Shown here in pieces: positions 1-64,000 of a stretch of DNA of 64,000 nucleotides. The position numbers were made by a program, and so were the translations under genes. Location: NCBI RefSeq assembly GCF_007923295.1, contig NZ_VOIR01000013.1, forward strand, positions 1 through 64,000. The letters run 5' to 3'. Source of the DNA: Agrococcus sediminis (GTDB lineage: Bacteria; Actinomycetota; Actinomycetes; Actinomycetales; Microbacteriaceae). The notes beneath the pieces were generated by a model, which had not been told where the DNA came from, searched no databases, and worked only from the letters and a program-made list of their open reading frames with translations. Each line of letters starts with the position of its first letter. Position 1 is the first letter of the stretch.

Positions 1-323
1 TCGGCGACGCCGGCATCGACGTCGCCGCGGTGATGACCGACAACGGCGCCTGCTACCGCTCGCACGCCTTCCGCGACGCGCTCGAGGGCGCGCAGCACCG
101 ATTCACGCGCCCCTACCGGCCCCAGACCAACGGGAAGGTCGAGCGCTTCAACCGCACCCTCGCCGCCGAATGGGCCTACGCCGTCACCTACGCGTCAGAC
201 GCCGACCGCGCAGCCACCTACGCGGCCTGGCTCCACGCCTACAATCACCACCGACCCCACACCGGCATCGGAGGCCTCACCCCCGCCCAACGCGTTCACA
301 ACGTCACGGGGAACTACACCTAG
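1..323 (+). mobile_element. IS481-family transposase, C-terminal part (cut by window start)
   Basis: The reading frame is already open at base 3, so the gene begins outside the window. The visible part is the second half of an rve/DDE integrase core: the second catalytic Asp lies in MTDNGACY and the catalytic Glu in NGKVERFNRTL, about 34 residues later, followed by the HHRPHTGIGG and TPAQRV motifs typical of IS481 transposases. The stop codon TAG (321-323) shares bases with the stop of the oppositely oriented monooxygenase gene. No terminal inverted repeat is recognisable beyond the stop, so the right end of the element may be missing. Family assignment is firm; whether the element is intact cannot be judged. 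Confidence 0.88.
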
Positions 324-1360
324 GCCTCGCCGAGCAGCGCGCGCACGCGCGGCACCACCTCGGTGCCGAACAGCTCGATCGAGCGCAGGTTGTCCTCGTG
401 GCTCGTGCCGGAGTCGTACTTGAGGTCGAAGCGCTCGACGCCGAGGGTCTCCTTCGCCCAGACGATCTTCTGCGCGACCGTCTCGGGGCTCCCGGCGAAC
501 ATCGCGCCGTGCTCGGCCATCGACGCGTCGAACTCGCGCTCGGTGGCGTCGCCCCATCCGCGCTCCCGGCCGATGCGGTTGCGGTAGACCATCCACTGCG
601 GCATGAGGATGCGCTTGGCCTCCGCGTCCGTCTCGGCCACGAGGCCGGGGGAGTGCATGCCGATGCGGCCGGGCGCGTGCCCGAACTGCTCCATCGCCTT
701 CCGGTAGAGGCCCGCGAAGGGCGCGAACTGCGCGGGGCTGCCGCCGATGATCGCGAGCATCATGTCGAACCCGTGCCGCGCGGTGCGGATGACCGACTCG
801 GGGGAGCCGCCGACGCCGACCCAGACGGGGATGCGGCCGCCGTGCTCCGCCGCGTGCGAGCGCGGGTAGACGGGCTGCTCGTGCAGCGGCGAGCGCAGCG
901 TGCCCGACCAGGTGACCGGCTCCTCGCGCACGAGCGCTGCGAGCAGCTCGAGCCGCTCCTCGAACAGCGCCTCGTAGTCCTCGAGCCGGTAGCCGAAGAG
1001 CGGGAACGACTCCACGAACGAGCCGCGGCCCACGATCATCTCGGCGCGCCCGCTCGAGATGCCGTCGAGCGTCGAGAACTGCTCGAACACGCGCACGGGA
1101 TCGTTCGACGAGAGCACCGTGACGGCGGTGCCGAGGCGGATGCGCTCGGTCGCCGTCGCGAGCGCGCCCAGCAGGATCTCGGGCGCGCTCGCCGCGAAGT
1201 CGTCGCGGTGGTGCTCGCCGACGCCGAAGAACGCGAGGCCCTGCCGGTCGGCGGCGACGCCCTCCGCGACGACGTCGCGCAGCACCTGCGCGTGGCTGAG
1301 CGGAGCGCCGTCGACGACGGGCACTGCGGCGAACGTGTGGACACCGAACTCGATGGGCAT
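320..1360 (-). CDS. LLM-class flavin-dependent oxidoreductase
   Basis: A 346-residue cytoplasmic enzyme of the bacterial-luciferase-like monooxygenase family, which uses reduced flavin (FMN or F420) to oxidise a small organic substrate. Visible family features are the GVGEHHRDDF segment near residue 47, the RIRLGTAVTVLSS strand near residue 75, RAEMIVGRGS near residue 105 and GSPETVAQKI near the C-terminus. The length is normal. The ATG start has AGAGGA six bases upstream. The substrate cannot be read from the sequence. The gene meets the transposase gene tail to tail with overlapping stop codons, yet its C-terminus (RALLGEA) looks natural, so it does not seem truncated. Confidence 0.88.
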   Translation of the reverse strand: MPIEFGVHTFAAVPVVDGAPLSHAQVLRDVVAEGVAADRQGLAFFGVGEHHRDDFAASAPEILLGALATATERIRLGTAVTVLSSNDPVRVFEQFSTLDGISSGRAEMIVGRGSFVESFPLFGYRLEDYEALFEERLELLAALVREEPVTWSGTLRSPLHEQPVYPRSHAAEHGGRIPVWVGVGGSPESVIRTARHGFDMMLAIIGGSPAQFAPFAGLYRKAMEQFGHAPGRIGMHSPGLVAETDAEAKRILMPQWMVYRNRIGRERGWGDATEREFDASMAEHGAMFAGSPETVAQKIVWAKETLGVERFDLKYDSGTSHEDNLRSIELFGTEVVPRVRALLGEA

Positions 1361-1418
1361 GGGGATCCTCTCCGCTCAGGCCAACCGGGGGAGCGCGCGG
1401 GGCATTCCGCGCAGAGGC

Positions 1419-1446
1419 AAGGGCCCGGGAGCGATCCCGGGCCCTT
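1419..1446 (-). terminator. Hairpin terminator of the qcr operon
   Basis: A perfect 12-bp stem (AAGGGCCCGGGA / TCCCGGGCCCTT) with a 4-base loop lies 18 bases past the qcrB stop. There is no T-run on the minus side, which is common for actinobacterial terminators. The flavin monooxygenase gene lies further downstream and has its own ribosome binding site. Confidence 0.75.
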
Positions 1447-1463
1447 CCTCGTCGTGCGTCAGA

Positions 1464-3053
1464 TCAGTGACCGTCGTGCTTCGCGGCCTCGAGCTCGCCG
1501 CGCGTGACGGGGCTGATGCGGTCCTCGAAGAACCAGCGGGTCATCGCTGCGCGCAGGTGCGTGCCCGGCGTGATGCGGCCCTTCGCGTTCGGGCGCACCA
1601 TGACCGGCTCGTACGTGTCGAACGACTTGAGCCTCCACGACTCGTACTCGTCGAGCGGCTCGTGCACCTCGACGTACTCGCCGCCGGGGAGCCGCAGGAT
1701 GCGGCCCGACTCGTAGCCGTGCAGCAGGATCTCGCGGTCCTTCTTCTGCAGGCCGATCGCGATGCGCTTCGTCAGGAAGTACGCGATCACCGGTCCGAGG
1801 ATCAGCGTCGCCTGCAGCCACCAGGTGACCTGGAAGACGTTGAGGCGGAAGTGCGTCGCGATGAGGTCGGACGACGCCGCGGCCCACAGCACCGCGTAGA
1901 ACACGATGCCCGCGGAGCCGATGGCCGTGCGCGTCGGGTTGTTGCGCGGGCGCTCGGCGATGTGGTGCTCGCGCTTGTCGCCGGTGATCCACTGCTCGAT
2001 GAAGGGGTAGAACATGACGAGCACGATGAAGATGCCGAGCACCGCCATCGGGATGAGGATGTTCCACGAGAGCGTCATGCCCCACAGCTCAGACTCGAGC
2101 CCCGGCGCCAGGCGCAGGGCGCCGTCGGCGAAGCCGATGTACCAGTCGGGCTGCGTGCCGGCGGAGACCGGCGACGGGTCGTAGGGGCCGTAGTTCCAGA
2201 TCGGGTTGATCGTGAACGTGGAGGCGATGAGCACCAGCACGCCGAACACGATGAAGAAGAACGATCCGGCCTTCGCGGCGAACAGCGGCATGATCGGCGC
2301 GCCGACGACGTTGTCGTTCGTCTTGCCGGGACCGGCGAACTGCGTGTGCTTGTTGATGACCATGAGCACGAGGTGCACGCCGATCAGCGCGATCACGAGC
2401 GCCGGCAGCAGCATGATGTGCAGCACGAAGAGCCTCGGCACGATGTCGACGCCCGGGAACAGGCCGCCGAAGAACAGGTACGAGATCCAGGTGCCCACGA
2501 TCGGGATGCCCTTGACCATGCCGTTGATGATCGCGAGGCCGTTGCCCGACAGCAGGTCGTCGGGGAGGGAGTAGCCCGTGAAGCCCTCGGCCATCGCCAG
2601 GATGAACAGCACGAAGCCGATCACCCAGTTGATCTCGCGCGGCTTGCGGAAGGCACCCGTGAAGAACACGCGGAGCATGTGCAGGCCGATGGCGGCCACG
2701 AACAGCAGCGCCGCCCAGTGGTGCACCTGGCGCATGAGCAGGCCGCCGCGGATGTCGAACGAGATGTCGAGCGACGACGCGTACGCAGCCGACATCGCGA
2801 TGCCCTTGAGCGGCACGTACGAGCCCTCGTAGTGCACCTCGGTCATCGACGGCTCGAAGAAGAACGTCAGGAACGTGCCCGAGAGCAGGATCGCGACGAA
2901 GGAGTACAGGATGACCTCGCCGAGCATGAACGACCAGTGGTCGGGGAACACCTTGCGACCGAGCGTCGCGACGAGCGTCGACATGCTCGTGCGCTCGTCG
3001 AGGTAGTTCGACGCCCTCGAGGTGAAGGTGTCGCGCGTTGCGGTGGAGGTCAT
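1464..3053 (-). CDS. qcrB: Cytochrome bc1 complex cytochrome b subunit
   Basis: A 529-residue integral membrane subunit of menaquinol:cytochrome c reductase; it carries the two b hemes and the quinol site. Heme-ligand histidines are visible in HHWAALLFVAAIGLH (helix B) and in HIMLLPALVIALIGVH (helix D). The quinol-site motif is PDWY, the actinobacterial form of PEWY. After about eight helices there is a hydrophilic C-terminal extension typical of actinobacteria. The start overlaps the qcrA stop as ATGA, so the two genes are translationally coupled. It is the last gene of ctaE-qcrC-qcrA-qcrB and is followed by a strong hairpin. Confidence 0.97.
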   Translation of the reverse strand: MTSTATRDTFTSRASNYLDERTSMSTLVATLGRKVFPDHWSFMLGEVILYSFVAILLSGTFLTFFFEPSMTEVHYEGSYVPLKGIAMSAAYASSLDISFDIRGGLLMRQVHHWAALLFVAAIGLHMLRVFFTGAFRKPREINWVIGFVLFILAMAEGFTGYSLPDDLLSGNGLAIINGMVKGIPIVGTWISYLFFGGLFPGVDIVPRLFVLHIMLLPALVIALIGVHLVLMVINKHTQFAGPGKTNDNVVGAPIMPLFAAKAGSFFFIVFGVLVLIASTFTINPIWNYGPYDPSPVSAGTQPDWYIGFADGALRLAPGLESELWGMTLSWNILIPMAVLGIFIVLVMFYPFIEQWITGDKREHHIAERPRNNPTRTAIGSAGIVFYAVLWAAASSDLIATHFRLNVFQVTWWLQATLILGPVIAYFLTKRIAIGLQKKDREILLHGYESGRILRLPGGEYVEVHEPLDEYESWRLKSFDTYEPVMVRPNAKGRITPGTHLRAAMTRWFFEDRISPVTRGELEAAKHDGH

Positions 3054-4189
3054 GCTCGGTTCTCCGTCTCAGCGGCCGAGAGCGGGATGTGGCCCTCGTC
3101 GATGTGGTGCAGACGCTCGAAGTACGACGGACCGATGGGCTCGGTGAAGTCGCTCTGGGCGATCAGGTAGCCCTCGTCGTCGACCGTGATCGGCAGCTGG
3201 GGCAGCGGACGCTTGGCGGGACCGAAGATCACCTTGGCGTGGTCGGTCACGTCGAACGTGGACTGGTGGCAGGGGCACAGCAGGTGGTGCGTCTGCTGCT
3301 CGTACAGCGCCACGGGGCAGCCGACGTGCGTGCAGATCTTGGAGTAGGCGACGATGCCGTCGTACGACCAGCCGGCGCGGTCGGGCTGCTCGTTGAGGCG
3401 GTCGAGCGGCACGCGCACGAGCAGCACCGAGGCGAGCGCCTTCTGGTCGAGGTAGCCGCCGTCGTGGTCGAGGTCCTTGAGGTCCTCGGGGATCACGTGG
3501 AAGGCCGAGCCGATCGTGACGTCGGCGGCGCGGATGGGCGTGCCCGTCGGGTCGAGCGCGAGGCGCGTGCCCTGCCGCCACATGGTGTTGGAGATCGCCT
3601 CGACGGCGTCCTGCGCGGGGGCGAGGTCGCGGAAGAGCACGATCGCCGGCAGCGGCACGAGCGCGATGGCGCCGATGAGCGTGTTGCGGATCAGCGAGCG
3701 GCGCGTGAAGCCCGACTCCTGGTCGCCGAGCTGGAAGATCTCGACGGCGCGGGCGCGGCTCTTCTCGGAGCCGCGCGACGGGTGGCGCTCCTCGACGACC
3801 TCGTGCGAGCTCATGAGCTGGCGGGCCCAGTGCATGCCGCCGATGCCGATGCCGAGCAGCGCGAGGGCGATGGCGAGGCCGAGGAAGAGGTTGCTGAGGC
3901 GCACGCTCGTCATGTCGCCCTCGACGATCGGCACCGCGACATACGCGACGATCGCGAGCACGGTGCCGAGCATCGACACCAGGAACCAGCCGACGACCTG
4001 GCGCTCGGCGCGGCGCTCCTTTTCGGGGTGCAGGTCGGTCTGGCGCGGGCGGTGCGGCGGCAGGCCGGGGTTCTCGAACGCGTCCGACTGCTCGATGGCC
4101 GCGCCGCGGTCGTAGACGGCGACCTGCTGCTGCTCATGCCCGGCGTGGTCCTCAGCCGACATGCTGGTCCTCTCTGTGTCCTGCGTCAT
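3050..4189 (-). CDS. qcrA: Rieske iron-sulfur subunit of the bc1 complex
   Basis: A 379-residue membrane-anchored [2Fe-2S] protein that passes electrons from quinol to cytochrome c1. The two cluster-binding boxes CTHVGCP and CPCHQS are in the C-terminal third. Three hydrophobic helices precede the Rieske domain, as usual for actinobacterial QcrA. I take the ATG at 4189 (MTQDTERTS), two bases from the qcrC stop; an alternative ATG gives MSAEDHAGHE. The frame stays open further upstream, but that part is antisense-like sequence overlapping qcrC. The gene sits between qcrC and qcrB in the respiratory operon. Confidence 0.96.
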   Translation of the reverse strand: MTQDTERTSMSAEDHAGHEQQQVAVYDRGAAIEQSDAFENPGLPPHRPRQTDLHPEKERRAERQVVGWFLVSMLGTVLAIVAYVAVPIVEGDMTSVRLSNLFLGLAIALALLGIGIGGMHWARQLMSSHEVVEERHPSRGSEKSRARAVEIFQLGDQESGFTRRSLIRNTLIGAIALVPLPAIVLFRDLAPAQDAVEAISNTMWRQGTRLALDPTGTPIRAADVTIGSAFHVIPEDLKDLDHDGGYLDQKALASVLLVRVPLDRLNEQPDRAGWSYDGIVAYSKICTHVGCPVALYEQQTHHLLCPCHQSTFDVTDHAKVIFGPAKRPLPQLPITVDDEGYLIAQSDFTEPIGPSYFERLHHIDEGHIPLSAAETENRA

Positions 4190-4191
4190 GA

Positions 4192-5001
4192 TCAGTTCGG
4201 CTTCGAGGTGAGCCAGACCGAGACGGCCACGAGGCCGCCGAGGCCGAAGATCCAGATGAACAGGCCCTCCGACACCGGTCCGAGGCTGCCGAGGTCGAAG
4301 CCGCCCACCGACGGGTTCTCGTCGAGGTAGTCGAGGTACGCGAGGATCTCGCGCTTCTGCTCCGGGCTGATGTTGGCGTCGTTGAAGACCGGCATGTTCT
4401 GCGGGCCGGTGAGCATCGCCTCGTAGACGTGCGCCGGGTCGATGTCGCGCAGGTGCGGGGCCCACTTGCCCTCGGTCAGCGCGCCGCCGGCGCCGGCGAC
4501 GTTGTGGCACATGGCGCAGTTGATGCGGAAGAGCTCGGCGCCGCGGGCGACGCCCTCCTCGTCGACCTGCGACACGTCGAGGAGCTCCTCCGACGGGACC
4601 TCGGGCCCCGGCGCGAGCGAGGCGACCCATGCGCCCATCGCGTCGGACTGCTCCTGCGTGAACATGGGGTCGCGCTGCTCGGCCTGCGGGCCGGAGTAGG
4701 CCATCGGCATGCGGCCGGTCATGACCTGGAAGTCGACGGATGCGGCGCCCACGCCGATGAGGCTCGTGCCGTTCTCGGTGCCCTCGGCGTTCAAGCCGTG
4801 GCAGGAGGCGCAGTTGGCGCGGAACAGCTCCTGGCCGTCCTCGACGGTCAGCTGCTGCGCGCGCGGAGCGGTGCCAGCCGGCTCGGCGTTGGCCACGGTG
4901 CTCACCGCCGCCGAGGCGCCGCCCGCGGCCACCAGGCCGATGAGGAGCATCGCCGCGCTCGCCAGGGGGTGCCTGCGGCCGGTCTTCTTACGAGTTGCCA
5001 A
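4192..5001 (-). CDS. qcrC: Diheme cytochrome c subunit of the bc1 complex
   Basis: A 269-residue membrane protein with an N-terminal signal-anchor (residues about 14-34), two c-type cytochrome domains and a C-terminal membrane helix ending LTSKPN. Heme attachment motifs are CASCH (about residue 64) and CAMCH (about residue 162), each with a downstream Met ligand region (GRMPMAY and PQNMPVF). The two fused heme domains replace a separate soluble cytochrome c and relay electrons directly from bc1 to the aa3 oxidase, the known arrangement of the actinobacterial bcc-aa3 supercomplex. It follows ctaE after 17 bases. Confidence 0.96.
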   Translation of the reverse strand: MATRKKTGRRHPLASAAMLLIGLVAAGGASAAVSTVANAEPAGTAPRAQQLTVEDGQELFRANCASCHGLNAEGTENGTSLIGVGAASVDFQVMTGRMPMAYSGPQAEQRDPMFTQEQSDAMGAWVASLAPGPEVPSEELLDVSQVDEEGVARGAELFRINCAMCHNVAGAGGALTEGKWAPHLRDIDPAHVYEAMLTGPQNMPVFNDANISPEQKREILAYLDYLDENPSVGGFDLGSLGPVSEGLFIWIFGLGGLVAVSVWLTSKPN

Positions 5002-5018
5002 TGTTGCTCACCAACCGA

Positions 5019-5654
5019 TTACTTGAGCCAGTAGATGACGAGGTACAGGCCGATCCAGACCACGTCGACGAAGTGCCAGTAGTAGGAGATGACGTGCGCG
5101 CTCGTCGCCTCCTTGTGCCCGAACCGCTTCACCGCGTACGCGCGGCCGATCACGAACAGGAAGGCGAAGAGCCCGCCCGTCACGTGCAGGCCGTGGAAGC
5201 CGGTCGTGATGTAGAACGCCGAGCCGTAGGAGTTCGACGACAGCGTGATGCCGTGGCCGACGAGCACGACGTACTCGAACACCTGCAGGACGACGAAGAC
5301 CGCGCCCATGGCGTAGGTGAGGTAGAACCACTCGACCATGCCCCACTTGGACAGCTGCAGCGCGCTGCCGGTGCGGAACGCCTGGTGGTGCTCCGCCGCG
5401 TTCGCACCCGCCTGGCAGGTGAAGCTCGACGCCAGCAGGATCGCCGTGTTGATCGTCGCGAAGAGCACGTTCAGCTGCTCGGCCTCGGTGGCGAACAGGT
5501 CGCCCGACATCGAGCGGAGCGTGAAGTAGATCGCGAACAGGCCGGCGAAGAACATGACCTCGCTGCCGAGCCAGACGATCGTGCCGACCGCAACGGTGTT
5601 CGGCCGCCTGATCATCGGCGCCGACGGCGACGTGGAGAGCGCAGTAGTGGACAC
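5019..5654 (-). CDS. ctaE: Cytochrome c oxidase subunit III
   Basis: About 211 residues with five membrane helices; it is the CoIII subunit of the aa3 terminal oxidase. Diagnostic stretches are [29 protein letters not shown] and [13 protein letters not shown] start at GTG 5654 because a TAGGAT box stands seven bases before it, as in the leaderless genes of this window. An in-frame ATG at 5663 adds three residues (MDV) but overlaps that box. The gene heads the ctaE-qcrC-qcrA-qcrB operon and diverges from trpD. Oxidase subunits I and II are not in the window. Confidence 0.93.
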
Positions 5655-5732
5655 GACATCCATCCTAGTGACAGATCGGCCCGGGGTCCGGACCCGGACG
5701 GCCAGCGTGCCGCGCGAAGATAGGCTGGAGCA

Positions 5733-6788
5733 ATGGATCGTCTCTTGACCTGGCCATGCGTGCTCGAGACGCTGCTGGAGGGCGAGGATCTGGCGATCCG
5801 GCAGGCCGAGTGGGCGATGGCCGAGGTCGTCGCCGGCCGGGCCTCCGAGGCGCAGATCGCGGGCTTCCTCATCGCGCTGCGCGGCAAGGGCGTGGTGGCC
5901 GAGGAGCTCGTCGGGTTCCGCGACGCGATCCTCGAGGCGGCGGTGCCGCTCCCGGGCGAGTCGCGGGTGGTCGACATCGTCGGCACGGGCGGCGACCGGC
6001 AGCACACCGTCAACATCTCGACCACAGCGAGCATCGTGGTCGCGGGCGCCGGCGTGCCGGTGCTGAAGCACGGCAACCGCGCGGTCTCGTCGTCCTCCGG
6101 CGCATCCGACGTGCTCGACGTGCTCGGCGTCGTGCCCGCGAGCGACGACCCGGCCGAGGTGCGGCGCATCCTCGAGGCCGCCGGCATCTCGTTCGCCTGG
6201 GCGATGCGCTTCCACCCCGGCTTCCGCCACGCGGCCCCGGTGCGGGCGCAGCTCGGCGTGCCGACGGTCTTCAACTACCTCGGACCGCTCGTCAACCCGG
6301 CGCGCCCGGAGGTCTCGGTCGTGGGGGTCGCCGACAAGCACATCATCGAGCAGTTCGTGGGCGTCTTCGCGACCCGCGGCGCGACGGCGCTCGTCGTCCG
6401 CGGCGAGGACGGGCTCGACGAGCTCACCACCACCGGCCACTCCGAGCTGTGGGAGGTCTCGCGCGGCGACGTCGTCGAGCACGACATCGACCCGCGCGAG
6501 CTCGGCATCCCGCGCGCGAGCCTCGACGACCTGCGCGGCGGATCGCCCGAGCACAACGCCGAGGTGCTGCGCCGCACCATCGCGGGCGAGCCCGGGCCGG
6601 TGCGCGACATCGTGCTGCTGAACGCCGCCGCGGCGCTCGTCGCGTGGCGGCTCGAGAGCGACCCGCGCCAGAAGGACCGCCCGCTCAAGGAGCGCATGGC
6701 CGAGGAGCTGGCGACCGCGACGGCGTCGATCGACTCGGGCGCGGCCGCCCGCACGCTCGAGGCGTGGCGCGCCGCCGCCGCGGGCTGA
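5733..6788 (+). CDS. trpD: Anthranilate phosphoribosyltransferase
   Basis: A 351-residue enzyme that joins anthranilate to PRPP in tryptophan biosynthesis. The PRPP-binding signature DIVGTGGD lies near residue 84, followed by [14 protein letters not shown] and [17 protein letters not shown], all classic TrpD motifs; [12 protein letters not shown] follows near residue 180. A TAGGCT box (5721-5726) ends six bases before the ATG and no usable ribosome binding site fits between, so the transcript is probably leaderless. Other trp genes are absent nearby. The position opposite ctaE is an arrangement I recall from related actinobacteria. Confidence 0.96.
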
Positions 6789-6792
6789 GCGG

Positions 6793-7743
6793 GTGAGCGG
6801 CACCGCGACCGAGCACCACCGGGTGCAGCGGCAGGCATCCTGGTCGGGCGACGAGGTCTGGCACACCTGGCGGCTCGGCTGGGCCGACCGCAGCTCGCGC
6901 TCGCTGCTGCTCGCCGCGCTCGCCGTCGGCGGGCTGCTCGCGTGCTACGGGCTCACGCTGCTGCTCCACCGGCCGCCGGCGATCGTGCCCTCGGTCACGC
7001 TCCGCGGCATCGGCGTGCTGCTGCTGATGCTCGCCGCGGTCGTCGCCCCGGCCTCGCTCGGCTACCGCATCGGCGCGGTCTTCTGCATCGTGCTGTACGC
7101 GATCGCGCAGGTGCCGATCGTGCTCATGCAGTCGACGACGCTGCTCGGCGCCACGACGTACGGCGCGTTCGACGCGATCGACTTCCTCGCCGGCGGCGCG
7201 CTCATCGTCGCGTGGATGCTCGTGCGGATGCGGCACCCCTTGACGATCCTCATCGTCGTGCTCGGCTACGCGACCGCCGGCGCCGCCTTCTTCGGGCGGG
7301 CGCTGCCGCTGCTGCGCCCGCGCCTCGCCGCCGACCCGTGGGCCGAGCAGGTGTCGATCGCCGACGAGGCGCTCGTGCGCTCGGTGCTGCTCGCGCTGCT
7401 GCTGGGCCTCGTGCTGCTCGCGTGGTGGCTCGACGGGTGGATGCGCGCACTGCTGCCGGTCGCGAACGTCGCCGAGCCGCACGGCTCGGGGCGCGCATCG
7501 CGCACGGGGGAGCGGCCGCGGCTGCGCTCCGCGCTCATCCTCGCGCTCGCCGGCCTCGACCTGCTGGCCATCGCGGTCGCGATCTCGGCGAAGCAGCCGG
7601 TCGCGCGCGGCCGGCTCTCGGAGGACGACGACTGGTGGGCATCGATCGTGCTCGCGGTCTCGACGGCCAGGGCGGCGATGGTGATCCTCGGCATCGCCGC
7701 GGCGATCATCTGGATCACCGACCCGCAGTACCGCGCCCTCTGA
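6793..7743 (+). CDS. Multi-pass membrane protein of unknown function
   Basis: A 316-residue protein with about seven hydrophobic helices, a short charged N-terminus and a polar loop near residues 230-250 ([16 protein letters not shown]). I recognise no domain. The GTG start lies four bases after the trpD stop, so it is probably co-transcribed with trpD. The last codons (CCGCGCCCTC TGA) are part of a 15-bp tandem repeat that runs past the stop codon, and a strong hairpin follows. Confidence 0.8.
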
Positions 7744-7790
7744 CACCGCGCCCTCTGACACCGAGCGCTCTGACACCGAGCGCTCCGACG
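7731..7790 (+). repeat. 15-bp tandem repeat spanning a stop codon
   Basis: Four adjoining 15-base units: CCGCGCCCTCTGACA twice, then CCGAGCGCTCTGACA, then the degenerate CCGAGCGCTCCGACG. The first unit contains the natural stop TGA of the upstream membrane-protein gene; the copies lie downstream. This looks like replication-slippage duplication of the gene's 3' end. Confidence 0.85.
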
Positions 7791-7793
7791 CGA

Positions 7794-7821
7794 GGAGGGG
7801 GCGGCCGCAGCCGCCCCCTCC
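7794..7821. terminator. Bidirectional hairpin terminator
   Basis: A perfect 12-bp stem GGAGGGGGCGGC / GCCGCCCCCTCC with a CGCA loop lies between the convergent membrane-protein gene (plus) and glpK (minus), placed to serve both. Confidence 0.75.
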
Positions 7822-7843
7822 GATCACCCTCCGGCTCGAGGGA

Positions 7844-9355
7844 TCACTCGACGTCGTCGTCGACCCAGTCGAGGGTCTTCTGCACGGCCTTCTTCCAGTT
7901 GCGGTAGGTGCGGTCGCGCGCCTCCTGCTCCATCTGCGGCTCCCAGCGGCGGTCCTCCTGCCACTGCTGGCGCAGCTCGTCGAGCGAGCCCCAGAAGCCG
8001 ACCGCGAGGCCGGCCGCGTAGGCGGCGCCGAGCGCGGTCGTCTCGGCGACGACCGGGCGGATGACCGGCACCCGCAGGATGTCGGCCTGGAACTGCATGA
8101 GCGTGTCGTTGGCGATCATGCCGCCGTCGACCTTGAGCTCGGTGAGGTCGACGCCCGAGTCGGCGTTCACCGCGTCGACGACCTCCGCCGTCTGGAAGGC
8201 GGTCGCCTCGAGGGCCGCCCGCGCGATGTGGCCCTTGTTGACGTACCGGGTGAGGCCCACGAGCGCGCCTCGCGCATCCGGCCGCCAGTAGGGGGCGAAC
8301 AGGCCCGAGAACGCCGGCACGAAGTACGCCCCGCCGTTGTCGTCGACCGACTTCGCCAGCTGCTCGACCGCCGGGGCGTCGGGGATGAGGCCCAGGTTGT
8401 CGCGCAGCCACTGGATGAGCGAGCCGGTCACCGCGATCGAGCCCTCGAGCGCGTAGTGGGTGGGCTCGTCGCCGATCTTGTAGCCGACGGTCGTGAGGAG
8501 GCCGTTCTTCGAGTGGACGATCTCCTCGCCGGTGTTGAAGATGAGGAAGTTGCCCGTGCCGTAGGTGTTCTTCGCCTCGCCCTTGTCGAACGCGGCCTGG
8601 CCGAAGGTGGCCGCCTGCTGGTCGCCGAGGATGCCCGTGATGGGCGTCTCGCGCAGCAGCGACTCCGAGGCCGCGACGCCGAACTCGCCCGACGACGGCT
8701 TGATCTCGGGGAGCATCGAGCGCGGCACGCCGAAGTCGGCGAGGATCGCGTCGTCCCACTCGAGCGACTCGAGGTCCATGAACAGCGTGCGCGACGCGTT
8801 CGTGACGTCGGTCGCGTGCACGCCGCCGTTGACGCCGCCGGTGAGGTTCCAGAGCACCCAGCAGTCGGTCGTGCCGAAGAGCAGGTCGCCCGCCTCGGCC
8901 GCCTCGCGCGCGCCCTCGACGTTCTCGAGGATCCAGACGATCTTCGTGCCCGAGAAGTAGGTCGCGAGCGGCAGGCCGACCTTCTGCTTGTAGCGGTCGG
9001 TGTCGCCCGCCGCGAGGCGGTCGACGATCTTCTGCGTGCGGGTGTCCTGCCAGACGATCGCGTTGTAGACCGGCTCGCCGGTCTGCTTGTTCCAGACCAC
9101 CGCGGTCTCGCGCTGGTTGGTGATGCCGATCGCCTTGACGTTGTGGCGGGTCACGTTGGCCTTCGACAGCGCCTGGCCGATCACCTCGCGGGTGTTGTTC
9201 CAGATCTCTTTCGGGTCGTGCTCGACCCAGCCGGCCTGGGGGAAGATCTGCTCGTGCTCGAGCTGGCCGGTGGAGACGATGCTGCCGGCGTGGTCGAAGA
9301 GGATGGCACGGGTGGAGGTCGTGCCCTGGTCGATGGCGATGACGTAGTCGTTCAC
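7844..9355 (-). CDS. glpK: Glycerol kinase
   Basis: A 503-residue FGGY-family kinase that phosphorylates glycerol to glycerol 3-phosphate, trapping it in the cell. The N-terminal phosphate-binding motif is [15 protein letters not shown]; other markers are [13 protein letters not shown], the glycerol-site W-Q-D (IVWQDTRT), GILGDQQAA and [14 protein letters not shown]. The GTG start at 9355 is set by GGAG nine bases upstream. The frame stays open far upstream but only as antisense of glpF and dhaK. The gene lies downstream of glpF, separated by a strong hairpin. Confidence 0.97.
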
Positions 9356-9399
9356 CGGAACTCCTTCGTTTGGTGGTGGATGCGTGCAGGGAAAGAGGA

Positions 9400-9426
9400 G
9401 GGGAGGGGGCGATCCGCCCCCTCCCC
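9400..9426 (-). terminator. Hairpin between glpF and glpK (attenuator or terminator)
   Basis: A perfect 12-bp stem GGGGAGGGGGCG / CGCCCCCTCCCC with a 3-base loop. Read on the minus strand it follows the glpF stop after six bases and is itself followed by the pyrimidine-rich TCCTCTTTCCC, so it could reduce read-through from glpF into glpK. Confidence 0.7.
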
Positions 9427-9432
9427 GTCGAT

Positions 9433-10209
9433 TCAGGCCGCCGCGATCGTCGCGATCAGCGCCGGCGCGGCGAGCCCTGCGAGCACGCCGCCGATGATCG
9501 GGCCGGCGACCGGGATCCACGAGTAGCCCCAGTCGCTGTCGCCCTTGCCGCGGATCGGCAGCACCGCGTGCGCGATGCGCGGTCCGAGGTCGCGGGCGGG
9601 GTTGATGGCGTACCCGGTGGGTCCACCGAGCGAGGCGCCGATGCCGACGACGAGGAGCGCCACAGGGAGTGCGCCGAGCGCGGCGAGGCCGGCGGGCACG
9701 CCGTCCTCCGTGCCGTTCTGCGCGCCGAAGCCGATCACGACGAAGACCAGCACGAAGGTGCCGATGATCTCGGTGATCAGGTTCCAGCCGGTGTTGCGGA
9801 TGCCGGGGCCGGTCGAGAAGGTGCCGAGCTTGGCGCCCGGGTCCTCCTCGATGTCGAAGTGCTGCTTGTAGGCCAGCCAGCAGAGCACGGCGCCGAGGAA
9901 GGCGCCGAGGAACTGGCCGCCGAGGTAGGCCGGGAGCGCCGCCCAGTTGTACTCCGCGCCCGTCGCGAGGGAGTTCGCGAGCAGGCCGAAGGTCACGGCC
10001 GGGTTGATGTGCGCGCCCGAGTAGATGGAGACGGTGACACCGGCGAACACCGCGAGGCCCCAGCCGAAGTTGATCATCAGGAAGCCGCCGCCGAAGCCCT
10101 TGTTGCCCTTCAGCACCACGTTGGCGACCACGCCGCAGCCGAGCAGGACGAGCATCGCGGTGCCCACCAGCTCGGACAGGAAAATCAGACCGATGTTCGG
10201 ATCGTCCAC
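9433..10209 (-). CDS. glpF: Aquaglyceroporin (glycerol uptake facilitator)
   Basis: A 258-residue MIP-family channel that lets glycerol cross the membrane by facilitated diffusion. Both pore motifs are present: the first NPA in [12 protein letters not shown] (about residue 70) and the second in [11 protein letters not shown] (about residue 202); Arg after the second NPA is the selectivity-filter residue. Six membrane helices are visible, and the longer GlpF-type loop before the second NPA is present. The start is GTG ([11 protein letters not shown]). It diverges from dhaK over a 187-bp shared control region and is followed by glpK. Confidence 0.96.
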
Positions 10210-10396
10210 AGGACCCTGCTTTCTCGTCCACGGGCCTCATCGCCCGTACCGCCCGCTCGGGTGGTATCGCCACTGTAACCAGCAATGGGTTGGCTGTGTG
10301 GAGTCGATTGGAGGATGTCTCAGATGATCCGTCGAGTTTCCAGCGGTCGAGGCGTAGCGTGAGCACAGACCCGCTGTCGTCCGAAGGAGAGCCACC
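10210..10396. promoter_or_regulatory. Shared control region between glpF and dhaKLM
   Basis: A 187-bp divergent intergenic region that must hold promoters for glpF (minus) and dhaK (plus). It is less GC-rich than its surroundings around 10260-10330. The dhaK ribosome binding site GAAGGAG is clear at about 10381-10388. I see no convincing operator; short arms such as AACC(7)GGTT near 10277 are too weak to call. Confidence 0.5.
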
Positions 10397-11401
<1,005 letters not shown>

Positions 11402-11402
11402 G

Positions 11403-12032
11403 GTGGCCGAGCAGCACCTCGACGGCGCCTGGACGCGACGCTGGATCGAGGCGGTCGCCGCCGCGGTCTCGAGCCGCAAGGCCGAGCTCACGGCGCTCGA
11501 CCGCGCGATCGGCGACGCCGACCACGGCGAGAACCTCGACCGCGGCTTCCAGGCGGTCCTCGGCAAGCTCGACGCGCTCGACGACGGCGCGACGCCCGGC
11601 GCCGTGCTGAAGCTCGTCGCCACGACGCTCATCTCGACGGTCGGCGGCGCCGCCGGTCCGCTCTACGGCACCGCGTTCCTCAAGGGCGCGATGGCGGCGG
11701 GCGAGCGCGACGCGCTCGATGCCGCGGGCCTCGTCGAGGTGCTCACCGCCGCGCGCGACGGCATCGTCGCGCGGGGCAAGGCCGAGCTGCAGGACAAGAC
11801 GATGGTGGATGCGTGGACGCCGGCCGTCGACGCCGCCGCGGCAGCGGGCGACGACGTGCGCGCCGTGCTCGAGGCGGCCGCGGAGGCCGCCCAGGCCGGA
11901 GCCGTCGCCACCGAGCCGCTCGTCGCCCACAAGGGGCGCGCCTCGTACCTCGGGGAGCGGGCGATCGGGCACCGCGACCCGGGCGCCGAGTCGACCGCGC
12001 TCATGCTGCGCGCCGCCGCGGAGACGCGGTGA
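11403..12032 (+). CDS. dhaL: Dihydroxyacetone kinase subunit DhaL
   Basis: A 209-residue ADP-binding subunit that carries the phosphoryl group from DhaM to dihydroxyacetone held by DhaK. The Mg-ADP site [13 protein letters not shown] (about residues 36-48) has the three conserved Asp/His positions, and [16 protein letters not shown] and [20 protein letters not shown] are standard family segments. The start is GTG. Its stop overlaps the dhaM start as GTGA. The pairing with DhaM indicates the PEP/PTS-dependent rather than the ATP-dependent form. Confidence 0.97.
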
Positions 12033-12694
12033 CCGTCGGGCTCGTCGTCGTCTCGCACTCCGCCCGGATCGCGGAGGGGGTGGTCGAGCTCGCGGCGCAG
12101 ATGGCGCCGAGCGTGACGATCGCGGCCGCCGGCGGCACCGACGACGGTGGCATCGGCACGAGCTTCGACCGCATCCAGGCGGCGCTCGCCGAGGCGGAGT
12201 CCGGCGACGGCGTCGTGGTGCTGTGCGACCTGGGCTCTGCCGTGCTCACGGCCGAGACCGCCCTCGAGCTCGCGGAGGCGCCCGAGCGCATCCGCATCGC
12301 CGACGCGCCGATCGTCGAGGGCGCGGTCGCCGCCGCGGTCGCCGCCGAGTCGGGCGACGGGCTCGACGCGGTCGTCGCCGCCGCCGAGGCGCGGCAGGCG
12401 GAGGCCGCGCCCCCGCAGGCGGGCGACGAGCCCGCGGGCGAGGCGCAGCGCCTCGAGCTCGTGCTCGAGAACGAGCACGGGCTGCACGCCCGCCCGGCTG
12501 CCGAGCTCGTGCGCACGGCGAGCGGCTTCGACGCCGCCGTCACCGTCGAGGGCGTCGACGCGAAGAGCATGCTGCGCGTGCTCGCGCTCGGGCTCGATCG
12601 CGGCTCGCGCGTCGTGTTCGAGGCGACGGGCCCCGACGCCCGCGACGCGCTCGCCGCGATCGAGGCGCTCGCGCGGAACCGCTTCGGGGAGTAG
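12029..12694 (+). CDS. dhaM: DhaM phosphotransfer protein with fused HPr domain
   Basis: A 221-residue phosphodonor for DhaL. Residues 1-120 form a mannose-type EIIA domain with the phosphorylated His10 in VVSHSARIAEG and the GGTDDGGIGTS loop. After an Ala/Pro-rich linker (about 121-140) comes an HPr domain with active His153 in HGLHARPAAELV and the regulatory-type Ser in KSMLRVLALG. E. coli DhaM has a further enzyme I-like part, which is missing here. Phosphate must therefore come from a general PTS enzyme I, or from that enzyme through this HPr domain. No enzyme I gene is in the window. The GTG start overlaps the dhaL stop. Confidence 0.93.
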   Translation: MTVGLVVVSHSARIAEGVVELAAQMAPSVTIAAAGGTDDGGIGTSFDRIQAALAEAESGDGVVVLCDLGSAVLTAETALELAEAPERIRIADAPIVEGAVAAAVAAESGDGLDAVVAAAEARQAEAAPPQAGDEPAGEAQRLELVLENEHGLHARPAAELVRTASGFDAAVTVEGVDAKSMLRVLALGLDRGSRVVFEATGPDARDALAAIEALARNRFGE

Positions 12695-12700
12695 CCCGGC

Positions 12701-12991
12701 TCAGCCGGTGACGTGCACCGCGAACTCGTCGGCGGCGGCACGCGCGCGCACGAACGAGCAGAGCGGCCGCACGCGCTTGCCGTCGGCGATGGTGGCGCGC
12801 AGCGCCGCATCGACGAGCTGCGAGCCGACGCCGCGCCCGCCGAACGACGGGTCGACCTCGGTGTGCACGAAGGAGCGCACCCCGTCGGCGTCGCGGTAGT
12901 CGGCGAAGCCCGCGAGGGCGCCGTCCAGGTGCGCCTCGAACCGGCGCGCCTCGGCGTTGTCGACGATCTCGATCTGCTGCTGCTGGTCCAT
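12701..12991 (-). CDS. Small GNAT-fold N-acetyltransferase
   Basis: A 96-residue single-domain protein of the short YjdJ-type acetyltransferase group. The acetyl-CoA loop is GGRGVGSQLV, and the C-terminal PLCSFVRA segment with a conserved Cys is typical of this group. I choose ATG 12991 (MDQQQQ) because a TAGCGT box (12999-13004, minus) ends seven bases before it, suggesting a leaderless transcript; a start three codons earlier is possible. The gene is divergent from the EamA transporter and convergent with dhaM. The substrate is unknown. Confidence 0.8.
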   Translation of the reverse strand: MDQQQQIEIVDNAEARRFEAHLDGALAGFADYRDADGVRSFVHTEVDPSFGGRGVGSQLVDAALRATIADGKRVRPLCSFVRARAAADEFAVHVTG

Positions 12992-13022
12992 GGCGGTCAC
13001 GCTACCGCCCTAGGCTGATCCG

Positions 13023-13952
13023 GTGGCAGCGACAGGGACGACTCGGCTCGCGACCGCGCTGCTCGTGGCCCTGACGATCGTGTGGGGCTCGACCTTCTTC
13101 CTCATCCGCGACCTCGTGCAGCACGTGCCGTCGCTCGACTTCCTCGGCGTGCGGTTCCTGCTCGCCGCCGTCGTCATGACGCTCATCGCATGGCGGTCGA
13201 TCGCCCGGCTCGGGCGACCGCTGCTGCTGCGCTCGGCCGCGCTCGGCGGCCTCTACACCGCCGCGCAGATCCTGCAGACGATCGGCCTCGAGACGACCCC
13301 CGCATCCGTCTCCGGGTTCCTCACCGGCCTGTACGTCGTGCTCACGCCGCTCATCGCCGCGCTCGCGCTGCGCCACCGCATCGAGCGCAGCACCTGGGTC
13401 GCGGTCGCCGTCGCCGCCGCGGGCCTCGTCGTGCTCACCCTCACCGGCATCTCGTTCGGCGTCGGCGAGGCGCTCACGCTCGGCGGGGCGCTCGCCTACG
13501 CGCTCCACATCATCGCCACCGCGCGTTGGGCCACGACCGAGCACGCGCTCGGCATCTCGATCGTGCAGCTGTGGGTCATCGGGCTCGTATGCCTCGCCGG
13601 CGGCGCGCCCGACGGCATCACGCTGCCCGACACCGGCGGCCAGTGGCTGTCGATGGCGTACATGGTCGTCTTCGCCTCGATCGGCGCCATGTGGGTGCAG
13701 ACGTGGGCGCAGGCGCAGATCAGCGCCACCCGGGCCGCGGTCATCATGACCGCCGAGCCGGTGTGGGCGACGGCGTTCGCGATCGCGTTCGGCGGCGAGC
13801 AGCTCACCTGGCGGCTGCTCGTCGGCGGCGGCATGATCCTCGGCGCCATGTACGCCGTCGAGCTGCTCGCCGCGCGCCGGCACGCGACCGCGACGCGCGA
13901 CGAGACGCCGACGGGCGCGATCGACGCGCCCGTGCGCATGCCGGGGGAGTAG
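13023..13952 (+). CDS. DMT-superfamily transporter (EamA family)
   Basis: A 309-residue inner-membrane protein with ten predicted helices in two repeats, the EamA layout of metabolite and drug exporters. Family marks are VWGSTFFLIRD at the first helix and the RAAVIMTAEPVWATAFA motif at the start of the last repeat. The GTG start stands six bases after a TAGGCT box (13011-13016), so the message is probably leaderless. The transported compound cannot be inferred. A LysR gene follows in the same direction after 35 bases and could regulate it. Confidence 0.87.
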   Translation: MAATGTTRLATALLVALTIVWGSTFFLIRDLVQHVPSLDFLGVRFLLAAVVMTLIAWRSIARLGRPLLLRSAALGGLYTAAQILQTIGLETTPASVSGFLTGLYVVLTPLIAALALRHRIERSTWVAVAVAAAGLVVLTLTGISFGVGEALTLGGALAYALHIIATARWATTEHALGISIVQLWVIGLVCLAGGAPDGITLPDTGGQWLSMAYMVVFASIGAMWVQTWAQAQISATRAAVIMTAEPVWATAFAIAFGGEQLTWRLLVGGGMILGAMYAVELLAARRHATATRDETPTGAIDAPVRMPGE

Positions 13953-13987
13953 CGGCCGCGCCAGCAGACGTGCGGCATGCTTGACCC

Positions 13988-14884
13988 ATGCAGCTGGACC
14001 CGCGACGCATCCTGATCTTCCGCACCGTCGCGCGCGAGGGCTCCGTCTCGGGCGGGGCGCGCGCGCTCGGGTGGACGCAGCCCGCCGTGAGCCAGCACAT
14101 CCGGCTGCTCGAGGAGGAGGTCGGCCAGGCGCTGCTGCTGCGCTCGTCGACCGGCGTCACGCTCACCGAGGCCGGCCAGCGGCTGCTGCGCCACGCCGAC
14201 GGCATCGCGGGGCTGCTGGGCTCCGCCGAGGCGGAGCTCGCGTCGCTCGCCGAGGGCGCCGGCACGGTCACCATCGCCGCGTTCCCGTCGGCGCTCGCCG
14301 ACTTCGTGCCCCGCGCGATCGCGGCGGCGCGGGTCGCCGTGCCGGGCCTCACGGCCCGCGTCATCGAGGTCGAGCCGCCCGAGGCGATCGAGGCGGTGCT
14401 CGCCGGAGACGCCGACGTCGCGGTCGCCTTCGAGTACGACGAGCTGCACGACGAGGTGCAGCTCGCGCGCATCGAGCTCGGCCCCGACCCCTCGCGCATC
14501 GTGCTGCCGCGCGACCACCCGCTCGCCGACGGCCGCCCTGTCGACATCGGCGACCTCGCGAGCGCCGACTGGGTGGGCGGCTGCGAGCGCTGCCGGTCGC
14601 ACCTCGAGGCCCTCGCCGCTGACGCCGGCTTCGCCCCGCGCATCCAGTTCGAGACCGACGACTTCGTCGCGGCGCAGTCGTTCGTCGCCGCCACCGGCTC
14701 CGTCACGCTGCTGCCCGACATGGCGCTGCGGGTGCTCACGCGCGACGACGTGGTGGTGGCGCCGCTCGCCGACGGCTCAGGCCGGACCGTCTCCCTGCGC
14801 CACCGCCACGGTGCGGAGCGCGTTCCCGCGGTGCAGACCGTGCTCGACGCCATGCAGCGGCTCTGGAGCGAGCGCGTCGGCTGA
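13988..14884 (+). CDS. LysR-family transcriptional regulator
   Basis: A 298-residue regulator. An N-terminal winged helix-turn-helix spans residues 5-65 (FRTVAREGSVSGGARALG, TQPAVSQHIRLLEEE, LTEAGQRLL). The effector-binding domain follows from about residue 90. A C-E-R-C pair near residue 200 is notable: two cysteines three apart in GGCERCRSH, of possible redox or metal relevance, though this is inference. The last 108 bases overlap the 3' end of the racemase gene on the other strand. Target genes are unknown; the upstream transporter is a candidate. Confidence 0.9.
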   Translation: MQLDPRRILIFRTVAREGSVSGGARALGWTQPAVSQHIRLLEEEVGQALLLRSSTGVTLTEAGQRLLRHADGIAGLLGSAEAELASLAEGAGTVTIAAFPSALADFVPRAIAAARVAVPGLTARVIEVEPPEAIEAVLAGDADVAVAFEYDELHDEVQLARIELGPDPSRIVLPRDHPLADGRPVDIGDLASADWVGGCERCRSHLEALAADAGFAPRIQFETDDFVAAQSFVAATGSVTLLPDMALRVLTRDDVVVAPLADGSGRTVSLRHRHGAERVPAVQTVLDAMQRLWSERVG

Positions 14885-15613
14885 CGCCTCGCCGAGCGCG
14901 ATCCGCGCGAGGGCGGCCGCGTGCTGCTCGCACGAGTCGATGAGCGGCACGCGCGCGTCGCTCGCGTCGACGAGCAGCATGATCTCGGTGCAGGCGAGCA
15001 CGATCGCCTCGGCGCCCGCGTCGGCGAGCGCGGCGAAGGCGTCGCGGAAGGCCGCGCGCGACGCCTCCGTCACGACGCCGCGCGTGAGCTCGTCGAAGAC
15101 CATGCGGTCGAGCTCGACCTGCGCGGATGCGTCGGGCACGACGGCGCGGATGCCGTGCGCGGCGAGGCGGTGGGCGTAGAAGCGCTCCGACATGACCCAG
15201 CGCGTGCCGACGATGCCGAGCGTGCGAGCGCCGACCGCGCGTGCCGCGTGCGCGACGGCGTCGGCGATGTGCACGAGCGGCACCCCGATGGCGGCCTCGA
15301 CCTCGGGCGCCACCTTGTGCATGAGGTTCGTCGCGATCGCGATCGAGCCGGCGCCCGCGCGCTCGAGGGCCGCCGCCTCGCGGGCGAGGATCGCCGCGGC
15401 GCCCGGCCAGTCCTCGCGCAGCTGGCAGTCGCGCACCTCGGCGAAGTCGACGCTCGCGAGCAGCATGCGGGCGGAGGCGTGGCCGCCGCGCACCGCGGCG
15501 ACCCGCTCGTTGATCGCGCGGTAGTAGTGGGCGGTGGAGTGCCAGCTCATGCCGCCGAGGATGCCGAGGGGTGCGGGGTGCATGCCGTCCACTCCACCAC
15601 CCACAGTGGGCAT
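14777..15613 (-). CDS. Aspartate/glutamate racemase family protein
   Basis: A 278-residue enzyme of the Asp/Glu racemase superfamily. It has LGILGGMSWHSTAHYY at the start, IATNLMHK at the first catalytic position (Thr in place of Cys, as in broad-specificity YgeA-type racemases) and VLACTEIMLL with the second catalytic Cys. Start ATG 15613 has a CAGGCT box six bases upstream; an internal ATG ten codons later is also possible. The family-like part ends near residue 245; the last 30 or so residues are encoded antisense to the LysR gene and look like read-through after loss of an earlier stop. Confidence 0.85.
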   Translation of the reverse strand: MPTVGGGVDGMHPAPLGILGGMSWHSTAHYYRAINERVAAVRGGHASARMLLASVDFAEVRDCQLREDWPGAAAILAREAAALERAGAGSIAIATNLMHKVAPEVEAAIGVPLVHIADAVAHAARAVGARTLGIVGTRWVMSERFYAHRLAAHGIRAVVPDASAQVELDRMVFDELTRGVVTEASRAAFRDAFAALADAGAEAIVLACTEIMLLVDASDARVPLIDSCEQHAAALARIALGEASADALAPEPLHGVEHGLHRGNALRTVAVAQGDGPA

Positions 15614-15653
15614 CAGTCCAGCCTGTGTTGCTCAGCGCTCGGATAACCGTCGC

Positions 15654-16388
15654 TTATACGTCGGCGACGCCGAGCCGGAGGCGCTGCTGCAGGCTGAGCG
15701 CGAGCAGGGCCTGCGCCGCCGCGTACGGGATGAGCACCGCGAACGCGCGCAGCGCATCCGGCATCTCGAGCACGAACAGCCCGAAGCCCTGGATGAGGTC
15801 GGTCGCGAGCAGCAGCAGGCCGCCCACGAGGCCCGGGGTGTCGATGGCGGCGAACGCGGCGAGGCCCGCGAGCACGAGCGCGTACACGAGCACGGGCACG
15901 GCCAAGGGTCCGGCGTTCGCGGCGATCACGGTGCCGGCGAGCAGCGCCACGAACGCGTAGCCGGGCGCAGCCCAGCTCCAGGCGAGCGAGCGCCGCCGCG
16001 TCGGCCACAGCGCCGCGAGGTAGACGAGGTGCCCGGCGAGGAAGAGCCCCAGCAGCACGATCGTGATGGCCGTCGCGGCGCCCAGGCCGTCGCCGAGCGC
16101 GCACAGCACGAGCGCGGCGACGTGCCAGCGGCCCACCGCGTGGCGGAGCGCCCCGATGAGCACGAGCGCCACGGCGATGGGGGTCGCGAGCGCCCACATG
16201 AGCGCCTTGCGCGTGAGCTCGAGCAGCCCGGCGTCGCCGATCTCGAGCCCCAGCAGCAGCGCGGCGCCGACGTTCGCGGCGAGCGCGATGCCCGAGCACC
16301 AGAACGCGAGGCGCAGCGGCCGCGGCACGCCCACCGGCCCGCCCGCGGGCGGCCCGGCGCGCAGGCCTGCGGTCGGCGTGGCGGACAT
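15654..16388 (-). CDS. YhhN-family membrane protein (lysoplasmalogenase-like)
   Basis: A 244-residue protein with about eight hydrophobic helices, matching the YhhN/TMEM86 family; the animal member hydrolyses lysoplasmalogen, while the bacterial role is unsettled. Family features are the GDGLGA segment in helix 3, the GHLVYLAAL segment and the ATDLIQGFGLF helix near the C-terminus (conserved Asp). Start ATG 16388 has an AACGAT sequence six bases upstream. The 40-bp gap to the racemase gene contains nothing recognisable. Confidence 0.75.
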   Translation of the reverse strand: MSATPTAGLRAGPPAGGPVGVPRPLRLAFWCSGIALAANVGAALLLGLEIGDAGLLELTRKALMWALATPIAVALVLIGALRHAVGRWHVAALVLCALGDGLGAATAITIVLLGLFLAGHLVYLAALWPTRRRSLAWSWAAPGYAFVALLAGTVIAANAGPLAVPVLVYALVLAGLAAFAAIDTPGLVGGLLLLATDLIQGFGLFVLEMPDALRAFAVLIPYAAAQALLALSLQQRLRLGVADV

Positions 16389-16479
16389 GCCGCCATCGTT
16401 CCACGCCGAGCGCGGTGGGCGGGGCCGGGCTGTCGCCGTGTCGGCGAGCCGGGTGGGCGGTCGGTGGCAGAGTGTCCGC

Positions 16480-17634
16480 GTGCACGACAACCCGTTCCGG
16501 CCCGGCTTCGGCATCTCGCCGCCCCTGCTCGCCGGCCGCGACGCGCTGCTCGCCGAGTGGCGCGAGGTGCTCGGCCTCGGCGCGTGGTCGCCCTTCCGCG
16601 CCGCGCTCGTCACGGGCATGCGCGGGGTCGGCAAGACGGTGCTGCTCAACGCGGTCGAGGACGAGGCGCGGGGCCGCGGCTGGACGGTCGTGCACGGCAC
16701 GCTGCACGTCGGGCTCGTCGAGGCGCTCGAGCGCGACCGGCTGCCGGCGCTGCTGCAGGCGCAGGATCCCGAGGCCTACGCCCGCGAGCTCACCGGCGTC
16801 ACGCTGCCGCAGCTGGGCGGCGCGACGACCCAGGTGGTGCCGCAGTACCCGCGGGAGCCCCGGCTCGAGAGCATGCTCGCGCGGCTCGTCGAGCTCACCG
16901 AGGCGCGCGGAGCCGGCGTGCTGCTCTCGCTCGACGAGGTCGCCGTCGAGTCGATGCAGGAGCTGCGCCGCATCGCGATCGCGGTGCAGCACCTGCTGCG
17001 CGAGGACCGCCGCGTCGCGATCGTCGCGGCCGGCGTGCCCGCCTCCATCGCCGCTGCGCTCGAGGCCGACGGCCTCACGTTCTTCCGCCGCGCGCAGCAG
17101 GTGCGGCTCGACACCCTCACGCTCGCCGAGGCGCGAGCGGCGATCGCCGAGCCGGTGCGCGCCCACGGCCGCTCCATCGGCGAGGCGGCGCTCGAGCGCG
17201 CGGCGCGCGCGAGCGAGGGCTACCCGTTCCTCGTGCAGACGATCGGCGCCCGCGCGTGGGAGCACCGCCCCGCCGACGACGAGATCACAGCGGATGCGGT
17301 CGAGCACGCCGTCGAGGTCGCCTACGCGACGATGGGCGAGAGCGTCATCGTGCCGGCGCTGCGCGGCCTGTCTGGCCGCGACCGCGACTACCTGCTCGCC
17401 ATGGCCGAGGACGACGGGCCGGCGACCACGGCCGACGTCGCCGAGCGGATGGGCGCGACGAGCGGCAACGCCGGCAGGCAGCGCGCGCGGCTGCTCGATG
17501 CGGGCGTCATCGTCGTGCCCGGGCGGGGACTCGTCGACTTCGCCATCCCGCGCATGCGCGAGCACCTGCGCGAGCATCCGCACGACGCGCAGCTGGGGCT
17601 CCCGACCGCCGCCCGCCGCACGTTCCGCGACTGA
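16480..17634 (+). CDS. ATP-binding protein with AAA-type ATPase core
   Basis: A 384-residue protein. The Walker A motif GMRGVGKT lies at about residues 46-53 and a Walker B-like strand GVLLSLDEV at about 146-154. The C-terminal third resembles a winged-helix domain (DYLLAMAEDDGPATTADVAERMG, then RARLLDAGVIVVPGRG), a layout seen in Orc1/Cdc6-like and STAND-like ATPases. Start GTG 16480 fits FRPGFGISPPLLAGR. It stands alone, between a divergent YhhN gene and a TPP enzyme. Its role is unknown; DNA binding and ATP-driven switching are inferences from the fold. Confidence 0.8.
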   Translation: MHDNPFRPGFGISPPLLAGRDALLAEWREVLGLGAWSPFRAALVTGMRGVGKTVLLNAVEDEARGRGWTVVHGTLHVGLVEALERDRLPALLQAQDPEAYARELTGVTLPQLGGATTQVVPQYPREPRLESMLARLVELTEARGAGVLLSLDEVAVESMQELRRIAIAVQHLLREDRRVAIVAAGVPASIAAALEADGLTFFRRAQQVRLDTLTLAEARAAIAEPVRAHGRSIGEAALERAARASEGYPFLVQTIGARAWEHRPADDEITADAVEHAVEVAYATMGESVIVPALRGLSGRDRDYLLAMAEDDGPATTADVAERMGATSGNAGRQRARLLDAGVIVVPGRGLVDFAIPRMREHLREHPHDAQLGLPTAARRTFRD

Positions 17635-17808
17635 CGCCCGTCGGCTACGCTCATCACGTCAGGCGCCCTCGCGCGCCGGTCTCGAGAAATGGGACCACGC
17701 GCATCCGCGCGCGACACACACGAACCCCATCGTCGAGGTTCCGTGCCACGTCGCGCCGCACCCGCTGCCGCGACCGTGGATGAGCCTCCGTCCCGCCCTG
17801 GAGTGCCC
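17635..17808 (+). promoter_or_regulatory. Leader region with several possible hairpins before the TPP enzyme
   Basis: A 174-base gap that should hold the promoter and 5' leader of the TPP enzyme. It contains GGCGC(6)GCGCC at 17662-17677, a CGCGC/GCGCG hairpin near 17697-17711 and GAACC(10)GGTTC at 17722-17741. The main frame is open through the second half, from ATG 17689, but that translation is Arg/Pro-rich and unlike the family. I recognise no known riboswitch class. Confidence 0.35.
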
Positions 17809-19488
17809 GTGTCCGACACCACCACCGTCTCCGCCGCCGTCGCCGCCGAGCTCGAGCAGCACGCGTCGCACGTCTTCGCCCTCATGGGCAACGGCAACGC
17901 CTGGTTCCTCGACGCCGTCGTGCGCCGCGGCGCCATGCGCGTCACCGCCGTGCGCCACGAGGCGGCGACGGTCGCCGCCGCCGACGCCTGCTTCCGCGCG
18001 GGCGGCGGGCTCGCGATCGCGACCACCACCTACGGGCCCGGCTACACGAACGCGCTCACGTCGCTCGCCGAGGCCGCGCAGGCACGGGTGCCGCTCGTGC
18101 TCGTCGTCGGCGACCAGCCGACCACCGGGCCGCGGCCGTGGGACGTCGACCAGGCCGCGATCGCGGCCGCGGTCGGCGTCGAGACGATCGTCGTCGGCAC
18201 CGGCGACGCGCGTGCCGCCGCCCGCCGCGCGGCGCAGGCGGCCCTCGTGGAGCGCCGCCCCGTCGTGCTCGCGCTGCCGTACGACCTCGCCCACCGGCCG
18301 GCGGAGGAGGAGACCGGTGACGTGGCCACGGCGGAGCGCGCGCCCGTGCCGCCGTTCATCGCGATCGACGCCGAGCAGCTCGCGGGCGTGGCGGCGCTGC
18401 TCGACGCCGCCGAGCGGCCGCTGCTGCTCGCCGGCCGCGGCGCGCACCTCGCGGGCGCGGCCGAGCCGCTCCGCGCGCTCGCCGCGCGGCTCGGTGCCCG
18501 CACCGCCTCCAGCGCGCTCGGCAGCGGCGTCTTCGCCGCCGACCACCGGCACCTCGGCATCTCCGGCGGCTTCGCCTCCGAGCGCGCCGCCGCCGCGATC
18601 GAGCAGGCGGATGCGGTGCTCGTCGTCGGCGCGGGCCTCAACCAGTTCCAGACGCGGTTCGGCGACGCCTTCGCGCCCGCCGCCCGCATCGTGCAGGTCG
18701 ATGTGCTCGACGCAGCCACGAACCCGCGGGTCGACGAGCTCGTGCGCGGCGACGCGCGCCTCGTCGCCGACGCGCTGCTCGCGCTGCTCGGCGACGGCGA
18801 CGCGCGCGGCGACGAGGGGTGGGCCGCGGCCGGCCTCGGCGACGTCACGGGCATCCACTTCGAGCGCGAGGCGGGGGAGCCGGCCGCGCCCGACGGGCGG
18901 CTCGACCCGCGCAGCCTCTTCCACGCGCTCGAGCGCATCCTGCCCGACGACCGCGTGGTCGTCTCGGACGGCGGGCACTTCATCGGGTGGGCGCCGACGC
19001 ACCTGACGATCGCCGACCCCGAGCGGCTCCTCATGGTCGGCACCGCCTTCCAGACGATCGGGCTCGGCTTCCCGAGCGCGGTGGGCGCCGCGGCGGCCCG
19101 GCCCGACGACACCCTCGTGCTCGTCTCGGGCGACGGCGGAGCGCTCATGGCGCTCGCCGACCTCGACAGCGTGGCGCGCACGGTGCGCCGCGGCGTGGTC
19201 GTGATCGTCAACGACGCCGCCTACGGCGCCGAGATCCACCAGTACGCCGTGCGCGGCGTCGCCGAGCAGCCCATGCTCATCGACCAGGTCGACTTCGCCG
19301 CGCTCGGCCGCGCCGTCGGCGCCGAGGGCGCGGTGATCGAGACGCTCGCCGACCTCGCGCAGCTCGAGGCCTGGCTCGCGAGCGGCGCCGAGGGCGTCTT
19401 CGTCGCCGACTGCCGCGTCTCGCAGCAGGTCGTCGCGCCCTACATGCTCGAGATCGTCGAGGCGGCGACCCGCGCCGCGGCCCGGTAG
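17809..19488 (+). CDS. Thiamine-pyrophosphate-dependent enzyme (acetolactate-synthase-like)
   Basis: A 559-residue enzyme of the acetolactate synthase / benzoylformate decarboxylase superfamily. The N-terminal PYR domain has the catalytic Glu in VRHEAATVAAADA; a central DHS-like domain follows; the C-terminal PP domain has the thiamine-diphosphate motif GDGGALMALADLD with Asn in VIVNDAAYG. The start GTG 17809 has GGAG five bases upstream. There is no regulatory-subunit gene (ilvN-like) next to it, so a role in valine/isoleucine synthesis is not supported; the substrate is unknown. Its stop lies one base from the stop of the opposing fusion gene. Confidence 0.85.
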   Translation: MSDTTTVSAAVAAELEQHASHVFALMGNGNAWFLDAVVRRGAMRVTAVRHEAATVAAADACFRAGGGLAIATTTYGPGYTNALTSLAEAAQARVPLVLVVGDQPTTGPRPWDVDQAAIAAAVGVETIVVGTGDARAAARRAAQAALVERRPVVLALPYDLAHRPAEEETGDVATAERAPVPPFIAIDAEQLAGVAALLDAAERPLLLAGRGAHLAGAAEPLRALAARLGARTASSALGSGVFAADHRHLGISGGFASERAAAAIEQADAVLVVGAGLNQFQTRFGDAFAPAARIVQVDVLDAATNPRVDELVRGDARLVADALLALLGDGDARGDEGWAAAGLGDVTGIHFEREAGEPAAPDGRLDPRSLFHALERILPDDRVVVSDGGHFIGWAPTHLTIADPERLLMVGTAFQTIGLGFPSAVGAAAARPDDTLVLVSGDGGALMALADLDSVARTVRRGVVVIVNDAAYGAEIHQYAVRGVAEQPMLIDQVDFAALGRAVGAEGAVIETLADLAQLEAWLASGAEGVFVADCRVSQQVVAPYMLEIVEAATRAAAR

Positions 19489-19489
19489 G

Positions 19490-21775
19490 TCACGCCGGCT
19501 CGTCGCCCTCGAGGGCGACCGGCTCGTCGCCCTCGTGCGCGACCGGCTCGTCGCCGCCGAGCGGCCGGTCGCCGAGCTCGAGCAGGCGCCGCAGCAGCTC
19601 GAGCACCTCCTCCGGCAGCAGCGGCTCGGCGACCGTCACGTCGCAGCGCGTCTCGACCGTCACGCGCCACAGCGGCGCGTCGGGCATCGCCTGGCCGTCG
19701 AGCGCCTCGAGGGCACCCGAGGCGACGAGGGTGTCGAGCCGCTCGCGATCCGCGCCGGGGATGGCCTCGAGCTCGAGCACGGCTGCGCGGGTGCGGCCGA
19801 GCATGCCGCCTGAGCGAGCGACCCGCACGGCGTCATGGGCCGCATCCGTCGGCGCCGCATCCGTCGGCGCCGCGCCGTCGCCGTGCGCCGGTCCGACCGC
19901 AGGCTCGAGCACGCCGACGGCCTCCCACGCGGCCCGCACCGCGCCGGTCTCGCGCGCGTCGTCGCCGTAGCGCGTGGCCGCCGCGGCGAGCGTGGCCTCG
20001 GCGAAGTCGCGGAAGCCGGCCGTGCGGGGGAGCGGGCCCGTGAGGGCGTCCATCCAGATGCGGCCCGGCGCCTCCCACGCGTGCCCGCCGATGGCGGTCG
20101 CCGCGAGGTGGAAGGCACGGTTGGGGATGCCGGAGTTGATGTGCACGCCGCCGAGGTCGTCGGTCGTCACCACGAGGTCGCGCATGTGGCCCGGCTGCGG
20201 GTCCTTGCCGAGCACCGGGTCGTCGAACGCGGTGCCGGGGGCGGCCATCGACCGGAGCGCCACGCCGCGCACGCGCTCGGTGAAGACCCCGGCACCGATG
20301 AGCCAGTCGGCCTCGTCGGCGCGCTGGCCGAGCGAGTGCTGCTTCACGAGCGCGCCGAGCACGTCGGCGATCGACTCGTTGAGCGCCCCGGGCTCGTCGC
20401 GGTAGACGAGGTCGGCGGTCGCGGAGATCACGCCGTGGCCGAGCTCGTGGCCGATGACGTCGACCGCGCCGGTGAAGCCAGCGAAGACCTCGCCGTCGCC
20501 GTCGCCGAAGACCATGCGCTCGCCGTCCCAGAACGCGTTGTCGTAGCGCTGCCCGTAGTGCACCGTCGCGAGCAGCGGCATCCCCGCCCCGTCGAGCGAG
20601 TCGCGCCCCAGCGCCTCGAAGAGCACGCGCCACGAGTCGCCGAGCCCGTCGAAGGCCTGGTCGGCCGCCGGGTCGCCGGTGGCCGGGTCGCCCTCGGTGC
20701 GCACCGGGTCGCCGGGCAGCGCCGTCGTGCCGCGCGCGTCGCTCACGATGCGGTGGGGCGCGGGGCGCTCGCCAGGCACGCGCGCGGGGGCGGGGGCGCG
20801 CAGCCCGCGATGCGCGGGCGCGGCGGCGCGCTCGGCGCGGATGCCGCGGTCGAGGCCGAGGGTGTGCGCGGCGACCGAGGCGGCGGGGCTGCCCGCCGCG
20901 GCGAGGCGCTCGAGCAGGAACGGCGGCACGATGCCGTGCCGCGCGGACGGGTGGGGCGCGCCGTCGGACTGCCGCTCGCGCAGCGCGCGCGCGATGCGCG
21001 GCGCGATGATCGCCGCCCAGTGCCGGTAGCCGGCCGCCGACGGGTGGAAGCCGTCGGATGCGTGCAGGTGCGGCTCGAGGATCGCGGGCGTCGGCAGGTG
21101 CAGCACGTGCGGCTCGGCGGCGGCGATCCGCTGCAGCACGTCGTCGAGGCTGCGGGCGTGGCCGCCGATGAGGGAGCGGATGGGCTGCGGCAGCCACTCG
21201 AACGTGTCGATCTGCGGCGCGCCGGCGAGGCCGAGCACGCCGCCGGGCGCGAGGCGCTGCTCGAGGCCGTCGACGAGCCCGCCGATCGCGCGCGCGAACG
21301 CGCGTCGGCTGACGAGCTGCAGCGCGTCGTTCGCGCCGACCAGCAGCACGATCGCGTCCCACGGGGCGTCGTCGGGCGCGCCGACGGCGGGCAGGTGCCG
21401 CTCGAGCACCTGCGCGGCATTCGAGCCCTCGAGGCCCTCGATGCGCCACGCGACCGGGCGGCCGCGGTAGCCGGCGACGAGCGCGGCGGTCTGCACGGCG
21501 AGGCTGTCGTCGAGCCGCTCGGCGCCGACGCCGGTCGCGGTCGAGTCGCCGATGACGAGCAGCCGCAGCGGCGCGCCGTCGCCCTCGCCGACGGTGCCCG
21601 CGCGCGTGCCCGCGGGCTCCGGCAGCCACACGAGCCCCGACTGCAGGCGCTTCGCCTGCCCCAGCAGCACCGGGGCGAGCGCGAAGGCGGCGGGGCGGGC
21701 GAGGCGGTGGAGCGCGCGCTCCGCGCGCCGGGCGGCGACCGCCGCGGTCGCCCCGATCCGTGCTGCCAGCTGCAT
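19490..21775 (-). CDS. Fusion protein: SGNH hydrolase - protealysin-like M4 metalloprotease - emfourin-like inhibitor
   Basis: A 761-residue single open frame. Residues 71-265 are an SGNH/GDSL esterase (Ser78 in VIGDSTATG, GAND at 147-150, Asp241/His244 in ASDGFHP). From about 279 comes a protealysin-type M4 protease: short propeptide with the PPFLL motif (284-288), zinc site HELGH (443-447), third ligand Glu467 in GALNESIADV, and His545 in GVHINSGIPNRAFHL. Residues about 649-735 (RVARSGGMLG...LPEEVLELLRRLL) resemble emfourin, the small protealysin inhibitor normally made from its own gene. The tail is an acidic repeat. There is no start codon of a separate protease gene at the junction and no signal peptide. 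Enzyme assignments are firm; the inhibitor domain is likely. Confidence 0.9.
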   Translation of the reverse strand: MQLAARIGATAAVAARRAERALHRLARPAAFALAPVLLGQAKRLQSGLVWLPEPAGTRAGTVGEGDGAPLRLLVIGDSTATGVGAERLDDSLAVQTAALVAGYRGRPVAWRIEGLEGSNAAQVLERHLPAVGAPDDAPWDAIVLLVGANDALQLVSRRAFARAIGGLVDGLEQRLAPGGVLGLAGAPQIDTFEWLPQPIRSLIGGHARSLDDVLQRIAAAEPHVLHLPTPAILEPHLHASDGFHPSAAGYRHWAAIIAPRIARALRERQSDGAPHPSARHGIVPPFLLERLAAAGSPAASVAAHTLGLDRGIRAERAAAPAHRGLRAPAPARVPGERPAPHRIVSDARGTTALPGDPVRTEGDPATGDPAADQAFDGLGDSWRVLFEALGRDSLDGAGMPLLATVHYGQRYDNAFWDGERMVFGDGDGEVFAGFTGAVDVIGHELGHGVISATADLVYRDEPGALNESIADVLGALVKQHSLGQRADEADWLIGAGVFTERVRGVALRSMAAPGTAFDDPVLGKDPQPGHMRDLVVTTDDLGGVHINSGIPNRAFHLAATAIGGHAWEAPGRIWMDALTGPLPRTAGFRDFAEATLAAAATRYGDDARETGAVRAAWEAVGVLEPAVGPAHGDGAAPTDAAPTDAAHDAVRVARSGGMLGRTRAAVLELEAIPGADRERLDTLVASGALEALDGQAMPDAPLWRVTVETRCDVTVAEPLLPEEVLELLRRLLELGDRPLGGDEPVAHEGDEPVALEGDEPA
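19495..19565 (-). repeat. 24-bp in-frame tandem repeat at the fusion gene's 3' end
   Basis: About three copies of a 24-base unit (plus strand ACCGGCTCGTCGCCCTCG plus a variable end) encode GDEPVAHE, GDEPVALE and GDEPA, preceded by a diverged GDRPLG copy. The result is a short acidic C-terminal tail. Confidence 0.85.
19840..19869 (-). repeat. 15-bp direct repeat in the protease-inhibitor linker
   Basis: Two perfect copies of CCGCATCCGTCGGCG side by side. They encode APTDA-APTDA in the linker joining the M4 domain to the emfourin-like domain, pointing to slippage-driven linker length change. Confidence 0.85.
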
Positions 21776-21832
21776 CCCGCACCCCTTCGCCTCGTGAGAC
21801 GCCGATGCTACTCGGCGGCGCTGACGCGGTCG

Positions 21833-22129
21833 TCAGCGGCCGAGGCGCATCCGCACCCGCACCGGGTCGCCGACCAGGATGCCCTCCGCGCGCTGCACGA
21901 CCACCTTGAGCGGCAGCAGGTAGCCGCGGTCGCGCGGGAACAGCGAGGTGGTGAAGGTCGTGCCGCCGACCGTCGCCTCCACGGGGATGACGCCCCACCC
22001 GTAGGTGAGCTCGCGGGCGCTCTCGGCGATCAGCTCCGACTCGTCGGCGGGCACGGGTGCGAAGACGAAGGGGGCGGGGCCGCGCCACTCGATCGCGGTC
22101 GTGCTGAACTCGAGCTCCACCGTCGGCAC
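21833..22129 (-). CDS. DUF1905-family protein
   Basis: A 98-residue small beta-rich protein. The pattern VELEFSTTAIEW, FVFAPVPADES, TTFTTSLFPRDRGYLLPLKV and the terminal GDPVRVRMRL match the DUF1905 family, whose function is unknown. It runs divergently from the thioredoxin-fold gene across an 83-bp gap. Confidence 0.75.
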   Translation of the reverse strand: MPTVELEFSTTAIEWRGPAPFVFAPVPADESELIAESARELTYGWGVIPVEATVGGTTFTTSLFPRDRGYLLPLKVVVQRAEGILVGDPVRVRMRLGR

Positions 22130-22212
22130 GCTACTCCTCGGGCAGCCGGCTGCATCCTGCAGCGCGCCGGCGGGGTCGGGGTAATGGCCGTCGCCCCGAT
22201 AGCCTGGAGCGC

Positions 22213-22878
22213 ATGTCGCGAAGCGCCGCCGTCAGCATCTCCGTCCTCGTCGGGGCGATCGTCCTCATCGTCGCAGCCGCGCTGCTGATCGTGCGCCCGT
22301 GGGAGCCGAGCACCGCCGCGCCGGCGTCGGCCGCGGCGAGCGGCCCGCCCGCCGAGCTCGTCGACGACACCACGCACATCCTCGACGACGCGGGGGAGGG
22401 CGCACCCGTCGTCGTCGAGTTCCTCGACTACGAGTGCCCCGCGTGCGGCCAGTTCCACCCCATCGTCGAGGAGCTGCGCTCGACCTACGCGGGCGAGGTC
22501 ACCTTCGCGGTGCGCTACTTCCCGCTCCCGAGCCACGACGCGGCGATCCCAGCGGCGCTGGCGGCCGAGGCGGCCGCCCAGCAGGGGCAGTTCGAGGCGA
22601 TGCACGAGCTGCTCTTCGACCGCCAGCAGGAGTGGGCCGGCACCGAGGACGCCGCGGCGGTCTTCCGCGGCTACGCCGAGGAGCTCGGCCTCGACCTCGA
22701 GGCCTACGACGCCGCCGTCGCCGACCCCGCGACGCTCGACCGCGTCGCGCTCGACGCCAACGCCGGCATCTCGCTCGGCGTGCAGTCGACGCCGACGTTC
22801 TTCGTCGACGGCGAGCAGCTCGAGCTGCGCGACTTCGCCGACCTCGAGACGGCGATCCAGGCGGCGCTCGAGCAGTAG
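22213..22878 (+). CDS. Membrane-anchored DsbA-like thioredoxin-fold protein
   Basis: A 221-residue protein with one N-terminal membrane helix (about residues 8-28), a flexible Ala/Ser/Pro linker and an extracytoplasmic DsbA-type domain. The redox centre is CPAC in DYECPACGQFHP (about residue 78), and the cis-proline loop is QSTPTFFVDG near residue 197. It probably forms or reshuffles disulfide bonds in exported proteins. A TAGCCT box (22200-22205) ends seven bases before the ATG, so the message is likely leaderless. No DsbB or VKOR partner gene is adjacent. Confidence 0.9.
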   Translation: MSRSAAVSISVLVGAIVLIVAAALLIVRPWEPSTAAPASAAASGPPAELVDDTTHILDDAGEGAPVVVEFLDYECPACGQFHPIVEELRSTYAGEVTFAVRYFPLPSHDAAIPAALAAEAAAQQGQFEAMHELLFDRQQEWAGTEDAAAVFRGYAEELGLDLEAYDAAVADPATLDRVALDANAGISLGVQSTPTFFVDGEQLELRDFADLETAIQAALEQ

Positions 22879-23081
22879 GCCCGGTTCCCGAGCGCGCCTC
22901 GGCAGGGCAGCCGCCGACGGCCCGACGGGGAGGAGGAGCCGCCGGCGGCTCGACGCGAGGCCGACGACCGACGCCATCCGCCCTCTGTCGCGAGCGACGC
23001 TAGCTGGCTCGCCCGGCCGGGCGGAATGGGCAGTTCTCCCCGCCGGGAGCTCGTTGCCTCCGCAGGTGCCAGGATGGCGAC

Positions 23082-23942
23082 GTGCCGCGCCGTCGGAGCC
23101 TCGGAGCGCTGGCCGCCGCGTGCCTGCTGGCGGTCGCGCCGCTCGGCTGCGCGGGCGCGCCCGCGCCCGACGAGGGGCCCGCTCCCGACGTGCTCGTCGA
23201 GCTCGTGCAGCTGCGCGGCGACGTCGCCTCCGGGCACGTCGAGCTGCGCGTCACGAACCGCGGCGACCGCGAGCTCGTGATCGCCTCGGCGGCCTACGAG
23301 TCGAGCCGCTGGAGCGCTCCGATGGTGCGCGACGACGAGGCGCGCATCCCGCCCGGTGCGCGCCGCAACCTGCGCCTGCCGCTGCCGGAGCCCACGTGCG
23401 ACGCGGGCCCGCTCGAGCATCGCGCGACGCTCCGCCTCGCCGACGGCCGCGAGCTCGAGGCGGAGCCGACCGACCCCTACGGGCAGCTCGAGGCGCTCGA
23501 CGACGCCGTCTGCGACCTGCGCGCCTTCGAGCGCGAGGTGGCCGGGCTCGCGTGGGGCGAGCCCGACATCCCGGAGGACGGCTCGCGGCCGGCGGCGTTG
23601 CGGGTGGAGGTGACGCCGGTGCCGGGCGACGGCGAGCCGCTCGGGCGGCTCGAGGCGATCCCCGCGACCGTGCTCCTCGCGCTCGAGGCCGACGGCGAGC
23701 GCGCCGAGGCGCTGCCGCTCGGCATCGAGCTGCGCGCGGGCGCGGCGCCCATCGCGGTGCGGGTGCCGCTCGTGCCCGGCCGCTGCGACCTGCACGCGGT
23801 CGCCGAGGACAAGCAGGGCACGCTCTTCCGCATCCGCGCCGAGCACGGCGACCGGCCCGTCGACCTCGTGCTCCCGAGCCCCGACGCGCAGCGCGACGCG
23901 CTGCTCGACTGGGTCGTCGCCCGCTGCGCTGCCCTGCCCTGA
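23082..23942 (+). CDS. Secreted lipoprotein of unknown function
   Basis: A 286-residue protein with a lipoprotein signal peptide: positively charged start, hydrophobic core ACLLAVAPLGC with the lipidated Cys near residue 23. The mature part is Glu/Asp/Arg-rich with beta-sandwich-like repeats (VELRVTNRGDRELVIAS, RRNLRLPLPEPTC) and four further cysteines that could form disulfides. I recognise no domain. The GTG start follows CAGGAT by six bases. The preceding 203-bp gap holds no other recognisable element. Confidence 0.75.
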   Translation: MPRRRSLGALAAACLLAVAPLGCAGAPAPDEGPAPDVLVELVQLRGDVASGHVELRVTNRGDRELVIASAAYESSRWSAPMVRDDEARIPPGARRNLRLPLPEPTCDAGPLEHRATLRLADGRELEAEPTDPYGQLEALDDAVCDLRAFEREVAGLAWGEPDIPEDGSRPAALRVEVTPVPGDGEPLGRLEAIPATVLLALEADGERAEALPLGIELRAGAAPIAVRVPLVPGRCDLHAVAEDKQGTLFRIRAEHGDRPVDLVLPSPDAQRDALLDWVVARCAALP

Positions 23943-23944
23943 GC

Positions 23945-23961
23945 GGCCGCCGTCAGCGGCC
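23945..23961. terminator. Possible short hairpin between convergent genes
   Basis: Stem GGCCGC / GCGGCC with a CGTCA loop, just past the lipoprotein stop and before the symporter stop on the other strand. It is only six base pairs, so this is tentative. Confidence 0.35.
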
Positions 23962-23972
23962 CTGCGCTGGGC

Positions 23973-25475
23973 TCAGTCGCGCGCGGCAGCCCGCAGATCG
24001 ATGCGCGACGTGCCGATGCGGTCGCCCGCCTTCCACTCGTCCCAGCCGGGCTGGTCGGCCATGAACGCCTCGACCTCCTCCTTCGACGCGCGCAGGTGCG
24101 GGTCGTGACGCAGGTAGTGCCGCGTCTCGCGGGCGACGAGGCCCGAGAGGATGAGCAGGCCGATGAGGTTGGGCAGCGCCATCAGGCCGTTCGCGACATC
24201 CGAGAACGACCACACGAGCGACAGCTGCGTCGTGCAGCCGATGAAGACGACCGCCGAGAAGAGCACCCGGAACGGCATGACCCAGCGCCGCCCGAGCAGC
24301 CGCTCGACGTTGCGCTCGCCGTAGTACGACCAGCCGAGGATCGTCGAGTAGGCGAACATCAGCAGGCCGAGCGTCACGATCCAGTGGCCCCACTCGCCGG
24401 GCAGGCCGGTGCTGAACGCCTCGCCGGTCATGAGCGCGGCGCTGATCGGCTCGCCGGTCGCCTGGTCGACGTCGTCCCAGACGCCCGTGACGACGATGGT
24501 GAGGCCGGTGATCGAGACCACGATCAGCGTGTCGATGAAGGTCTGCGTCATCGACACGAGGCCCTGGCGCACGGGGTGCGTCGTGCGGGCCGCGGCGGCC
24601 GCGATCGCCGCGGAGCCGAGTCCCGACTCGTTCGAGAACAGGCCCCGCGCGACGCCGTACTGCACGGCGATGATGAGCACCGACCCCGCGAACCCGCCGA
24701 CCGCGGCCGTGCCCGTGAACGCATCCGTGAAGATCTGCGCGATCGCCGCCGGCAGCCCGCCGAGGTTCGCGCCGAGGATGTACAGGCCGCCGAGCACGTA
24801 GAGCACGATCATGACGGGCACGAAGCCGGCGGTGACGCGGCCGATCGACTTGATGCCGCCGACCAGCACGACGAGGGTGAGGACGGCGAGGATGATGCCG
24901 GTCACCCAGGTGGGCACGCCCCAGCTGCTGTCGACGTTCGTCGCGATCGAGTTGCCCTGCGTCATGTTGCCGATGCCGAAGCAGGCGACGATGGTGAAGA
25001 CGGCGAACGAGAGCGCGAGGACCTTGCCGAGCGGGCCCGGGATGCCCTTCTGCAGGTAGTGCTGCGGGCCGCCCGACTTCTCGCCGGCGTCGTCGGTCGT
25101 GCGGAACCGCACGGCGAGGTAGGCCTCGCTGTACTTCGAGGCCATGCCGACCAGGCCCGTCACCCACATCCAGAACAGCGCGCCGGGGCCGCCGATGCCG
25201 ATCGCGGTCGCGACGCCGACGATGTTGCCGGTGCCGACCGTCGCCGCGAGCGCCGTGGTGAGCGCCTGGAACTGCGAGATGTCGCCCTCGGCGCCGTCGT
25301 CCTTGCGCTGGAGGAGACCGAGCCGCAGCCCCGCGCCGAGCTTCAGGAACTGCAGCCCGCCGAGCCGGATCGTCAGGTAGAGGCCGGTGCCGACCAGCAG
25401 CGGGATGAGGAGGAACGGGCCCCAGATGATGCCGCTCAGGGCATCGAGGGCGGTCTGCAGCGGCTCGAGGTTCAT
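23973..25475 (-). CDS. Alanine/glycine:cation symporter (AGCS family)
   Basis: A 500-residue membrane protein with about eleven helices. Family signatures include TTALAATVGTGNIVGVATAI near residue 75, MASKYSEAYLAVRFR near 110, GLGSAAIAAAAARTTHPVRQGLVSM near 290 and AYSTILGWSYYGERNVE near 400. Members import alanine or glycine with sodium or protons. The ATG is preceded by GGAAG. The C-terminal 70 residues are charged and cytoplasmic. It appears to be a single-gene unit. Confidence 0.95.
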   Translation of the reverse strand: MNLEPLQTALDALSGIIWGPFLLIPLLVGTGLYLTIRLGGLQFLKLGAGLRLGLLQRKDDGAEGDISQFQALTTALAATVGTGNIVGVATAIGIGGPGALFWMWVTGLVGMASKYSEAYLAVRFRTTDDAGEKSGGPQHYLQKGIPGPLGKVLALSFAVFTIVACFGIGNMTQGNSIATNVDSSWGVPTWVTGIILAVLTLVVLVGGIKSIGRVTAGFVPVMIVLYVLGGLYILGANLGGLPAAIAQIFTDAFTGTAAVGGFAGSVLIIAVQYGVARGLFSNESGLGSAAIAAAAARTTHPVRQGLVSMTQTFIDTLIVVSITGLTIVVTGVWDDVDQATGEPISAALMTGEAFSTGLPGEWGHWIVTLGLLMFAYSTILGWSYYGERNVERLLGRRWVMPFRVLFSAVVFIGCTTQLSLVWSFSDVANGLMALPNLIGLLILSGLVARETRHYLRHDPHLRASKEEVEAFMADQPGWDEWKAGDRIGTSRIDLRAAARD

Positions 25476-25566
25476 GGGCGCTTCCGGTGTCGTGCGGTCG
25501 GGGTCGTGGTGGCTCGCACCGGGGAACGACCCTAGCCCGGGAGCGCGTCCCGGGCCGCATCCGCCG

Positions 25567-26370
25567 TCAGCGCTGCCGGCTCGGCCGCACGGTGAGCGTC
25601 TGCGCCGCGCGCCCGACGGGCCCGTGCTCGTCGTGCAGCTCTGCGGCCGTGATGCCCTGCCCCGTCGGGCCGAACGCGACCGTCGTGTCGAAGCCGATCC
25701 AGCCTGCTCGCGGCTGCCGCAGGAGGTGGATGGTGAGGTCGAGGTTGGGGAACATCCAGTCGTCCGGGCTCTCGCGCACGGCGACGCCGTTCGCGACGTC
25801 GACGAGGCCGATCCAGCGGGCGAGCGGGCTCGCCTCCTCGCCCTCGACGAGCGCGAGCGGCGAGGAGATCCACATGCGGCTGCGGCCCGGGGCTCCCCGG
25901 CCGCACTCGCGCACCTCGAGCGACCGCACGAATCCGCCGCCCCACGCCTCGTCGAACGCGGTCGGCCGCGCCTCGTCGCGCGCCGGCAGGGGAGGGGCGG
26001 TGCCGCCGGCGACCGCGGCGGTGTCGGCGGCGACGCTGTGCCACGCCCGGGCGACGGCGACGTCGCGGCCGGCGATGGATGCGGTGGCCTCGGTGAGCTC
26101 GATCGTGCGACCGGGGCGACGGGTCTCGACCCGCACCGCGATCTCGTCGAGCGCGAGGAACCCGAGGATGTCGAAGGCGATGCGTCCGAGGAGCAGGTCG
26201 GCCGCGCCCGCGGCGGTGCGGTGCTGCTCGATCGCGTGCGTCAGCAGCCCGCCGAGCGGCGCGAAGTGCAGCTCGCCCGGCTGCCAGGCGCCGCTCGCGT
26301 GCTCGGTGGGGAGGTAGCGGCCGTCGCCGAGCGCTCGCAGGTACGCGGGGGCTGCAGGGTCGGCGCGCAT
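25567..26370 (-). CDS. Acyl-CoA thioesterase-like protein (double hotdog fold)
   Basis: A 267-residue protein resembling the TesB/thioesterase-like family: an N-terminal hotdog with GGLLTHAIEQH and GRIAFDILGFLALDEIAVRVE, and a C-terminal hotdog with WMFPNLDLTIHLLRQP (the Asp-containing segment) and WIGFDTTVAFGPTGQGI. It probably hydrolyses an acyl-CoA or related thioester. A TAGGTT box (26377-26382, minus) ends six bases before the ATG; GGAGG directly abuts the ATG, too close to act as a ribosome binding site, which supports a leaderless message. Confidence 0.83.
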   Translation of the reverse strand: MRADPAAPAYLRALGDGRYLPTEHASGAWQPGELHFAPLGGLLTHAIEQHRTAAGAADLLLGRIAFDILGFLALDEIAVRVETRRPGRTIELTEATASIAGRDVAVARAWHSVAADTAAVAGGTAPPLPARDEARPTAFDEAWGGGFVRSLEVRECGRGAPGRSRMWISSPLALVEGEEASPLARWIGLVDVANGVAVRESPDDWMFPNLDLTIHLLRQPRAGWIGFDTTVAFGPTGQGITAAELHDEHGPVGRAAQTLTVRPSRQR

Positions 26371-26379
26371 CCTCCGAAC

Positions 26380-26916
26380 CTAGCCGCCCGCGCCCTCCGG
26401 CGGGTGCAGCAGCAGGTCGGCCAGGTCGTCGAGGTAGCGCTCGAGCGGCACCGGCGCGTCGGTGCCCCAGCGCACGAGCGCCTCGCCGCCGCGCACGACG
26501 AGCGCGCCGTCGCCGCCGATGAGCGGCGCGTCGATCGGGATCGGCGCGATCGCGTGGTTCACCGTCTCGCCGAGCGGGAAGCCGCCCTGCAGCGCGGCCG
26601 CGCGGTAGGCGCGGCGCTGCTCGACCGACGCCGCGTGGAACTGGGGCCGGCCCGGCTCGGCGACGCGCGTCGAGATGCCCGTCTGCCACACGGCGCCGTC
26701 GCGCGTCACGAGCAGGGCGCCGAGGCGCCAGGCGCGGCCGAGCGAGCGCATCGTCGGCCGGCGGCGGATGCCGAGCACCGGCTTCGGCTCGACGTGCTCG
26801 GCGAGCGCCTCGTCGCGCGCGCCGGCCGCCGCGAGGCGCTCGGCCACGCGCTCGAGCGCCGCCCGCGCGCGCTCGACCGCCGCCGCATCCGCCGGGTCCA
26901 CGTCCACGCCGAGCAT
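26380..26916 (-). CDS. Hypothetical protein
   Basis: A 178-residue soluble protein without a domain I know. An amphipathic, Ala/Arg-rich helix occupies the first 40 residues, followed by a beta-rich part (LGALLVTRDGAVWQTGIS, DGALVVRGGEALVRW) and an acidic C-terminal helix ERYLDDLADLLL. ATG 26916 overlaps a TACGAT box; a GTG at 26907 lies seven bases past that box and may be the true leaderless start (VDVDPAD). It precedes the thioesterase gene in the same direction. Confidence 0.7.
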   Translation of the reverse strand: MLGVDVDPADAAAVERARAALERVAERLAAAGARDEALAEHVEPKPVLGIRRRPTMRSLGRAWRLGALLVTRDGAVWQTGISTRVAEPGRPQFHAASVEQRRAYRAAALQGGFPLGETVNHAIAPIPIDAPLIGGDGALVVRGGEALVRWGTDAPVPLERYLDDLADLLLHPPEGAGG

Positions 26917-26951
26917 CGTACGGGGGTGCGCCGAACCCTCCGCGCGCAGGG

Positions 26952-27329
26952 TCAGGTGACGTCGGGCGTCATGGCGTCGACGCGCAGCCGCACGAGGTAG
27001 CCCATGACGTCGCCCTCGAGCATCTCGAGCGTCGAGCGCACGCGCTCGGTCGTCGCCGACCCGTCGACGGCAGCTCCGTCGGGACTCCGGGTGACCCGGA
27101 CGCACTCCACGTCCTCGACGAGACCGCGGGTCACGATGACGGCACGGCCCGGGACGGCATCCACCTCGGTGTCGAGCTCGAAGTCGATCGAGCGCGGATC
27201 GCCGAAGAGCCTCGCGGTCCAGACGTCGGGTGCCGAGAGTCGCCACTCGACCTCGATCCCGGGAGCGGCGGCGAGGCCGGTGTCCCCGACCTGCCAGTCG
27301 GTCAGCCAGACGGTCGCGCGCTGCGTCAC
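26952..27329 (-). CDS. Hypothetical protein, coupled to the PPOX-fold gene
   Basis: A 125-residue soluble protein with alternating strands (TVWLTDWQVGDTG, IEVEWRLSAPD, AVIVTRGLVEDVECVRV), which I cannot assign with confidence. The GTG start overlaps the stop of the upstream PPOX-fold gene as GTGA, so its translation depends on ribosomes finishing that gene. The frame continues open far upstream only as antisense sequence. Confidence 0.65.
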   Translation of the reverse strand: MTQRATVWLTDWQVGDTGLAAAPGIEVEWRLSAPDVWTARLFGDPRSIDFELDTEVDAVPGRAVIVTRGLVEDVECVRVTRSPDGAAVDGSATTERVRSTLEMLEGDVMGYLVRLRVDAMTPDVT

Positions 27330-27809
27330 ATGCGGACGATACCGCTGTCGCCGAGGTCGGGCTCGCCCTCGGTGACGAGGCCCTTCACCAGCTGCACGGC
27401 GGTCGCGACGGCGCCGGGGGAGTCCCAGTACTCGGCGCTCGTCGCCGTCACCTCGAGCAGGCCGTTGTCGGGGTCGTCGGGCCCGCCCGACATGAAGATG
27501 CCGGCGGAGGCGTCCCACAGCTCGCGCAGCTTCGCGCGGTCGTCGACGAAGCGGGCGGTGCCCGCGAGCGACACCCAGCCGCCCTTGCCGGCGTAGTGCA
27601 CGTTGACGCGCGGGTCGGCCTCGATCGCCGCGACCTTGTCGGTCGACCGCTCGCTGATGAACCAGACGGTGCCTGGGTGCTCGAAGTCCTGCGTCCCCAT
27701 GGGCGTCGAGACGAGATCGCCCTGGGGAGAGAACGTCGGCGAGGGAGGCGATGCGCGTCGAGCGCATGATCTCGGCGATGGTGTCGAGCCGGTCGTCGTG
27801 TGCAGTCAT
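27326..27809 (-). pseudogene. PPOX-fold flavin protein (general stress protein type), frameshifted near its N-terminus
   Basis: From ATG 27809 the frame reads MTAHDDRLDTIAEIM then RSTRIASLAD, the normal N-terminus of this family, but then leaves frame. One base lower (extra G near 27734) the family sequence resumes as FSPQGDLVSTPMGTQDFEH and continues for 124 residues past an internal ATG (27700) with TVWFISERSTDKVA, GWVSLAGTARFVDD and SAEYWDSPGA. Members bind FMN and fold like pyridoxamine phosphate oxidase. The gene is either inactivated, started at 27700 without its first strand, or affected by a sequencing error. The downstream gene overlaps its stop. Confidence 0.82.
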
Positions 27810-27863
27810 GGCGCCACGCTCGCACCGGGGGCTGTGCGCAGGCTGGGGGTGCACGATGGGCGC

Positions 27864-29111
27864 ATGCCCGACGACCGCGACCTCGACCTCGTCCTCCTCG
27901 GCGCGAGCGGCTTCGTGGGCCGGCTCGTCGCCGGCCACCTGGCCGAGCACGCGCCCGCCGGCCTGCGAATGGCCCTCGCCGGGCGCTCGCGCGAGCGGCT
28001 CGAGGCCGTGCGCTCCTCGCTCGGCGCCGCGGCCGCCGACTGGCCGCTGCTGATCGTCGACAGCGGCGACGCCGCCGGTGTGCGGGCGCTCGCCGAGCGC
28101 ACGCGGGTGGTCGCGACCACCGTCGGCCCCTACCTGCGCCACGGCCTGCCGCTCGCCGAGGCGTGCGCCGCGGCGGGCACCGATTGCGTCGACCTCACCG
28201 GCGAGGTGCTCTACGTGCGCGCGCTCATCGATCGCTGCCACGACCGGGCGCGCACGACCGGCGCCAGGCTCGTCGTCTCGTGCGGCTTCGACTCGGTGCC
28301 GTCCGACCTCGCGGTGCACCTGCTGCGCGAGCGCGCCGCCGCAGACGGCGCGGGCGGCCTCGGCGACACGACGCTGCGCGTGCGGCGCCTCGTCGGCGGC
28401 GTGAGCGGCGGCACGATCGCGTCGCTGCGCGAGCAGCTCGAGCGCACGCGGGCGGATGCGTCGCTCGGTCGTGTCGTGCGGGATCCGGCCGCGCTGAGCG
28501 GCGGCGCTCCGCTCGCTCCCGGCCAGCTCGACGTCGTGGTGCCCTTCCGCGACGCCGAGACGGGGGAGTGGGATGCGCCGTTCGTCATGGCGGCGTACAA
28601 CACCCGCCTCGTGCGCCGCTCGCATGCGCTCCGCGCCATCCAGGACGACGCCGGCTTCCGCTACCGCGAGGTCGTGCCCACCGGTCGCGGCAGCGCCGGA
28701 CGCCTCCGCGCGACGGCGCTCGCCGCGGCGTTCGCCGCGCTCGCGGGCGCGCTCGCGACCCCGGGCATCCGCTCCCTGGTGGCGCGGGCGCTGCCCGCCC
28801 CGGGCGAGGGGCCGTCGGCCGAGCGGCGGGCGGCGGGCTCGTTCGAGGTCGAGACGACGACCACCACGACCCGCGGCCGCCGGTACGCGGCGACCGTCGC
28901 GGCCGAGGGCGATCCCGGCTATGCCGCCACCGCGGTCATGCTCGGCGAGGCCGCGCTCGCGCTCGCCGTCGACAGTGCGTGCTGCAGCCCCGACGGCGGC
29001 GTGCTGACGCCCGCGGTGGCGCTCGGCGACGTGCTCGTCGAGCGGCTGCGCCGGCGCGGCTTCCGGCTCGACGTGCGCGAGCTCCAGCCCGCTGCCGGGC
29101 GGCGGCCGTAG
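27864..29111 (+). CDS. Saccharopine-dehydrogenase-like NAD(P)-binding protein
   Basis: A 415-residue protein with an N-terminal Rossmann domain: LVLLGASGFVGRLVAGHL, then RMALAGRSRERLEAV, then VVATTVGPYLRHGLPLAEACAAAG with CVDLTGEVLYV. This is the layout of the saccharopine dehydrogenase-like / trans-acting enoyl reductase group linked in mycobacteria to lipid synthesis. The second half has a mixed domain ending SACCSPDGGVLTPAVALGDVLVERL. The substrate is unknown. It is followed after nine bases by a GNAT gene with its own leaderless promoter. Confidence 0.87.
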   Translation: MPDDRDLDLVLLGASGFVGRLVAGHLAEHAPAGLRMALAGRSRERLEAVRSSLGAAAADWPLLIVDSGDAAGVRALAERTRVVATTVGPYLRHGLPLAEACAAAGTDCVDLTGEVLYVRALIDRCHDRARTTGARLVVSCGFDSVPSDLAVHLLRERAAADGAGGLGDTTLRVRRLVGGVSGGTIASLREQLERTRADASLGRVVRDPAALSGGAPLAPGQLDVVVPFRDAETGEWDAPFVMAAYNTRLVRRSHALRAIQDDAGFRYREVVPTGRGSAGRLRATALAAAFAALAGALATPGIRSLVARALPAPGEGPSAERRAAGSFEVETTTTTTRGRRYAATVAAEGDPGYAATAVMLGEAALALAVDSACCSPDGGVLTPAVALGDVLVERLRRRGFRLDVRELQPAAGRRP

Positions 29112-29120
29112 AGTGCCAGG

Positions 29121-29549
29121 ATGCTCACCTTCGCCGATCGCGTGCCCACCGTCGACGAGCAGCGCGCCGTCGCGACGTCGGTCGGCTGGGGCGAGCACTT
29201 CGACTGGGCGTCGATCGGCGCCTCGCTCATCGGCTCGCTGCACGGCGTCGTCGCGCTCGACGGCGACGAGGTCGTCGGGGTCGGGCGGCTCGTGGGCGAC
29301 GGGGTGCGCTACTTCTACGTGCAGGACGTGATGGTGCGGCCCGAGGCGAGCGACGAGGGCATCGCGTCGCGCATCGTCGAGCGGCTGCTCGAGTGGGCGC
29401 GGGCGCAGGCGCCGGCGGATGCCGTGGTCGGCCTGTTCGCGAGCCCCGAGGCCGTCGGGGTCTACGAGGGCCTCGGCTTCGCGGCCGCCGACGGCGACCC
29501 GCTCGGCATGACGCTCGACCTCGCCCCGCGCGACGGCATCCGTGCCTGA
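29121..29549 (+). CDS. GNAT-family N-acetyltransferase
   Basis: A 142-residue acetyltransferase with YFYVQDVMVRPEASDEGIASRIVERLLEWA (central strand and acetyl-CoA loop) and GLFASPEAVGVYEGLGF near the C-terminus. The loop reads ASDEGIAS rather than the usual R/Q-x-x-G-x-G/A. A TAGAGT box (29109-29114) ends six bases before the ATG, inside the 3' end of the preceding gene, so an independent leaderless message is likely. It overlaps the next gene by eight bases. Confidence 0.85.
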   Translation: MLTFADRVPTVDEQRAVATSVGWGEHFDWASIGASLIGSLHGVVALDGDEVVGVGRLVGDGVRYFYVQDVMVRPEASDEGIASRIVERLLEWARAQAPADAVVGLFASPEAVGVYEGLGFAAADGDPLGMTLDLAPRDGIRA

Positions 29550-30318
29550 CCTGCGCCGCCGCGATCGCGCGCCGCGCGCGGGCCGCACCCGCCGGGAGCG
29601 GATCGGCGACCTCGAGTTCCGCGTCTCGGGCGACCTGCGCGAACGGCCCGGCCCGCGCGAGGCGATCGTGCTGGTGCACGGCATCGGCATGTCGCAGCGC
29701 GCGATGCATCGGCTGCACCGGACGCTGCGGCCCGGCGCGCTCGTGCTCTCGATCGACATGCCGGGCCATGCGGGCCTGCCGGTGCCGCGGCGCGAGGTCG
29801 ACGTGGTCGAGATGGCGGGGGCGCTCGGCGCGCTCCTCGCCCGGCTCGGCCTGCCGCCGGTCGTGCTCGTCGGCCACTCGATGGGCGCGCAGTGGGCGGT
29901 CGAGCTCGCGGTGCAGCGGCCGGAGCTCGTCTCGCGCGTCGTCGCGATCGCGCCGGTCGTCGACGCCGCGCATCGCTCGGTGCGCGAGCAGCTCGTCGCC
30001 CTGCTCGCCGACGCGGTGCGCGAGCCGCCGAGCCTCGTCGAGATCGCCTGCACCGACTACCTGCGCTGCGGGGTCGCCTGGTACGCGGCGCAGCTGCGGC
30101 AGACGCTCGCCTACCCGATCGAGCGGCGCCTGCCGGTGCTGCGCCGCCCGCTGCTCATCGTGCGCGGCGCGCACGACACCGTCGCGGGCGAGGCGTGGTG
30201 CCGCGCGCTCCGCGACGCGACCCCCGACGCCGCGCTCGTGCGCATCCCCGGGCACCACCACGCCGCGCAGCACTCCGCGCCGCGCGCCGTCGCCGCCGCG
30301 ATCGTCGCGCACCGCTGA
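29542..30318 (+). CDS. Alpha/beta-fold hydrolase
   Basis: A 258-residue hydrolase. The oxyanion strand is VLVHGIGMSQ, the nucleophile elbow GHSMGAQ (Ser near residue 114), the Asp is probably in RGAHDTVAG and the His in IPGHHHAAQ. A compact lid lies between. The N-terminus is rich in Arg. The GTG start overlaps the GNAT gene, so the two are likely co-expressed. The substrate is unknown. Confidence 0.9.
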   Translation: MPDLRRRDRAPRAGRTRRERIGDLEFRVSGDLRERPGPREAIVLVHGIGMSQRAMHRLHRTLRPGALVLSIDMPGHAGLPVPRREVDVVEMAGALGALLARLGLPPVVLVGHSMGAQWAVELAVQRPELVSRVVAIAPVVDAAHRSVREQLVALLADAVREPPSLVEIACTDYLRCGVAWYAAQLRQTLAYPIERRLPVLRRPLLIVRGAHDTVAGEAWCRALRDATPDAALVRIPGHHHAAQHSAPRAVAAAIVAHR

Positions 30319-30328
30319 CCGCCTCGAG

Positions 30329-30342
30329 CCCCCGAGCGGGGG
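30329..30342. terminator. Possible hairpin between convergent genes
   Basis: CCCCCG AG CGGGGG lies between the alpha/beta hydrolase (plus) and the aminotransferase-like gene (minus); with a realistic loop the stem is four to five G-C pairs. Confidence 0.4.
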
Positions 30343-30349
30343 AGCGGCG

Positions 30350-31552
30350 TCAGCGCAGCGCCGCCTCGAGGCCCTCGAGCAGGCGGTCGACGTCGCCGTC
30401 GTCGGTGTAGGGCGCGACGCCCATCCGCAGCCCCTCGTCGACGTCGAGGCCGAGCGCCCGGAACGGCTCGAGCGCGTAGAACGTGCCGGCGGGCGCGAGC
30501 ACGTCGCGGTCGGCGAGCGCGCGCGACACCGCTCGCGCGTCGTTGCGGGGGAACGTGACGAAGAGCGTGGGCGTGCGCTCCGCCGCGACCGAGTGCATCA
30601 CGACGCGGTCGCCGAGCCCGGCGAGGCCGCGCTCGATGCGCTCGCGCATGCGCAGCTCGTGCGCCTCGATGCCCGCGTGGCCCGCGAGCAGGCGCTCCCG
30701 CCGCGAGCCGGGCACCTCGGCGACATCCGCCAGCAGGTCGATCGCGGCTGTCACGCCCGCCATGAGCTCGTACGGCAGGGTGCCGAGCTCGAAGCGCTCC
30801 GGCACCGCGTCGGTCGACGGCAGGAGCTTGTCGGGCGTGAGCGACTCGAGCAGCGCCGGGTCGGCGGCGAGCGCGGCGCAGTGCGGTCCGAAGAGCTTGT
30901 ACGGCGAGCAGACGAGTGTGTCGGCGCCGAGCGCCGCGGTGTCGATCGCGGCGTGCGCGGCGAGGTGCACCGCGTCGACGTGCACGAGCGCGCCCACCTC
31001 GTGCGCGCGCCGGGCGATGCGCGCGACGTCGGGCTTCGTGCCGAGCAGGTTGGATGCGCCGGTGACGGCGACGAGGCGGGTGCGGTCGGTGATCACCGCG
31101 TCGAGCTCGTCGAGGCGCAGGTCGGCGCTGCCGGGGTCGAGGCGCAGCCAGCGCACGGCCGCGCCGGCCGCCTCCGCCGCCTGCAGCCACGGGCGCACGT
31201 TGGCGTCGTGGTCGAGCTGCGAGACGACGACCTCGTCGCCCGGCCGCCACGTCTTCGCGAGCGCGCGCGAGAGGTCGTAGGTGAGCTGGGTGGCGCTGCG
31301 GCCGTAGACGATGCCGCGGGCGTCGGCGCCCAGCAGGTCGGCCATCGCCGCGCGGAAGGCGGCCACGGCGCGGTCGGCGTTGCGCTCGCTCTCGACGAGG
31401 CCGCCGCGGTTGGAGAGCGGCCCGGTGAGCGTGCGCGCGATCGCCTCGCCGACGACCGCGGGCGTCTGCGTGCCGCCGGGCCCGTCGAAGTGGGCGATGC
31501 CGGAGGCGAGGGATGGGAAGTGCGCGCGGAAGGCGGCGACGTCGAAGGCCAT
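30350..31552 (-). CDS. Cysteine-desulfurase-like protein (class V aminotransferase fold)
   Basis: A 400-residue PLP enzyme. The PLP lysine is in VCSPYKLFGPH; upstream are HFDGPGGTQTP, GRSATQLTYDL, VSQLDHDANVRPW, GASNLLGTKPDV and VHVDAVHLAAHA with the PLP-ring Asp. The pattern matches the cysteine-desulfurase-like subfamily rather than IscS or SufS, because the canonical active-site Cys loop is not recognisable. A sulfur-transfer role is therefore unproven. It appears to be a single gene. Confidence 0.88.
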   Translation of the reverse strand: MAFDVAAFRAHFPSLASGIAHFDGPGGTQTPAVVGEAIARTLTGPLSNRGGLVESERNADRAVAAFRAAMADLLGADARGIVYGRSATQLTYDLSRALAKTWRPGDEVVVSQLDHDANVRPWLQAAEAAGAAVRWLRLDPGSADLRLDELDAVITDRTRLVAVTGASNLLGTKPDVARIARRAHEVGALVHVDAVHLAAHAAIDTAALGADTLVCSPYKLFGPHCAALAADPALLESLTPDKLLPSTDAVPERFELGTLPYELMAGVTAAIDLLADVAEVPGSRRERLLAGHAGIEAHELRMRERIERGLAGLGDRVVMHSVAAERTPTLFVTFPRNDARAVSRALADRDVLAPAGTFYALEPFRALGLDVDEGLRMGVAPYTDDGDVDRLLEGLEAALR

Positions 31553-31588
31553 GGTGCTCCTCGGGGTGCGGGACGGATCCCGCTCAGG

Positions 31589-33028
31589 CTACGGGCGTCC
31601 GCCGCCGCCGTTGCCGTTGCCGCCGCCGGGTCCGGCGTTCTCGTTGCCGGAGTTCTCGGCGCCGGTGCTCGCGCCGCCCTGGCCGCCGCCGGACGTGCCG
31701 CCGCCGCCCGACGTGCTGCCGTCGGTCGTGACCGTCGCCGGGGCGATCGGTGCCGCGGGCGCCGGCTCAGCCGGCGCGGGGTCGGCGACCGCGGTCTCGG
31801 CAGTGGCCGTCTCGGTCGGTGCGGGCTCCGTCGGGGCAGGTGCGACGACGCTAGGGGCGGGAGGCTCGGACTCGATCACCGCTGGTTCGACCGTGGGTGC
31901 GGTCGGGTCGCCCGCCTGCAGCGCCATCGCGGGGACGGCGACGAGGAGCGCGGTGCCTGCGGCGAGCCCGCCGGCGATCGCCCAGCGGCGGCGCCTGCCG
32001 CGCGTCGCCGCGTCGGCCGTGCCCGCCTCGGGAGCGATGGCGGCGGACCGGAGCGTCTCGGCGGTGGTGCTGCGGTCGGCAGCCATCGCAGCGACGGGCG
32101 CGGGGCCGGAGTTGGCGGCGATGATCGCGGCGGTCGCGACGCTGCCGAGCGCCGCCGTCGCGTCGATGTCGCCGGTCGTGGCGACGGCGGCGGCCATCTC
32201 GATCAGTCGCTCGAGCACAGCCGCGGCCGTCGGGCGCGCCTCGGGCTCGCGCGCCGTCATCGCCGTCAGCAGCGACTTCCACTCGTAGCCGATCGAGCCG
32301 GGGATCTCGGGATCGCGCGCGAGCCGCGCGCTCAGCGACTCGAGCAGCGGCCCGGGGTACTCGCGGCGCCCCGTGAGCGCCTCGAGCAGCACGAGGCCGA
32401 GCGAGTAGATGTCGGAGGAGGGCGCGACGCGCGCGCCGGTGGCCTGCTCGGGGCTGAGGTAGGCGGCGGTGCCGAGCACCGTGCCGGTCGCGGTCAGCCG
32501 CGCGGCGCCCACGATGGCGGCGATGCCGAAGTCGGCGAGCTTCGCGTCGAAGTCCCTCCCGGGCACGAGCGAGGGCGCGAGCAGGATGTTCGCGGGCTTG
32601 ATGTCGCGGTGCACCACCTCGCTCGCGTGCACGATGACGAGCGCCTCGGCCAGGTCGTGCGCGATGCGCCACGCCTGCTCCTGCGGGAGCGGCCCCTGGG
32701 CGAGGCGCGCGGCGAGCGTGGGCCCGTCGACGAGCTCCATCACCAGGTACGACACCAGCAGGCCGTCGAGCGTCGTGCTGCCCGCGTCGAAGAGGGTGAC
32801 GAGCGCGCGGTGGTTGAGCGAGGCGAGCAGGTCGATCTCCGACCGCTCGCGCTGCAGGTCGGCCGGATCGGTGCTCTCGCGCACGATCGCCTTGACCGCG
32901 ACCTCGCGCCCGAGCACCTCGTCGGTGGCCCGATGCACCGAGGCCATGCCGCCGGCGCCGATGCGCTCGCCGATGCGATAGCGCTCGGCGAGCAGGCTTC
33001 CCTGCTGGAGCGGGTCGGCAGCGCCCAT
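31589..33028 (-). CDS. Membrane-bound serine/threonine protein kinase
   Basis: A 479-residue PknA/B-like kinase. The kinase domain (about 12-275) has the glycine loop GERIGAGGMASVHRA, the ATP Lys in VAVKAIV, the catalytic VVHRDIKPANILL, LADFGIA and SPEQATG. After a variable linker a single membrane helix (AIAGGLAAGTALLVAVPAMAL) leads to an extracellular low-complexity tail: Pro-Ala-Thr-Glu repeats, then Gly/Asn/Ser-rich sequence. No PASTA sensor is present. ATG 33028 is chosen because GGAGG lies five bases upstream; ATG 33040 would add four residues. Confidence 0.92.
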   Translation of the reverse strand: MGAADPLQQGSLLAERYRIGERIGAGGMASVHRATDEVLGREVAVKAIVRESTDPADLQRERSEIDLLASLNHRALVTLFDAGSTTLDGLLVSYLVMELVDGPTLAARLAQGPLPQEQAWRIAHDLAEALVIVHASEVVHRDIKPANILLAPSLVPGRDFDAKLADFGIAAIVGAARLTATGTVLGTAAYLSPEQATGARVAPSSDIYSLGLVLLEALTGRREYPGPLLESLSARLARDPEIPGSIGYEWKSLLTAMTAREPEARPTAAAVLERLIEMAAAVATTGDIDATAALGSVATAAIIAANSGPAPVAAMAADRSTTAETLRSAAIAPEAGTADAATRGRRRRWAIAGGLAAGTALLVAVPAMALQAGDPTAPTVEPAVIESEPPAPSVVAPAPTEPAPTETATAETAVADPAPAEPAPAAPIAPATVTTDGSTSGGGGTSGGGQGGASTGAENSGNENAGPGGGNGNGGGGRP

Positions 33029-33132
33029 GGCGTCCTCCATTTGTCCCCCTGAGCGTATCCCGCCCTTGGGGGACGGATGACCAGCGGACTCGCAGGAACA
33101 GGCGTGCGGGCCCACAGGAAGCAGCCGGCGCG

Positions 33133-33651
33133 TCAGCGGGGCGTCGGCAGGAGCGCCACCTCGCCGAGCGCGCCGCCATCGACGACCGCCGTCATCACGG
33201 TGCCGACCGGCTGGCGGCGCCGGTCGGTGGGGGAGCCCGGGTTCAGCAGGCGCAGCCCTCCGGGCGTCGTCGAGTCCCAGGGGATGTGCGAGTGCCCGAA
33301 GACGAGCACGTCGGCCGGCGCGGGGGAGGAGGGCCCGAAGCGCGCGTCGCAGCGGCGCTCCCGGCCGGCGGCCGCGCCCGTCTCGTGCTCGACAGCGAAC
33401 CGGAGCCCGTCGACCTCGAACCGCGCGGTCTCGCCGAGCCGGCGGTGCAGCTCGGCGCCGTCGTTGTTGCCCGCGACGCCCACGAGGCGCGCTGCCCGCG
33501 ACTCGAGCTCGTCGAGGAGCTCCGGCACCACCCAGTCGCCGGCGTGCACCACCAGGTCGGCCTCGTCGACGAGCCGCCACACCTGCTCCTGCAGCGCCTT
33601 CGCGCGCAGCGGCAGGTGGGTGTCGCTCAGCAGCAGCAGCCTGGTGGTCAC
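33133..33651 (-). CDS. Metallophosphoesterase (YfcE/MJ0936 type)
   Basis: A 172-residue calcineurin-like phosphoesterase. Metal ligands are visible in LLSDTHLP, VVHAGDWV, GVAGNNDG and VFGHSHIPW, followed by NPGSPTDRR, the standard order for YfcE-like enzymes that cleave phosphodiesters. GTG start. It lies between the kinase gene and the cupredoxin-like lipoprotein in the same direction. The physiological substrate is unknown. Confidence 0.92.
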   Translation of the reverse strand: MTTRLLLLSDTHLPLRAKALQEQVWRLVDEADLVVHAGDWVVPELLDELESRAARLVGVAGNNDGAELHRRLGETARFEVDGLRFAVEHETGAAAGRERRCDARFGPSSPAPADVLVFGHSHIPWDSTTPGGLRLLNPGSPTDRRRQPVGTVMTAVVDGGALGEVALLPTPR

Positions 33652-33661
33652 GCGCGGCGCA

Positions 33662-34132
33662 TCAGCCGGTGACCTCGACCTCGCCGACCATGGTCGCCGG
33701 GTGCGGGTCGCACACGAACGTGTAGGTGCCGGCCACGAGCGTCACCTGCACCGACGTCTCGTCGGTGCCCGCGACATCCGTCGCCACGTCGACGCCGCCG
33801 GGGCCGGTCAGGCGGAAGTTGTGGGCGGCGGTGCGGTCGGCGAAGGTGAGCGTGTAGTCGCCGGCCGCGAGCATCTCGACGGGCTGGCCGTCGGCGTCGG
33901 TGAGCGCGATCTCGTACGCATCGGGGTCGTCGGCCGTGCCGACCATGCCGATGAGCGCCATCCCCGCCTCGTCGCCCGACGATGCGGGGGAGGAGGGCTC
34001 CGTCGCGGGTGCCGAGCTCGGCGCCGCGTCGCCGGAGGGCGGCGTAGCGGACTCACCGCTGGCGGAGCAGCCGGCGAGCGCCAGCGCGGCGGCTGCCAGG
34101 AGGGCGGTGATCGATGCGGATCGAGGTGTCAT
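33662..34132 (-). CDS. Cupredoxin-like lipoprotein
   Basis: A 156-residue secreted lipoprotein with lipobox LAGC near residue 22 and a Ser/Pro/Ala-rich linker (about 23-55). The mature domain is a small beta sandwich with type-1 copper candidate ligands: His in TAAHNFRLTG, then Cys, His and Met in FVCDPHPATMVG (C-x2-H-x3-M). Such proteins bind copper and carry electrons or act as surface copper carriers; copper binding here is inferred from ligand order. A 73-bp gap separates it from the PAP2 gene upstream. Confidence 0.8.
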   Translation of the reverse strand: MTPRSASITALLAAAALALAGCSASGESATPPSGDAAPSSAPATEPSSPASSGDEAGMALIGMVGTADDPDAYEIALTDADGQPVEMLAAGDYTLTFADRTAAHNFRLTGPGGVDVATDVAGTDETSVQVTLVAGTYTFVCDPHPATMVGEVEVTG

Positions 34133-34205
34133 GGCGGTGCTCCCTTGTCGGTGGGTCCACAGCGGTTCGGAGCCGCGGGCCGGAGGGATGGGTCTGGGGG
34201 ATGGG

Positions 34206-34985
34206 TCAGGTGCCGTCGCGCTGGGCCGTCGAGAGCGGTCCGGTGATCGGCTCGCCCTTGACGCGGGCCGTGCGCAGGGTGTCGACGACGATCACGATCG
34301 CGAGGATCACGAACGACAGGCCGACCGACGCGATGACGTCGGTGAGCCAGTGGTAGCCGAGGTACAGCCGGCTGCCGATCTGCGCCACGATGCCGACCGC
34401 GGCGAGCGCGAAGAGGCCGATGCGCAGGGGGATGTGCCGCTGCCGCGAGGCGATGAGGTAGGCGGTGATGAGCAGGAAGTCGGATGCGCCGAGCACGTGC
34501 CCGGAGGGGAACGAGAAGGTGTGGTCGGCGCCGAGCACCATGAGGTCGATCGGGGGGCGCGGGTGCTGCACGAGGGGAGCGATGGAGAGGGCGCTGATCA
34601 CGCCGAGCGCCATGCCGCCGCACAGCACGAGCGGACGCCAGGCGTGGCTCGCGAGGATCGTCCAGCCGATGCAGACCACGAGCACGATGATGGGCATCGC
34701 GACGGGGCCGAAGACGTACGCGAGCACCGACATGGTGACGGTCTCTGCGTCGTCGCGGGCGTCGACGAACCACTGCTGCACGGGCTCGTTGAGCCTCGCG
34801 GCGCCCGAGTCGGTCAGCACGCCCACGAGCATCACCGTGAAGATCGTGAGGCCCACGACGGCGAGCGCGATGGCACTGCCGTAGAGGGTCCGCCGCTCCG
34901 AGCGGGAGATGCAGCGCTCCTCGACGAGGAACTTGCGACGCCACTCGGCGTCGAGGATGCGCGGGCTGCGGGTTGCTGCGGTCAC
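34206..34985 (-). CDS. PAP2-family membrane phosphatase
   Basis: A 259-residue protein with about six helices. The three-part PAP2 signature is present but slightly altered: the usual K-x6-RP is reduced to QHPRPP, then FSFPSGHVLGA, then GSRLYLGYHWLTDVIAS. Members dephosphorylate lipid phosphates such as undecaprenyl pyrophosphate or phosphatidic acid at the outer membrane face. GTG 34985 overlaps the stop of the 59-codon membrane ORF as GTGA, giving a coupled two-gene unit downstream of an AT-rich palindrome. Confidence 0.88.
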   Translation of the reverse strand: MTAATRSPRILDAEWRRKFLVEERCISRSERRTLYGSAIALAVVGLTIFTVMLVGVLTDSGAARLNEPVQQWFVDARDDAETVTMSVLAYVFGPVAMPIIVLVVCIGWTILASHAWRPLVLCGGMALGVISALSIAPLVQHPRPPIDLMVLGADHTFSFPSGHVLGASDFLLITAYLIASRQRHIPLRIGLFALAAVGIVAQIGSRLYLGYHWLTDVIASVGLSFVILAIVIVVDTLRTARVKGEPITGPLSTAQRDGT

Positions 34986-35161
34986 CGGCTCAGCGTAGGG
35001 CCAGGAGCCGGCTCGGCTCGCTCCCGGAGCGTCGACGCGAACGCGCCGATCAGCGCGAGCGCGGCGAGCGTGACGATGCCGGTCGCGCCGAGGATGAAGA
35101 GGTTCATGGGGTCGTCGAGCGCGATGGTCGCGTCGTGGACGGATGCGGCGATGCGGAGCAC
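34982..35161 (-). CDS. Small single-pass membrane protein (59 residues)
   Basis: A short frame from GTG 35161 to TGA 34982. The sequence starts VLRIAASVHDATIALDD, contains one clear membrane helix (MNLFILGATGIVTLAALALI) and ends in a charged tail (STLRERAEPAPGP). AGGAAG lies nine bases before the GTG. Its stop overlaps the PAP2 start as GTGA, a coupling that only makes sense if the small frame is translated. A start at the internal ATG would leave 41 residues. Function unknown; a PAP2 partner or regulator is a guess. Confidence 0.55.
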   Translation of the reverse strand: MLRIAASVHDATIALDDPMNLFILGATGIVTLAALALIGAFASTLRERAEPAPGPTLSR

Positions 35162-35244
35162 GGGGGCCTGCTTCCTGGTGGGTGGTCACGGTAGCCCGCG
35201 GGGCTGGGGGATCCCGGGGAGGCCTCGCCGGCACTCGATCCGAC

Positions 35245-35258
35245 ATAATGTGCATTAT
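35245..35258. promoter_or_regulatory. AT-rich palindrome, probable operator
   Basis: ATAATG-TG-CATTAT: two perfect 6-base arms in a very GC-rich genome. It lies downstream of the MarR gene stop and upstream of the small membrane ORF / PAP2 pair, where a dimeric repressor could bind. The MarR protein encoded next door is the obvious candidate. Confidence 0.5.
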
Positions 35259-35288
35259 CGGCGCTTGACGCAGGTGCGCCGGACGGGG

Positions 35289-35822
35289 CTAGGCGGTGAG
35301 CACGGGTGCCGGGGCCGGCTCCTCGTGCTCGTCGACCTGCTCGACGGCCGCGACCATCCGCTGCAGGAAGCTCGCGACGGCGAGGCGCTCGGTCTCGTCC
35401 ATGCTGTCGATGACGTCGATCATGCGACGGTGCATCGCGCCGAGCGTCGCGCGCACCTCGGTGTCGGTATCGGTCGTCGGCACGACGATCGTCGCGCGCC
35501 GGTCGTCGGGATGCGGCTCGCGGCGCACGTGGCCGCTGCGCACCAGGCGGTCGACGAGTGCCGTCACCGACGGCGACGCGAGCCCGAGGGCGTGCGCGAG
35601 ATCGCGCTGCCGCATGAGCTCGCCGCTGCGCTGTGTCTGCAGCAGGATGCGCAGCGCCAGCAGGTCGGTCTCGCCCATGCCCATCGACGAGCGCGTCCGG
35701 GCGCGCATCGCGCCCTCCGTCGCGCGGTACCGGCGCAGCAGGTTCAGCACGTCGACGCTCGTCGGCACGCCGTGCTGCGGGTACCAGTAGCCCGAGCCCT
35801 CGTTCGACTCCGCCTGCCGCAT
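35289..35822 (-). CDS. MarR-family transcriptional regulator
   Basis: A 177-residue winged-helix regulator. The DNA-binding part includes LLALRILLQTQRSGELMRQRDLAHALGLASPSVTALVDRLVRSGHVRREPHPDDRRA, given here as positions about 53-110, with the wing Asp-Asp-Arg-Arg typical of MarR. Dimerisation helices flank it on both sides, and the C-terminus is acidic. It is divergent from a small hypothetical gene; the intergenic region contains the palindrome TTCGATCGTCGAA, and a second palindrome lies past its stop. It probably controls one or both neighbouring units. The ligand is unknown. Confidence 0.92.
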   Translation of the reverse strand: MRQAESNEGSGYWYPQHGVPTSVDVLNLLRRYRATEGAMRARTRSSMGMGETDLLALRILLQTQRSGELMRQRDLAHALGLASPSVTALVDRLVRSGHVRREPHPDDRRATIVVPTTDTDTEVRATLGAMHRRMIDVIDSMDETERLAVASFLQRMVAAVEQVDEHEEPAPAPVLTA

Positions 35823-35911
35823 CTCCGCCTCCGCTCCTGTGCGCCGCGTCCCCCGGGCCGTGCCTGGGAATCCGCTGTCAGGTCCGACTATACCGTTCGA
35901 GCGTGATACAT

Positions 35912-35924
35912 TTCGATCGTCGAA
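35912..35924. promoter_or_regulatory. Palindrome in the marR upstream region
   Basis: TTCGA-TCG-TCGAA, flanked by AT-rich sequence (GTGATACATTTCG to CTAACGAATCTCGAA), between the divergent marR gene and the 103-residue hypothetical gene. Position and symmetry suggest an operator for autoregulation. The related TTCGA at 35896-35900 may be an extra half-site. Confidence 0.4.
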
Positions 35925-35948
35925 CTAACGAATCTCGAAGGAGCGGTC

Positions 35949-36260
35949 ATGACCGACACGATGGCAAGGCCGAACCGCTCCGAGACGATCGATGCGACCG
36001 CCGTGACGTGGGCCACGCCCGGCAACGGCCTCTGGGTCGCGAGCCGCGCCGACGACGACGGCCTGACGTTCCTGGGCTTCGTCGAGGAGAGCCTCGAGGA
36101 GTTCGTCGCGGTCGACGGCGCCGGCGCCTCGCTCGGCCGCTACCCCGACCTCGCGGCGGCGCAGGCGTCGTTCTCGATCGACGACGCGGCACCGATCCGC
36201 GACGGCTGGGACGCCGCAGGCGCCCGGCTCGTGCGCCCCTCGCGGCTGCGGCTGGGCTGA
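35949..36260 (+). CDS. Small acidic hypothetical protein
   Basis: A 103-residue soluble protein, Asp/Glu/Ala-rich, with strands VTWATPGNGLWVASR and LTFLGFVEES, and a helix DLAAAQASFSID. No known domain. A good GAAGGAG ribosome binding site precedes the ATG, and the upstream region is unusually AT-rich for this genome with a palindrome, so it is likely expressed under MarR control. Confidence 0.75.
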   Translation: MTDTMARPNRSETIDATAVTWATPGNGLWVASRADDDGLTFLGFVEESLEEFVAVDGAGASLGRYPDLAAAQASFSIDDAAPIRDGWDAAGARLVRPSRLRLG

Positions 36261-36290
36261 GCGGCGCTCCCCCGGCGCCCGCGGCCGCTC
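36259..36290. terminator. Hairpin overlapping two convergent stop codons
   Basis: GAGCGGC (36259-36265) pairs with GCCGCTC (36284-36290), enclosing an inner GCGC/GCGC pair. The arms overlap the stops of the 103-residue gene (plus) and the GNAT gene (minus), so it could end transcription both ways. Confidence 0.45.
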
Positions 36291-36789
36291 AGCGGCCGGC
36301 GAGCTCCGCGAGCCGCTCGCCCGAGAGCCGCTGCGTCGTCCACTCCGACATCGGCTCGGCGCCGATCGAGCGGTAGAAGGCGATCGAGGGCGCGTTCCAG
36401 TCGAGCACGGTCCACTCGAAGCGCCGGTAGCCGCGCTCGACGCACTCGGCCGCCAGCGCCGACATGAGCGCGCGGCCGTGGCCGCGCCCGCGCATCCGCT
36501 CGTCGACGTAGAGATCCTCGAGCCAGATGCCGTGCGTGCCCGTCCAGGTCGAGTAGGTGACGAACCAGATCGCGATGCCGACGATCGCGCCCTCGTGCTC
36601 GACCACGTGCGCGAAGACGCGCGGCTCGTCGCCGAAGAGGGCCGCCGTCAGCATCGGCGCGGTGTTCTCGACCGCGTCGGGCTCGCGCTCGTAGCGCGCG
36701 AGCGCCTCGATCATCGCGAGGATGCCGGGCTCGTCGCCGGGCCGCGCGGGGCGCAGCACCGCGCCGTCGGCGAGCGAGCGCGCCGTCAT
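36289..36789 (-). CDS. GNAT-family N-acetyltransferase
   Basis: A 166-residue acetyltransferase with LRPARPGDEPGILAMIEALARYE at the start, the motif WLEDLYVDERMRGRGHGRALM carrying the R-G-R-G-H-G acetyl-CoA loop, and DWNAPSIAFYRSIGAEPM. This order matches the diamine-acetyltransferase-like GNATs that act on small amines, but the substrate is not certain. ATG 36789 overlaps the stop of the transsulfuration gene as ATGA, so the two are co-translated. Confidence 0.9.
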   Translation of the reverse strand: MTARSLADGAVLRPARPGDEPGILAMIEALARYEREPDAVENTAPMLTAALFGDEPRVFAHVVEHEGAIVGIAIWFVTYSTWTGTHGIWLEDLYVDERMRGRGHGRALMSALAAECVERGYRRFEWTVLDWNAPSIAFYRSIGAEPMSEWTTQRLSGERLAELAGR

Positions 36790-37847
36790 GCCGCCAGCGC
36801 CCGCAGCAGGTCGTCGGCGAGGTCGTCGATGTGCTCGATGCCGACCGAGAGGCGGATGAGCCCCTCCGGGATGGTCGGTGCCTCGGTCGCCCACCGGCGC
36901 CGACGCTCGAGGGTGGACTCCACTCCCCCGAGGCTCGTCGCCGGGATCCACAGGCGCACGCGCTCGACGACGCGGTCGGCGGCCGCCGCATCGGCGAGCA
37001 CGATCGCGAGCACCGTCCCGAACCCGGGGTCGCGCACCTCGACGACGCCCGGCGCATCCGAGAGCCTGCGCGTCAGCTCGCGCGCGTTCGCCTGCGCGCG
37101 CTCGAGGCGCACCGAGAGGGTGCGCAGCCCCCGGAGCGCCATGAACGCCTCCATCGGGCCCGGGATCGCGCCGTGCAGCCCGCGATGCTGGCGGATGCGC
37201 TCGGCGAGGTCGGCGCTGCCGGTCGCGACCGCGCCGAGCACGATGTCGCTGTGCCCGGCGATGAGCTTCGTCGCGGAGTGCACCACGACGTCGGCGCCGT
37301 CCTCGAGCGGCCGCTGCACGAGCGGCGACGCGAACGTGCTGTCGACGACGCTCAGCGCGCCGGCAGCCCGCGCCGCGGCCGCGAGCCTCGCGATGTCGGC
37401 GACCTCGAGCGCGGGGTTCGTGGGCGACTCGATCCACACCATCGCCGCGCCGGGCATCGCCGCCTCGACCGCGGCGGCGTCGGCGATGTCGACCCGACGC
37501 ACCTCGAAGCGGCCCTCCGCGGCGCCGGTGTCGAGCAGCATCAGGGTGTGCTGGTATGCGTGCTGCGGCACGACGACCGCGCCGCCGTGCGGCACGAGCG
37601 CGGCGACCGCGCTCACCGCGGCCATGCCGCTCGCGAACGAGATGCACTCGCCGCCCTCGAGCGCGCCGAGCGCCTCCTCGAGCGCCGTCCACGACGGGTT
37701 GCCGTAGCGCGCGTACTCGAGCTCGCCGCCGGCGACGAACGCGCTCGCGAAGGTCACCGGCTCGTTGAAGGGGGCGCCGGGCACGTGGGCGGGGCGGCCC
37801 GCGCTCACCGTGACGGTCTCGGGACGGAGCGCAGCGCGATCAGACAT
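36786..37847 (-). CDS. Transsulfuration-family PLP enzyme (cystathionine gamma-synthase/lyase-like)
   Basis: A 353-residue PLP enzyme. Markers are EYARYGNPSWTALEEALGALEGG, ISFASGMAAVSAV, WIESPTNPALEV, VDSTFASPLVQRPLEDGAD, and the PLP lysine in VVHSATKLIAGHSDIVLG; the C-terminal RLSVGIEHIDDLADDL is also standard. Members act on cystathionine, homocysteine or methionine. It is shorter than the usual 380-400 residues, mostly at the N-terminus. Start ATG 37847 follows CAGGAT by six bases. It is divergent from the YcaQ-like gene. Confidence 0.9.
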   Translation of the reverse strand: MSDRAALRPETVTVSAGRPAHVPGAPFNEPVTFASAFVAGGELEYARYGNPSWTALEEALGALEGGECISFASGMAAVSAVAALVPHGGAVVVPQHAYQHTLMLLDTGAAEGRFEVRRVDIADAAAVEAAMPGAAMVWIESPTNPALEVADIARLAAAARAAGALSVVDSTFASPLVQRPLEDGADVVVHSATKLIAGHSDIVLGAVATGSADLAERIRQHRGLHGAIPGPMEAFMALRGLRTLSVRLERAQANARELTRRLSDAPGVVEVRDPGFGTVLAIVLADAAAADRVVERVRLWIPATSLGGVESTLERRRRWATEAPTIPEGLIRLSVGIEHIDDLADDLLRALAA

Positions 37848-37883
37848 GGCACCATCCTGGCACCGCGGCACTACCGTCGACGC

Positions 37884-38990
37884 ATGGCCGAGCCGCGCAC
37901 GATCCCGCGCGCCGAGGCGCGCCGCATCGCGGTGCGGGCGCAGCTGCTCGACGCCGACCGCGCGCTCGTCGGCGGCTCCGACGACCTCGTCGACGTGGCG
38001 CGGCACCTGACGCTGCTGCAGGTCAACGTCACCGACATCGTGATGCCCGCCGCCGAGCACGTCGCCTGGTCGCGGCTGGGGCACGCGATCGACGCCGGCG
38101 CGGTGCGCCGGGCGGCCGAGGTCGAGCAGTCGCCGTTCGAGTGGATCCTGCAGCCGTCGCCGCGCGAGCCGCACGCGGTGGCCCTCGTGCCGACGGCCGA
38201 CCTGCCGCTGCACCGACCCGAGATGGCCGCGGCCGCCGCACGCGGCGGCGAGTGGCTCGACCAGAACGCCGGCTTCCGCCAGCGGCTGCTCGAGCAGCTG
38301 CGCGCCGACGGGCCGCTCCCCCAGCGCGAGATCGACGACACCGCCGACGCGCCCTACGCCTCGAGCGGCTGGAACACCGGCCGCGACGTCGCCATGATGC
38401 TGGAGCACCTGCTGCGCGCCGGGGTCGTCGCGGTCGCCGAGCGCGCCGGCCTCGAGCGGGTGTGGGACCTCGCCGAGCGCGTGCTGCCGCCGGGTCCGTC
38501 GCTCGACGCGGCCGAGGCCGCCGCGGAGCGCGACCGCCGGCGGCTGCGCTCCCTCGGCATCGCGCGTCCGGCGCTCGTCGGCGACGCGGGCGTGCCGGTG
38601 CTCGTCGAGGGCACGCGGCGCGAGTGGCGGCTCGACGAGGCGGCGACCGCGGAGGGATTCGCCGGGCGCGTCGCGATCCTCTCCCCCGTCGACCGCCTCA
38701 TCGCCGAGCGGCGGCGCATGGCGGAGCTCTTCGCCTTCGACTACGCGCTCGAGCAGTACACGCCGGCGGCGAGGCGTCGCTGGGGCGCTTTCGCGCTGCC
38801 CATCCTCGACGGCGACCGGCTGGTGGGCAAGGTCGACGCCCGCACCGACCGCGACGCGGGCGCGCTGCGCGTGGCCCGCATCCACTGGGACGCGGAGCCC
38901 GACCGGCGCCTGCGGCGCGCCGTCGACGCCGAGCTCGAGTCGATGGCGGCGTGGCTCGGCGGCAGGCTGGTCGTGGCCGACGCGGGCTGA
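37884..38990 (+). CDS. Winged-helix DNA-binding protein, YcaQ/AlkZ-like glycosylase family
   Basis: A 368-residue member of the HTH_42 family, whose studied members remove crosslinked or bulky bases from DNA. Family stretches: LTLLQVNVTD with VAWSRLG (catalytic region, about residues 43-65), ASSGWNTGRDVAMMLEHLLRAGVV, LSPVDRLIAERRRMAELFAFDYALEQY and LVGKVDARTDRDAG. At the catalytic triplet, where characterised enzymes have Q-hydrophobic-Q or Q-hydrophobic-D, this protein has Q-V-N. A TACCGT box (37872-37877) ends six bases before the ATG, so it is probably leaderless. Confidence 0.85.
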   Translation: MAEPRTIPRAEARRIAVRAQLLDADRALVGGSDDLVDVARHLTLLQVNVTDIVMPAAEHVAWSRLGHAIDAGAVRRAAEVEQSPFEWILQPSPREPHAVALVPTADLPLHRPEMAAAAARGGEWLDQNAGFRQRLLEQLRADGPLPQREIDDTADAPYASSGWNTGRDVAMMLEHLLRAGVVAVAERAGLERVWDLAERVLPPGPSLDAAEAAAERDRRRLRSLGIARPALVGDAGVPVLVEGTRREWRLDEAATAEGFAGRVAILSPVDRLIAERRRMAELFAFDYALEQYTPAARRRWGAFALPILDGDRLVGKVDARTDRDAGALRVARIHWDAEPDRRLRRAVDAELESMAAWLGGRLVVADAG

Positions 38991-39010
38991 GCGCTCGCTA
39001 GCCTTGCCGC

Positions 39011-39928
39011 GTGCCCGAGCTCGTCGTCATCGGCAACCCCACGGCCCGCGGTGCCGCGCGGGCCGTCGACGCCGTGCTGCGCGAGGCGGCGCGCGCGGGC
39101 CTCGACGCGCGGGTCGCTGCGACCACCGCGGCCGAGCCGGGCGGCCCGCAGGCCCGCGCGGCGCTCGCAGCCGGGGCGGATGCGGTCGTGGCGGTCGGCG
39201 GCGACGGCACGGTCCGTGCGGTCGCGGCCGAGCTCGCGCACACCGGCATGCCGCTCGGCATCGTGCCTGCCGGCACGGCCAACCTGTTCGCGAGGAACCT
39301 CGACCTGCCGCTGCACGACGTCGCCGCCGCGGCGCGCGCCGCGGTCTCCGGCCCGACCGCGCACATCGACCTCGGCCGCGTGGTGCTGACGCGCGCCGGC
39401 GGCGAGCGCGAGCCGGAGGCGCCGTTCCTGGTCGTCGTCGGGGTCGGGAACGACGCGCTCGCCGTCGAGGCGTCGTCGCTGCGCGCGAAGCGCCGGCTCG
39501 GCTGGCTCTCCTACGTCGCCGCGGGCGCGCGCCGCTTCGGGCACCCGAGCTTCGCCGTGCGCGGCCGCTTCGACGGCGGGCCGGTCGAGGCGGCCCGCGC
39601 GTGGAGCGTGCTCGTGCACAACGCCGCGCGCATCCCCGCGGGGCTGCGGGTGCTGCCGGGCACCCGGCTCGACGACGGACTGCTGCATGTGGCCACGGTG
39701 AGCCCGCGCCACCTCGCGCACTGGGGCCGCATCGCAGCCGCGGGCGCGGGGCTCGCGCGCGCGGAGGGCGTGCTGCGGCACCGGCGCGCCGAGCGGGTGA
39801 CGCTCGGCGCCGTCGACGCCCCGATGCCCGTGCAGCTCGACGGCGACCCGGCGGGCAGGGCTGAGCGGATCGACGCGCGCATCGATCACGCCGCGCTCAG
39901 GGTGCGGGTGCCAGGATCGGAGCCGTGA
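39011..39928 (+). CDS. Diacylglycerol/lipid kinase family protein
   Basis: A 305-residue soluble or peripheral lipid kinase. The nucleotide-binding motif is VAVGGDGTVRAVA (about residue 63), followed by LGIVPAGTANLFARNLDLP and the C-terminal PVQLDGDPAG that closes the second domain. Such enzymes phosphorylate diacylglycerol to phosphatidic acid or related lipids. A TAGCCT box (38999-39004) ends six bases before GTG 39011, indicating a leaderless message. Its stop overlaps the start of the APP1-type phosphatase gene, which would run the reverse reaction. Confidence 0.9.
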   Translation: MPELVVIGNPTARGAARAVDAVLREAARAGLDARVAATTAAEPGGPQARAALAAGADAVVAVGGDGTVRAVAAELAHTGMPLGIVPAGTANLFARNLDLPLHDVAAAARAAVSGPTAHIDLGRVVLTRAGGEREPEAPFLVVVGVGNDALAVEASSLRAKRRLGWLSYVAAGARRFGHPSFAVRGRFDGGPVEAARAWSVLVHNAARIPAGLRVLPGTRLDDGLLHVATVSPRHLAHWGRIAAAGAGLARAEGVLRHRRAERVTLGAVDAPMPVQLDGDPAGRAERIDARIDHAALRVRVPGSEP

Positions 39929-40980
39929 ATCCCTCCGAGGCCCTGGCCAAGCTGCGCGCGACCCCCGAGGGCGCGCTCGAGTCCGTGCTCGCCCAGATCG
40001 ACCTGCAGCGCACGGTCGACGCCATCGCCGGCAACCTCCTCACGGGGCTCCTGCGCCGACGGGAGCGGCGCGAGCTCGTGCAGCTGCTGTGCGTCGACCG
40101 CTCCGCCGAGCTGAGCCCCGCCATGCGCGCGCGCATCGTGCACGCGCTGCGCGGCCTGCCGCTCGATCCGACGGTGTCGCACGGCGTGCGCAGCATGCTG
40201 CTGTCGCTCACGGGCGAGCCGTTCCGCGACATGAAGTACCTGCTGAACGCCTCCGGCGACCGGCACGACCTCGAGCACGTCGTCTACGAGCGGCTGCTGC
40301 CAGCCGACCGCGAGGCGGTGCTCGCCCACATCGCCGCCGAGGCCGCCGACTCCCCCGTCCACGACCTCCGCATCCTGTGCGACATCGACGACACGGTGCG
40401 CGCCATGCTGCACGAGACGCGCTACCCGCGCGGCATCGTCTACCCGGGCGTGGTCGAGCTGCTCATCGAGCTCGACGAGGGCCACTCCGGCGAGCCGTCG
40501 CGCCCCGGCGACCTGACGTTCGTCACCGCGCGCCCCGAGGGGCCCCGCGGCCTCATCGAGCAGTACACGCGCGGCGGGCTCGCCGACCTGGGGCTGCCGC
40601 CGCACGCGGTGCTCGGCGGCTCCTTCCTCAACCTCTTCACGAAGAAGTCGATCAAGCAGCGCAAGCTGCAGAACTTCGACCGGGAGCGCGAGCTGTTCCC
40701 CGAGTGCCGCTTCATGTTCCTCGGCGACAGCGGCCAGGCCGACCCGCAGGTGGGCGCCGAGATGCTGCGCCGCGGCGCGGGCCTCGGCGTGGCAGTGCTC
40801 ATCCACGAGGTCGTGCCCGTCGAGGGCGCGGCGCGCGCCGAGCTCGAGGCCGCCGGCATCCGCTTCCACTCCTCCTACGACGAGGCGGCGCGCATCGCGC
40901 ACGAGCTGGGCCTGCTCGACGACGAGGGCCGCGACCGGGTCGTGGCCGCGGTCGCCGACGGGGTGCAGCCCACGGCCTAG
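39925..40980 (+). CDS. APP1-type phosphatidate phosphatase (DUF2183)
   Basis: A 351-residue protein with the App1 catalytic domain in its second half: CDIDDTVRAM (D-x-D-x-T nucleophile motif, near residue 153), FVTARPEGPRGLIEQY, FTKKSIKQRKLQNFD with the conserved lysines, and FMFLGDSGQADPQVG with the metal-binding Asp. Yeast App1 dephosphorylates phosphatidic acid. The first 140 residues are helical and of unknown role. The GTG start overlaps the lipid kinase stop as GTGA, so kinase and phosphatase are made together. Confidence 0.9.
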   Translation: MNPSEALAKLRATPEGALESVLAQIDLQRTVDAIAGNLLTGLLRRRERRELVQLLCVDRSAELSPAMRARIVHALRGLPLDPTVSHGVRSMLLSLTGEPFRDMKYLLNASGDRHDLEHVVYERLLPADREAVLAHIAAEAADSPVHDLRILCDIDDTVRAMLHETRYPRGIVYPGVVELLIELDEGHSGEPSRPGDLTFVTARPEGPRGLIEQYTRGGLADLGLPPHAVLGGSFLNLFTKKSIKQRKLQNFDRERELFPECRFMFLGDSGQADPQVGAEMLRRGAGLGVAVLIHEVVPVEGAARAELEAAGIRFHSSYDEAARIAHELGLLDDEGRDRVVAAVADGVQPTA

Positions 40981-41039
40981 CCCGGGCCGCCTAGCCCCGC
41001 CGCGCGAGCGATGCCGCTCGACGGGGCCGGCCGTCCCGC

Positions 41040-43049
41040 CTACTGCCCGTGGTTCCGCTGCGTCGGCAGGTGCTTCGCCCACCAGCGCAGCACGTGCTCG
41101 AAGCGCTCGACGCGGTGCCGCGGCTGGCCCGAGCGCGTCAGCTCGTGGTTCTCGCCCGGGAACAGCAGCAGCGCCGTCTCGACGCCGTTGCGCTTGAGGG
41201 CGGCCCAGTAGCGCTGCGCCTGCTCGGGCGGGCACCGCCAGTCCTGCTCGGAGTGCACGACGAGCGTCGGCGTCCGCACGTCCCCGACGCGCGCCATCGG
41301 GCTCTGCGCCCGCATCGCATCCGGGTCGGTGCCGGTGTACTCGCCGCCGAAGAACCAGCCGATGTCGCTCGTTCCGGCGAACGACTCGGGGTCGAGGAAG
41401 CCGCGCTCGACGATCGCCGCGGCGAAGCGGTGGTCGTGCGCGATCGTCCAAGCCGTGAGGTAGCCGCCGTAGGAGCCGCCCATGATGCCGAGCCGCTCGC
41501 GGTCGAGCTCGGAGTGGGCGTCGATGGATGCGTCGAGGAAGTCGAGTGCGTCTGCCATGTCGACCGTGCCCATGGCCTGGCGGATCGCGATGCCGTGCTC
41601 GCGCCCGTAGCCGGCCGAGCCGCGCGGGTTGCACTGCACGACCGCGTAGCCGGCGTCGACCGCGACCTGCGCCTCGTCGAACACGCCCACGCCGTACTGC
41701 GCGAACGGCCCGCCGTGGATGTTCAGCAGCACGGGGTGCGGCCCCTCGCCCTCGGGCACCCAGACCCAGCCGTGCACCGTGCCGCCGTCGCGGGTGGGGA
41801 ACTCGTGCTCGACGGGCGCGGCGACGCCGGCCTCCGCGAGGGGCGCGCCGAAGTCGGTGAGCACGGTCACGCCGCGGTCGTCGAGCACGGCCACCTCGCC
41901 CGCGGATGTCGGCGTCGCGACGGTCGCGACGGTGACGCCGTCGCCCACGCCGTGGCCGATGACCTCGACGTCGCCGCCGATGAGCTCCTTCGAGCCGCCG
42001 CCGGTGACGTGCACGAGCAGGACGCGGCCGCGGCGGCGCTGCTGCACGAGCACGCCGTCCTCGACGACGGTCGCGTGGCTGCCCGGCTCGCCCAGGTCGA
42101 CGGTGTCGCCCTCGGTGACCTCCTCCGGGTGCGCGCCGGGGTGCTCGAGCACGAACAGCTGCGTGCTGCGGCCGACGAAGTCGCGACCGGACTCCCCCAT
42201 CTGCTGCGCGAGCAGCACGAAGCCGCCGTCGGGCGTCGGCTGCACCTCGGCGACCGAGAGCCCGGCGCGCGAGCTGAGGATCGTGTGCGGCTCGCCCTCG
42301 GCGACGCCCGCGTCGAACTCGACGACCGCGTTCAGCAGGTCGTCGTCGCGGGTGTCGTGGCGCGCCGTGATGCACAGCACGCGCTCGCCGTCGGCCGAGA
42401 AGGCCGGCGCCGAGTGGTCGAACTCGCCGTGGCTGAGGCGGATGGCCTCCGGCGCGTGCGGGGCGTCGTCGATGCGACCCGGCTCGTCGTGCGGGTGCGC
42501 GGCGCGCTCGTAGCGGGGCTCGCCGTCGAGGTCGGGCAGCGGCGCGACGAACAGGTGCGACCGGCGGCCGATGAGGCTGCCGGTGCCGTTGGCCAGGTTG
42601 CGGTTGCGCGTGATGAGGCGCGCGGGCTCCTGCGCGGCGCTCACGCCCTCGACCGAGCCGTAGCGGCCCGGCTCGAGCACGGCTGCCGTGAAGGCGATGC
42701 GGGTGCCGTCGGGCGAGACGGCGTACTCGAGCACGCCGCCGGGCTGCGCGGTGGCCTGCACCGGCTCGCCGCCGTCGACGCGCATCGCCCACACCTGCGG
42801 CTTGCCGGCATCGTCGTCGCGCACGAGCAGCAGCGTGCCGCCGTCGGGCGTGAGGCGCGGCGAGCGGTCGGCGACGCCGCCGGTGATGCGGCGCCGGGCT
42901 CCGTCGCGCAGCGACACGCGCCACAGCTGGCCGACGTTGCGGTTGGCGCGGAGGCTCGGCCTCGAGGCGGCGACCACGGCGTACTCGCCGCTCGGGTGGA
43001 CGGCCGGGCGGGAGAGCGAGACGAGGCGCTCGATGTCGTCGGCGCGCAT
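41040..43049 (-). CDS. S9-family serine peptidase (prolyl-oligopeptidase type)
   Basis: A 669-residue cytoplasmic-looking peptidase. The N-terminal two thirds form a beta propeller with repeats such as DRSPRLTPDGGTLLLVRDD and YAVSPDGTRIAFTAA. The alpha/beta hydrolase domain carries NIHGGPFAQYG, the nucleophile in MGGSYGGYLTAW, Asp in VVHSEQDWRCPP and His in PGENHELTRSG. Members cleave short peptides, often acyl-aminoacyl or dipeptidyl substrates. ATG 43049 shares a base with the SDR stop (TGATG), so the two are translationally coupled. No signal peptide. Confidence 0.94.
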   Translation of the reverse strand: MRADDIERLVSLSRPAVHPSGEYAVVAASRPSLRANRNVGQLWRVSLRDGARRRITGGVADRSPRLTPDGGTLLLVRDDDAGKPQVWAMRVDGGEPVQATAQPGGVLEYAVSPDGTRIAFTAAVLEPGRYGSVEGVSAAQEPARLITRNRNLANGTGSLIGRRSHLFVAPLPDLDGEPRYERAAHPHDEPGRIDDAPHAPEAIRLSHGEFDHSAPAFSADGERVLCITARHDTRDDDLLNAVVEFDAGVAEGEPHTILSSRAGLSVAEVQPTPDGGFVLLAQQMGESGRDFVGRSTQLFVLEHPGAHPEEVTEGDTVDLGEPGSHATVVEDGVLVQQRRRGRVLLVHVTGGGSKELIGGDVEVIGHGVGDGVTVATVATPTSAGEVAVLDDRGVTVLTDFGAPLAEAGVAAPVEHEFPTRDGGTVHGWVWVPEGEGPHPVLLNIHGGPFAQYGVGVFDEAQVAVDAGYAVVQCNPRGSAGYGREHGIAIRQAMGTVDMADALDFLDASIDAHSELDRERLGIMGGSYGGYLTAWTIAHDHRFAAAIVERGFLDPESFAGTSDIGWFFGGEYTGTDPDAMRAQSPMARVGDVRTPTLVVHSEQDWRCPPEQAQRYWAALKRNGVETALLLFPGENHELTRSGQPRHRVERFEHVLRWWAKHLPTQRNHGQ

Positions 43050-43840
43050 CAGGCCTGCCCTCCCTCGTCGGTCGCGAAGCCGGAGACGTCGCCGACGAGG
43101 CGCGTGCTGTCGGCGGGCACCGGCTCGACGGCGGCGAGCGCCACCTCGCGGGCGAACTCCTCGACGTTGTAGAGCCGGCCGGCGTCCTCGCGGCGGCTCG
43201 CGATCGCGCCGGGGTTGGCGCGCTCGAGCAGGGTCGCGGTGATGGTGCCCTCGATCATGTCGCCCGAGACCACCACGAGCTCGATGCCGCGCTCGGCGAG
43301 GGCGGGGATGCGCTCGCGGAGGGCGTCCTCGCCCGCGCGCTTCGACAGCGCGACGGCCTCGTACTCGGGCATCGTCGGCGTCGTGCGGATGAAGTGCGCC
43401 TGGTGGCTCGTGACGAAGACGACCCGCGCGCCGTCGCGCAGCACCGGCACGGCCGCGTCGAGCAGCGCGACCTGCGCGTCGCGGTTGAGCCGCATCGCGT
43501 AGTCCTCGCCCATGCCGGCCTCCATGCCGCCGGAGGCGTTCATCACGAGGATGTCGAGGCCGCCGAAGCGCTCCTCGGCGGCGGCGAACATCGCCGCGAC
43601 GCTGGCGGCGTCGGTCAGGTCGGCCTGCACGGCGATCCCCTGCACGCCCTGGGCCTCGGCCGCGGCGACGACCTTCTCGGCGCGCGGGGCCTTGGCGCGG
43701 TAGTTGACGACCACGTCGGCGCCCGCGCGGGCCAGCAGGTCGACGGTCGCGGCGCCGATGCCGCGGCTCGAGCCGGTGACGAGTGCGGTGCGGCCCGACA
43801 GCGAGCCGGGTGCGAGGGATGCGGAGGCGGGATCGGGCAC
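43049..43840 (-). CDS. SDR-family oxidoreductase
   Basis: A 263-residue short-chain dehydrogenase. The cofactor loop is TALVTGSSRGIGAATVDLLA, followed by DVVVNYRAKAPRAEKV (NADPH-type Arg/Lys), LVMNASGG in place of NNAG, and the SHQAHF / YEAVALSK segment with the catalytic Tyr and Lys. Start GTG 43840 has GGAG five bases before it; the longer frame upstream lacks such support. The substrate is unknown. It is coupled to the S9 peptidase gene. Confidence 0.9.
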   Translation of the reverse strand: MPDPASASLAPGSLSGRTALVTGSSRGIGAATVDLLARAGADVVVNYRAKAPRAEKVVAAAEAQGVQGIAVQADLTDAASVAAMFAAAEERFGGLDILVMNASGGMEAGMGEDYAMRLNRDAQVALLDAAVPVLRDGARVVFVTSHQAHFIRTTPTMPEYEAVALSKRAGEDALRERIPALAERGIELVVVSGDMIEGTITATLLERANPGAIASRREDAGRLYNVEEFAREVALAAVEPVPADSTRLVGDVSGFATDEGGQA

Positions 43841-43964
43841 GGGAGCTCCTTCGGTTCCCCACGACACTACTGGGCCGCCCGTGCGAGATGGGCCGGGGCG
43901 CGAGGCGCGGGCAGGCAGCCGCGCGCCTGGCCCGGACACAGCATCCGCTGACTACGCTGGCGAC

Positions 43965-44423
43965 GTGGACCTCATCCAATACGCATGGATCGCGTGGCTC
44001 GTGGTGGCGCTCGTGTGCTTCATCATCGAGATGGTCACGCTCGAGTTCACGTTCCTCATGATCGGGATGTCGTCGGTCGTCGGCCTCGTCTCGAGCATCA
44101 CCGGCCTCCCCTGGTGGGCGCAGATCCTGATCGCCGCCGCGTCGGCCCTGCTGCTCCTGCTGCTCGTGCGGCCCAAGCTGCTGCAGCGCCTCCACGAGTC
44201 CGGCGAGGTCAACAAGCAGGGCATCGAGGCCCTGCTCGGGATGCCCGGCGAGGTCACCCGCTCGTTCGAGCGCGGCGCCGGCGAGGTGACGCTCGCGAAC
44301 GGCGACACCTGGACCGCCCGCCTCTCCCCCACCGTGCAGCCGCGCGACCCCGACGTCGGCGAGCGCATCGTCGTCACCGCCATCGACGGGGCGACGGCGA
44401 TCGTCGTCCCCGCCCAGCGATAG
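43965..44423 (+). CDS. NfeD-family membrane protein
   Basis: A 152-residue protein with two to three N-terminal membrane helices (AWLVVALVCFIIEMV and WWAQILIAAASALLLLLLV) and a C-terminal OB-fold domain (about 90-150; GMPGEVTRSFERGAGEVTLANG, DVGERIVVTAIDGATAIVV). NfeD proteins are encoded beside stomatin-like genes and interact with them in membrane microdomains, as here. A TACGCT box (43953-43958) ends six bases before GTG 43965, so the operon message is probably leaderless. Confidence 0.92.
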   Translation: MDLIQYAWIAWLVVALVCFIIEMVTLEFTFLMIGMSSVVGLVSSITGLPWWAQILIAAASALLLLLLVRPKLLQRLHESGEVNKQGIEALLGMPGEVTRSFERGAGEVTLANGDTWTARLSPTVQPRDPDVGERIVVTAIDGATAIVVPAQR

Positions 44424-44437
44424 ACCAAGGAGACCCC

Positions 44438-45691
44438 ATGCCGATCGACGGAGGATTCATCCTCGGAGTGTTCCTGACGATCGTGGTGATCCTCGTCGTC
44501 CTGTTCGTGCTCGTCACGCTCTTCAGGTCGATCCGGATCATCAAGCAGGGCTTCACCGGCGTGGTCGAGCGGCTCGGCCGCTTCCACCGGGTGCTGCAGC
44601 CAGGCCTCAACTTCCTCGTGCCGTTCATCGACCGGGTCGCGTACCACGTCGACATGCGCGAGCAGGTGCGATCGTTCCCGCCGCAGCCGGTGATCACCGA
44701 GGACAACCTGGTCGTCTCGATCGACACCGTCGTCTACTTCCAGGTCACCGACGCGCGCGCGGCGACCTACGAGATCGCCGACTACCTGTCGGCCGTCGAG
44801 CAGCTCACCACCACGACGCTCCGCAACGTCGTCGGCGGCATGAACCTCGAGGAGGCGCTCACCAGCCGCGACACGATCAACGGCCAGCTGCGCAACGTGC
44901 TCGACCAGGCCACCGGCAAGTGGGGCCTGCGCGTCGGCCGCGTCGAGCTGAAGGCGATCGACCCGCCCCACTCCATCCAGGACTCGATGGAGAAGCAGAT
45001 GCGCGCCGAGCGCGACCGCCGCGCCGCGATCCTCACCGCCGAGGGCTCGAAGCAGTCGCAGATCCTCGAGGCCGAGGGCCTCCGCCAGTCCGAGATCCTC
45101 CGCGCCGAGGGCCAGGCGAAGGCCCAGGTGCTGCGCGCCAAGGGCGATGCCGAGGCGCAGGTGCTGCTCGCGAAGGGCGAGTCGGAGGCCATCGAGCGCG
45201 TCTTCGCCGCCATCCACGAGGGTGACGCCGACGACAAGCTGCTCGCCTACCAGTACCTCCAGACCCTGCCGAAGCTCGCCGAGGGCGACGCCAACAAGCT
45301 GTGGATCATCCCGTCCGAGCTCACGGATGCCCTGCAGGGCGTGGGACGCGGGTTCTTCGAGGGCCGCGCCCAGGTGCCGTTCCAGAAGCAGCAGGGCAAG
45401 CACTCCGACGCCGCCGAGCCGTCGATCCTCGACGAGACCTTCCAGGCCGACTCCGTGAGCGACGTCGAGGTGCCGTCGATCGCCGAGACGCTGCAGGCGT
45501 CGGGCATCGACCCGCAGGGCGCCGGGCAGACCGACGCGGTCTCCTCCTCGACGTCGCTCGCCGACGAGACGCCCGACGCCGACTACGGCGAGGCGCTCGA
45601 GGCGGCCCGCGACGCGGCCGCCGACCTGCCGCGCGCCGACGGCGACGACCCGCGCGGCGCATCCGACGGCAGCGGGTCGCCCCGGCAGTGA
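44438..45691 (+). CDS. SPFH/band-7 (stomatin-like) membrane protein
   Basis: A 417-residue protein. An N-terminal helix (about 8-30) anchors it; the SPFH domain (about 34-190) has the markers ERLGRFHRVLQPGLNFLVPFID and REQVRSFPPQPVITEDNLVVSID. A helical segment follows, rich in Ala/Glu/Lys/Gln heptads (AEGSKQSQILEAEGLRQSE), then an acidic disordered tail of about 90 residues. Such proteins form large membrane-bound rings. It has an AGGAGA ribosome binding site, follows nfeD by 14 bases and overlaps the GDPD gene. Confidence 0.94.
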   Translation: MPIDGGFILGVFLTIVVILVVLFVLVTLFRSIRIIKQGFTGVVERLGRFHRVLQPGLNFLVPFIDRVAYHVDMREQVRSFPPQPVITEDNLVVSIDTVVYFQVTDARAATYEIADYLSAVEQLTTTTLRNVVGGMNLEEALTSRDTINGQLRNVLDQATGKWGLRVGRVELKAIDPPHSIQDSMEKQMRAERDRRAAILTAEGSKQSQILEAEGLRQSEILRAEGQAKAQVLRAKGDAEAQVLLAKGESEAIERVFAAIHEGDADDKLLAYQYLQTLPKLAEGDANKLWIIPSELTDALQGVGRGFFEGRAQVPFQKQQGKHSDAAEPSILDETFQADSVSDVEVPSIAETLQASGIDPQGAGQTDAVSSSTSLADETPDADYGEALEAARDAAADLPRADGDDPRGASDGSGSPRQ

Positions 45692-46428
45692 CCTACCTCA
45701 CCCCGGCCCCGCCGCGGGTGCTCGCCCACCGCGGGCTGGCGCTCGAGGCGCCCGAGAACACCATGCGCGCCTTCATCGCGGCGCTCGACGCGGGGGCGAC
45801 GTTCCTCGAGACCGACGTGCACGCGACCGCCGACGGCGTCGCGGTCATCGCGCACGACCCGAGCCTCGACCGCGTGGCCGGGCGCGACATCGTGATCGAG
45901 CAGACGCTCTGGCAGGACCTCGCCGAGATCGACCTCGGCCAGAGCGAGGGCGTGCCGGGCCTGCGCGAGGCGCTGCTGGCGCTGCCCGACGCGCGCTGGA
46001 ACATCGACCTGAAGTCGGATGCGGCGGTCGTGCCGGCGGTGCGCGCGGTCGTCGAGGCCAAGGCCGCCTCGCGCGTGCTCCTCACCTCGTTCTCCGAGCG
46101 GCGTCGGCGCCAGGCGCTCGCCCTGCTGCCGGAGGTCGCGACGAGCGCCTCGCAGCCGATGGTGGTGCGCGCGCTCGCCGCGCAGCGGCTCGGGCTGCAG
46201 CGGGCGCTCGCGCGCGTGCTCGAGCCGGTCGAGGCGCTGCAGGTGCCGCGGCGGCACCGCGGCATCGAGATCCTCACCGAGCGCAGCATCGCCGCGTTCC
46301 GCGCGGCGGGCGTCGAGGTGCACGCGTGGACGATCAACGACCCGGCCGAGATGCAGGAGCTCCTCGCGATGGGCGTCGACGGGATCGTCACCGATCGCTG
46401 CGACCTGGCGCGGCCGCTGCTGCCGTAG
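45688..46428 (+). CDS. Glycerophosphodiester phosphodiesterase
   Basis: A 246-residue GDPD-family TIM-barrel enzyme, which cleaves glycerophosphodiesters to glycerol 3-phosphate and an alcohol. Catalytic parts: VLAHRGLALEAPENTM (general His/Arg), FLETDVHATADGVAVIAHDPSLDRV (metal Glu/Asp and second His), WNIDLKSD and HAWTINDPAEMQELLAMGVDGIVTDR. No signal peptide, so it acts inside. The GTG start overlaps the SPFH stop as GTGA, making it the third gene of an NfeD-SPFH-GDPD operon. Confidence 0.93.
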   Translation: MTYLTPAPPRVLAHRGLALEAPENTMRAFIAALDAGATFLETDVHATADGVAVIAHDPSLDRVAGRDIVIEQTLWQDLAEIDLGQSEGVPGLREALLALPDARWNIDLKSDAAVVPAVRAVVEAKAASRVLLTSFSERRRRQALALLPEVATSASQPMVVRALAAQRLGLQRALARVLEPVEALQVPRRHRGIEILTERSIAAFRAAGVEVHAWTINDPAEMQELLAMGVDGIVTDRCDLARPLLP

Positions 46429-46446
46429 GCGGATCGGCGCGCGGGC

Positions 46447-47175
46447 TCAGCGCGGCGGCTTGGGCAGGGCGCGCACGCCCGCGAGGCCCCACTTCGTGAC
46501 CGCGCCCAGCGTGCCGAGCTCCTCGGCCACGCGCATCTTCGAGCTGCCCACGGCGCGCTCGATGAAGCCGATCGGCACCTCGGCGATCGTGCCGCCGGCC
46601 TGCGCGACCCGCACGGCCATCGCGATCTGGAAGGCGTACGCGTCGACCTGGATCGCGTCGAGGTCGAGCGAAGCCAGGATGCGCGTGCGGTAGACGCGCA
46701 GCGAGCTCGTGAGGTCCTGCACGTCGGTCTGCAGCATGGCGCGCGCGTAGGCGTTGCCGAGCTGCGCGGCGAGGCGGCGGCGCACGCCCATGTTGCGCAC
46801 GTCGCTGCCCTCCACGAAGCGCGAGCCGATGACGAGGTCGACGCCCTCGTTCGAGACCGCGAGCAGCTCGGGCAGGCCGTCGGCGTCGTACGAGCCGTCG
46901 GCGTCGGTGACGACCACGCGGGTCGCGCCGCGCGACATCGCGAAGCGCATCCCCTCGATCACGGCCGAGCGGTACCCCCGCTCGGAGCGGTGGATGACGA
47001 GCGTGCCCGCGTCGTGCTTGGCGAGCCGGTCGGCGAGCTCGCCCGTGCCGTCGGGGCTGCCGTCGTCGACGATCACGAGCTCGGCGTGCGGCACCGACTG
47101 GCGCAGCCGCCCCACCGTGCGCTCGAGGCCCTCGACCTCGTTGTACGTGGGCACGACGATCATCACGTCAGGCAT
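46447..47175 (-). CDS. Glycosyltransferase family 2, polyprenol-phosphate mannosyltransferase-like
   Basis: A 242-residue GT2 enzyme similar to DPM1 / the catalytic part of mycobacterial Ppm1, which makes polyprenyl-phosphate mannose, the sugar donor for lipoglycans and protein O-mannosylation. Motifs: VVPTYNEVEGLERTV, IVDDGSPDGTGELAD, HRSERGYRSAVIEGM, VVTDADGSYDADGLPEL (DxD-type metal site) and VIGSRFVEGSDV. It overlaps the lnt gene by eight bases; in mycobacteria the two activities can be one polypeptide, which supports the assignment. Confidence 0.9.
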   Translation of the reverse strand: MPDVMIVVPTYNEVEGLERTVGRLRQSVPHAELVIVDDGSPDGTGELADRLAKHDAGTLVIHRSERGYRSAVIEGMRFAMSRGATRVVVTDADGSYDADGLPELLAVSNEGVDLVIGSRFVEGSDVRNMGVRRRLAAQLGNAYARAMLQTDVQDLTSSLRVYRTRILASLDLDAIQVDAYAFQIAMAVRVAQAGGTIAEVPIGFIERAVGSSKMRVAEELGTLGAVTKWGLAGVRALPKPPR

Positions 47176-48742
47176 CCGCCCGTCCCTTCCGTTGTACGAG
47201 GTGCGCGGCGCCGAGGCCCGCGAGCGCGAGTGCGGCGCCGATGGAGAGCGCCAGGTCGATCCATGCTCCCAGACGGATGCCCGGGGTGACGGTCGTCGAC
47301 AGCGGCAGCTCCTCGAGCATCGCACCCGGCTCGTACTGCGGCAGGCGGTCGAGCATCGTGCCGTCGGGGGCGATCACGGCGCTCGTGCCGACGGTCGAGA
47401 TGTTCACGAGCGCGCGACCCGCCTCGACGGCCCGCAGCTGCGCGATCGCGAGCTGCTGCACGTTCTCGGCGGAGCCGCGGCCGAAGTCGGCGTTGTTCGT
47501 GGGCGCGAGGATGATCTCGGCGCCGTGGTCGAGCACCATCTCGCGGGCGAGCGCGTCGTCGACGATGTCGAAGCAGATCGCGACGCCCGCGATCGTGCCC
47601 GCGACGTCGAAGGCGTTCGCGCTCGTGGGGTCGACGCTGTAGTCGCGCGGGATGAGCTCGAGGAACCCGAGGGCGTCGAGGATCGGCGCGAGGACCTCGC
47701 GCTGGGGCAGGTACTCGGCGAAGGGCACCGGGTGGCGCTTGCGGTACTCGGCGACCGCGCCCTCCCCCGGTTCGACCTGCAGCAGCGCGTTGTAGGTGTC
47801 GTCGCCGTCGCGGGTGACCGTGCCGACCACGAGCGGCGCGTCGAAGCCGGTCGCGATGCGGTCGAGGGTCGCCATCGTGCGGGGCGACTCGTCGGCGAAG
47901 AACTCCGCCGCGTTCTCGGGCCACACGAGCAGGTCGAGCTCCTCGCCGCGGAGCGCCTCGGTCGCGTCGACGTGCTGCTGCAGGATCTCGCCCTGCGTGT
48001 ACGGCGCGAGCAGCCCCGCCTCGCTCGCGCCCTGCACCGCGCCCACGCGCAGGCTGCCGCTGCGCTCGACCGGGAACGCGGGGATCGCCACGAGCAGGAT
48101 GAGCGCCGCGGCGCCGATCGTGAGCCGGCGGCGGAGGATCGTGCGGTGGTGGAGCACGAGCTGCAGCACGAGGGCCGACGCCGTCGCGACGAGGAAGGTG
48201 AGGCCCGTGAGGCCGACCCAGCTCGTCGTGTCGGCGAGCGGGCTCGAGGCCTGCGAGTGCGCGAGCCTGCCCCAGGCGAAGCCCCCCCAGGGCACCGTGG
48301 CCGACGCGCTCTCGCGGAGCGTCCAGACGGCGCCCAGCAGCGCCGGGAGGCCGAGGAACGAGCCCACGGGACCGCGCATCCGCGGCTCCCCCCAGCGCCA
48401 CGCGAGGGCGAGCGCCATCCCGCCGAGGCCCCACCAGGTCGCCATCCACGCGGTGAGGGCGATGAGCGGCACGGGGCCGAGGTACACGGTGATCCACTGG
48501 ATGTGGAGCAGGAAGAAGAGCGCGCCGGTGACGAAGCCGATGCCGAAGGCGGCCCCGAGGGTGCGGCCGCGGAGCGCGACGAGGGCGAGCGCGACGGCCG
48601 GCAGGATGAGCGGCCACCAGTCGAACGGCTGGAAGGCGAACGGCATGACGGCGCCCGCGGCGATCGCCGCCGCCCACGCGTACGCGGTCGGGAGCGGCAG
48701 GTGGGCGCGGGTGCGGCGCGCGGTGGCGCTGCCGACGGTCAC
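47168..48742 (-). CDS. lnt: Apolipoprotein N-acyltransferase
   Basis: A 524-residue membrane enzyme that adds the third acyl chain to lipoproteins. About six N-terminal helices are followed by a periplasmic nitrilase-like domain with the Glu-Lys-Cys triad: Glu in LLVWPENAAEFF, Lys in YRKRHPVPFAEYLP and Cys in GVAICFDIVDD; a final helix lies near residues 490-510. GTG start. It is coupled to the mannosyltransferase gene downstream and lies 13 bases from the helY stop upstream. Confidence 0.94.
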   Translation of the reverse strand: MTVGSATARRTRAHLPLPTAYAWAAAIAAGAVMPFAFQPFDWWPLILPAVALALVALRGRTLGAAFGIGFVTGALFFLLHIQWITVYLGPVPLIALTAWMATWWGLGGMALALAWRWGEPRMRGPVGSFLGLPALLGAVWTLRESASATVPWGGFAWGRLAHSQASSPLADTTSWVGLTGLTFLVATASALVLQLVLHHRTILRRRLTIGAAALILLVAIPAFPVERSGSLRVGAVQGASEAGLLAPYTQGEILQQHVDATEALRGEELDLLVWPENAAEFFADESPRTMATLDRIATGFDAPLVVGTVTRDGDDTYNALLQVEPGEGAVAEYRKRHPVPFAEYLPQREVLAPILDALGFLELIPRDYSVDPTSANAFDVAGTIAGVAICFDIVDDALAREMVLDHGAEIILAPTNNADFGRGSAENVQQLAIAQLRAVEAGRALVNISTVGTSAVIAPDGTMLDRLPQYEPGAMLEELPLSTTVTPGIRLGAWIDLALSIGAALALAGLGAAHLVQRKGRADA

Positions 48743-48755
48743 GGGCGCGCGCCCG

Positions 48756-51176
48756 TCACAGCGCCGACCCCGACGCCTCGACGACGCCGCGGCGGATGCG
48801 GTCGACGGCCTCGGCGGCGGTGCGCGCGAGCCGCTTGGGCGCCACGTGCTCGAGCTGCTCGAGCACGTCGATCGTCTGCTTCGTCCACCGCACGAAGTCG
48901 CCCGCGGCGAGCTCGGTGTCGCGCAGCACGTGCTCGAGCGGGTAGCCGCGCGCCCACCGGTGCATCGCGAGCGTGAGCCCCGTCTGCAGCGGCTCGGTGC
49001 CCGGCATCCGGTGCGCCTGCTCGAGGTCGTCGAGCTGCGCCCACAGCCGCTGCGTCGCGTCGAGCGCGTCGAGGAACGGCCCCTTCGGCAGCATCCGCTC
49101 GGGCAGCATGCCGTCGTCGCGCCGGCCCTCGTAGACGAGCGCGCACGCGATCGCGGCGAGCGCGGGCGCGTCGAGCCCGCTCCAGAGGCCGCGGCGCAGG
49201 CTCTCGGCCGTCAGCAGGTCGCGCTCGCCGTAGATGCGGCGCAGCATGTCGCCGGCGGCCGAGACCCGCTCGCCGTGCTCGGTGCGCTCGAGGTAGCCGA
49301 GCTCGCGGAGGATCTCGGCGATGCGGTCGAACGCCTGCGCGATCTGGCCGGTGCGGCGCTCGATCTGCCGCTCCGCCTTCTCGATGTCGCGCCGCAGCCG
49401 CCAGTAGCGCTCGCCCCAGCGGGCGTGCTGCTCGCGCTCCGGGCACGCGTGGCACGGATGCGCGCGCATGGCGGCTCGGAGGCGCTTCAGCCGCCGCTGG
49501 TTGCGCTCGTGGTCGCCGTGGCTGATGCCCTGCCGCTGGTCGTCGCGCTCGAGCTCGCTCGCCTCCCGGCGCAGCTCGGCGTACTCGGAGAAGTCGCCCA
49601 GGTGGCACGTCATCGACGACTCGTACGCCGTGAGGCTCTCGCGCTGGTCGACGACCCGCCGGGCGAGCTGCACGACCGAGCGGTCGGCCTGGAACTGGGC
49701 GAACGACGTCTCGAGCACCTCGCGGGTGCCGACGACGCCGAGCCGGTCGACGAGGTTCACGGCCATGTTGTACGTCGGGCGGAAGCTCGAGTGCAGCGGG
49801 TAGGTGCGGCGCGACGCGAGCGAGGCGACCTCGACCGGCTGCAGCGCCCCGTTCCAGATGACGACGCCATGCCCCTCGGTGTCGATCCCGCGGCGGCCCG
49901 CGCGGCCCGTGAGCTGGGTGTACTCCCCCGGCGTGATGCGCACGCGCGCCTCGCCGTTGAACTTCTCGAGCTGCTCGAGCACGACGGTTCGGGCCGGCAT
50001 GTTGATCCCGAGCGCGAGCGTCTCGGTCGCGAAGACGACCTTCACGAGGCGGGCGCGGAAGAGCTCCTCGACGACCTCCTTGAACACCGGCAGCAGGCCC
50101 GCGTGGTGCGCGGCGACGCCGCGCTCGAGCCCGTCGAGCCAGTCGAAGTAGCCGAGCACGCCGAGGTCGGCGTCGTCGAGCAGGCGGCAGCGCTCGTCGA
50201 CGATCGCGCGGATCTCGGCGCGGTCCTCGGGGGTGGTGAGCCGCACCCCGCCCTCGACGACCTGCCGGACGGCCGCGTCGCATCCGGCCCGGGAGAAGAT
50301 GAAGTCGATCGCCGGCAGCATCTCGCGCTCGTCGAGCATGGCGATGAGCGCGACGCGGTCGACGCGGCCGCCGAAGCCGCCGCGGCCGGGCGGCGCGGGC
50401 CGGCGGCCGCCCTTCGGAGGTCGCCGCGAGCGGTAGCGGTTGTGCCCGCCGCGGTCGCGGTGGCCGTGCGCGGCCGAGTCGGCGACGTCGCCGCCGCGCG
50501 CGAGCTCGACGAGCTCGCGGCTCGGCCGGTGCGACTCCTCCGCCGCCTTCGAGTCGAAGAGGTCGACGAGGCGTCCGCGGATGTGCACGTGGGCGTCGAG
50601 CGGCACCGGCCGGTGCTCGCTGACGATCACGCGGGTGTCGCCGCGCACCGCGTCGAGCCACGCGCCGAACTCCTCGGCGTTCGAGACCGTCGCCGAGAGC
50701 GACACGAGCCGCACGTGGCGCGGGAGGTGGATGATGACCTCCTCCCACACTGCGCCGCGGAAGCGGTCGGCGAGGTAGTGCACCTCGTCCATCACGACGT
50801 ACTCGAGCGCCGAGAGGTCGCGGCCCTCGTAGAGCATGTTGCGCAGCACCTCGGTCGTCATCACGACGATGCGGGCGTCGCCGTTGATCGACGTGTCGCC
50901 GGTGAGGAGGCCCACGGATGCGCTGCCGTAGACCTCGGTGAGCTCGCGGTGCTTCTGGTTCGAGAGCGCCTTCATCGGCGTCGTGTAGAAGACGCGGCCG
51001 GTGGGCGCCTCCATGGTGAGGTGGATCGCGAACTCGGCGACCACCGTCTTGCCGGCGCCCGTCGGCGCGGCGACGAGCACGCTCGAGCCTGCCTCGATCG
51101 CCTCGCACGCCTCGCGCTGGAACGGGTCGAGCCCGAACGGCATCGCGCGGGCGAACGCGTCGGTGGCGATGCTCAT
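48756..51176 (-). CDS. helY: DEAD/DEAH-box RNA helicase (HelY/Ski2-like)
   Basis: An 806-residue SF2 helicase. Core motifs: Walker A APTGAGKT (about 39-46), TTPMKALSNQKHREL, DEVH in VMDEVHYLADRFRG, SLSATVSNAEEF, FATETLALGINMPARTV and QLTGRAGRRGID. An Arg/Gly/His-rich insert (about 245-275) sits between the two RecA domains. The C-terminal half is the Mtr4/Ski2-type helical part, with a cysteine pair CHACPE like a degenerate metal site. ATG 51176 overlaps the tatC stop as ATGA. Its place after tatC is conserved in actinobacteria. Confidence 0.95.
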   Translation of the reverse strand: MSIATDAFARAMPFGLDPFQREACEAIEAGSSVLVAAPTGAGKTVVAEFAIHLTMEAPTGRVFYTTPMKALSNQKHRELTEVYGSASVGLLTGDTSINGDARIVVMTTEVLRNMLYEGRDLSALEYVVMDEVHYLADRFRGAVWEEVIIHLPRHVRLVSLSATVSNAEEFGAWLDAVRGDTRVIVSEHRPVPLDAHVHIRGRLVDLFDSKAAEESHRPSRELVELARGGDVADSAAHGHRDRGGHNRYRSRRPPKGGRRPAPPGRGGFGGRVDRVALIAMLDEREMLPAIDFIFSRAGCDAAVRQVVEGGVRLTTPEDRAEIRAIVDERCRLLDDADLGVLGYFDWLDGLERGVAAHHAGLLPVFKEVVEELFRARLVKVVFATETLALGINMPARTVVLEQLEKFNGEARVRITPGEYTQLTGRAGRRGIDTEGHGVVIWNGALQPVEVASLASRRTYPLHSSFRPTYNMAVNLVDRLGVVGTREVLETSFAQFQADRSVVQLARRVVDQRESLTAYESSMTCHLGDFSEYAELRREASELERDDQRQGISHGDHERNQRRLKRLRAAMRAHPCHACPEREQHARWGERYWRLRRDIEKAERQIERRTGQIAQAFDRIAEILRELGYLERTEHGERVSAAGDMLRRIYGERDLLTAESLRRGLWSGLDAPALAAIACALVYEGRRDDGMLPERMLPKGPFLDALDATQRLWAQLDDLEQAHRMPGTEPLQTGLTLAMHRWARGYPLEHVLRDTELAAGDFVRWTKQTIDVLEQLEHVAPKRLARTAAEAVDRIRRGVVEASGSAL

Positions 51177-51958
51177 GCGTCCACCTTGGCAGCAGCGCGC
51201 TTCTCGAGCCTGCGGTCGTGCCAGATCGCGATGCCCGCGGCGCCGAAGTAGAGCGCCAGCATGGGGATCGCGAGGAGGAACATGCTCATCACGTCGGCTG
51301 CGGGCGTCGCCATCGCGGTGAAGAGCGTGATCGCGATGACCGCCCAGCGCCAGGCGCGCAGGATGCCGCGCCCGGTGACGACGCCGGCGAAGTTGAGCAC
51401 CACGAGGAACACCGGCAGCACGAAGCCGACGCCGACCGCGAGCAGCAGCTTGAAGGCGAAGTCGTAGTAGATCGTGGCGTCGAGGTACGACAGCGACCCG
51501 ACCGGCGCGATCTGCACGAGCAGCTGCACGATGTGCGGGAACACGAACCAGCCGGCGGCGCAGCCGGCGAGGAACAGCGGCAGCGCGGCGGCGAGGAAGC
51601 CGAAGACGTACTTGCGCTCGTTGGTGCGCAGCCCGGGCAGGAAGAAGCGGATGAGCTGGTACAGCCAGACGGGACTCGCGACGATCACGCCCGTGGTGAT
51701 GGCGATGCGCAGCTTGAGGTCGAACGCCTGGGTGACGGTCGTGTAGAGCAGGTCGGTGATGCGGCCCTGCTCGGCGAGCTCGGTGAGCGGGCGCTGCAGG
51801 ACCTCGAGCAGCCAGTCGACCACGAAGAAGCCGGCGACGGTGCACGCCAGCACGGCGGCGGCGGAGATGAGCAGGCGACGGCGCAGCTCGACGAGGTGCT
51901 CGCCGAGGCGCATGCGGCCCTCAGCGTTGCGGGTGCCGCGGGCCCGGGACCGGGCCAT
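51173..51958 (-). CDS. tatC: Sec-independent (Tat) translocase subunit TatC
   Basis: A 261-residue membrane protein with six helices that recognises twin-arginine signal peptides. Family features are RMRLGEHLVELRRRLLISA at the N-terminus, the conserved Glu in this segment, VWLYQLIRFFLPGL in loop 1 and FVLPVFLVVLNFAGVV in helix 4/5. It follows tatA by three bases and overlaps helY. There is no tatB gene here, as is common in Gram-positives. The C-terminus is Lys/Arg-rich. Confidence 0.97.
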   Translation of the reverse strand: MARSRARGTRNAEGRMRLGEHLVELRRRLLISAAAVLACTVAGFFVVDWLLEVLQRPLTELAEQGRITDLLYTTVTQAFDLKLRIAITTGVIVASPVWLYQLIRFFLPGLRTNERKYVFGFLAAALPLFLAGCAAGWFVFPHIVQLLVQIAPVGSLSYLDATIYYDFAFKLLLAVGVGFVLPVFLVVLNFAGVVTGRGILRAWRWAVIAITLFTAMATPAADVMSMFLLAIPMLALYFGAAGIAIWHDRRLEKRAAAKVDA

Positions 51959-51961
51959 CGG

Positions 51962-52228
51962 CTAGCGCTGGTCGCTCGTCGAGTCGCTGCCCGGTGCCGA
52001 GGTGGAGCGGTCGGTGCCGGTCGCGGGGCCGGAGGGCGTGCCGGTGCCGGTGGGACCGGGGGTGCCGGGCCGCGCCTCGTCGTCGGAGCGCATCTCCTTC
52101 TTCAGGATCTTCGCCGACTTGCCGAGGCTCTCGGCGAGCGCGGGCAGCTTCGTGGATCCCCACACCAGCAGCACCACGATCAGGATGATGAGCAGGTGCC
52201 AGCCGTTGAACGCGTTCCCCAATGGCAT
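51962..52228 (-). CDS. tatA: Sec-independent (Tat) translocase subunit TatA
   Basis: An 88-residue protein with a short N-terminal membrane helix (GWHLLIILIVVLLVWG), the hinge STKLPALAESLGKSAKILKKE as an amphipathic helix, and a disordered tail rich in Gly, Thr, Pro and Ser. TatA oligomers form the protein-conducting patch. ATG 52228 gives MPLGNAFNGW; upstream sequence in this frame is antisense to pafC. Confidence 0.94.
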   Translation of the reverse strand: MPLGNAFNGWHLLIILIVVLLVWGSTKLPALAESLGKSAKILKKEMRSDDEARPGTPGPTGTGTPSGPATGTDRSTSAPGSDSTSDQR

Positions 52229-52254
52229 GGCGTCCCCTTCCGTCGGACTCCAGT

Positions 52255-53199
52255 CTAGCGGCCGTCGGCGGCGTCGGCGGCGGCGCCGAGCGCCGCCTCG
52301 GCGAACCGGTGCATCGCGGCGCGCAGGCTCGGCGGCGCGACGATCTCGGCGTCGCCGCCGCACGCCGCCACCGCGCGCAGCACGCTCGCCTCGCTCCACA
52401 CCTCGATGTCGAGCCGTACGCGCTCCCCGTCGATCGAGACCGGGGCGGAGGCGGCGTAGTCGGCGAGCATGGCGGCGGCCGCGCGCGTGGCGACGACCTG
52501 CGCGGTGCCCGTGACGTGCCGCTCGTGCGCGGGCAGCGCATCCGGCCATGCGTCGTCGGCCGGCTCGAGCCGCTCGATGCGGTCGAGGCGGAACGTGCGC
52601 ATCGCCTCGCGGTCGAGGTCGACGCCCTCGACGTAGACCTGCCCCTCGCGCAGCTCGAGGCGGGTCGGCGCCACGCGGCGTCGGGACGAGCCCTCGTCGG
52701 GCTTGCGGTAGTCGAGCTCGAGCACCTGCCGGCGGCGGATGGCGTCGCGCACCTGCTGCGCGAGCCGCGGCGCGCCGAGCGCGTCGACCGCGACCGTGTC
52801 GGCGCCGCGCGAGGCGGCGCGGCGCAGCTTGGCGCGCAGCGCCTCCACGCGCTCCGGGGAGGCGTCGGTGTAGCCGGCGACGAGGGTGAGTCCGGCGATG
52901 AGGGCGCTCGCCTCGCGGGGCGACAGGCGCACCGTCTCGTCCTCGAAGGCCGGGCGCATCGTCACCGAGATGACGTCCTGCTCCTCGAACGCGTCGAAGT
53001 CGATGTCGAAGCGGATGAAGTCGCCGGCGCCGTCGGGCACGCCCGCCATGAACACGCGCTGCACCGCCTCGCGGATCCGCTCCTCGTCGACGCCGAAGTG
53101 CGCCGCGGCCTCCGCCACGGTCGCCGAGCCCGAGGCCGAGACGTACTGGATGAGCGAGAGCAGCAGGCCGATGCCGCGCTCGACGCGCGCGGCGCTCAT
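52255..53199 (-). CDS. pafC: WYL-domain transcriptional activator PafC
   Basis: A 314-residue protein with an N-terminal winged helix (about 8-60, SATVAEAAAHFGVDEERIREAV), a WYL domain (about 160-220; ELDYRKPDEGSSRRRVAPTRLELREGQVYVEGVD) and a WCX C-terminal region. With PafB it activates the LexA-independent DNA-damage response in mycobacteria. ATG 53199 overlaps the pafB stop as ATGA. The order pafB-pafC-tatA-tatC-helY is the standard actinobacterial one. Confidence 0.93.
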   Translation of the reverse strand: MSAARVERGIGLLLSLIQYVSASGSATVAEAAAHFGVDEERIREAVQRVFMAGVPDGAGDFIRFDIDFDAFEEQDVISVTMRPAFEDETVRLSPREASALIAGLTLVAGYTDASPERVEALRAKLRRAASRGADTVAVDALGAPRLAQQVRDAIRRRQVLELDYRKPDEGSSRRRVAPTRLELREGQVYVEGVDLDREAMRTFRLDRIERLEPADDAWPDALPAHERHVTGTAQVVATRAAAAMLADYAASAPVSIDGERVRLDIEVWSEASVLRAVAACGGDAEIVAPPSLRAAMHRFAEAALGAAADAADGR

Positions 53200-54239
53200 G
53201 CCTGCGCCCCGGAGGCGGGAGCGGATGCGGGCGCATGGGCGTCGCGGATGCGCTCGAGGCGCTCGCGCACGAGGCCGCGCAGCTCGTCGGGCCGGACGAC
53301 CGCGACGTCGGCGCCGAAGCCGGCGAGCTCGTCGGCGATGAGGTGGCGGTCGGCGTGGTGGATCACGAGCAGGCCGTCCTCCTCGGCGGTGCCGGGCCGG
53401 TGGCGCAGCCGGATGTCGGCATCGCTGCCGGGCACGGCGCGCACCGCGACCGTGGCGCCCTGCCAGATCTCCTCGAGCTTCTCGAGCGCCGCCGCCGCGG
53501 CATCCGCCGGCGCCTCGAAGGGCTGCTTCGCGGCGCGGTCGTGCACGGGCGAGACGATGCGCTGCATGAGGAACGTGCGGGCGTCCTCGGCGCCGAGGTC
53601 GTGGCCGACGAGCATCCAGCGCCCCCGGAAGAGCACCGTCGCCCACGGCTGCACCGTGCGCGTGCGGGGCGAGCGGTCGCCGGGCTTCAAGTAGTCGAAG
53701 ACCACCTCGCGGCCACGGTCGGCAGCGCGCTTGAGAGCCTGGAAGGCGCTCTCGCGGGGCCGCTGGCGCGGCTGCAGGACGGATGCGGCGCTCGCCTCGG
53801 GCTCGTCGGTGCGGCCGGGGGTGCGCTCGAGCGGCAGCCCGCCCCGGAACTCCGGGTCGGCGCGCAGCTTCAGGGCTGCGCGCTGCGCCTCCTCGGTGAG
53901 GCCGCCCTCGTGCCAGATGCGCAGCGCGAGGTCGAGCAGCTCGCGCTCCTCGGCGTCGAACTGCAGCTCGGCCGGGTCGCCCAGCACGCCGTCGAGCACC
54001 CGGTAGCGGGCCTCGTGGTTGCTGTCGTCGCCCGGGGGCTGCACGACGTCGATGACGATGCCGTGCTCGCGCAGGGCGTCCTTGTCCCGCTCGAACATCC
54101 GCTCGAGCGCCTGGCCGGCGCTCTGGCCCTGGTAGCCGGCGACGCGGGAGAAGAGCTCCTGCTTCGTGAAGCCGGTGCGCGTGTCGACGAGCGCGAGCAG
54201 GAGCGAGAACTGGCGCTCCTCCGCCTCGATCCTCTGCAT
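53196..54239 (-). CDS. pafB: WYL-domain transcriptional activator PafB
   Basis: A 347-residue partner of PafC. The N-terminal winged helix includes FSLLLALVDTRTGFTKQELFSRV; a central WYL domain has EVVFDYLKPGDRSPRTRTVQPWATVLFRGRWMLVGHD (about residues 190-226); a WCX region follows. It probably forms a heterodimer with PafC that binds single-stranded DNA and RNA polymerase. It is translated together with pafC. No Pup ligase gene (pafA) precedes it, unlike in mycobacteria. Confidence 0.93.
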   Translation of the reverse strand: MQRIEAEERQFSLLLALVDTRTGFTKQELFSRVAGYQGQSAGQALERMFERDKDALREHGIVIDVVQPPGDDSNHEARYRVLDGVLGDPAELQFDAEERELLDLALRIWHEGGLTEEAQRAALKLRADPEFRGGLPLERTPGRTDEPEASAASVLQPRQRPRESAFQALKRAADRGREVVFDYLKPGDRSPRTRTVQPWATVLFRGRWMLVGHDLGAEDARTFLMQRIVSPVHDRAAKQPFEAPADAAAAALEKLEEIWQGATVAVRAVPGSDADIRLRHRPGTAEEDGLLVIHHADRHLIADELAGFGADVAVVRPDELRGLVRERLERIRDAHAPASAPASGAQA

Positions 54240-54261
54240 CGGCCCGCCCCCGCTGCCCGCG

Positions 54262-55242
54262 TCAGCCCTGCGCGGGCTCGACGCGGTCGAGGATGTCGAT
54301 GACGAACAGCAGGTGCTCGCCCTCCCCGATCGAGGCGGGGCGCGTCGCAGGGTCGGCGTAGCCGAGCTCCTGCGGGATCGAGACGACGACCTGGCTGCCG
54401 ATGGGCTGGCCCACGACCGCGTCGACGAAGCCGGGGATGAGGCTGCCGTCGGCGATCACGAACTCGGCCGGCGTGCCCTTGTCCCACGAGGAGTCGAAGA
54501 CCTCCTCGGTCTCCCAGATGATGCCGGTGTAGTGCAGCAGCAGCGTGTCGCCCTCGGCGACCTCCTCGCCGGTGCCGGCGATGCTCTGCATCACGGTCAG
54601 GCCCTCAGGGGCCGGGCTGCCGGGGAAGGTGACGCCGGGCTGGCCGTTCGGGGCGAGCGCGATCGCGGGCATGCCCTGCTGGCCGGGGCGCGCGTTGCCC
54701 TCGGCGCGGCCGGGGTGCAGGTCCTGCACGCCGAGCACGACGACGGCGGTGTCGGCGGGCGTGATGTCGAGCTGGGCGGAGGCGGCGTCCGGTCCGAAGA
54801 GGTCGGCGACCGTCGTCGTGAGCGTCACCTGCGTGCCGGGGGCGGCGCACGTGACGGCGTCGGCGAGCACAGACTCGCCGCCGGCGGTGAGGCGCAGCGA
54901 GTTCGCGGGGGCCATCTCCTGGCTCGCGTCGTCGTAGGAGGTCGAGATGAGGTCGCCGGTCTTGCCCGAGTACACGACGTAGTCGGCGTCGACGATGTCG
55001 CCCTCGCGGGCCCGGTCGCCCTCGCCGCCCTGCAGGCGGGCCTGGTTGCCCTCGGTCACGAGCGGCACCTCGAAGTCGACCTCGGGCGCGCCCTCGGCCA
55101 TGACGACGCTCACCTGGTCGGACGCATCCCCCGGCTGCAGCAGCGGCGAGCAGCCGTCGACGCTGCCCGCGGGCGCCTGGCACGCGGTGAGGCCCGCGGC
55201 TGCGACGAGCAGCGCGGCGATCGAGAGGGGGCGTGTGCGCAC
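54262..55242 (-). CDS. FKBP-type peptidyl-prolyl isomerase lipoprotein
   Basis: A 326-residue lipoprotein (lipobox LTAC near residue 21). The C-terminal FKBP domain (about 210-320) carries VAEGDTLLLHYTGIIWETEEVFDSSWDKGTPAEF, GFVDAVVGQPIGSQVVVSIP and LLFVIDILDRVEP, the normal FKBP core. The middle section resembles a second, degenerate FKBP-like domain (GDIVDADYVVYSGKTGDLI), lacking most active-site residues. It should assist folding of exported proteins. GTG start; located between trmI and pafB. Confidence 0.9.
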   Translation of the reverse strand: MRTRPLSIAALLVAAAGLTACQAPAGSVDGCSPLLQPGDASDQVSVVMAEGAPEVDFEVPLVTEGNQARLQGGEGDRAREGDIVDADYVVYSGKTGDLISTSYDDASQEMAPANSLRLTAGGESVLADAVTCAAPGTQVTLTTTVADLFGPDAASAQLDITPADTAVVVLGVQDLHPGRAEGNARPGQQGMPAIALAPNGQPGVTFPGSPAPEGLTVMQSIAGTGEEVAEGDTLLLHYTGIIWETEEVFDSSWDKGTPAEFVIADGSLIPGFVDAVVGQPIGSQVVVSIPQELGYADPATRPASIGEGEHLLFVIDILDRVEPAQG

Positions 55243-55273
55243 GGCGAGGCCTTTCAGGGTCGGGGAGACGCGG

Positions 55274-56290
55274 TCAGTCTACCTGCGGGGCGTCGGGCTC
55301 CCGGCCCGCGCCGCCGTCCGCGGCACCGCCGGTGATGGCATCCGCCTGGCGCCGCGCATCCCGCACCGCGCGGCGCATCCGCTTGTCGCTCGGGGTGCGG
55401 TCGCCGACCGCGCCAGGGGTCCACGCCTCGATGTCGGCGTCCGAGAAGTCGGCCTTCGCGGCGCGGCGCCGGAACGACGGCAGGTCGACGCCGTCGGCCA
55501 CGCGCCGCGCGGTCATGAGGAAGCCGGTGTGCGCGACCATGCGGTGGTCGGGCCGCACGGCGAGCCCCTCGACGTGCCAGCCGCGCACGAGGGTCTCGCT
55601 CGAGCGCGGCGCCGTGAAGCGGCCGTCGGCGCGGATCGCCTCGACGGTGCGGCTCAGCTGCGTGACGGTCGCGACGTAGCAGAGCACGAGTCCGCCGGGG
55701 CGCAGCGCCCGCGCGGTCGCGTCGACGCACTCCCACGGCGCGAGCATGTCGAGCAGGACGCGGTCGGCCTCGCCGTCGGCGACGTGCTCGGGCAGCTCCT
55801 CGGCGAGGTCGCCGAGCACCGTCTGCCAGTTGGCGGGCCGCTCGCCGAAGAAGCCCGTCACGTTCGCCTCGGCGACGGCGCGGAACTCCTCGCGCCGCTC
55901 GAACGAGACGAGGCGGCCGGTGCCGTGCAGCGCGCGCAGCAGCCACAGCGACAGCGCGCCCGAGCCCACGCCCGCCTCGACGACGGTGAGGTCGGGGTGG
56001 ATGTCGGCGAAGCCGACGATGTGCGCGGCGTCCTTCGGGTAGATGATCGCGGCGCCGCGCGGCATCGACATGACGTAGTCGTGGAGCAGCGGGCGGATCG
56101 CGAGGTGCGGCGCCTCCCCCACGTGCACGAGCGAGCCGTCGTCGACGCCGATGAGGTCGGCGTGCGGGAGCGCGCCGTGCTGGGTGCCGAAGGAGGCGCC
56201 CTCGGTGAGCACGATGGTGTGCATGCGCTGCTTCGGGCCGGTCAGCTGCACCACGTCGCCCCACTGGAAGGGGCCGGTCCTGCCCATCAT
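55274..56290 (-). CDS. trmI: tRNA (adenine-58-N1)-methyltransferase
   Basis: A 338-residue enzyme that methylates A58 in the tRNA T-loop. The N-terminal beta domain (FQWGDVVQLTGPKQRMHTIVL) is followed by a Rossmann methyltransferase with TVVEAGVGSGALSLWLLRAL as SAM motif I, LVSFERREEF and VLLDMLAPWECVD (motif IV). The C-terminal 60 residues are charged and disordered. ATG 56290 overlaps the HAD stop as ATGA. In mycobacteria this gene stands at the edge of the proteasome cluster. Confidence 0.94.
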   Translation of the reverse strand: MMGRTGPFQWGDVVQLTGPKQRMHTIVLTEGASFGTQHGALPHADLIGVDDGSLVHVGEAPHLAIRPLLHDYVMSMPRGAAIIYPKDAAHIVGFADIHPDLTVVEAGVGSGALSLWLLRALHGTGRLVSFERREEFRAVAEANVTGFFGERPANWQTVLGDLAEELPEHVADGEADRVLLDMLAPWECVDATARALRPGGLVLCYVATVTQLSRTVEAIRADGRFTAPRSSETLVRGWHVEGLAVRPDHRMVAHTGFLMTARRVADGVDLPSFRRRAAKADFSDADIEAWTPGAVGDRTPSDKRMRRAVRDARRQADAITGGAADGGAGREPDAPQVD

Positions 56291-56970
56291 GCGCGGGCCT
56301 TCCTGATCGCGGCCGCCACGTCGGCGGGGCTGCGCCCCTCGAGCGTCGGCCAGTGGACGATGCCGGGCACCTGCGAGACGTCGACCGCGTGCGGCACGCC
56401 GATCGTGGTCATGCCCGCGGCGAGGGCGCTCGCGGCGCCCGTGATGGAGTCCTCGATGGCGACGGAGCCGTCGGGCTCGACGCCCAGCAGCCTCGCCCCG
56501 AGGAGGTAGGGGTCGGGGTGCGGCTTGCCGCGCTCGCACTCGTCGCCGGCGACGGTCACGTCGAACGGGGATGCGCCGAGCCGCGCCGTGAGCGCGGCGT
56601 CGACGCGGTCGACGATGCGGCGGGTCGACATCGTGACGAGCGCGACGGGCACCTCGTGCTCGCGCAGCTGGCGCAGCAGCTCGAGCGCGCCCGGGCGCAT
56701 CGGCAGGTCGTCGCCGAGCCCCGACAGCACCTCACCGACGAGCCGATCGACGATCGCGTCGGCGCTCATCGGCACGCCGCGCTCGATGAACGTGCGCGCG
56801 CCGTCCCAGAGGTCGACGCCCACGAGGGCCTCCGCATCCGCAGCCGTCCAGGCGATGCCGTGGTCGGCCGCGAGCCGGGCCTCCGAGGCCATCCAGACGG
56901 GCTCCGTGTCGATGAGGGTGCCGTCCATGTCGAACAGGACGGCGTCGAGCCGGGAGGTGGGGGCGGTCAC
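56287..56970 (-). CDS. HAD-superfamily hydrolase (beta-phosphoglucomutase-like)
   Basis: A 227-residue phosphatase. Motif I is LFDMDGTLIDTEP with the nucleophile Asp; a helical cap covers about residues 25-90; motif II is VALVTMSTRR, motif III GKPHPDPYLLGA and motif IV AIEDSITGAAS. The substrate is probably a sugar or nucleotide monophosphate. A TAGGCT box (56977-56982, minus) ends six bases before GTG 56970, so the message is leaderless and would carry trmI with it. Confidence 0.92.
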   Translation of the reverse strand: MTAPTSRLDAVLFDMDGTLIDTEPVWMASEARLAADHGIAWTAADAEALVGVDLWDGARTFIERGVPMSADAIVDRLVGEVLSGLGDDLPMRPGALELLRQLREHEVPVALVTMSTRRIVDRVDAALTARLGASPFDVTVAGDECERGKPHPDPYLLGARLLGVEPDGSVAIEDSITGAASALAAGMTTIGVPHAVDVSQVPGIVHWPTLEGRSPADVAAAIRKARA

Positions 56971-57039
56971 CGCGCAAGCCTACCGACGCGACGGCACCGG
57001 ACCGTCCGGCCCGCCTCCGCCTCGACCCGGGATGGGACG

Positions 57040-57045
57040 TAGAGT
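57040..57045 (+). promoter_or_regulatory. Probable -10 box for the PAC2 gene
   Basis: TAGAGT lies 28 bases before the chosen start. Unlike the leaderless genes nearby, this one has a GGAGG ribosome binding site (57061-57065). Confidence 0.4.
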
Positions 57046-57073
57046 GGGCGTTCGACATGAGGAGGTGCCCGTC

Positions 57074-58024
57074 GTGGCGCGAGGACCGATCGAGGGACGC
57101 ATCATGGTCGTCGCCTTCGAGGGCTGGACCGACGCCGGCGATGCGGCGAGCGGCGCCGTGCGCCGGCTCATCGAGGCCTGCGAGCTCGAGGCGTTCGACG
57201 AGATCGAGCCCGACGAGTACGTCGACTTCGCGATGCACCGGCCCGTCGTCCGCACGCTCGAGGACGGCGCGCGGGCGCTCCAGTGGCCCGCGACGGTCGC
57301 CTACGCGCCGACGCGCCCCTCGACCCGCGAGCCGCTCGCCGCCGACGCCGGGCTCGACGTCTCGACCGGCAACGAGGGCGAGCTCTTCGCCGTCGTCGGC
57401 GCGGAGCCGAGCCGCAACTGGGCCGCCTACGCCGCAGAGTTCCTCGAGATCGCGCGCGGCTGCGAGGTCGACGCGATCGTCTTCGTCGGCGCGATGCTCG
57501 CCGACGTGCCGCACACGCGCCCGATCGCGACGTCGATCACGAGCGACAGCCGCGAGCTGCAGCAGCGGCTCGGCGTGCTGCAGAGCGAGTACGAGGGCCC
57601 TACGGGCATCATGACGGTGCTCTCGCTCGCCGCCCAGGACGCCGGCATCCAGACCGCGTCGCTGTGGGCGTCCGTGCCCCACTACGTGCACAACGCGCCG
57701 GCGCCGAAGGCCGTGATCGCGCTGCTCGACCGGCTCTCCGAGATGGTCGACGTCACGGTGCCGCTCGGCGACCTCCCCGAGCAGTCGGGCGAGTGGGAGC
57801 GCGGCATCGACGAGCTCACCGAGCGCGACGACGACATGCGGGCCTACATCGGCAAGCTCGAGGAGCAGCGCGACGCGGTCGAGAGCCCGGAGGCCTCCGG
57901 GGAGGCGATCGCGCACGAGTTCGAGCGCTTCCTGCGCGACCAGAACGGCAGGCCGCGTCCCGACCCGCGCGGCCCCGCCTCCGGCGACGAGCCCGACCGC
58001 GGCGACGACGCGCCGCCGGTCTAG
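57074..58024 (+). CDS. PAC2-family protein
   Basis: A 316-residue protein of the proteasome-assembly-chaperone-2-like family, common in actinobacteria. Typical parts are MVVAFEGWTDAGDAASGAVRRLIE at the start, NWAAYAAEFLEIARGCEVDAIVFVGAMLADVPHTRP and ASVPHYVHNAPAPKAVIALLDRL. An acidic, helical C-terminus is followed by a Pro/Arg/Asp-rich tail. The molecular role in bacteria is not established. GTG 57074 lies eight bases after GGAGG; a GTG at 57065 is too close. Confidence 0.9.
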   Translation: MARGPIEGRIMVVAFEGWTDAGDAASGAVRRLIEACELEAFDEIEPDEYVDFAMHRPVVRTLEDGARALQWPATVAYAPTRPSTREPLAADAGLDVSTGNEGELFAVVGAEPSRNWAAYAAEFLEIARGCEVDAIVFVGAMLADVPHTRPIATSITSDSRELQQRLGVLQSEYEGPTGIMTVLSLAAQDAGIQTASLWASVPHYVHNAPAPKAVIALLDRLSEMVDVTVPLGDLPEQSGEWERGIDELTERDDDMRAYIGKLEEQRDAVESPEASGEAIAHEFERFLRDQNGRPRPDPRGPASGDEPDRGDDAPPV

Positions 58025-58027
58025 GCG

Positions 58028-59299
58028 TCAGCGGCGCGCGACCGACCTGAGGTCGATGCCGAGCAGCGCGTCGATCGCCGCGAGGCTGCCCTCGTCGGCC
58101 GGGGCGCGCTGGATGAACGCGTCGACCGCCTGGAGCGCCGCGGGGGTGCTGAGGTCGTCGTGCAGCGTCACGCGCAGCCACGGCACGACGCTCTCGGCGA
58201 GCGACGGGTCGTCGTCGGGCGTCGTCGACCACTCGAGCCAGCGGTCGAGCCGCTGCTCGGCGGCCTCGAGCTGGTCGTCGGTCCACTCCCAGTCCTCGCG
58301 CCAGTGGTGCGCGAGGAGCGCGAGCCGCACCGCGGCGGGCCGCGCGCCCTGCTGCAGCAGCCGCGAGACGAGCACGAGGTTGCCGAGCGACTTCGACATC
58401 TTCTCGCCCTCGTAGGCGACGAGCCCGGCGTTCAGCCGCACCTCGCTGAACATGCGGGCGCCGAGCGCGAGCGCGTGGTGCCCCTGCATCTCCTGGTGCG
58501 GGAAGCGCAGGTCGCGCCCGCCGGCGGCGACGGTGAAGGGCGTGTGGAGCTCCTGCATCGCGATCACCGTGCACTCCACGTGCCAGCCGGGGCGGCCGCG
58601 GCCGAGCACCGAGTCCCACGCGGGCTCCCCCGGCCGCTCGGCGCGCCACAGCAGCGGGTCGAGCGGCGAGCGCTTGCCCGGCCGATCCGGATCACCGCCG
58701 AACTCGCGGGTGAGCTCGAGCATCTCGTCGGCGCCCGTGCGGCTGCCGAAGCCCATCGGGAACTGCCGCTGCCGCGTGGTGTCGAACAGCACGTCCTCCC
58801 CGAGCGGCGTGCCGTCCTCGCCGACCGCCGGCAGCGCGTAGGCGTCGCCGGTGTCGAGCATCCGCCGCACCGCGTCGGCGATGGGCTGGATGCGCTCGGT
58901 CACGGCGACCCACGAGTCGGGCGGCAGGATGCGCAGCGCCTCCATGTCGTCGCGGAACAGCTGCTGCTGGCGCTCGGCGAGCTCGCGCCAGTCGACCCCG
59001 TCGCGCGCGGCGCGCTCGAGCAGCGGGTCGTCGACGTCCGTCGAGTTCATCGCGGTGCGCACGTCGAGCCCGGCGTCGAGCCAGACGCGCGTGAGCGTGT
59101 CGAACGCGAGGTAGGTGAAGGCGTGGCCGAGGTGCGTGGCGTCGTACGGCGTGATGCCGCACGTGTACATGGATGCGACGGGGCCGGCGGGCACGACGGC
59201 CCGGCCATCGCGGCGCACGTCGTGCACGCTCGGCCGCTCGCCCGCGCCGTGGCCGAGGCGGTCGAGGTCGGGGACGCCGGGGCGCTGCCAGGAGCGCAT
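58028..59299 (-). CDS. mshC: Cysteine:glucosaminyl-inositol ligase (mycothiol biosynthesis)
   Basis: A 423-residue ATP-dependent ligase related to cysteinyl-tRNA synthetase; it couples cysteine to GlcN-inositol in mycothiol synthesis. The N-terminus SWQRPGVPDLDRLG and MYTCGITPYDATHLGHAFTY (zinc Cys47, HIGH-like loop) identify MshC rather than CysS. The KMSKS loop is present near residue 310 (YEGEKMSKSLGN), along with the zinc-site segment GRPGWHVECTVIAM. The C-terminal tRNA-binding domain is absent, as expected. ATG 59299 abuts the uppP stop. Confidence 0.96.
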   Translation of the reverse strand: MRSWQRPGVPDLDRLGHGAGERPSVHDVRRDGRAVVPAGPVASMYTCGITPYDATHLGHAFTYLAFDTLTRVWLDAGLDVRTAMNSTDVDDPLLERAARDGVDWRELAERQQQLFRDDMEALRILPPDSWVAVTERIQPIADAVRRMLDTGDAYALPAVGEDGTPLGEDVLFDTTRQRQFPMGFGSRTGADEMLELTREFGGDPDRPGKRSPLDPLLWRAERPGEPAWDSVLGRGRPGWHVECTVIAMQELHTPFTVAAGGRDLRFPHQEMQGHHALALGARMFSEVRLNAGLVAYEGEKMSKSLGNLVLVSRLLQQGARPAAVRLALLAHHWREDWEWTDDQLEAAEQRLDRWLEWSTTPDDDPSLAESVVPWLRVTLHDDLSTPAALQAVDAFIQRAPADEGSLAAIDALLGIDLRSVARR

Positions 59300-60132
59300 C
59301 AGCCGGCCTCGATCCAGCCCGCGGCGAGCGCGACGAGCAGCACGGTGCCGAGCGCGATGCGGTAGACGACGAACGGCAGGAACGAGCGGCGCGAGATCCA
59401 GTCCATGAGCAGCTTGATCACCGCGATGCCGACGACGAACGCGACGACGGTCGCGGCGATCGTCGGTCCCCAGCCGAGCCCGACCGACGACGGCTCCGAG
59501 ACCGCCTGCATCGTCTCGTAGATGCCGGCGCCGAAGACGGCGGGCACCGCGAGGAAGAACGCGTACTTCGCCGCGGCGGGCCGCTCGTAGCCGAGGGCGC
59601 GGCCCATGCTCGTCGTCGCGCCCGAGCGCGAGACGCCGGGGATGAGCGCGAGCACCTGCGCGAGCCCGATGAGGAGCCCGTCGCGGTAAGTGGTGGTCTC
59701 GAGCGTCTTCACCCGCTTGCCGAGCATGTCGCACAGGCCCAGGATCACGCCGAAGACGATGAGCACCGTCGCGGTGATCCAGAGCGAGCGCCACTGGTCG
59801 CGGATGAGGTCCTGGAACAGCACGCCGGCGACCACGATCGGCACGGTGCCGATGATGACGAGCCAGCCCATCTTCACGTCCGGGTCGTCCTTCGGCACGC
59901 GGCCCGAGAAGGAGCCGAACCACTTCCCGATGATGCGGGAGATGTCGCGCCAGAAGAAGATCACCACGGCGAGCTCGGTGCCGATCTGCGTGATGGCGGT
60001 GAAGGTGGCGCCCGGATCCTCGGCGCCGGGCAGGAAGAGCCCGGCGATGCGCAGGTGCGCGCTCGAGGAGATGGGCAGGAACTCGGTCGCCCCCTGGAGG
60101 GCGCCGAGCAGGATCGCGATCAGCCAGTCCAT
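59299..60132 (-). CDS. uppP: Undecaprenyl-diphosphatase
   Basis: A 277-residue membrane phosphatase (BacA family) that recycles the peptidoglycan lipid carrier. Both catalytic boxes are intact: QGATEFLPISSSAHL near residue 14 and PGVSRSGATTSMG near residue 170. About eight helices. The ATG start lies five bases from the stop of the M20 peptidase gene and the stop abuts mshC, forming M20-uppP-mshC. Confidence 0.96.
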   Translation of the reverse strand: MDWLIAILLGALQGATEFLPISSSAHLRIAGLFLPGAEDPGATFTAITQIGTELAVVIFFWRDISRIIGKWFGSFSGRVPKDDPDVKMGWLVIIGTVPIVVAGVLFQDLIRDQWRSLWITATVLIVFGVILGLCDMLGKRVKTLETTTYRDGLLIGLAQVLALIPGVSRSGATTSMGRALGYERPAAAKYAFFLAVPAVFGAGIYETMQAVSEPSSVGLGWGPTIAATVVAFVVGIAVIKLLMDWISRRSFLPFVVYRIALGTVLLVALAAGWIEAG

Positions 60133-60137
60133 GGTCC

Positions 60138-61430
60138 TCAGTAGGTCAGCAGCAGGTCTTCGAGCACGTCGGTGCCGAAGTCGAGGGCGTCGAGCGGCAC
60201 GCGCTCGTCGACGCCGTGGAACATGGCGGCGAAGTCGAGCTCCGGGGTGAGCCGCAGCGGCGCGAAGCCGTAGCCGGCGATGCCGAGCTCCGAGAGCGCC
60301 TTGTTGTCGGTGCCGCCGGAGAGCATGTACGGCAGCACCGGCGCGTCGGGGTCGTGGCGGCCGAGGCTCGCCGTCATCGCCTCGACGAGCGCGCCGCCGA
60401 AGGGGTGCTCGATGCCGACGTCGCCGTGCACGAGCTCGATCTCGATCTCGTCGCCGACGAGCGCCTGGATCGCGTCGATCGCCTCGCGCTCGCGACCGGG
60501 CAGCGGCCGCACGTCGATGCGCGCCTCGGCGACCGAGGGGATCACGTTGTGCTTGTAGCCCGCGTCGAGCATCGTCGGGTTGGCGGTGTGGCGCAGGCTC
60601 GACCGCAGGAAGCGCGAGATCGTGCCGGTGCGCTCGGCGACCGCGTCGGGGTCGTCGGCCGGAGTGCCGAGCAGCCCGGCGATGCGGGCGATGAGCTCGC
60701 GCGTCGTGTCGGTGAGCTCGACCGGGAACTCGTGGGCGCCGACCGCGGCCACCGCGGCGGCGAGCTTCGTCACGGCGTTGTCGCGCATGTGCTGCGAGCC
60801 GTGCGCGGCGGTGCCGCGCGCGCGCAGCAGGATCCACTGCAGGGCCTTCTCGCCCGTCTGCAGCAGGTACGCGCGCTGCCCGGCGATCTCGACCGAGTAG
60901 CCGCCCACCTCGCTGATCGCCTCCGTGGCGCCGGCGAAGACCTCGGGATGGTTGCGCACCATCCACTGCGAGCCGAAGATGCCTCCGGCCTCCTCGTCGG
61001 CGAAGAACGCGAGCACGAGGCCCCGGCGCGGGCGCCGGCCCGAGGCGAGGATGCGCTCCACGGCCGCGAGGATCATCGCGTCCATCTGCTTCATGTCGAC
61101 GGCGCCGCGGCCCCAGAGCAGTCCGTCGCGGATCTCGCCCGCGAACGGGTCGACGCTCCACTCGGCGGCGTCCGCAGGCACGACGTCGAGGTGCCCGTGC
61201 ACCACGAGCAGCGGCAGCGAGGGGTCGCTGCCCTCGATGCGGGCGATCACGGTGGCGCGGCCGGGGGCTGCCTCGAAGGTCTCGCTCGCCACGCCCATCG
61301 ACGCGAGCACGTCGGTGACGTACGCCGCCGCATCCGCCTCTCCGGACGAGCGGCCGCCGCCCCAGTTCTGGGTGTCGAAGCGGATGAGGTCCCTCGCGAG
61401 CTGCACGGTGCGGGTCGTCTGGTCGGTCAC
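60138..61430 (-). CDS. M20-family metallopeptidase
   Basis: A 430-residue zinc hydrolase (ArgE/DapE/carboxypeptidase G2 clan). Metal and catalytic residues: LLVVHGHLDVVPAD, WGRGAVDMKQMDAM and FFADEEAGG with the general base Glu, then the late ligand segment ATEAISEVGGYS and the His near the C-terminus in AMFHGVDERV. It probably cleaves a peptide or N-acyl amino acid. A TAGCCT box (61437-61442, minus) ends six bases before GTG 61430, so the M20-uppP-mshC message is likely leaderless. Confidence 0.94.
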   Translation of the reverse strand: MTDQTTRTVQLARDLIRFDTQNWGGGRSSGEADAAAYVTDVLASMGVASETFEAAPGRATVIARIEGSDPSLPLLVVHGHLDVVPADAAEWSVDPFAGEIRDGLLWGRGAVDMKQMDAMILAAVERILASGRRPRRGLVLAFFADEEAGGIFGSQWMVRNHPEVFAGATEAISEVGGYSVEIAGQRAYLLQTGEKALQWILLRARGTAAHGSQHMRDNAVTKLAAAVAAVGAHEFPVELTDTTRELIARIAGLLGTPADDPDAVAERTGTISRFLRSSLRHTANPTMLDAGYKHNVIPSVAEARIDVRPLPGREREAIDAIQALVGDEIEIELVHGDVGIEHPFGGALVEAMTASLGRHDPDAPVLPYMLSGGTDNKALSELGIAGYGFAPLRLTPELDFAAMFHGVDERVPLDALDFGTDVLEDLLLTY

Positions 61431-61480
61431 CAGCCAAGGCTAGCCGCCGCCGTCGGTCATCCCTGCCCGCTGGGCCGTGC

Positions 61481-61486
61481 TAGAGT
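61481..61486 (+). promoter_or_regulatory. Possible extended -10 box of the tRNA-Leu gene
   Basis: TGCTAGAGT has the TG-n extension and TAnnnT core, 34 bases before the mature tRNA. No good -35 box is visible. Confidence 0.4.
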
Positions 61487-61519
61487 CATCTCTCGGTCCA
61501 CCAAGTGGTCCGACACCTT

Positions 61520-61605
61520 GCGCGGGTGGCGGAAATGGCAGACGCGCTAGCTTGAGGTGCTAGTGCCCGTATTAGGGCGTGGGGGTTCAAGTCCCCCCTC
61601 GCGCA
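61520..61605 (+). tRNA. tRNA-Leu (anticodon GAG)
   Basis: An 86-base class II tRNA. The acceptor stem GCGCGGG / CTCGCGC pairs fully (one G-U), the anticodon stem is CTAGC / GCTAG with loop TTGAGGT (anticodon GAG, reading CUC and CUU), a long variable arm GCCC(6)GGGC is present, and the T-arm is GGGGG-TTCAAGT-CCCCC. The 3' CCA is not encoded. A strong terminator follows five bases later. No integrase or duplicated 3' end lies nearby, so no element appears inserted. Confidence 0.97.
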
Positions 61606-61609
61606 CAGA

Positions 61610-61642
61610 CAGAGGCCCGGAGCTCATCGCTCCGGGCCTCTG
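61610..61642 (+). terminator. Hairpin terminator of the tRNA-Leu gene
   Basis: A perfect 14-bp stem CAGAGGCCCGGAGC / GCTCCGGGCCTCTG with a 5-base loop, starting five bases after the tRNA. Confidence 0.85.
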
Positions 61643-61716
61643 CCCGTTCCTGCCAGCGGATGCGCGTGCGGATGCGGGCCATGGTGCCGCCCAGGCGGCC
61701 GGGCTACGGTGCTCCC

Positions 61717-61959
61717 ATGGCATCCGTCTTCGACTCCATCCGCAGGACCGGCTTCCGCCGCGGCCCCTCCCGCCTCCTCGCCGGCATCTGCGGCGGCATC
61801 GCCGCGCAGCTGCGCGTCAACGTCTGGATCGTCCGGCTCGTCATGCTCGTGCTGTTCGCGCTGCCGGTGGTCGGCTGGGGCCTGTACCTCGTGGTCTGGG
61901 CGCTCACGCCCAACCAGTCGGGGTCGATCCCGCTCGAACGATGGCTCGGCCGCCGCTGA
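61717..61959 (+). CDS. PspC-domain membrane protein
   Basis: An 80-residue protein consisting of a PspC domain: basic N-terminus, SRLLAGICGGIAAQLRVNVWIVRLVMLVLFALP and a second helix WGLYLVVWALTP. PspC proteins sense or respond to envelope stress. A TACGGT box (61705-61710) ends six bases before the ATG, indicating a leaderless message; longer upstream frames run into the tRNA gene and are not real. Confidence 0.9.
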   Translation: MASVFDSIRRTGFRRGPSRLLAGICGGIAAQLRVNVWIVRLVMLVLFALPVVGWGLYLVVWALTPNQSGSIPLERWLGRR

Positions 61960-61978
61960 GCCACGCCGCCCTGCGACG

Positions 61979-63223
61979 CTAGTCGCCGCCGGAGGGCCCG
62001 GTGTCGTCGCGCTTGCGCTCGCGCCGCAGCATGCTCGCCGGGGCGACCGCCGCTGCGCCGAAGCGGTCGTGCACGGCGTCCATCGCGCGCTCCGCGCTCC
62101 CCCACGTGGCCGTGTCGTCCCACAGGAGGCCGTGGTCGGCGGCGTCCTGCACCGAGCTGGCGCGCACGCCGAGGAGCCGCACGGGCGGCAGCCCGCCGAG
62201 CGCGTCGAGCAGCGACCACGCCGTCTCGACCAGCACGCGCGTCACATCCGTCGGCTCCGGCAGCGTGCGGGAGCGCGTGATGGTGCGGAAGTCGTGGAAG
62301 CGCACCGTGAGCGTCACCGTGCGCGCCTGCACGCCGGCGTCGCGCAGCCGCCGGCCGACGCCCGTCGCGAGCCGCAGGATCTCGCCCTGCAGCTCGGCCT
62401 GCGCCGTCACGTCGTGCGAGAACGTGTGGTTGTGCCCGAACGTCTTCTCGTGCGGGCGCTCGCGCACCTCTCGCGGATCGCGCGCCCAGGCGAGGTCGTG
62501 CAGGTGCCTGCCGGTCGCCTCGCCGAACCAGGCCATGAGCCGCTCGAGCGGCGTCGCCGCGACGTCGCCGACCGTGTGCAGGCCGTAGCGGGCGAGCCGC
62601 TCCTGCTGCTTCGGTCCGACGCCCGACAGCGCCGACACGGGCTGCGGGTGCAGGAAGCCGAGCACGGCGTCGTCGGGCACGACGAGCAGCCCGTCGGGCT
62701 TGGCGCGCGAGGAGGCGAGCTTGGCGATGTGCTTCGTGCCCGCGGCGCCGACGGAGGCGACGAGGCCGGTCTCGGCGCGCACGCGCTCGCGCAGCGCGGC
62801 GCCGATGCGGTTCGCACCGCCGGAGAGCCGCCGCAGGCCCGCGATGCCGACGAACGCCTCGTCGATGCCGAGCCGCTCGACCTCGGGAGAGACGTCGTCG
62901 AGGATGCCCATCACCTGGCTCGAGAGGCGCTGGTACAGCCGGAAGTCGGGCTCGAGGATGATCGCGCGCGGGCACAGCTGGCGCGCGCGGGCCATCGGCA
63001 TCGCCGAGTGCACGCCGTACCTGCGGGCCTCGTAGGTCGCGGCCGTGACGACCGAGCGGCTCGAGTCGTGGCCGATCACCACCGGCAGGCCGACGAGGTC
63101 GGGGCGGGCCAGCAGCGACGCGGAGGCGAAGAAGGCGTCGAGGTCGACGTGGAGGATCGTCGCGGTCGTGTCGTCGACCTCGGGCCCCGACACGAGGCGG
63201 TTCGAGCCGTCCTGCTTGCTCAC
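61979..63223 (-). CDS. dinB: DNA polymerase IV
   Basis: A 414-residue Y-family translesion polymerase. Catalytic residues: Asp in LHVDLDAFFASASLL and the Asp-Glu pair in LGIDEAFVGI (Gly replaces the usual Ser). The fingers segment AATYEARRYGVHSAMPMARARQLCP, the helix-hairpin-helix SALSGVGPKQQERLA and the little-finger domain are present. The C-terminus is charged and shows no obvious beta-clamp motif. GTG 63223 has a GGGGGA sequence just upstream; an earlier ATG nine codons before is possible. Confidence 0.93.
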   Translation of the reverse strand: MSKQDGSNRLVSGPEVDDTTATILHVDLDAFFASASLLARPDLVGLPVVIGHDSSRSVVTAATYEARRYGVHSAMPMARARQLCPRAIILEPDFRLYQRLSSQVMGILDDVSPEVERLGIDEAFVGIAGLRRLSGGANRIGAALRERVRAETGLVASVGAAGTKHIAKLASSRAKPDGLLVVPDDAVLGFLHPQPVSALSGVGPKQQERLARYGLHTVGDVAATPLERLMAWFGEATGRHLHDLAWARDPREVRERPHEKTFGHNHTFSHDVTAQAELQGEILRLATGVGRRLRDAGVQARTVTLTVRFHDFRTITRSRTLPEPTDVTRVLVETAWSLLDALGGLPPVRLLGVRASSVQDAADHGLLWDDTATWGSAERAMDAVHDRFGAAAVAPASMLRRERKRDDTGPSGGD

Positions 63224-63291
63224 TCCCCCATCGTCCCACGCACCGCCCACGGTGCCTGCGGCGAGCGGCCGGAGCAGGCAGGATGGGAGGC

Positions 63292-64000
63292 ATGCAGCAC
63301 GCCGGCATGGAGCATCCGTACACCCGCTACGTCGCCCTCGGCGACAGCTTCACGGAGGGCGTCGGCGACGAGGAGCCCGACCTGCCCAACGGCGTGCGCG
63401 GCTGGGCCGATCGCGTCGCCGAGGAGCTCGCGCGCACCCGCCCCGACTTCGCCTACGCCAACCTCGCGATCCGCGGGCGGCTGCTCGGGCAGATCGTCGA
63501 CGAGCAGCTCGAGCCCGCCATCGCGCTCGAGCCCGACCTCGTCACCATCTCGGCCGGCGGCAACGACCTCATCCGGCCCGGCGGCGACCCCGACCTGCTC
63601 GCAGCCCGGCTCGACGAGGTCGTGGGGCGCCTGCGCGCGACCGGCGCCGCGGTCGTGCTCTTCAACGGCCCCGACATCGCGATGACGCCCGTGCTGCGCT
63701 CCATCCGCGGCAAGGTCGGCATCTACAACGCCAACCTCTTCGGCGTCGCCGCGAAGCACGGCGCGGTCGTCGCCGACATGTGGTCGGCCCGGCACCTGCA
63801 GCAGCCGCAGATGTGGGCGCCGGACCGGCTCCACTTCTCCCCCTACGGCCACCACGCGATCGCGATGCTCGTGCTCGACGCGCTCGGCGTGCACCACGAC
63901 CTCACCGCGATGGAGCCCGAGCCGCTGCCGGCGCGCAACTGGCAGCGCATGCGCCTCGACGACCTGCACTGGGCGCGCGAGCACCTCGCGCCGTGGGTCG
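63292..64000 (+). CDS. SGNH/GDSL-family hydrolase (cut by window end)
   Basis: The frame is open from ATG 63292 to the end of the window (236 residues seen). Block I is YVALGDSFTEGVGDE with the nucleophile Ser, block III SAGGNDLIRP and block V DRLHFSPYGH with the catalytic Asp/His. No signal peptide, so the esterase seems cytoplasmic. Nearly all of the catalytic domain is present; only a C-terminal part is missing. Upstream is a CAGGAT sequence seven bases before the ATG. It is divergent from dinB. Confidence 0.92.
   Translation, partial: MQHAGMEHPYTRYVALGDSFTEGVGDEEPDLPNGVRGWADRVAEELARTRPDFAYANLAIRGRLLGQIVDEQLEPAIALEPDLVTISAGGNDLIRPGGDPDLLAARLDEVVGRLRATGAAVVLFNGPDIAMTPVLRSIRGKVGIYNANLFGVAAKHGAVVADMWSARHLQQPQMWAPDRLHFSPYGHHAIAMLVLDALGVHHDLTAMEPEPLPARNWQRMRLDDLHWAREHLAPWV

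Follow-up and report, generated by a model that had tools for sequence, protein, structure and literature searches.

The closest described system to the locus reported here is that of protealysin, an M4 protease of Serratia proteamaculans, and its companion inhibitor emfourin. Protealysin accumulates as an inactive precursor, and its first self-cleavage takes place inside the cell and removes seven N-terminal residues (PMC6778150). This first cut falls at Arg-Ser|Val-Ile, directly before the PPL motif, and the enzyme prefers hydrophobic residues at P1' and P2', with a weaker bias toward small or polar residues at P1 and charged residues at P2 (PMC6778150). Emfourin binds to protealysin in a 1:1 ratio, at the active-site region of the protease, and cells without emfourin show an earlier loss of optical density and contain less FtsZ (PMC9505478). 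In Serratia, emfourin is encoded by a separate gene in the protealysin operon, and in Microbacteriaceae the usual order is a short protealysin-like gene with a separate emfourin gene close behind it. The latter family also has SGNH/GDSL hydrolases encoded by stand-alone genes (L181-L205).

By contrast, in Agrococcus sediminis (Microbacteriaceae) the counterparts of all three proteins are joined in a single chain. The window analysed here (64,000 nucleotides, positions 1 to 64,000 of contig NZ_VOIR01000013.1) contains an ORF of 761 amino acids on the minus strand (19490-21775), with an ATG start and without an internal stop. The gene is present in a single copy in the genome, and the nearest named matches to the whole protein are from Agrococcus baldri strains. 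Pfam matches, all above their own cut-offs, are to Lipase_GDSL_2 (residues 74-251, 1.1e-16), Peptidase_M4 (373-450, 5.9e-24), Peptidase_M4_C (454-622, 1e-48) and Emfourin (652-731, 38.3 bits against a cut-off of 27). The assignment of an SGNH, a protealysin-like M4 and an emfourin domain in an earlier, sequence-only reading of this DNA was thus correct, and the catalytic residues it had named for both hydrolases are found in their motif blocks. The N-terminal residues 1-66 (21578-21775) are Arg-rich and, judging from the model and from hydrophobicity, form an amphipathic helical segment with no signal peptide or transmembrane segment apparent; protealysin of Serratia also lacks an evident signal peptide. 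At the other end, residues 737-761 and the stop codon (19490-19567) form an acidic tail built on an 8-residue repeat (GDEPVAHE). The underlying 24-bp tandem repeat (19495-19563, 2.9 copies) is absent in the other Agrococcus species compared.

The SGNH domain (residues 67-267, 20975-21577) carries the blocks GDSTATG at 76, GANDA at 147 and DGFHPS at 241, which supply the catalytic set Ser78, Asn149, Asp241 and His244. The GDS, GxND and DxxH blocks are present in 17 of 17 Agrococcus SGNH domains; in the alignment showing them, some SGNH-only rows are partly misaligned over the protease, but the full-length model is still confident. Fold matches include esterases, among them EstL5 (8ik1, Z 21.3 over 189 residues), thioesterases and carbohydrate esterases. 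The domain is a putative SGNH-type esterase. The stand-alone family relatives and EstL5 share these blocks and this fold, and the stand-alone relatives show at most 46% identity to the Agrococcus domain. Tandem pairs of SGNH hydrolase relatives occur in three other genomes of the family (G071:C1:2201041-2202503, G133:C1:2431287-2432698 and G135:C200:3772-5254).

The M4 protease domain (residues 332-623, 19907-20782) contains HELGH at 443, GALNES at 463 and GGVHINSG at 542, giving the set His443/Glu444/His447, Glu467 and His545; the HExxH motif, the Glu and the His are invariant in 72 aligned proteases. The PPxL motif of the propeptide is PPFLL at 284, within IVPPFLL (282-288). Some 50 residues separate it from the mature domain, and the short protealysin-type propeptide that begins with IVPPFLL spans residues 282-331 (20783-20932, end approximate). 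The closest solved relative by sequence and by fold is the protealysin precursor (2vqx, E 3.8e-101), which belongs to the same protease subgroup and has the same type of short propeptide; residues 279-623 superimpose on it over 320 of 322 residues, propeptide included (Z 49.5, rmsd 1.1). In the alignment, the protealysin processing site RS|VIPP corresponds to H280-G281|I282-V283-PP, which is the esterase/protease junction. The two systems differ in that about seven residues precede the processing site in Serratia protealysin and a 281-residue esterase part does so in Agrococcus, and in that P1 is Ser in protealysin and Gly in Agrococcus. The flexible junction itself (residues 268-281, 20933-20974) ends at H280-G281, with the predicted cut after G281. 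The pattern [HRQ]G|IVPP is kept in 14 of 14 fused proteins, and the junction sequence is compatible with protealysin-type autoprocessing.

The emfourin domain (residues 649-736, 19568-19831) follows a low-confidence linker (residues 624-648, 19832-19906). The Emfourin family (PF20242) is matched at 38.3 and 42.8 bits, against the curated cut-off of 27, and the best solved profile match is the emfourin structure 6zyg, annotated as protealysin-associated protein, a weak match (E 0.08). Emfourin is absent among the matches listed by Foldseek and VIA-align, where the lists are filled by the protease and esterase domains. In most relatives emfourin is either the next gene to the protealysin-like protease or part of the same ORF. 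In both Serratia and Agrococcus it is the companion of the protease, with 1:1 inhibition known from Serratia; the Agrococcus domain, a putative inhibitor, differs in lying in the same chain. The full-length AlphaFold2 model has a mean pLDDT of 86.7 and a pTM of 0.70, with residues 272-277 before the propeptide under 50, as expected for a flexible linker. A model of the mature protease with emfourin (429 residues) has a pTM of 0.84. For a chain of which some two thirds is protease, this is above the value expected of a free-floating emfourin and suggests, with pTM as the sole measure, that emfourin may be placed confidently against the protease.

The fusion is not peculiar to the window. The same in-frame three-domain protein occurs in 14 of 24 Agrococcus species, the other 13 proteins being 72-77% identical to that of the window, and the genomes concerned include several single-contig assemblies, which rules out both chance and a local error in the sequence. 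Between the SGNH His block and the IVPP motif lie 26 to 55 residues, depending on the species and always in frame, and the linker is conserved in neither length nor sequence. The SGNH, M4 and emfourin parts are all under purifying selection, with dN/dS about 0.1-0.5 by the simple Nei-Gojobori method, applied here to very GC-rich DNA. A separate translation start for the protease in the window's species was considered and rejected: no ATG, GTG or TTG lies upstream of the propeptide at residues 260-281, and the sole in-frame GTG near the junction is V283, inside the IVPP motif. The sequence-only reading had taken the fusion for real and had seen no start for a separate protease gene, and both points hold. 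This is a genuine three-domain fusion with complete catalytic sets.

A DUF1905 gene (21833-22129, minus strand) lies 57 bp upstream of the fusion gene. All Agrococcus loci mapped have it next to the SGNH part, including that of G003, where the protease is elsewhere, and it is a possible operon partner of the fusion gene. On the other side, a convergent gene for an acetolactate-synthase-like TPP enzyme (17689-19490) ends 1 bp from the stop codon of the fusion gene, and no terminator-like sequence was found; the gene neighbourhood around the pair is conserved in Agrococcus. A scan for promoters and terminators found no signals.

Among the relatives, protease and emfourin share one ORF in 29 of 128 loci scored, a set biased to the best matches and including two Agrococcus loci, and these 29 belong to several actinobacterial lineages. 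The one-chain proteins of Knoellia, Nostocoides, Terrabacter and Micropruina (L081, L084, L098 and L092) resemble in this respect the protease-emfourin proteins of three Agrococcus species (G007, G008 and G013) and, unlike the Agrococcus fusion, have no N-terminal SGNH domain. The joining recurs in L060-L063 and L081-L126 and possibly arose more than once. The union of protease and emfourin was accordingly set aside as the novelty of this locus, and the earlier view of it as an unusual part does not stand; the N-terminal SGNH domain alone is Agrococcus-specific. No SGNH-protease fusion or adjacency was found outside the genus among 300 genomes of the family and 396 of the phylum, which are samples in which a first look may miss divergent fusions, and no such fusion was found in the 80 best loci of a genome-contig search. 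A long match in G226 contains no SGNH match. Protealysin-like protease matches also occur on contigs filed as viral (L159-L163), which show protease matches only. The sequence-only reading's remark that no described system is known to have this order agrees with these samples, in which no other lineage with SGNH, protease and emfourin in this order was found. In the paper library searched, nothing on metallopeptidases of Agrococcus or on a fusion of this kind turned up. The SGNH fusion has thus been seen only in Agrococcus: the domains are all from known families, and their order is new and kept across most of one genus.

Since the aligned protealysin cut site coincides with the esterase/protease junction, self-processing should free the esterase, which sits where protealysin has the peptide that it sheds in its first cut. 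We give about an even chance to the reading that the fusion is a polyprotein that processes itself, with the esterase set free and the pro-protease left attached to its inhibitor. The first cut would be made in the cell by the protease, directly before the PPxL motif (H280-G281|I282-V283), and would separate residues 1-281, the esterase, from residues 282-761, the pro-protease with emfourin. Removal of the propeptide (roughly 50 residues) at a later stage would yield a protease still tethered to emfourin, which would be quiet in the cell and become active once the inhibitor is displaced or removed, e.g. after lysis. The tethered emfourin might, on the other hand, block self-processing. The disordered linker predicted before the conserved [HRQ]G|IVPP favors the self-processing reading; against it, the site has Gly at P1 in place of the Ser of protealysin, and retention of IVPP is not specific to the fusion, because the motif is conserved in unfused proteases too. 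The earlier idea of a self-restrained enzyme released by cleavage is plausible, and the alignment now provides it with a precise candidate site. Somewhat more tentatively, the protealysin precursor may be regarded as a built-in self-cleaving linker, its leader replaced by a whole enzyme that is freed by the first autoprocessing step, with the protease under the control of a covalently tethered inhibitor.

The strongest alternative, which we hold to be possible though distinctly less probable, is a stable bifunctional protein from which the esterase is never released. The fusion would then serve only to fix a 1:1 expression ratio or to bring the two enzymes together, and IVPP would be kept for folding and inhibition of the protease, not for cutting. 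Because IVPP is also conserved in the unfused proteases, its presence does not demand cleavage, and fusion would simply replace the translational coupling seen in two species, G004 and G020, through an ATGA overlap. Against a stable chain, the aligned site of protealysin undergoes intracellular cleavage (PMC6778150), the linker before IVPP is predicted to be disordered, and the two halves are apart in three species, so that a permanent link is not essential.

The unfused species bear on how the fusion arose. G004 and G020 each have one gene for the esterase and another for the protease-emfourin protein, with a 4-bp ATGA stop/start overlap between the two, and a ribosome-binding sequence (AAGGAG or AGGAG) precedes the protease ATG. 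The linker of the fused G002 gene still contains an ATGA; the sequence after it, GTG AGC GAA CCG, resembles the protease start ATG AGC GAG CCG of G004, and in the tree G002 branches off ahead of its fused sisters, with moderate support (92/89). In most other fused species, including that of the window, no internal ATG or GTG remains that could be used. The overlap in G004 and G020, together with its remnant in G002, indicates that a small shift of frame joined the members of a coupled pair, and it is likely that the fusion arose from such a translationally coupled (ATGA-overlapping) gene pair. In G003 the halves are unlinked, at 0.98 and 2.32 Mb, and the conserved gene block is broken exactly between them, and the outgroup (G007, G008 and G013) contains protease-emfourin only. 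At least 3-4 changes between fused and unfused states are needed on the Agrococcus tree, a number at which repeated fusion and fusion followed by splitting look alike genus-wide; whether the ancestral state in Agrococcus was fused or unfused is uncertain. The sequence-only reading had linked separate genes in close relatives to a possible sequencing error; such genes do exist, in G003, G004 and G020, but they mark an evolutionary route instead of an error.

This route also suits a neutral, drift-like fusion, in which the stop codon of an overlapping pair was lost with little functional meaning and the enzymes act separately. The ATGA overlap of G004 and G020, with its trace in G002, makes for a simple path, separate versions persist in G003, G004 and G020, and the linker is not conserved. 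The frame is nevertheless intact in 14 species, which cover most of the genus, despite many linker indels, and no usable internal start is left in most fused species; we consider neutrality improbable. Far less likely is a self-protected antibacterial or post-lysis effector, with the protease as toxin, emfourin as immunity and the esterase as accessory: the same role has been proposed for protealysin and emfourin (PMC9505478), but an inhibitor that is part of the effector chain would go wherever the effector goes, defeating the purpose unless removed, and neither an export signal nor adjacent secretion-system genes were seen. A joining of two genes by sequencing or assembly error, which would fit with the halves being separate genes in different frames in G004 and G020, is scarcely credible and already refuted by the same in-frame fusion in 14 genomes of different species.

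If the self-processing reading is true, the Agrococcus protein would be an example from nature of a bacterial polyprotein in which the built-in protease, regulated by an inhibitor on the same polypeptide, sets a second enzyme free. Agrococcus contains the fused, the overlapping and the unlinked version, making the steps of the fusion and the effect of the cis-inhibitor directly testable. The esterase would also offer a new partner for studying the still unsettled physiological role of protealysin-like proteases.
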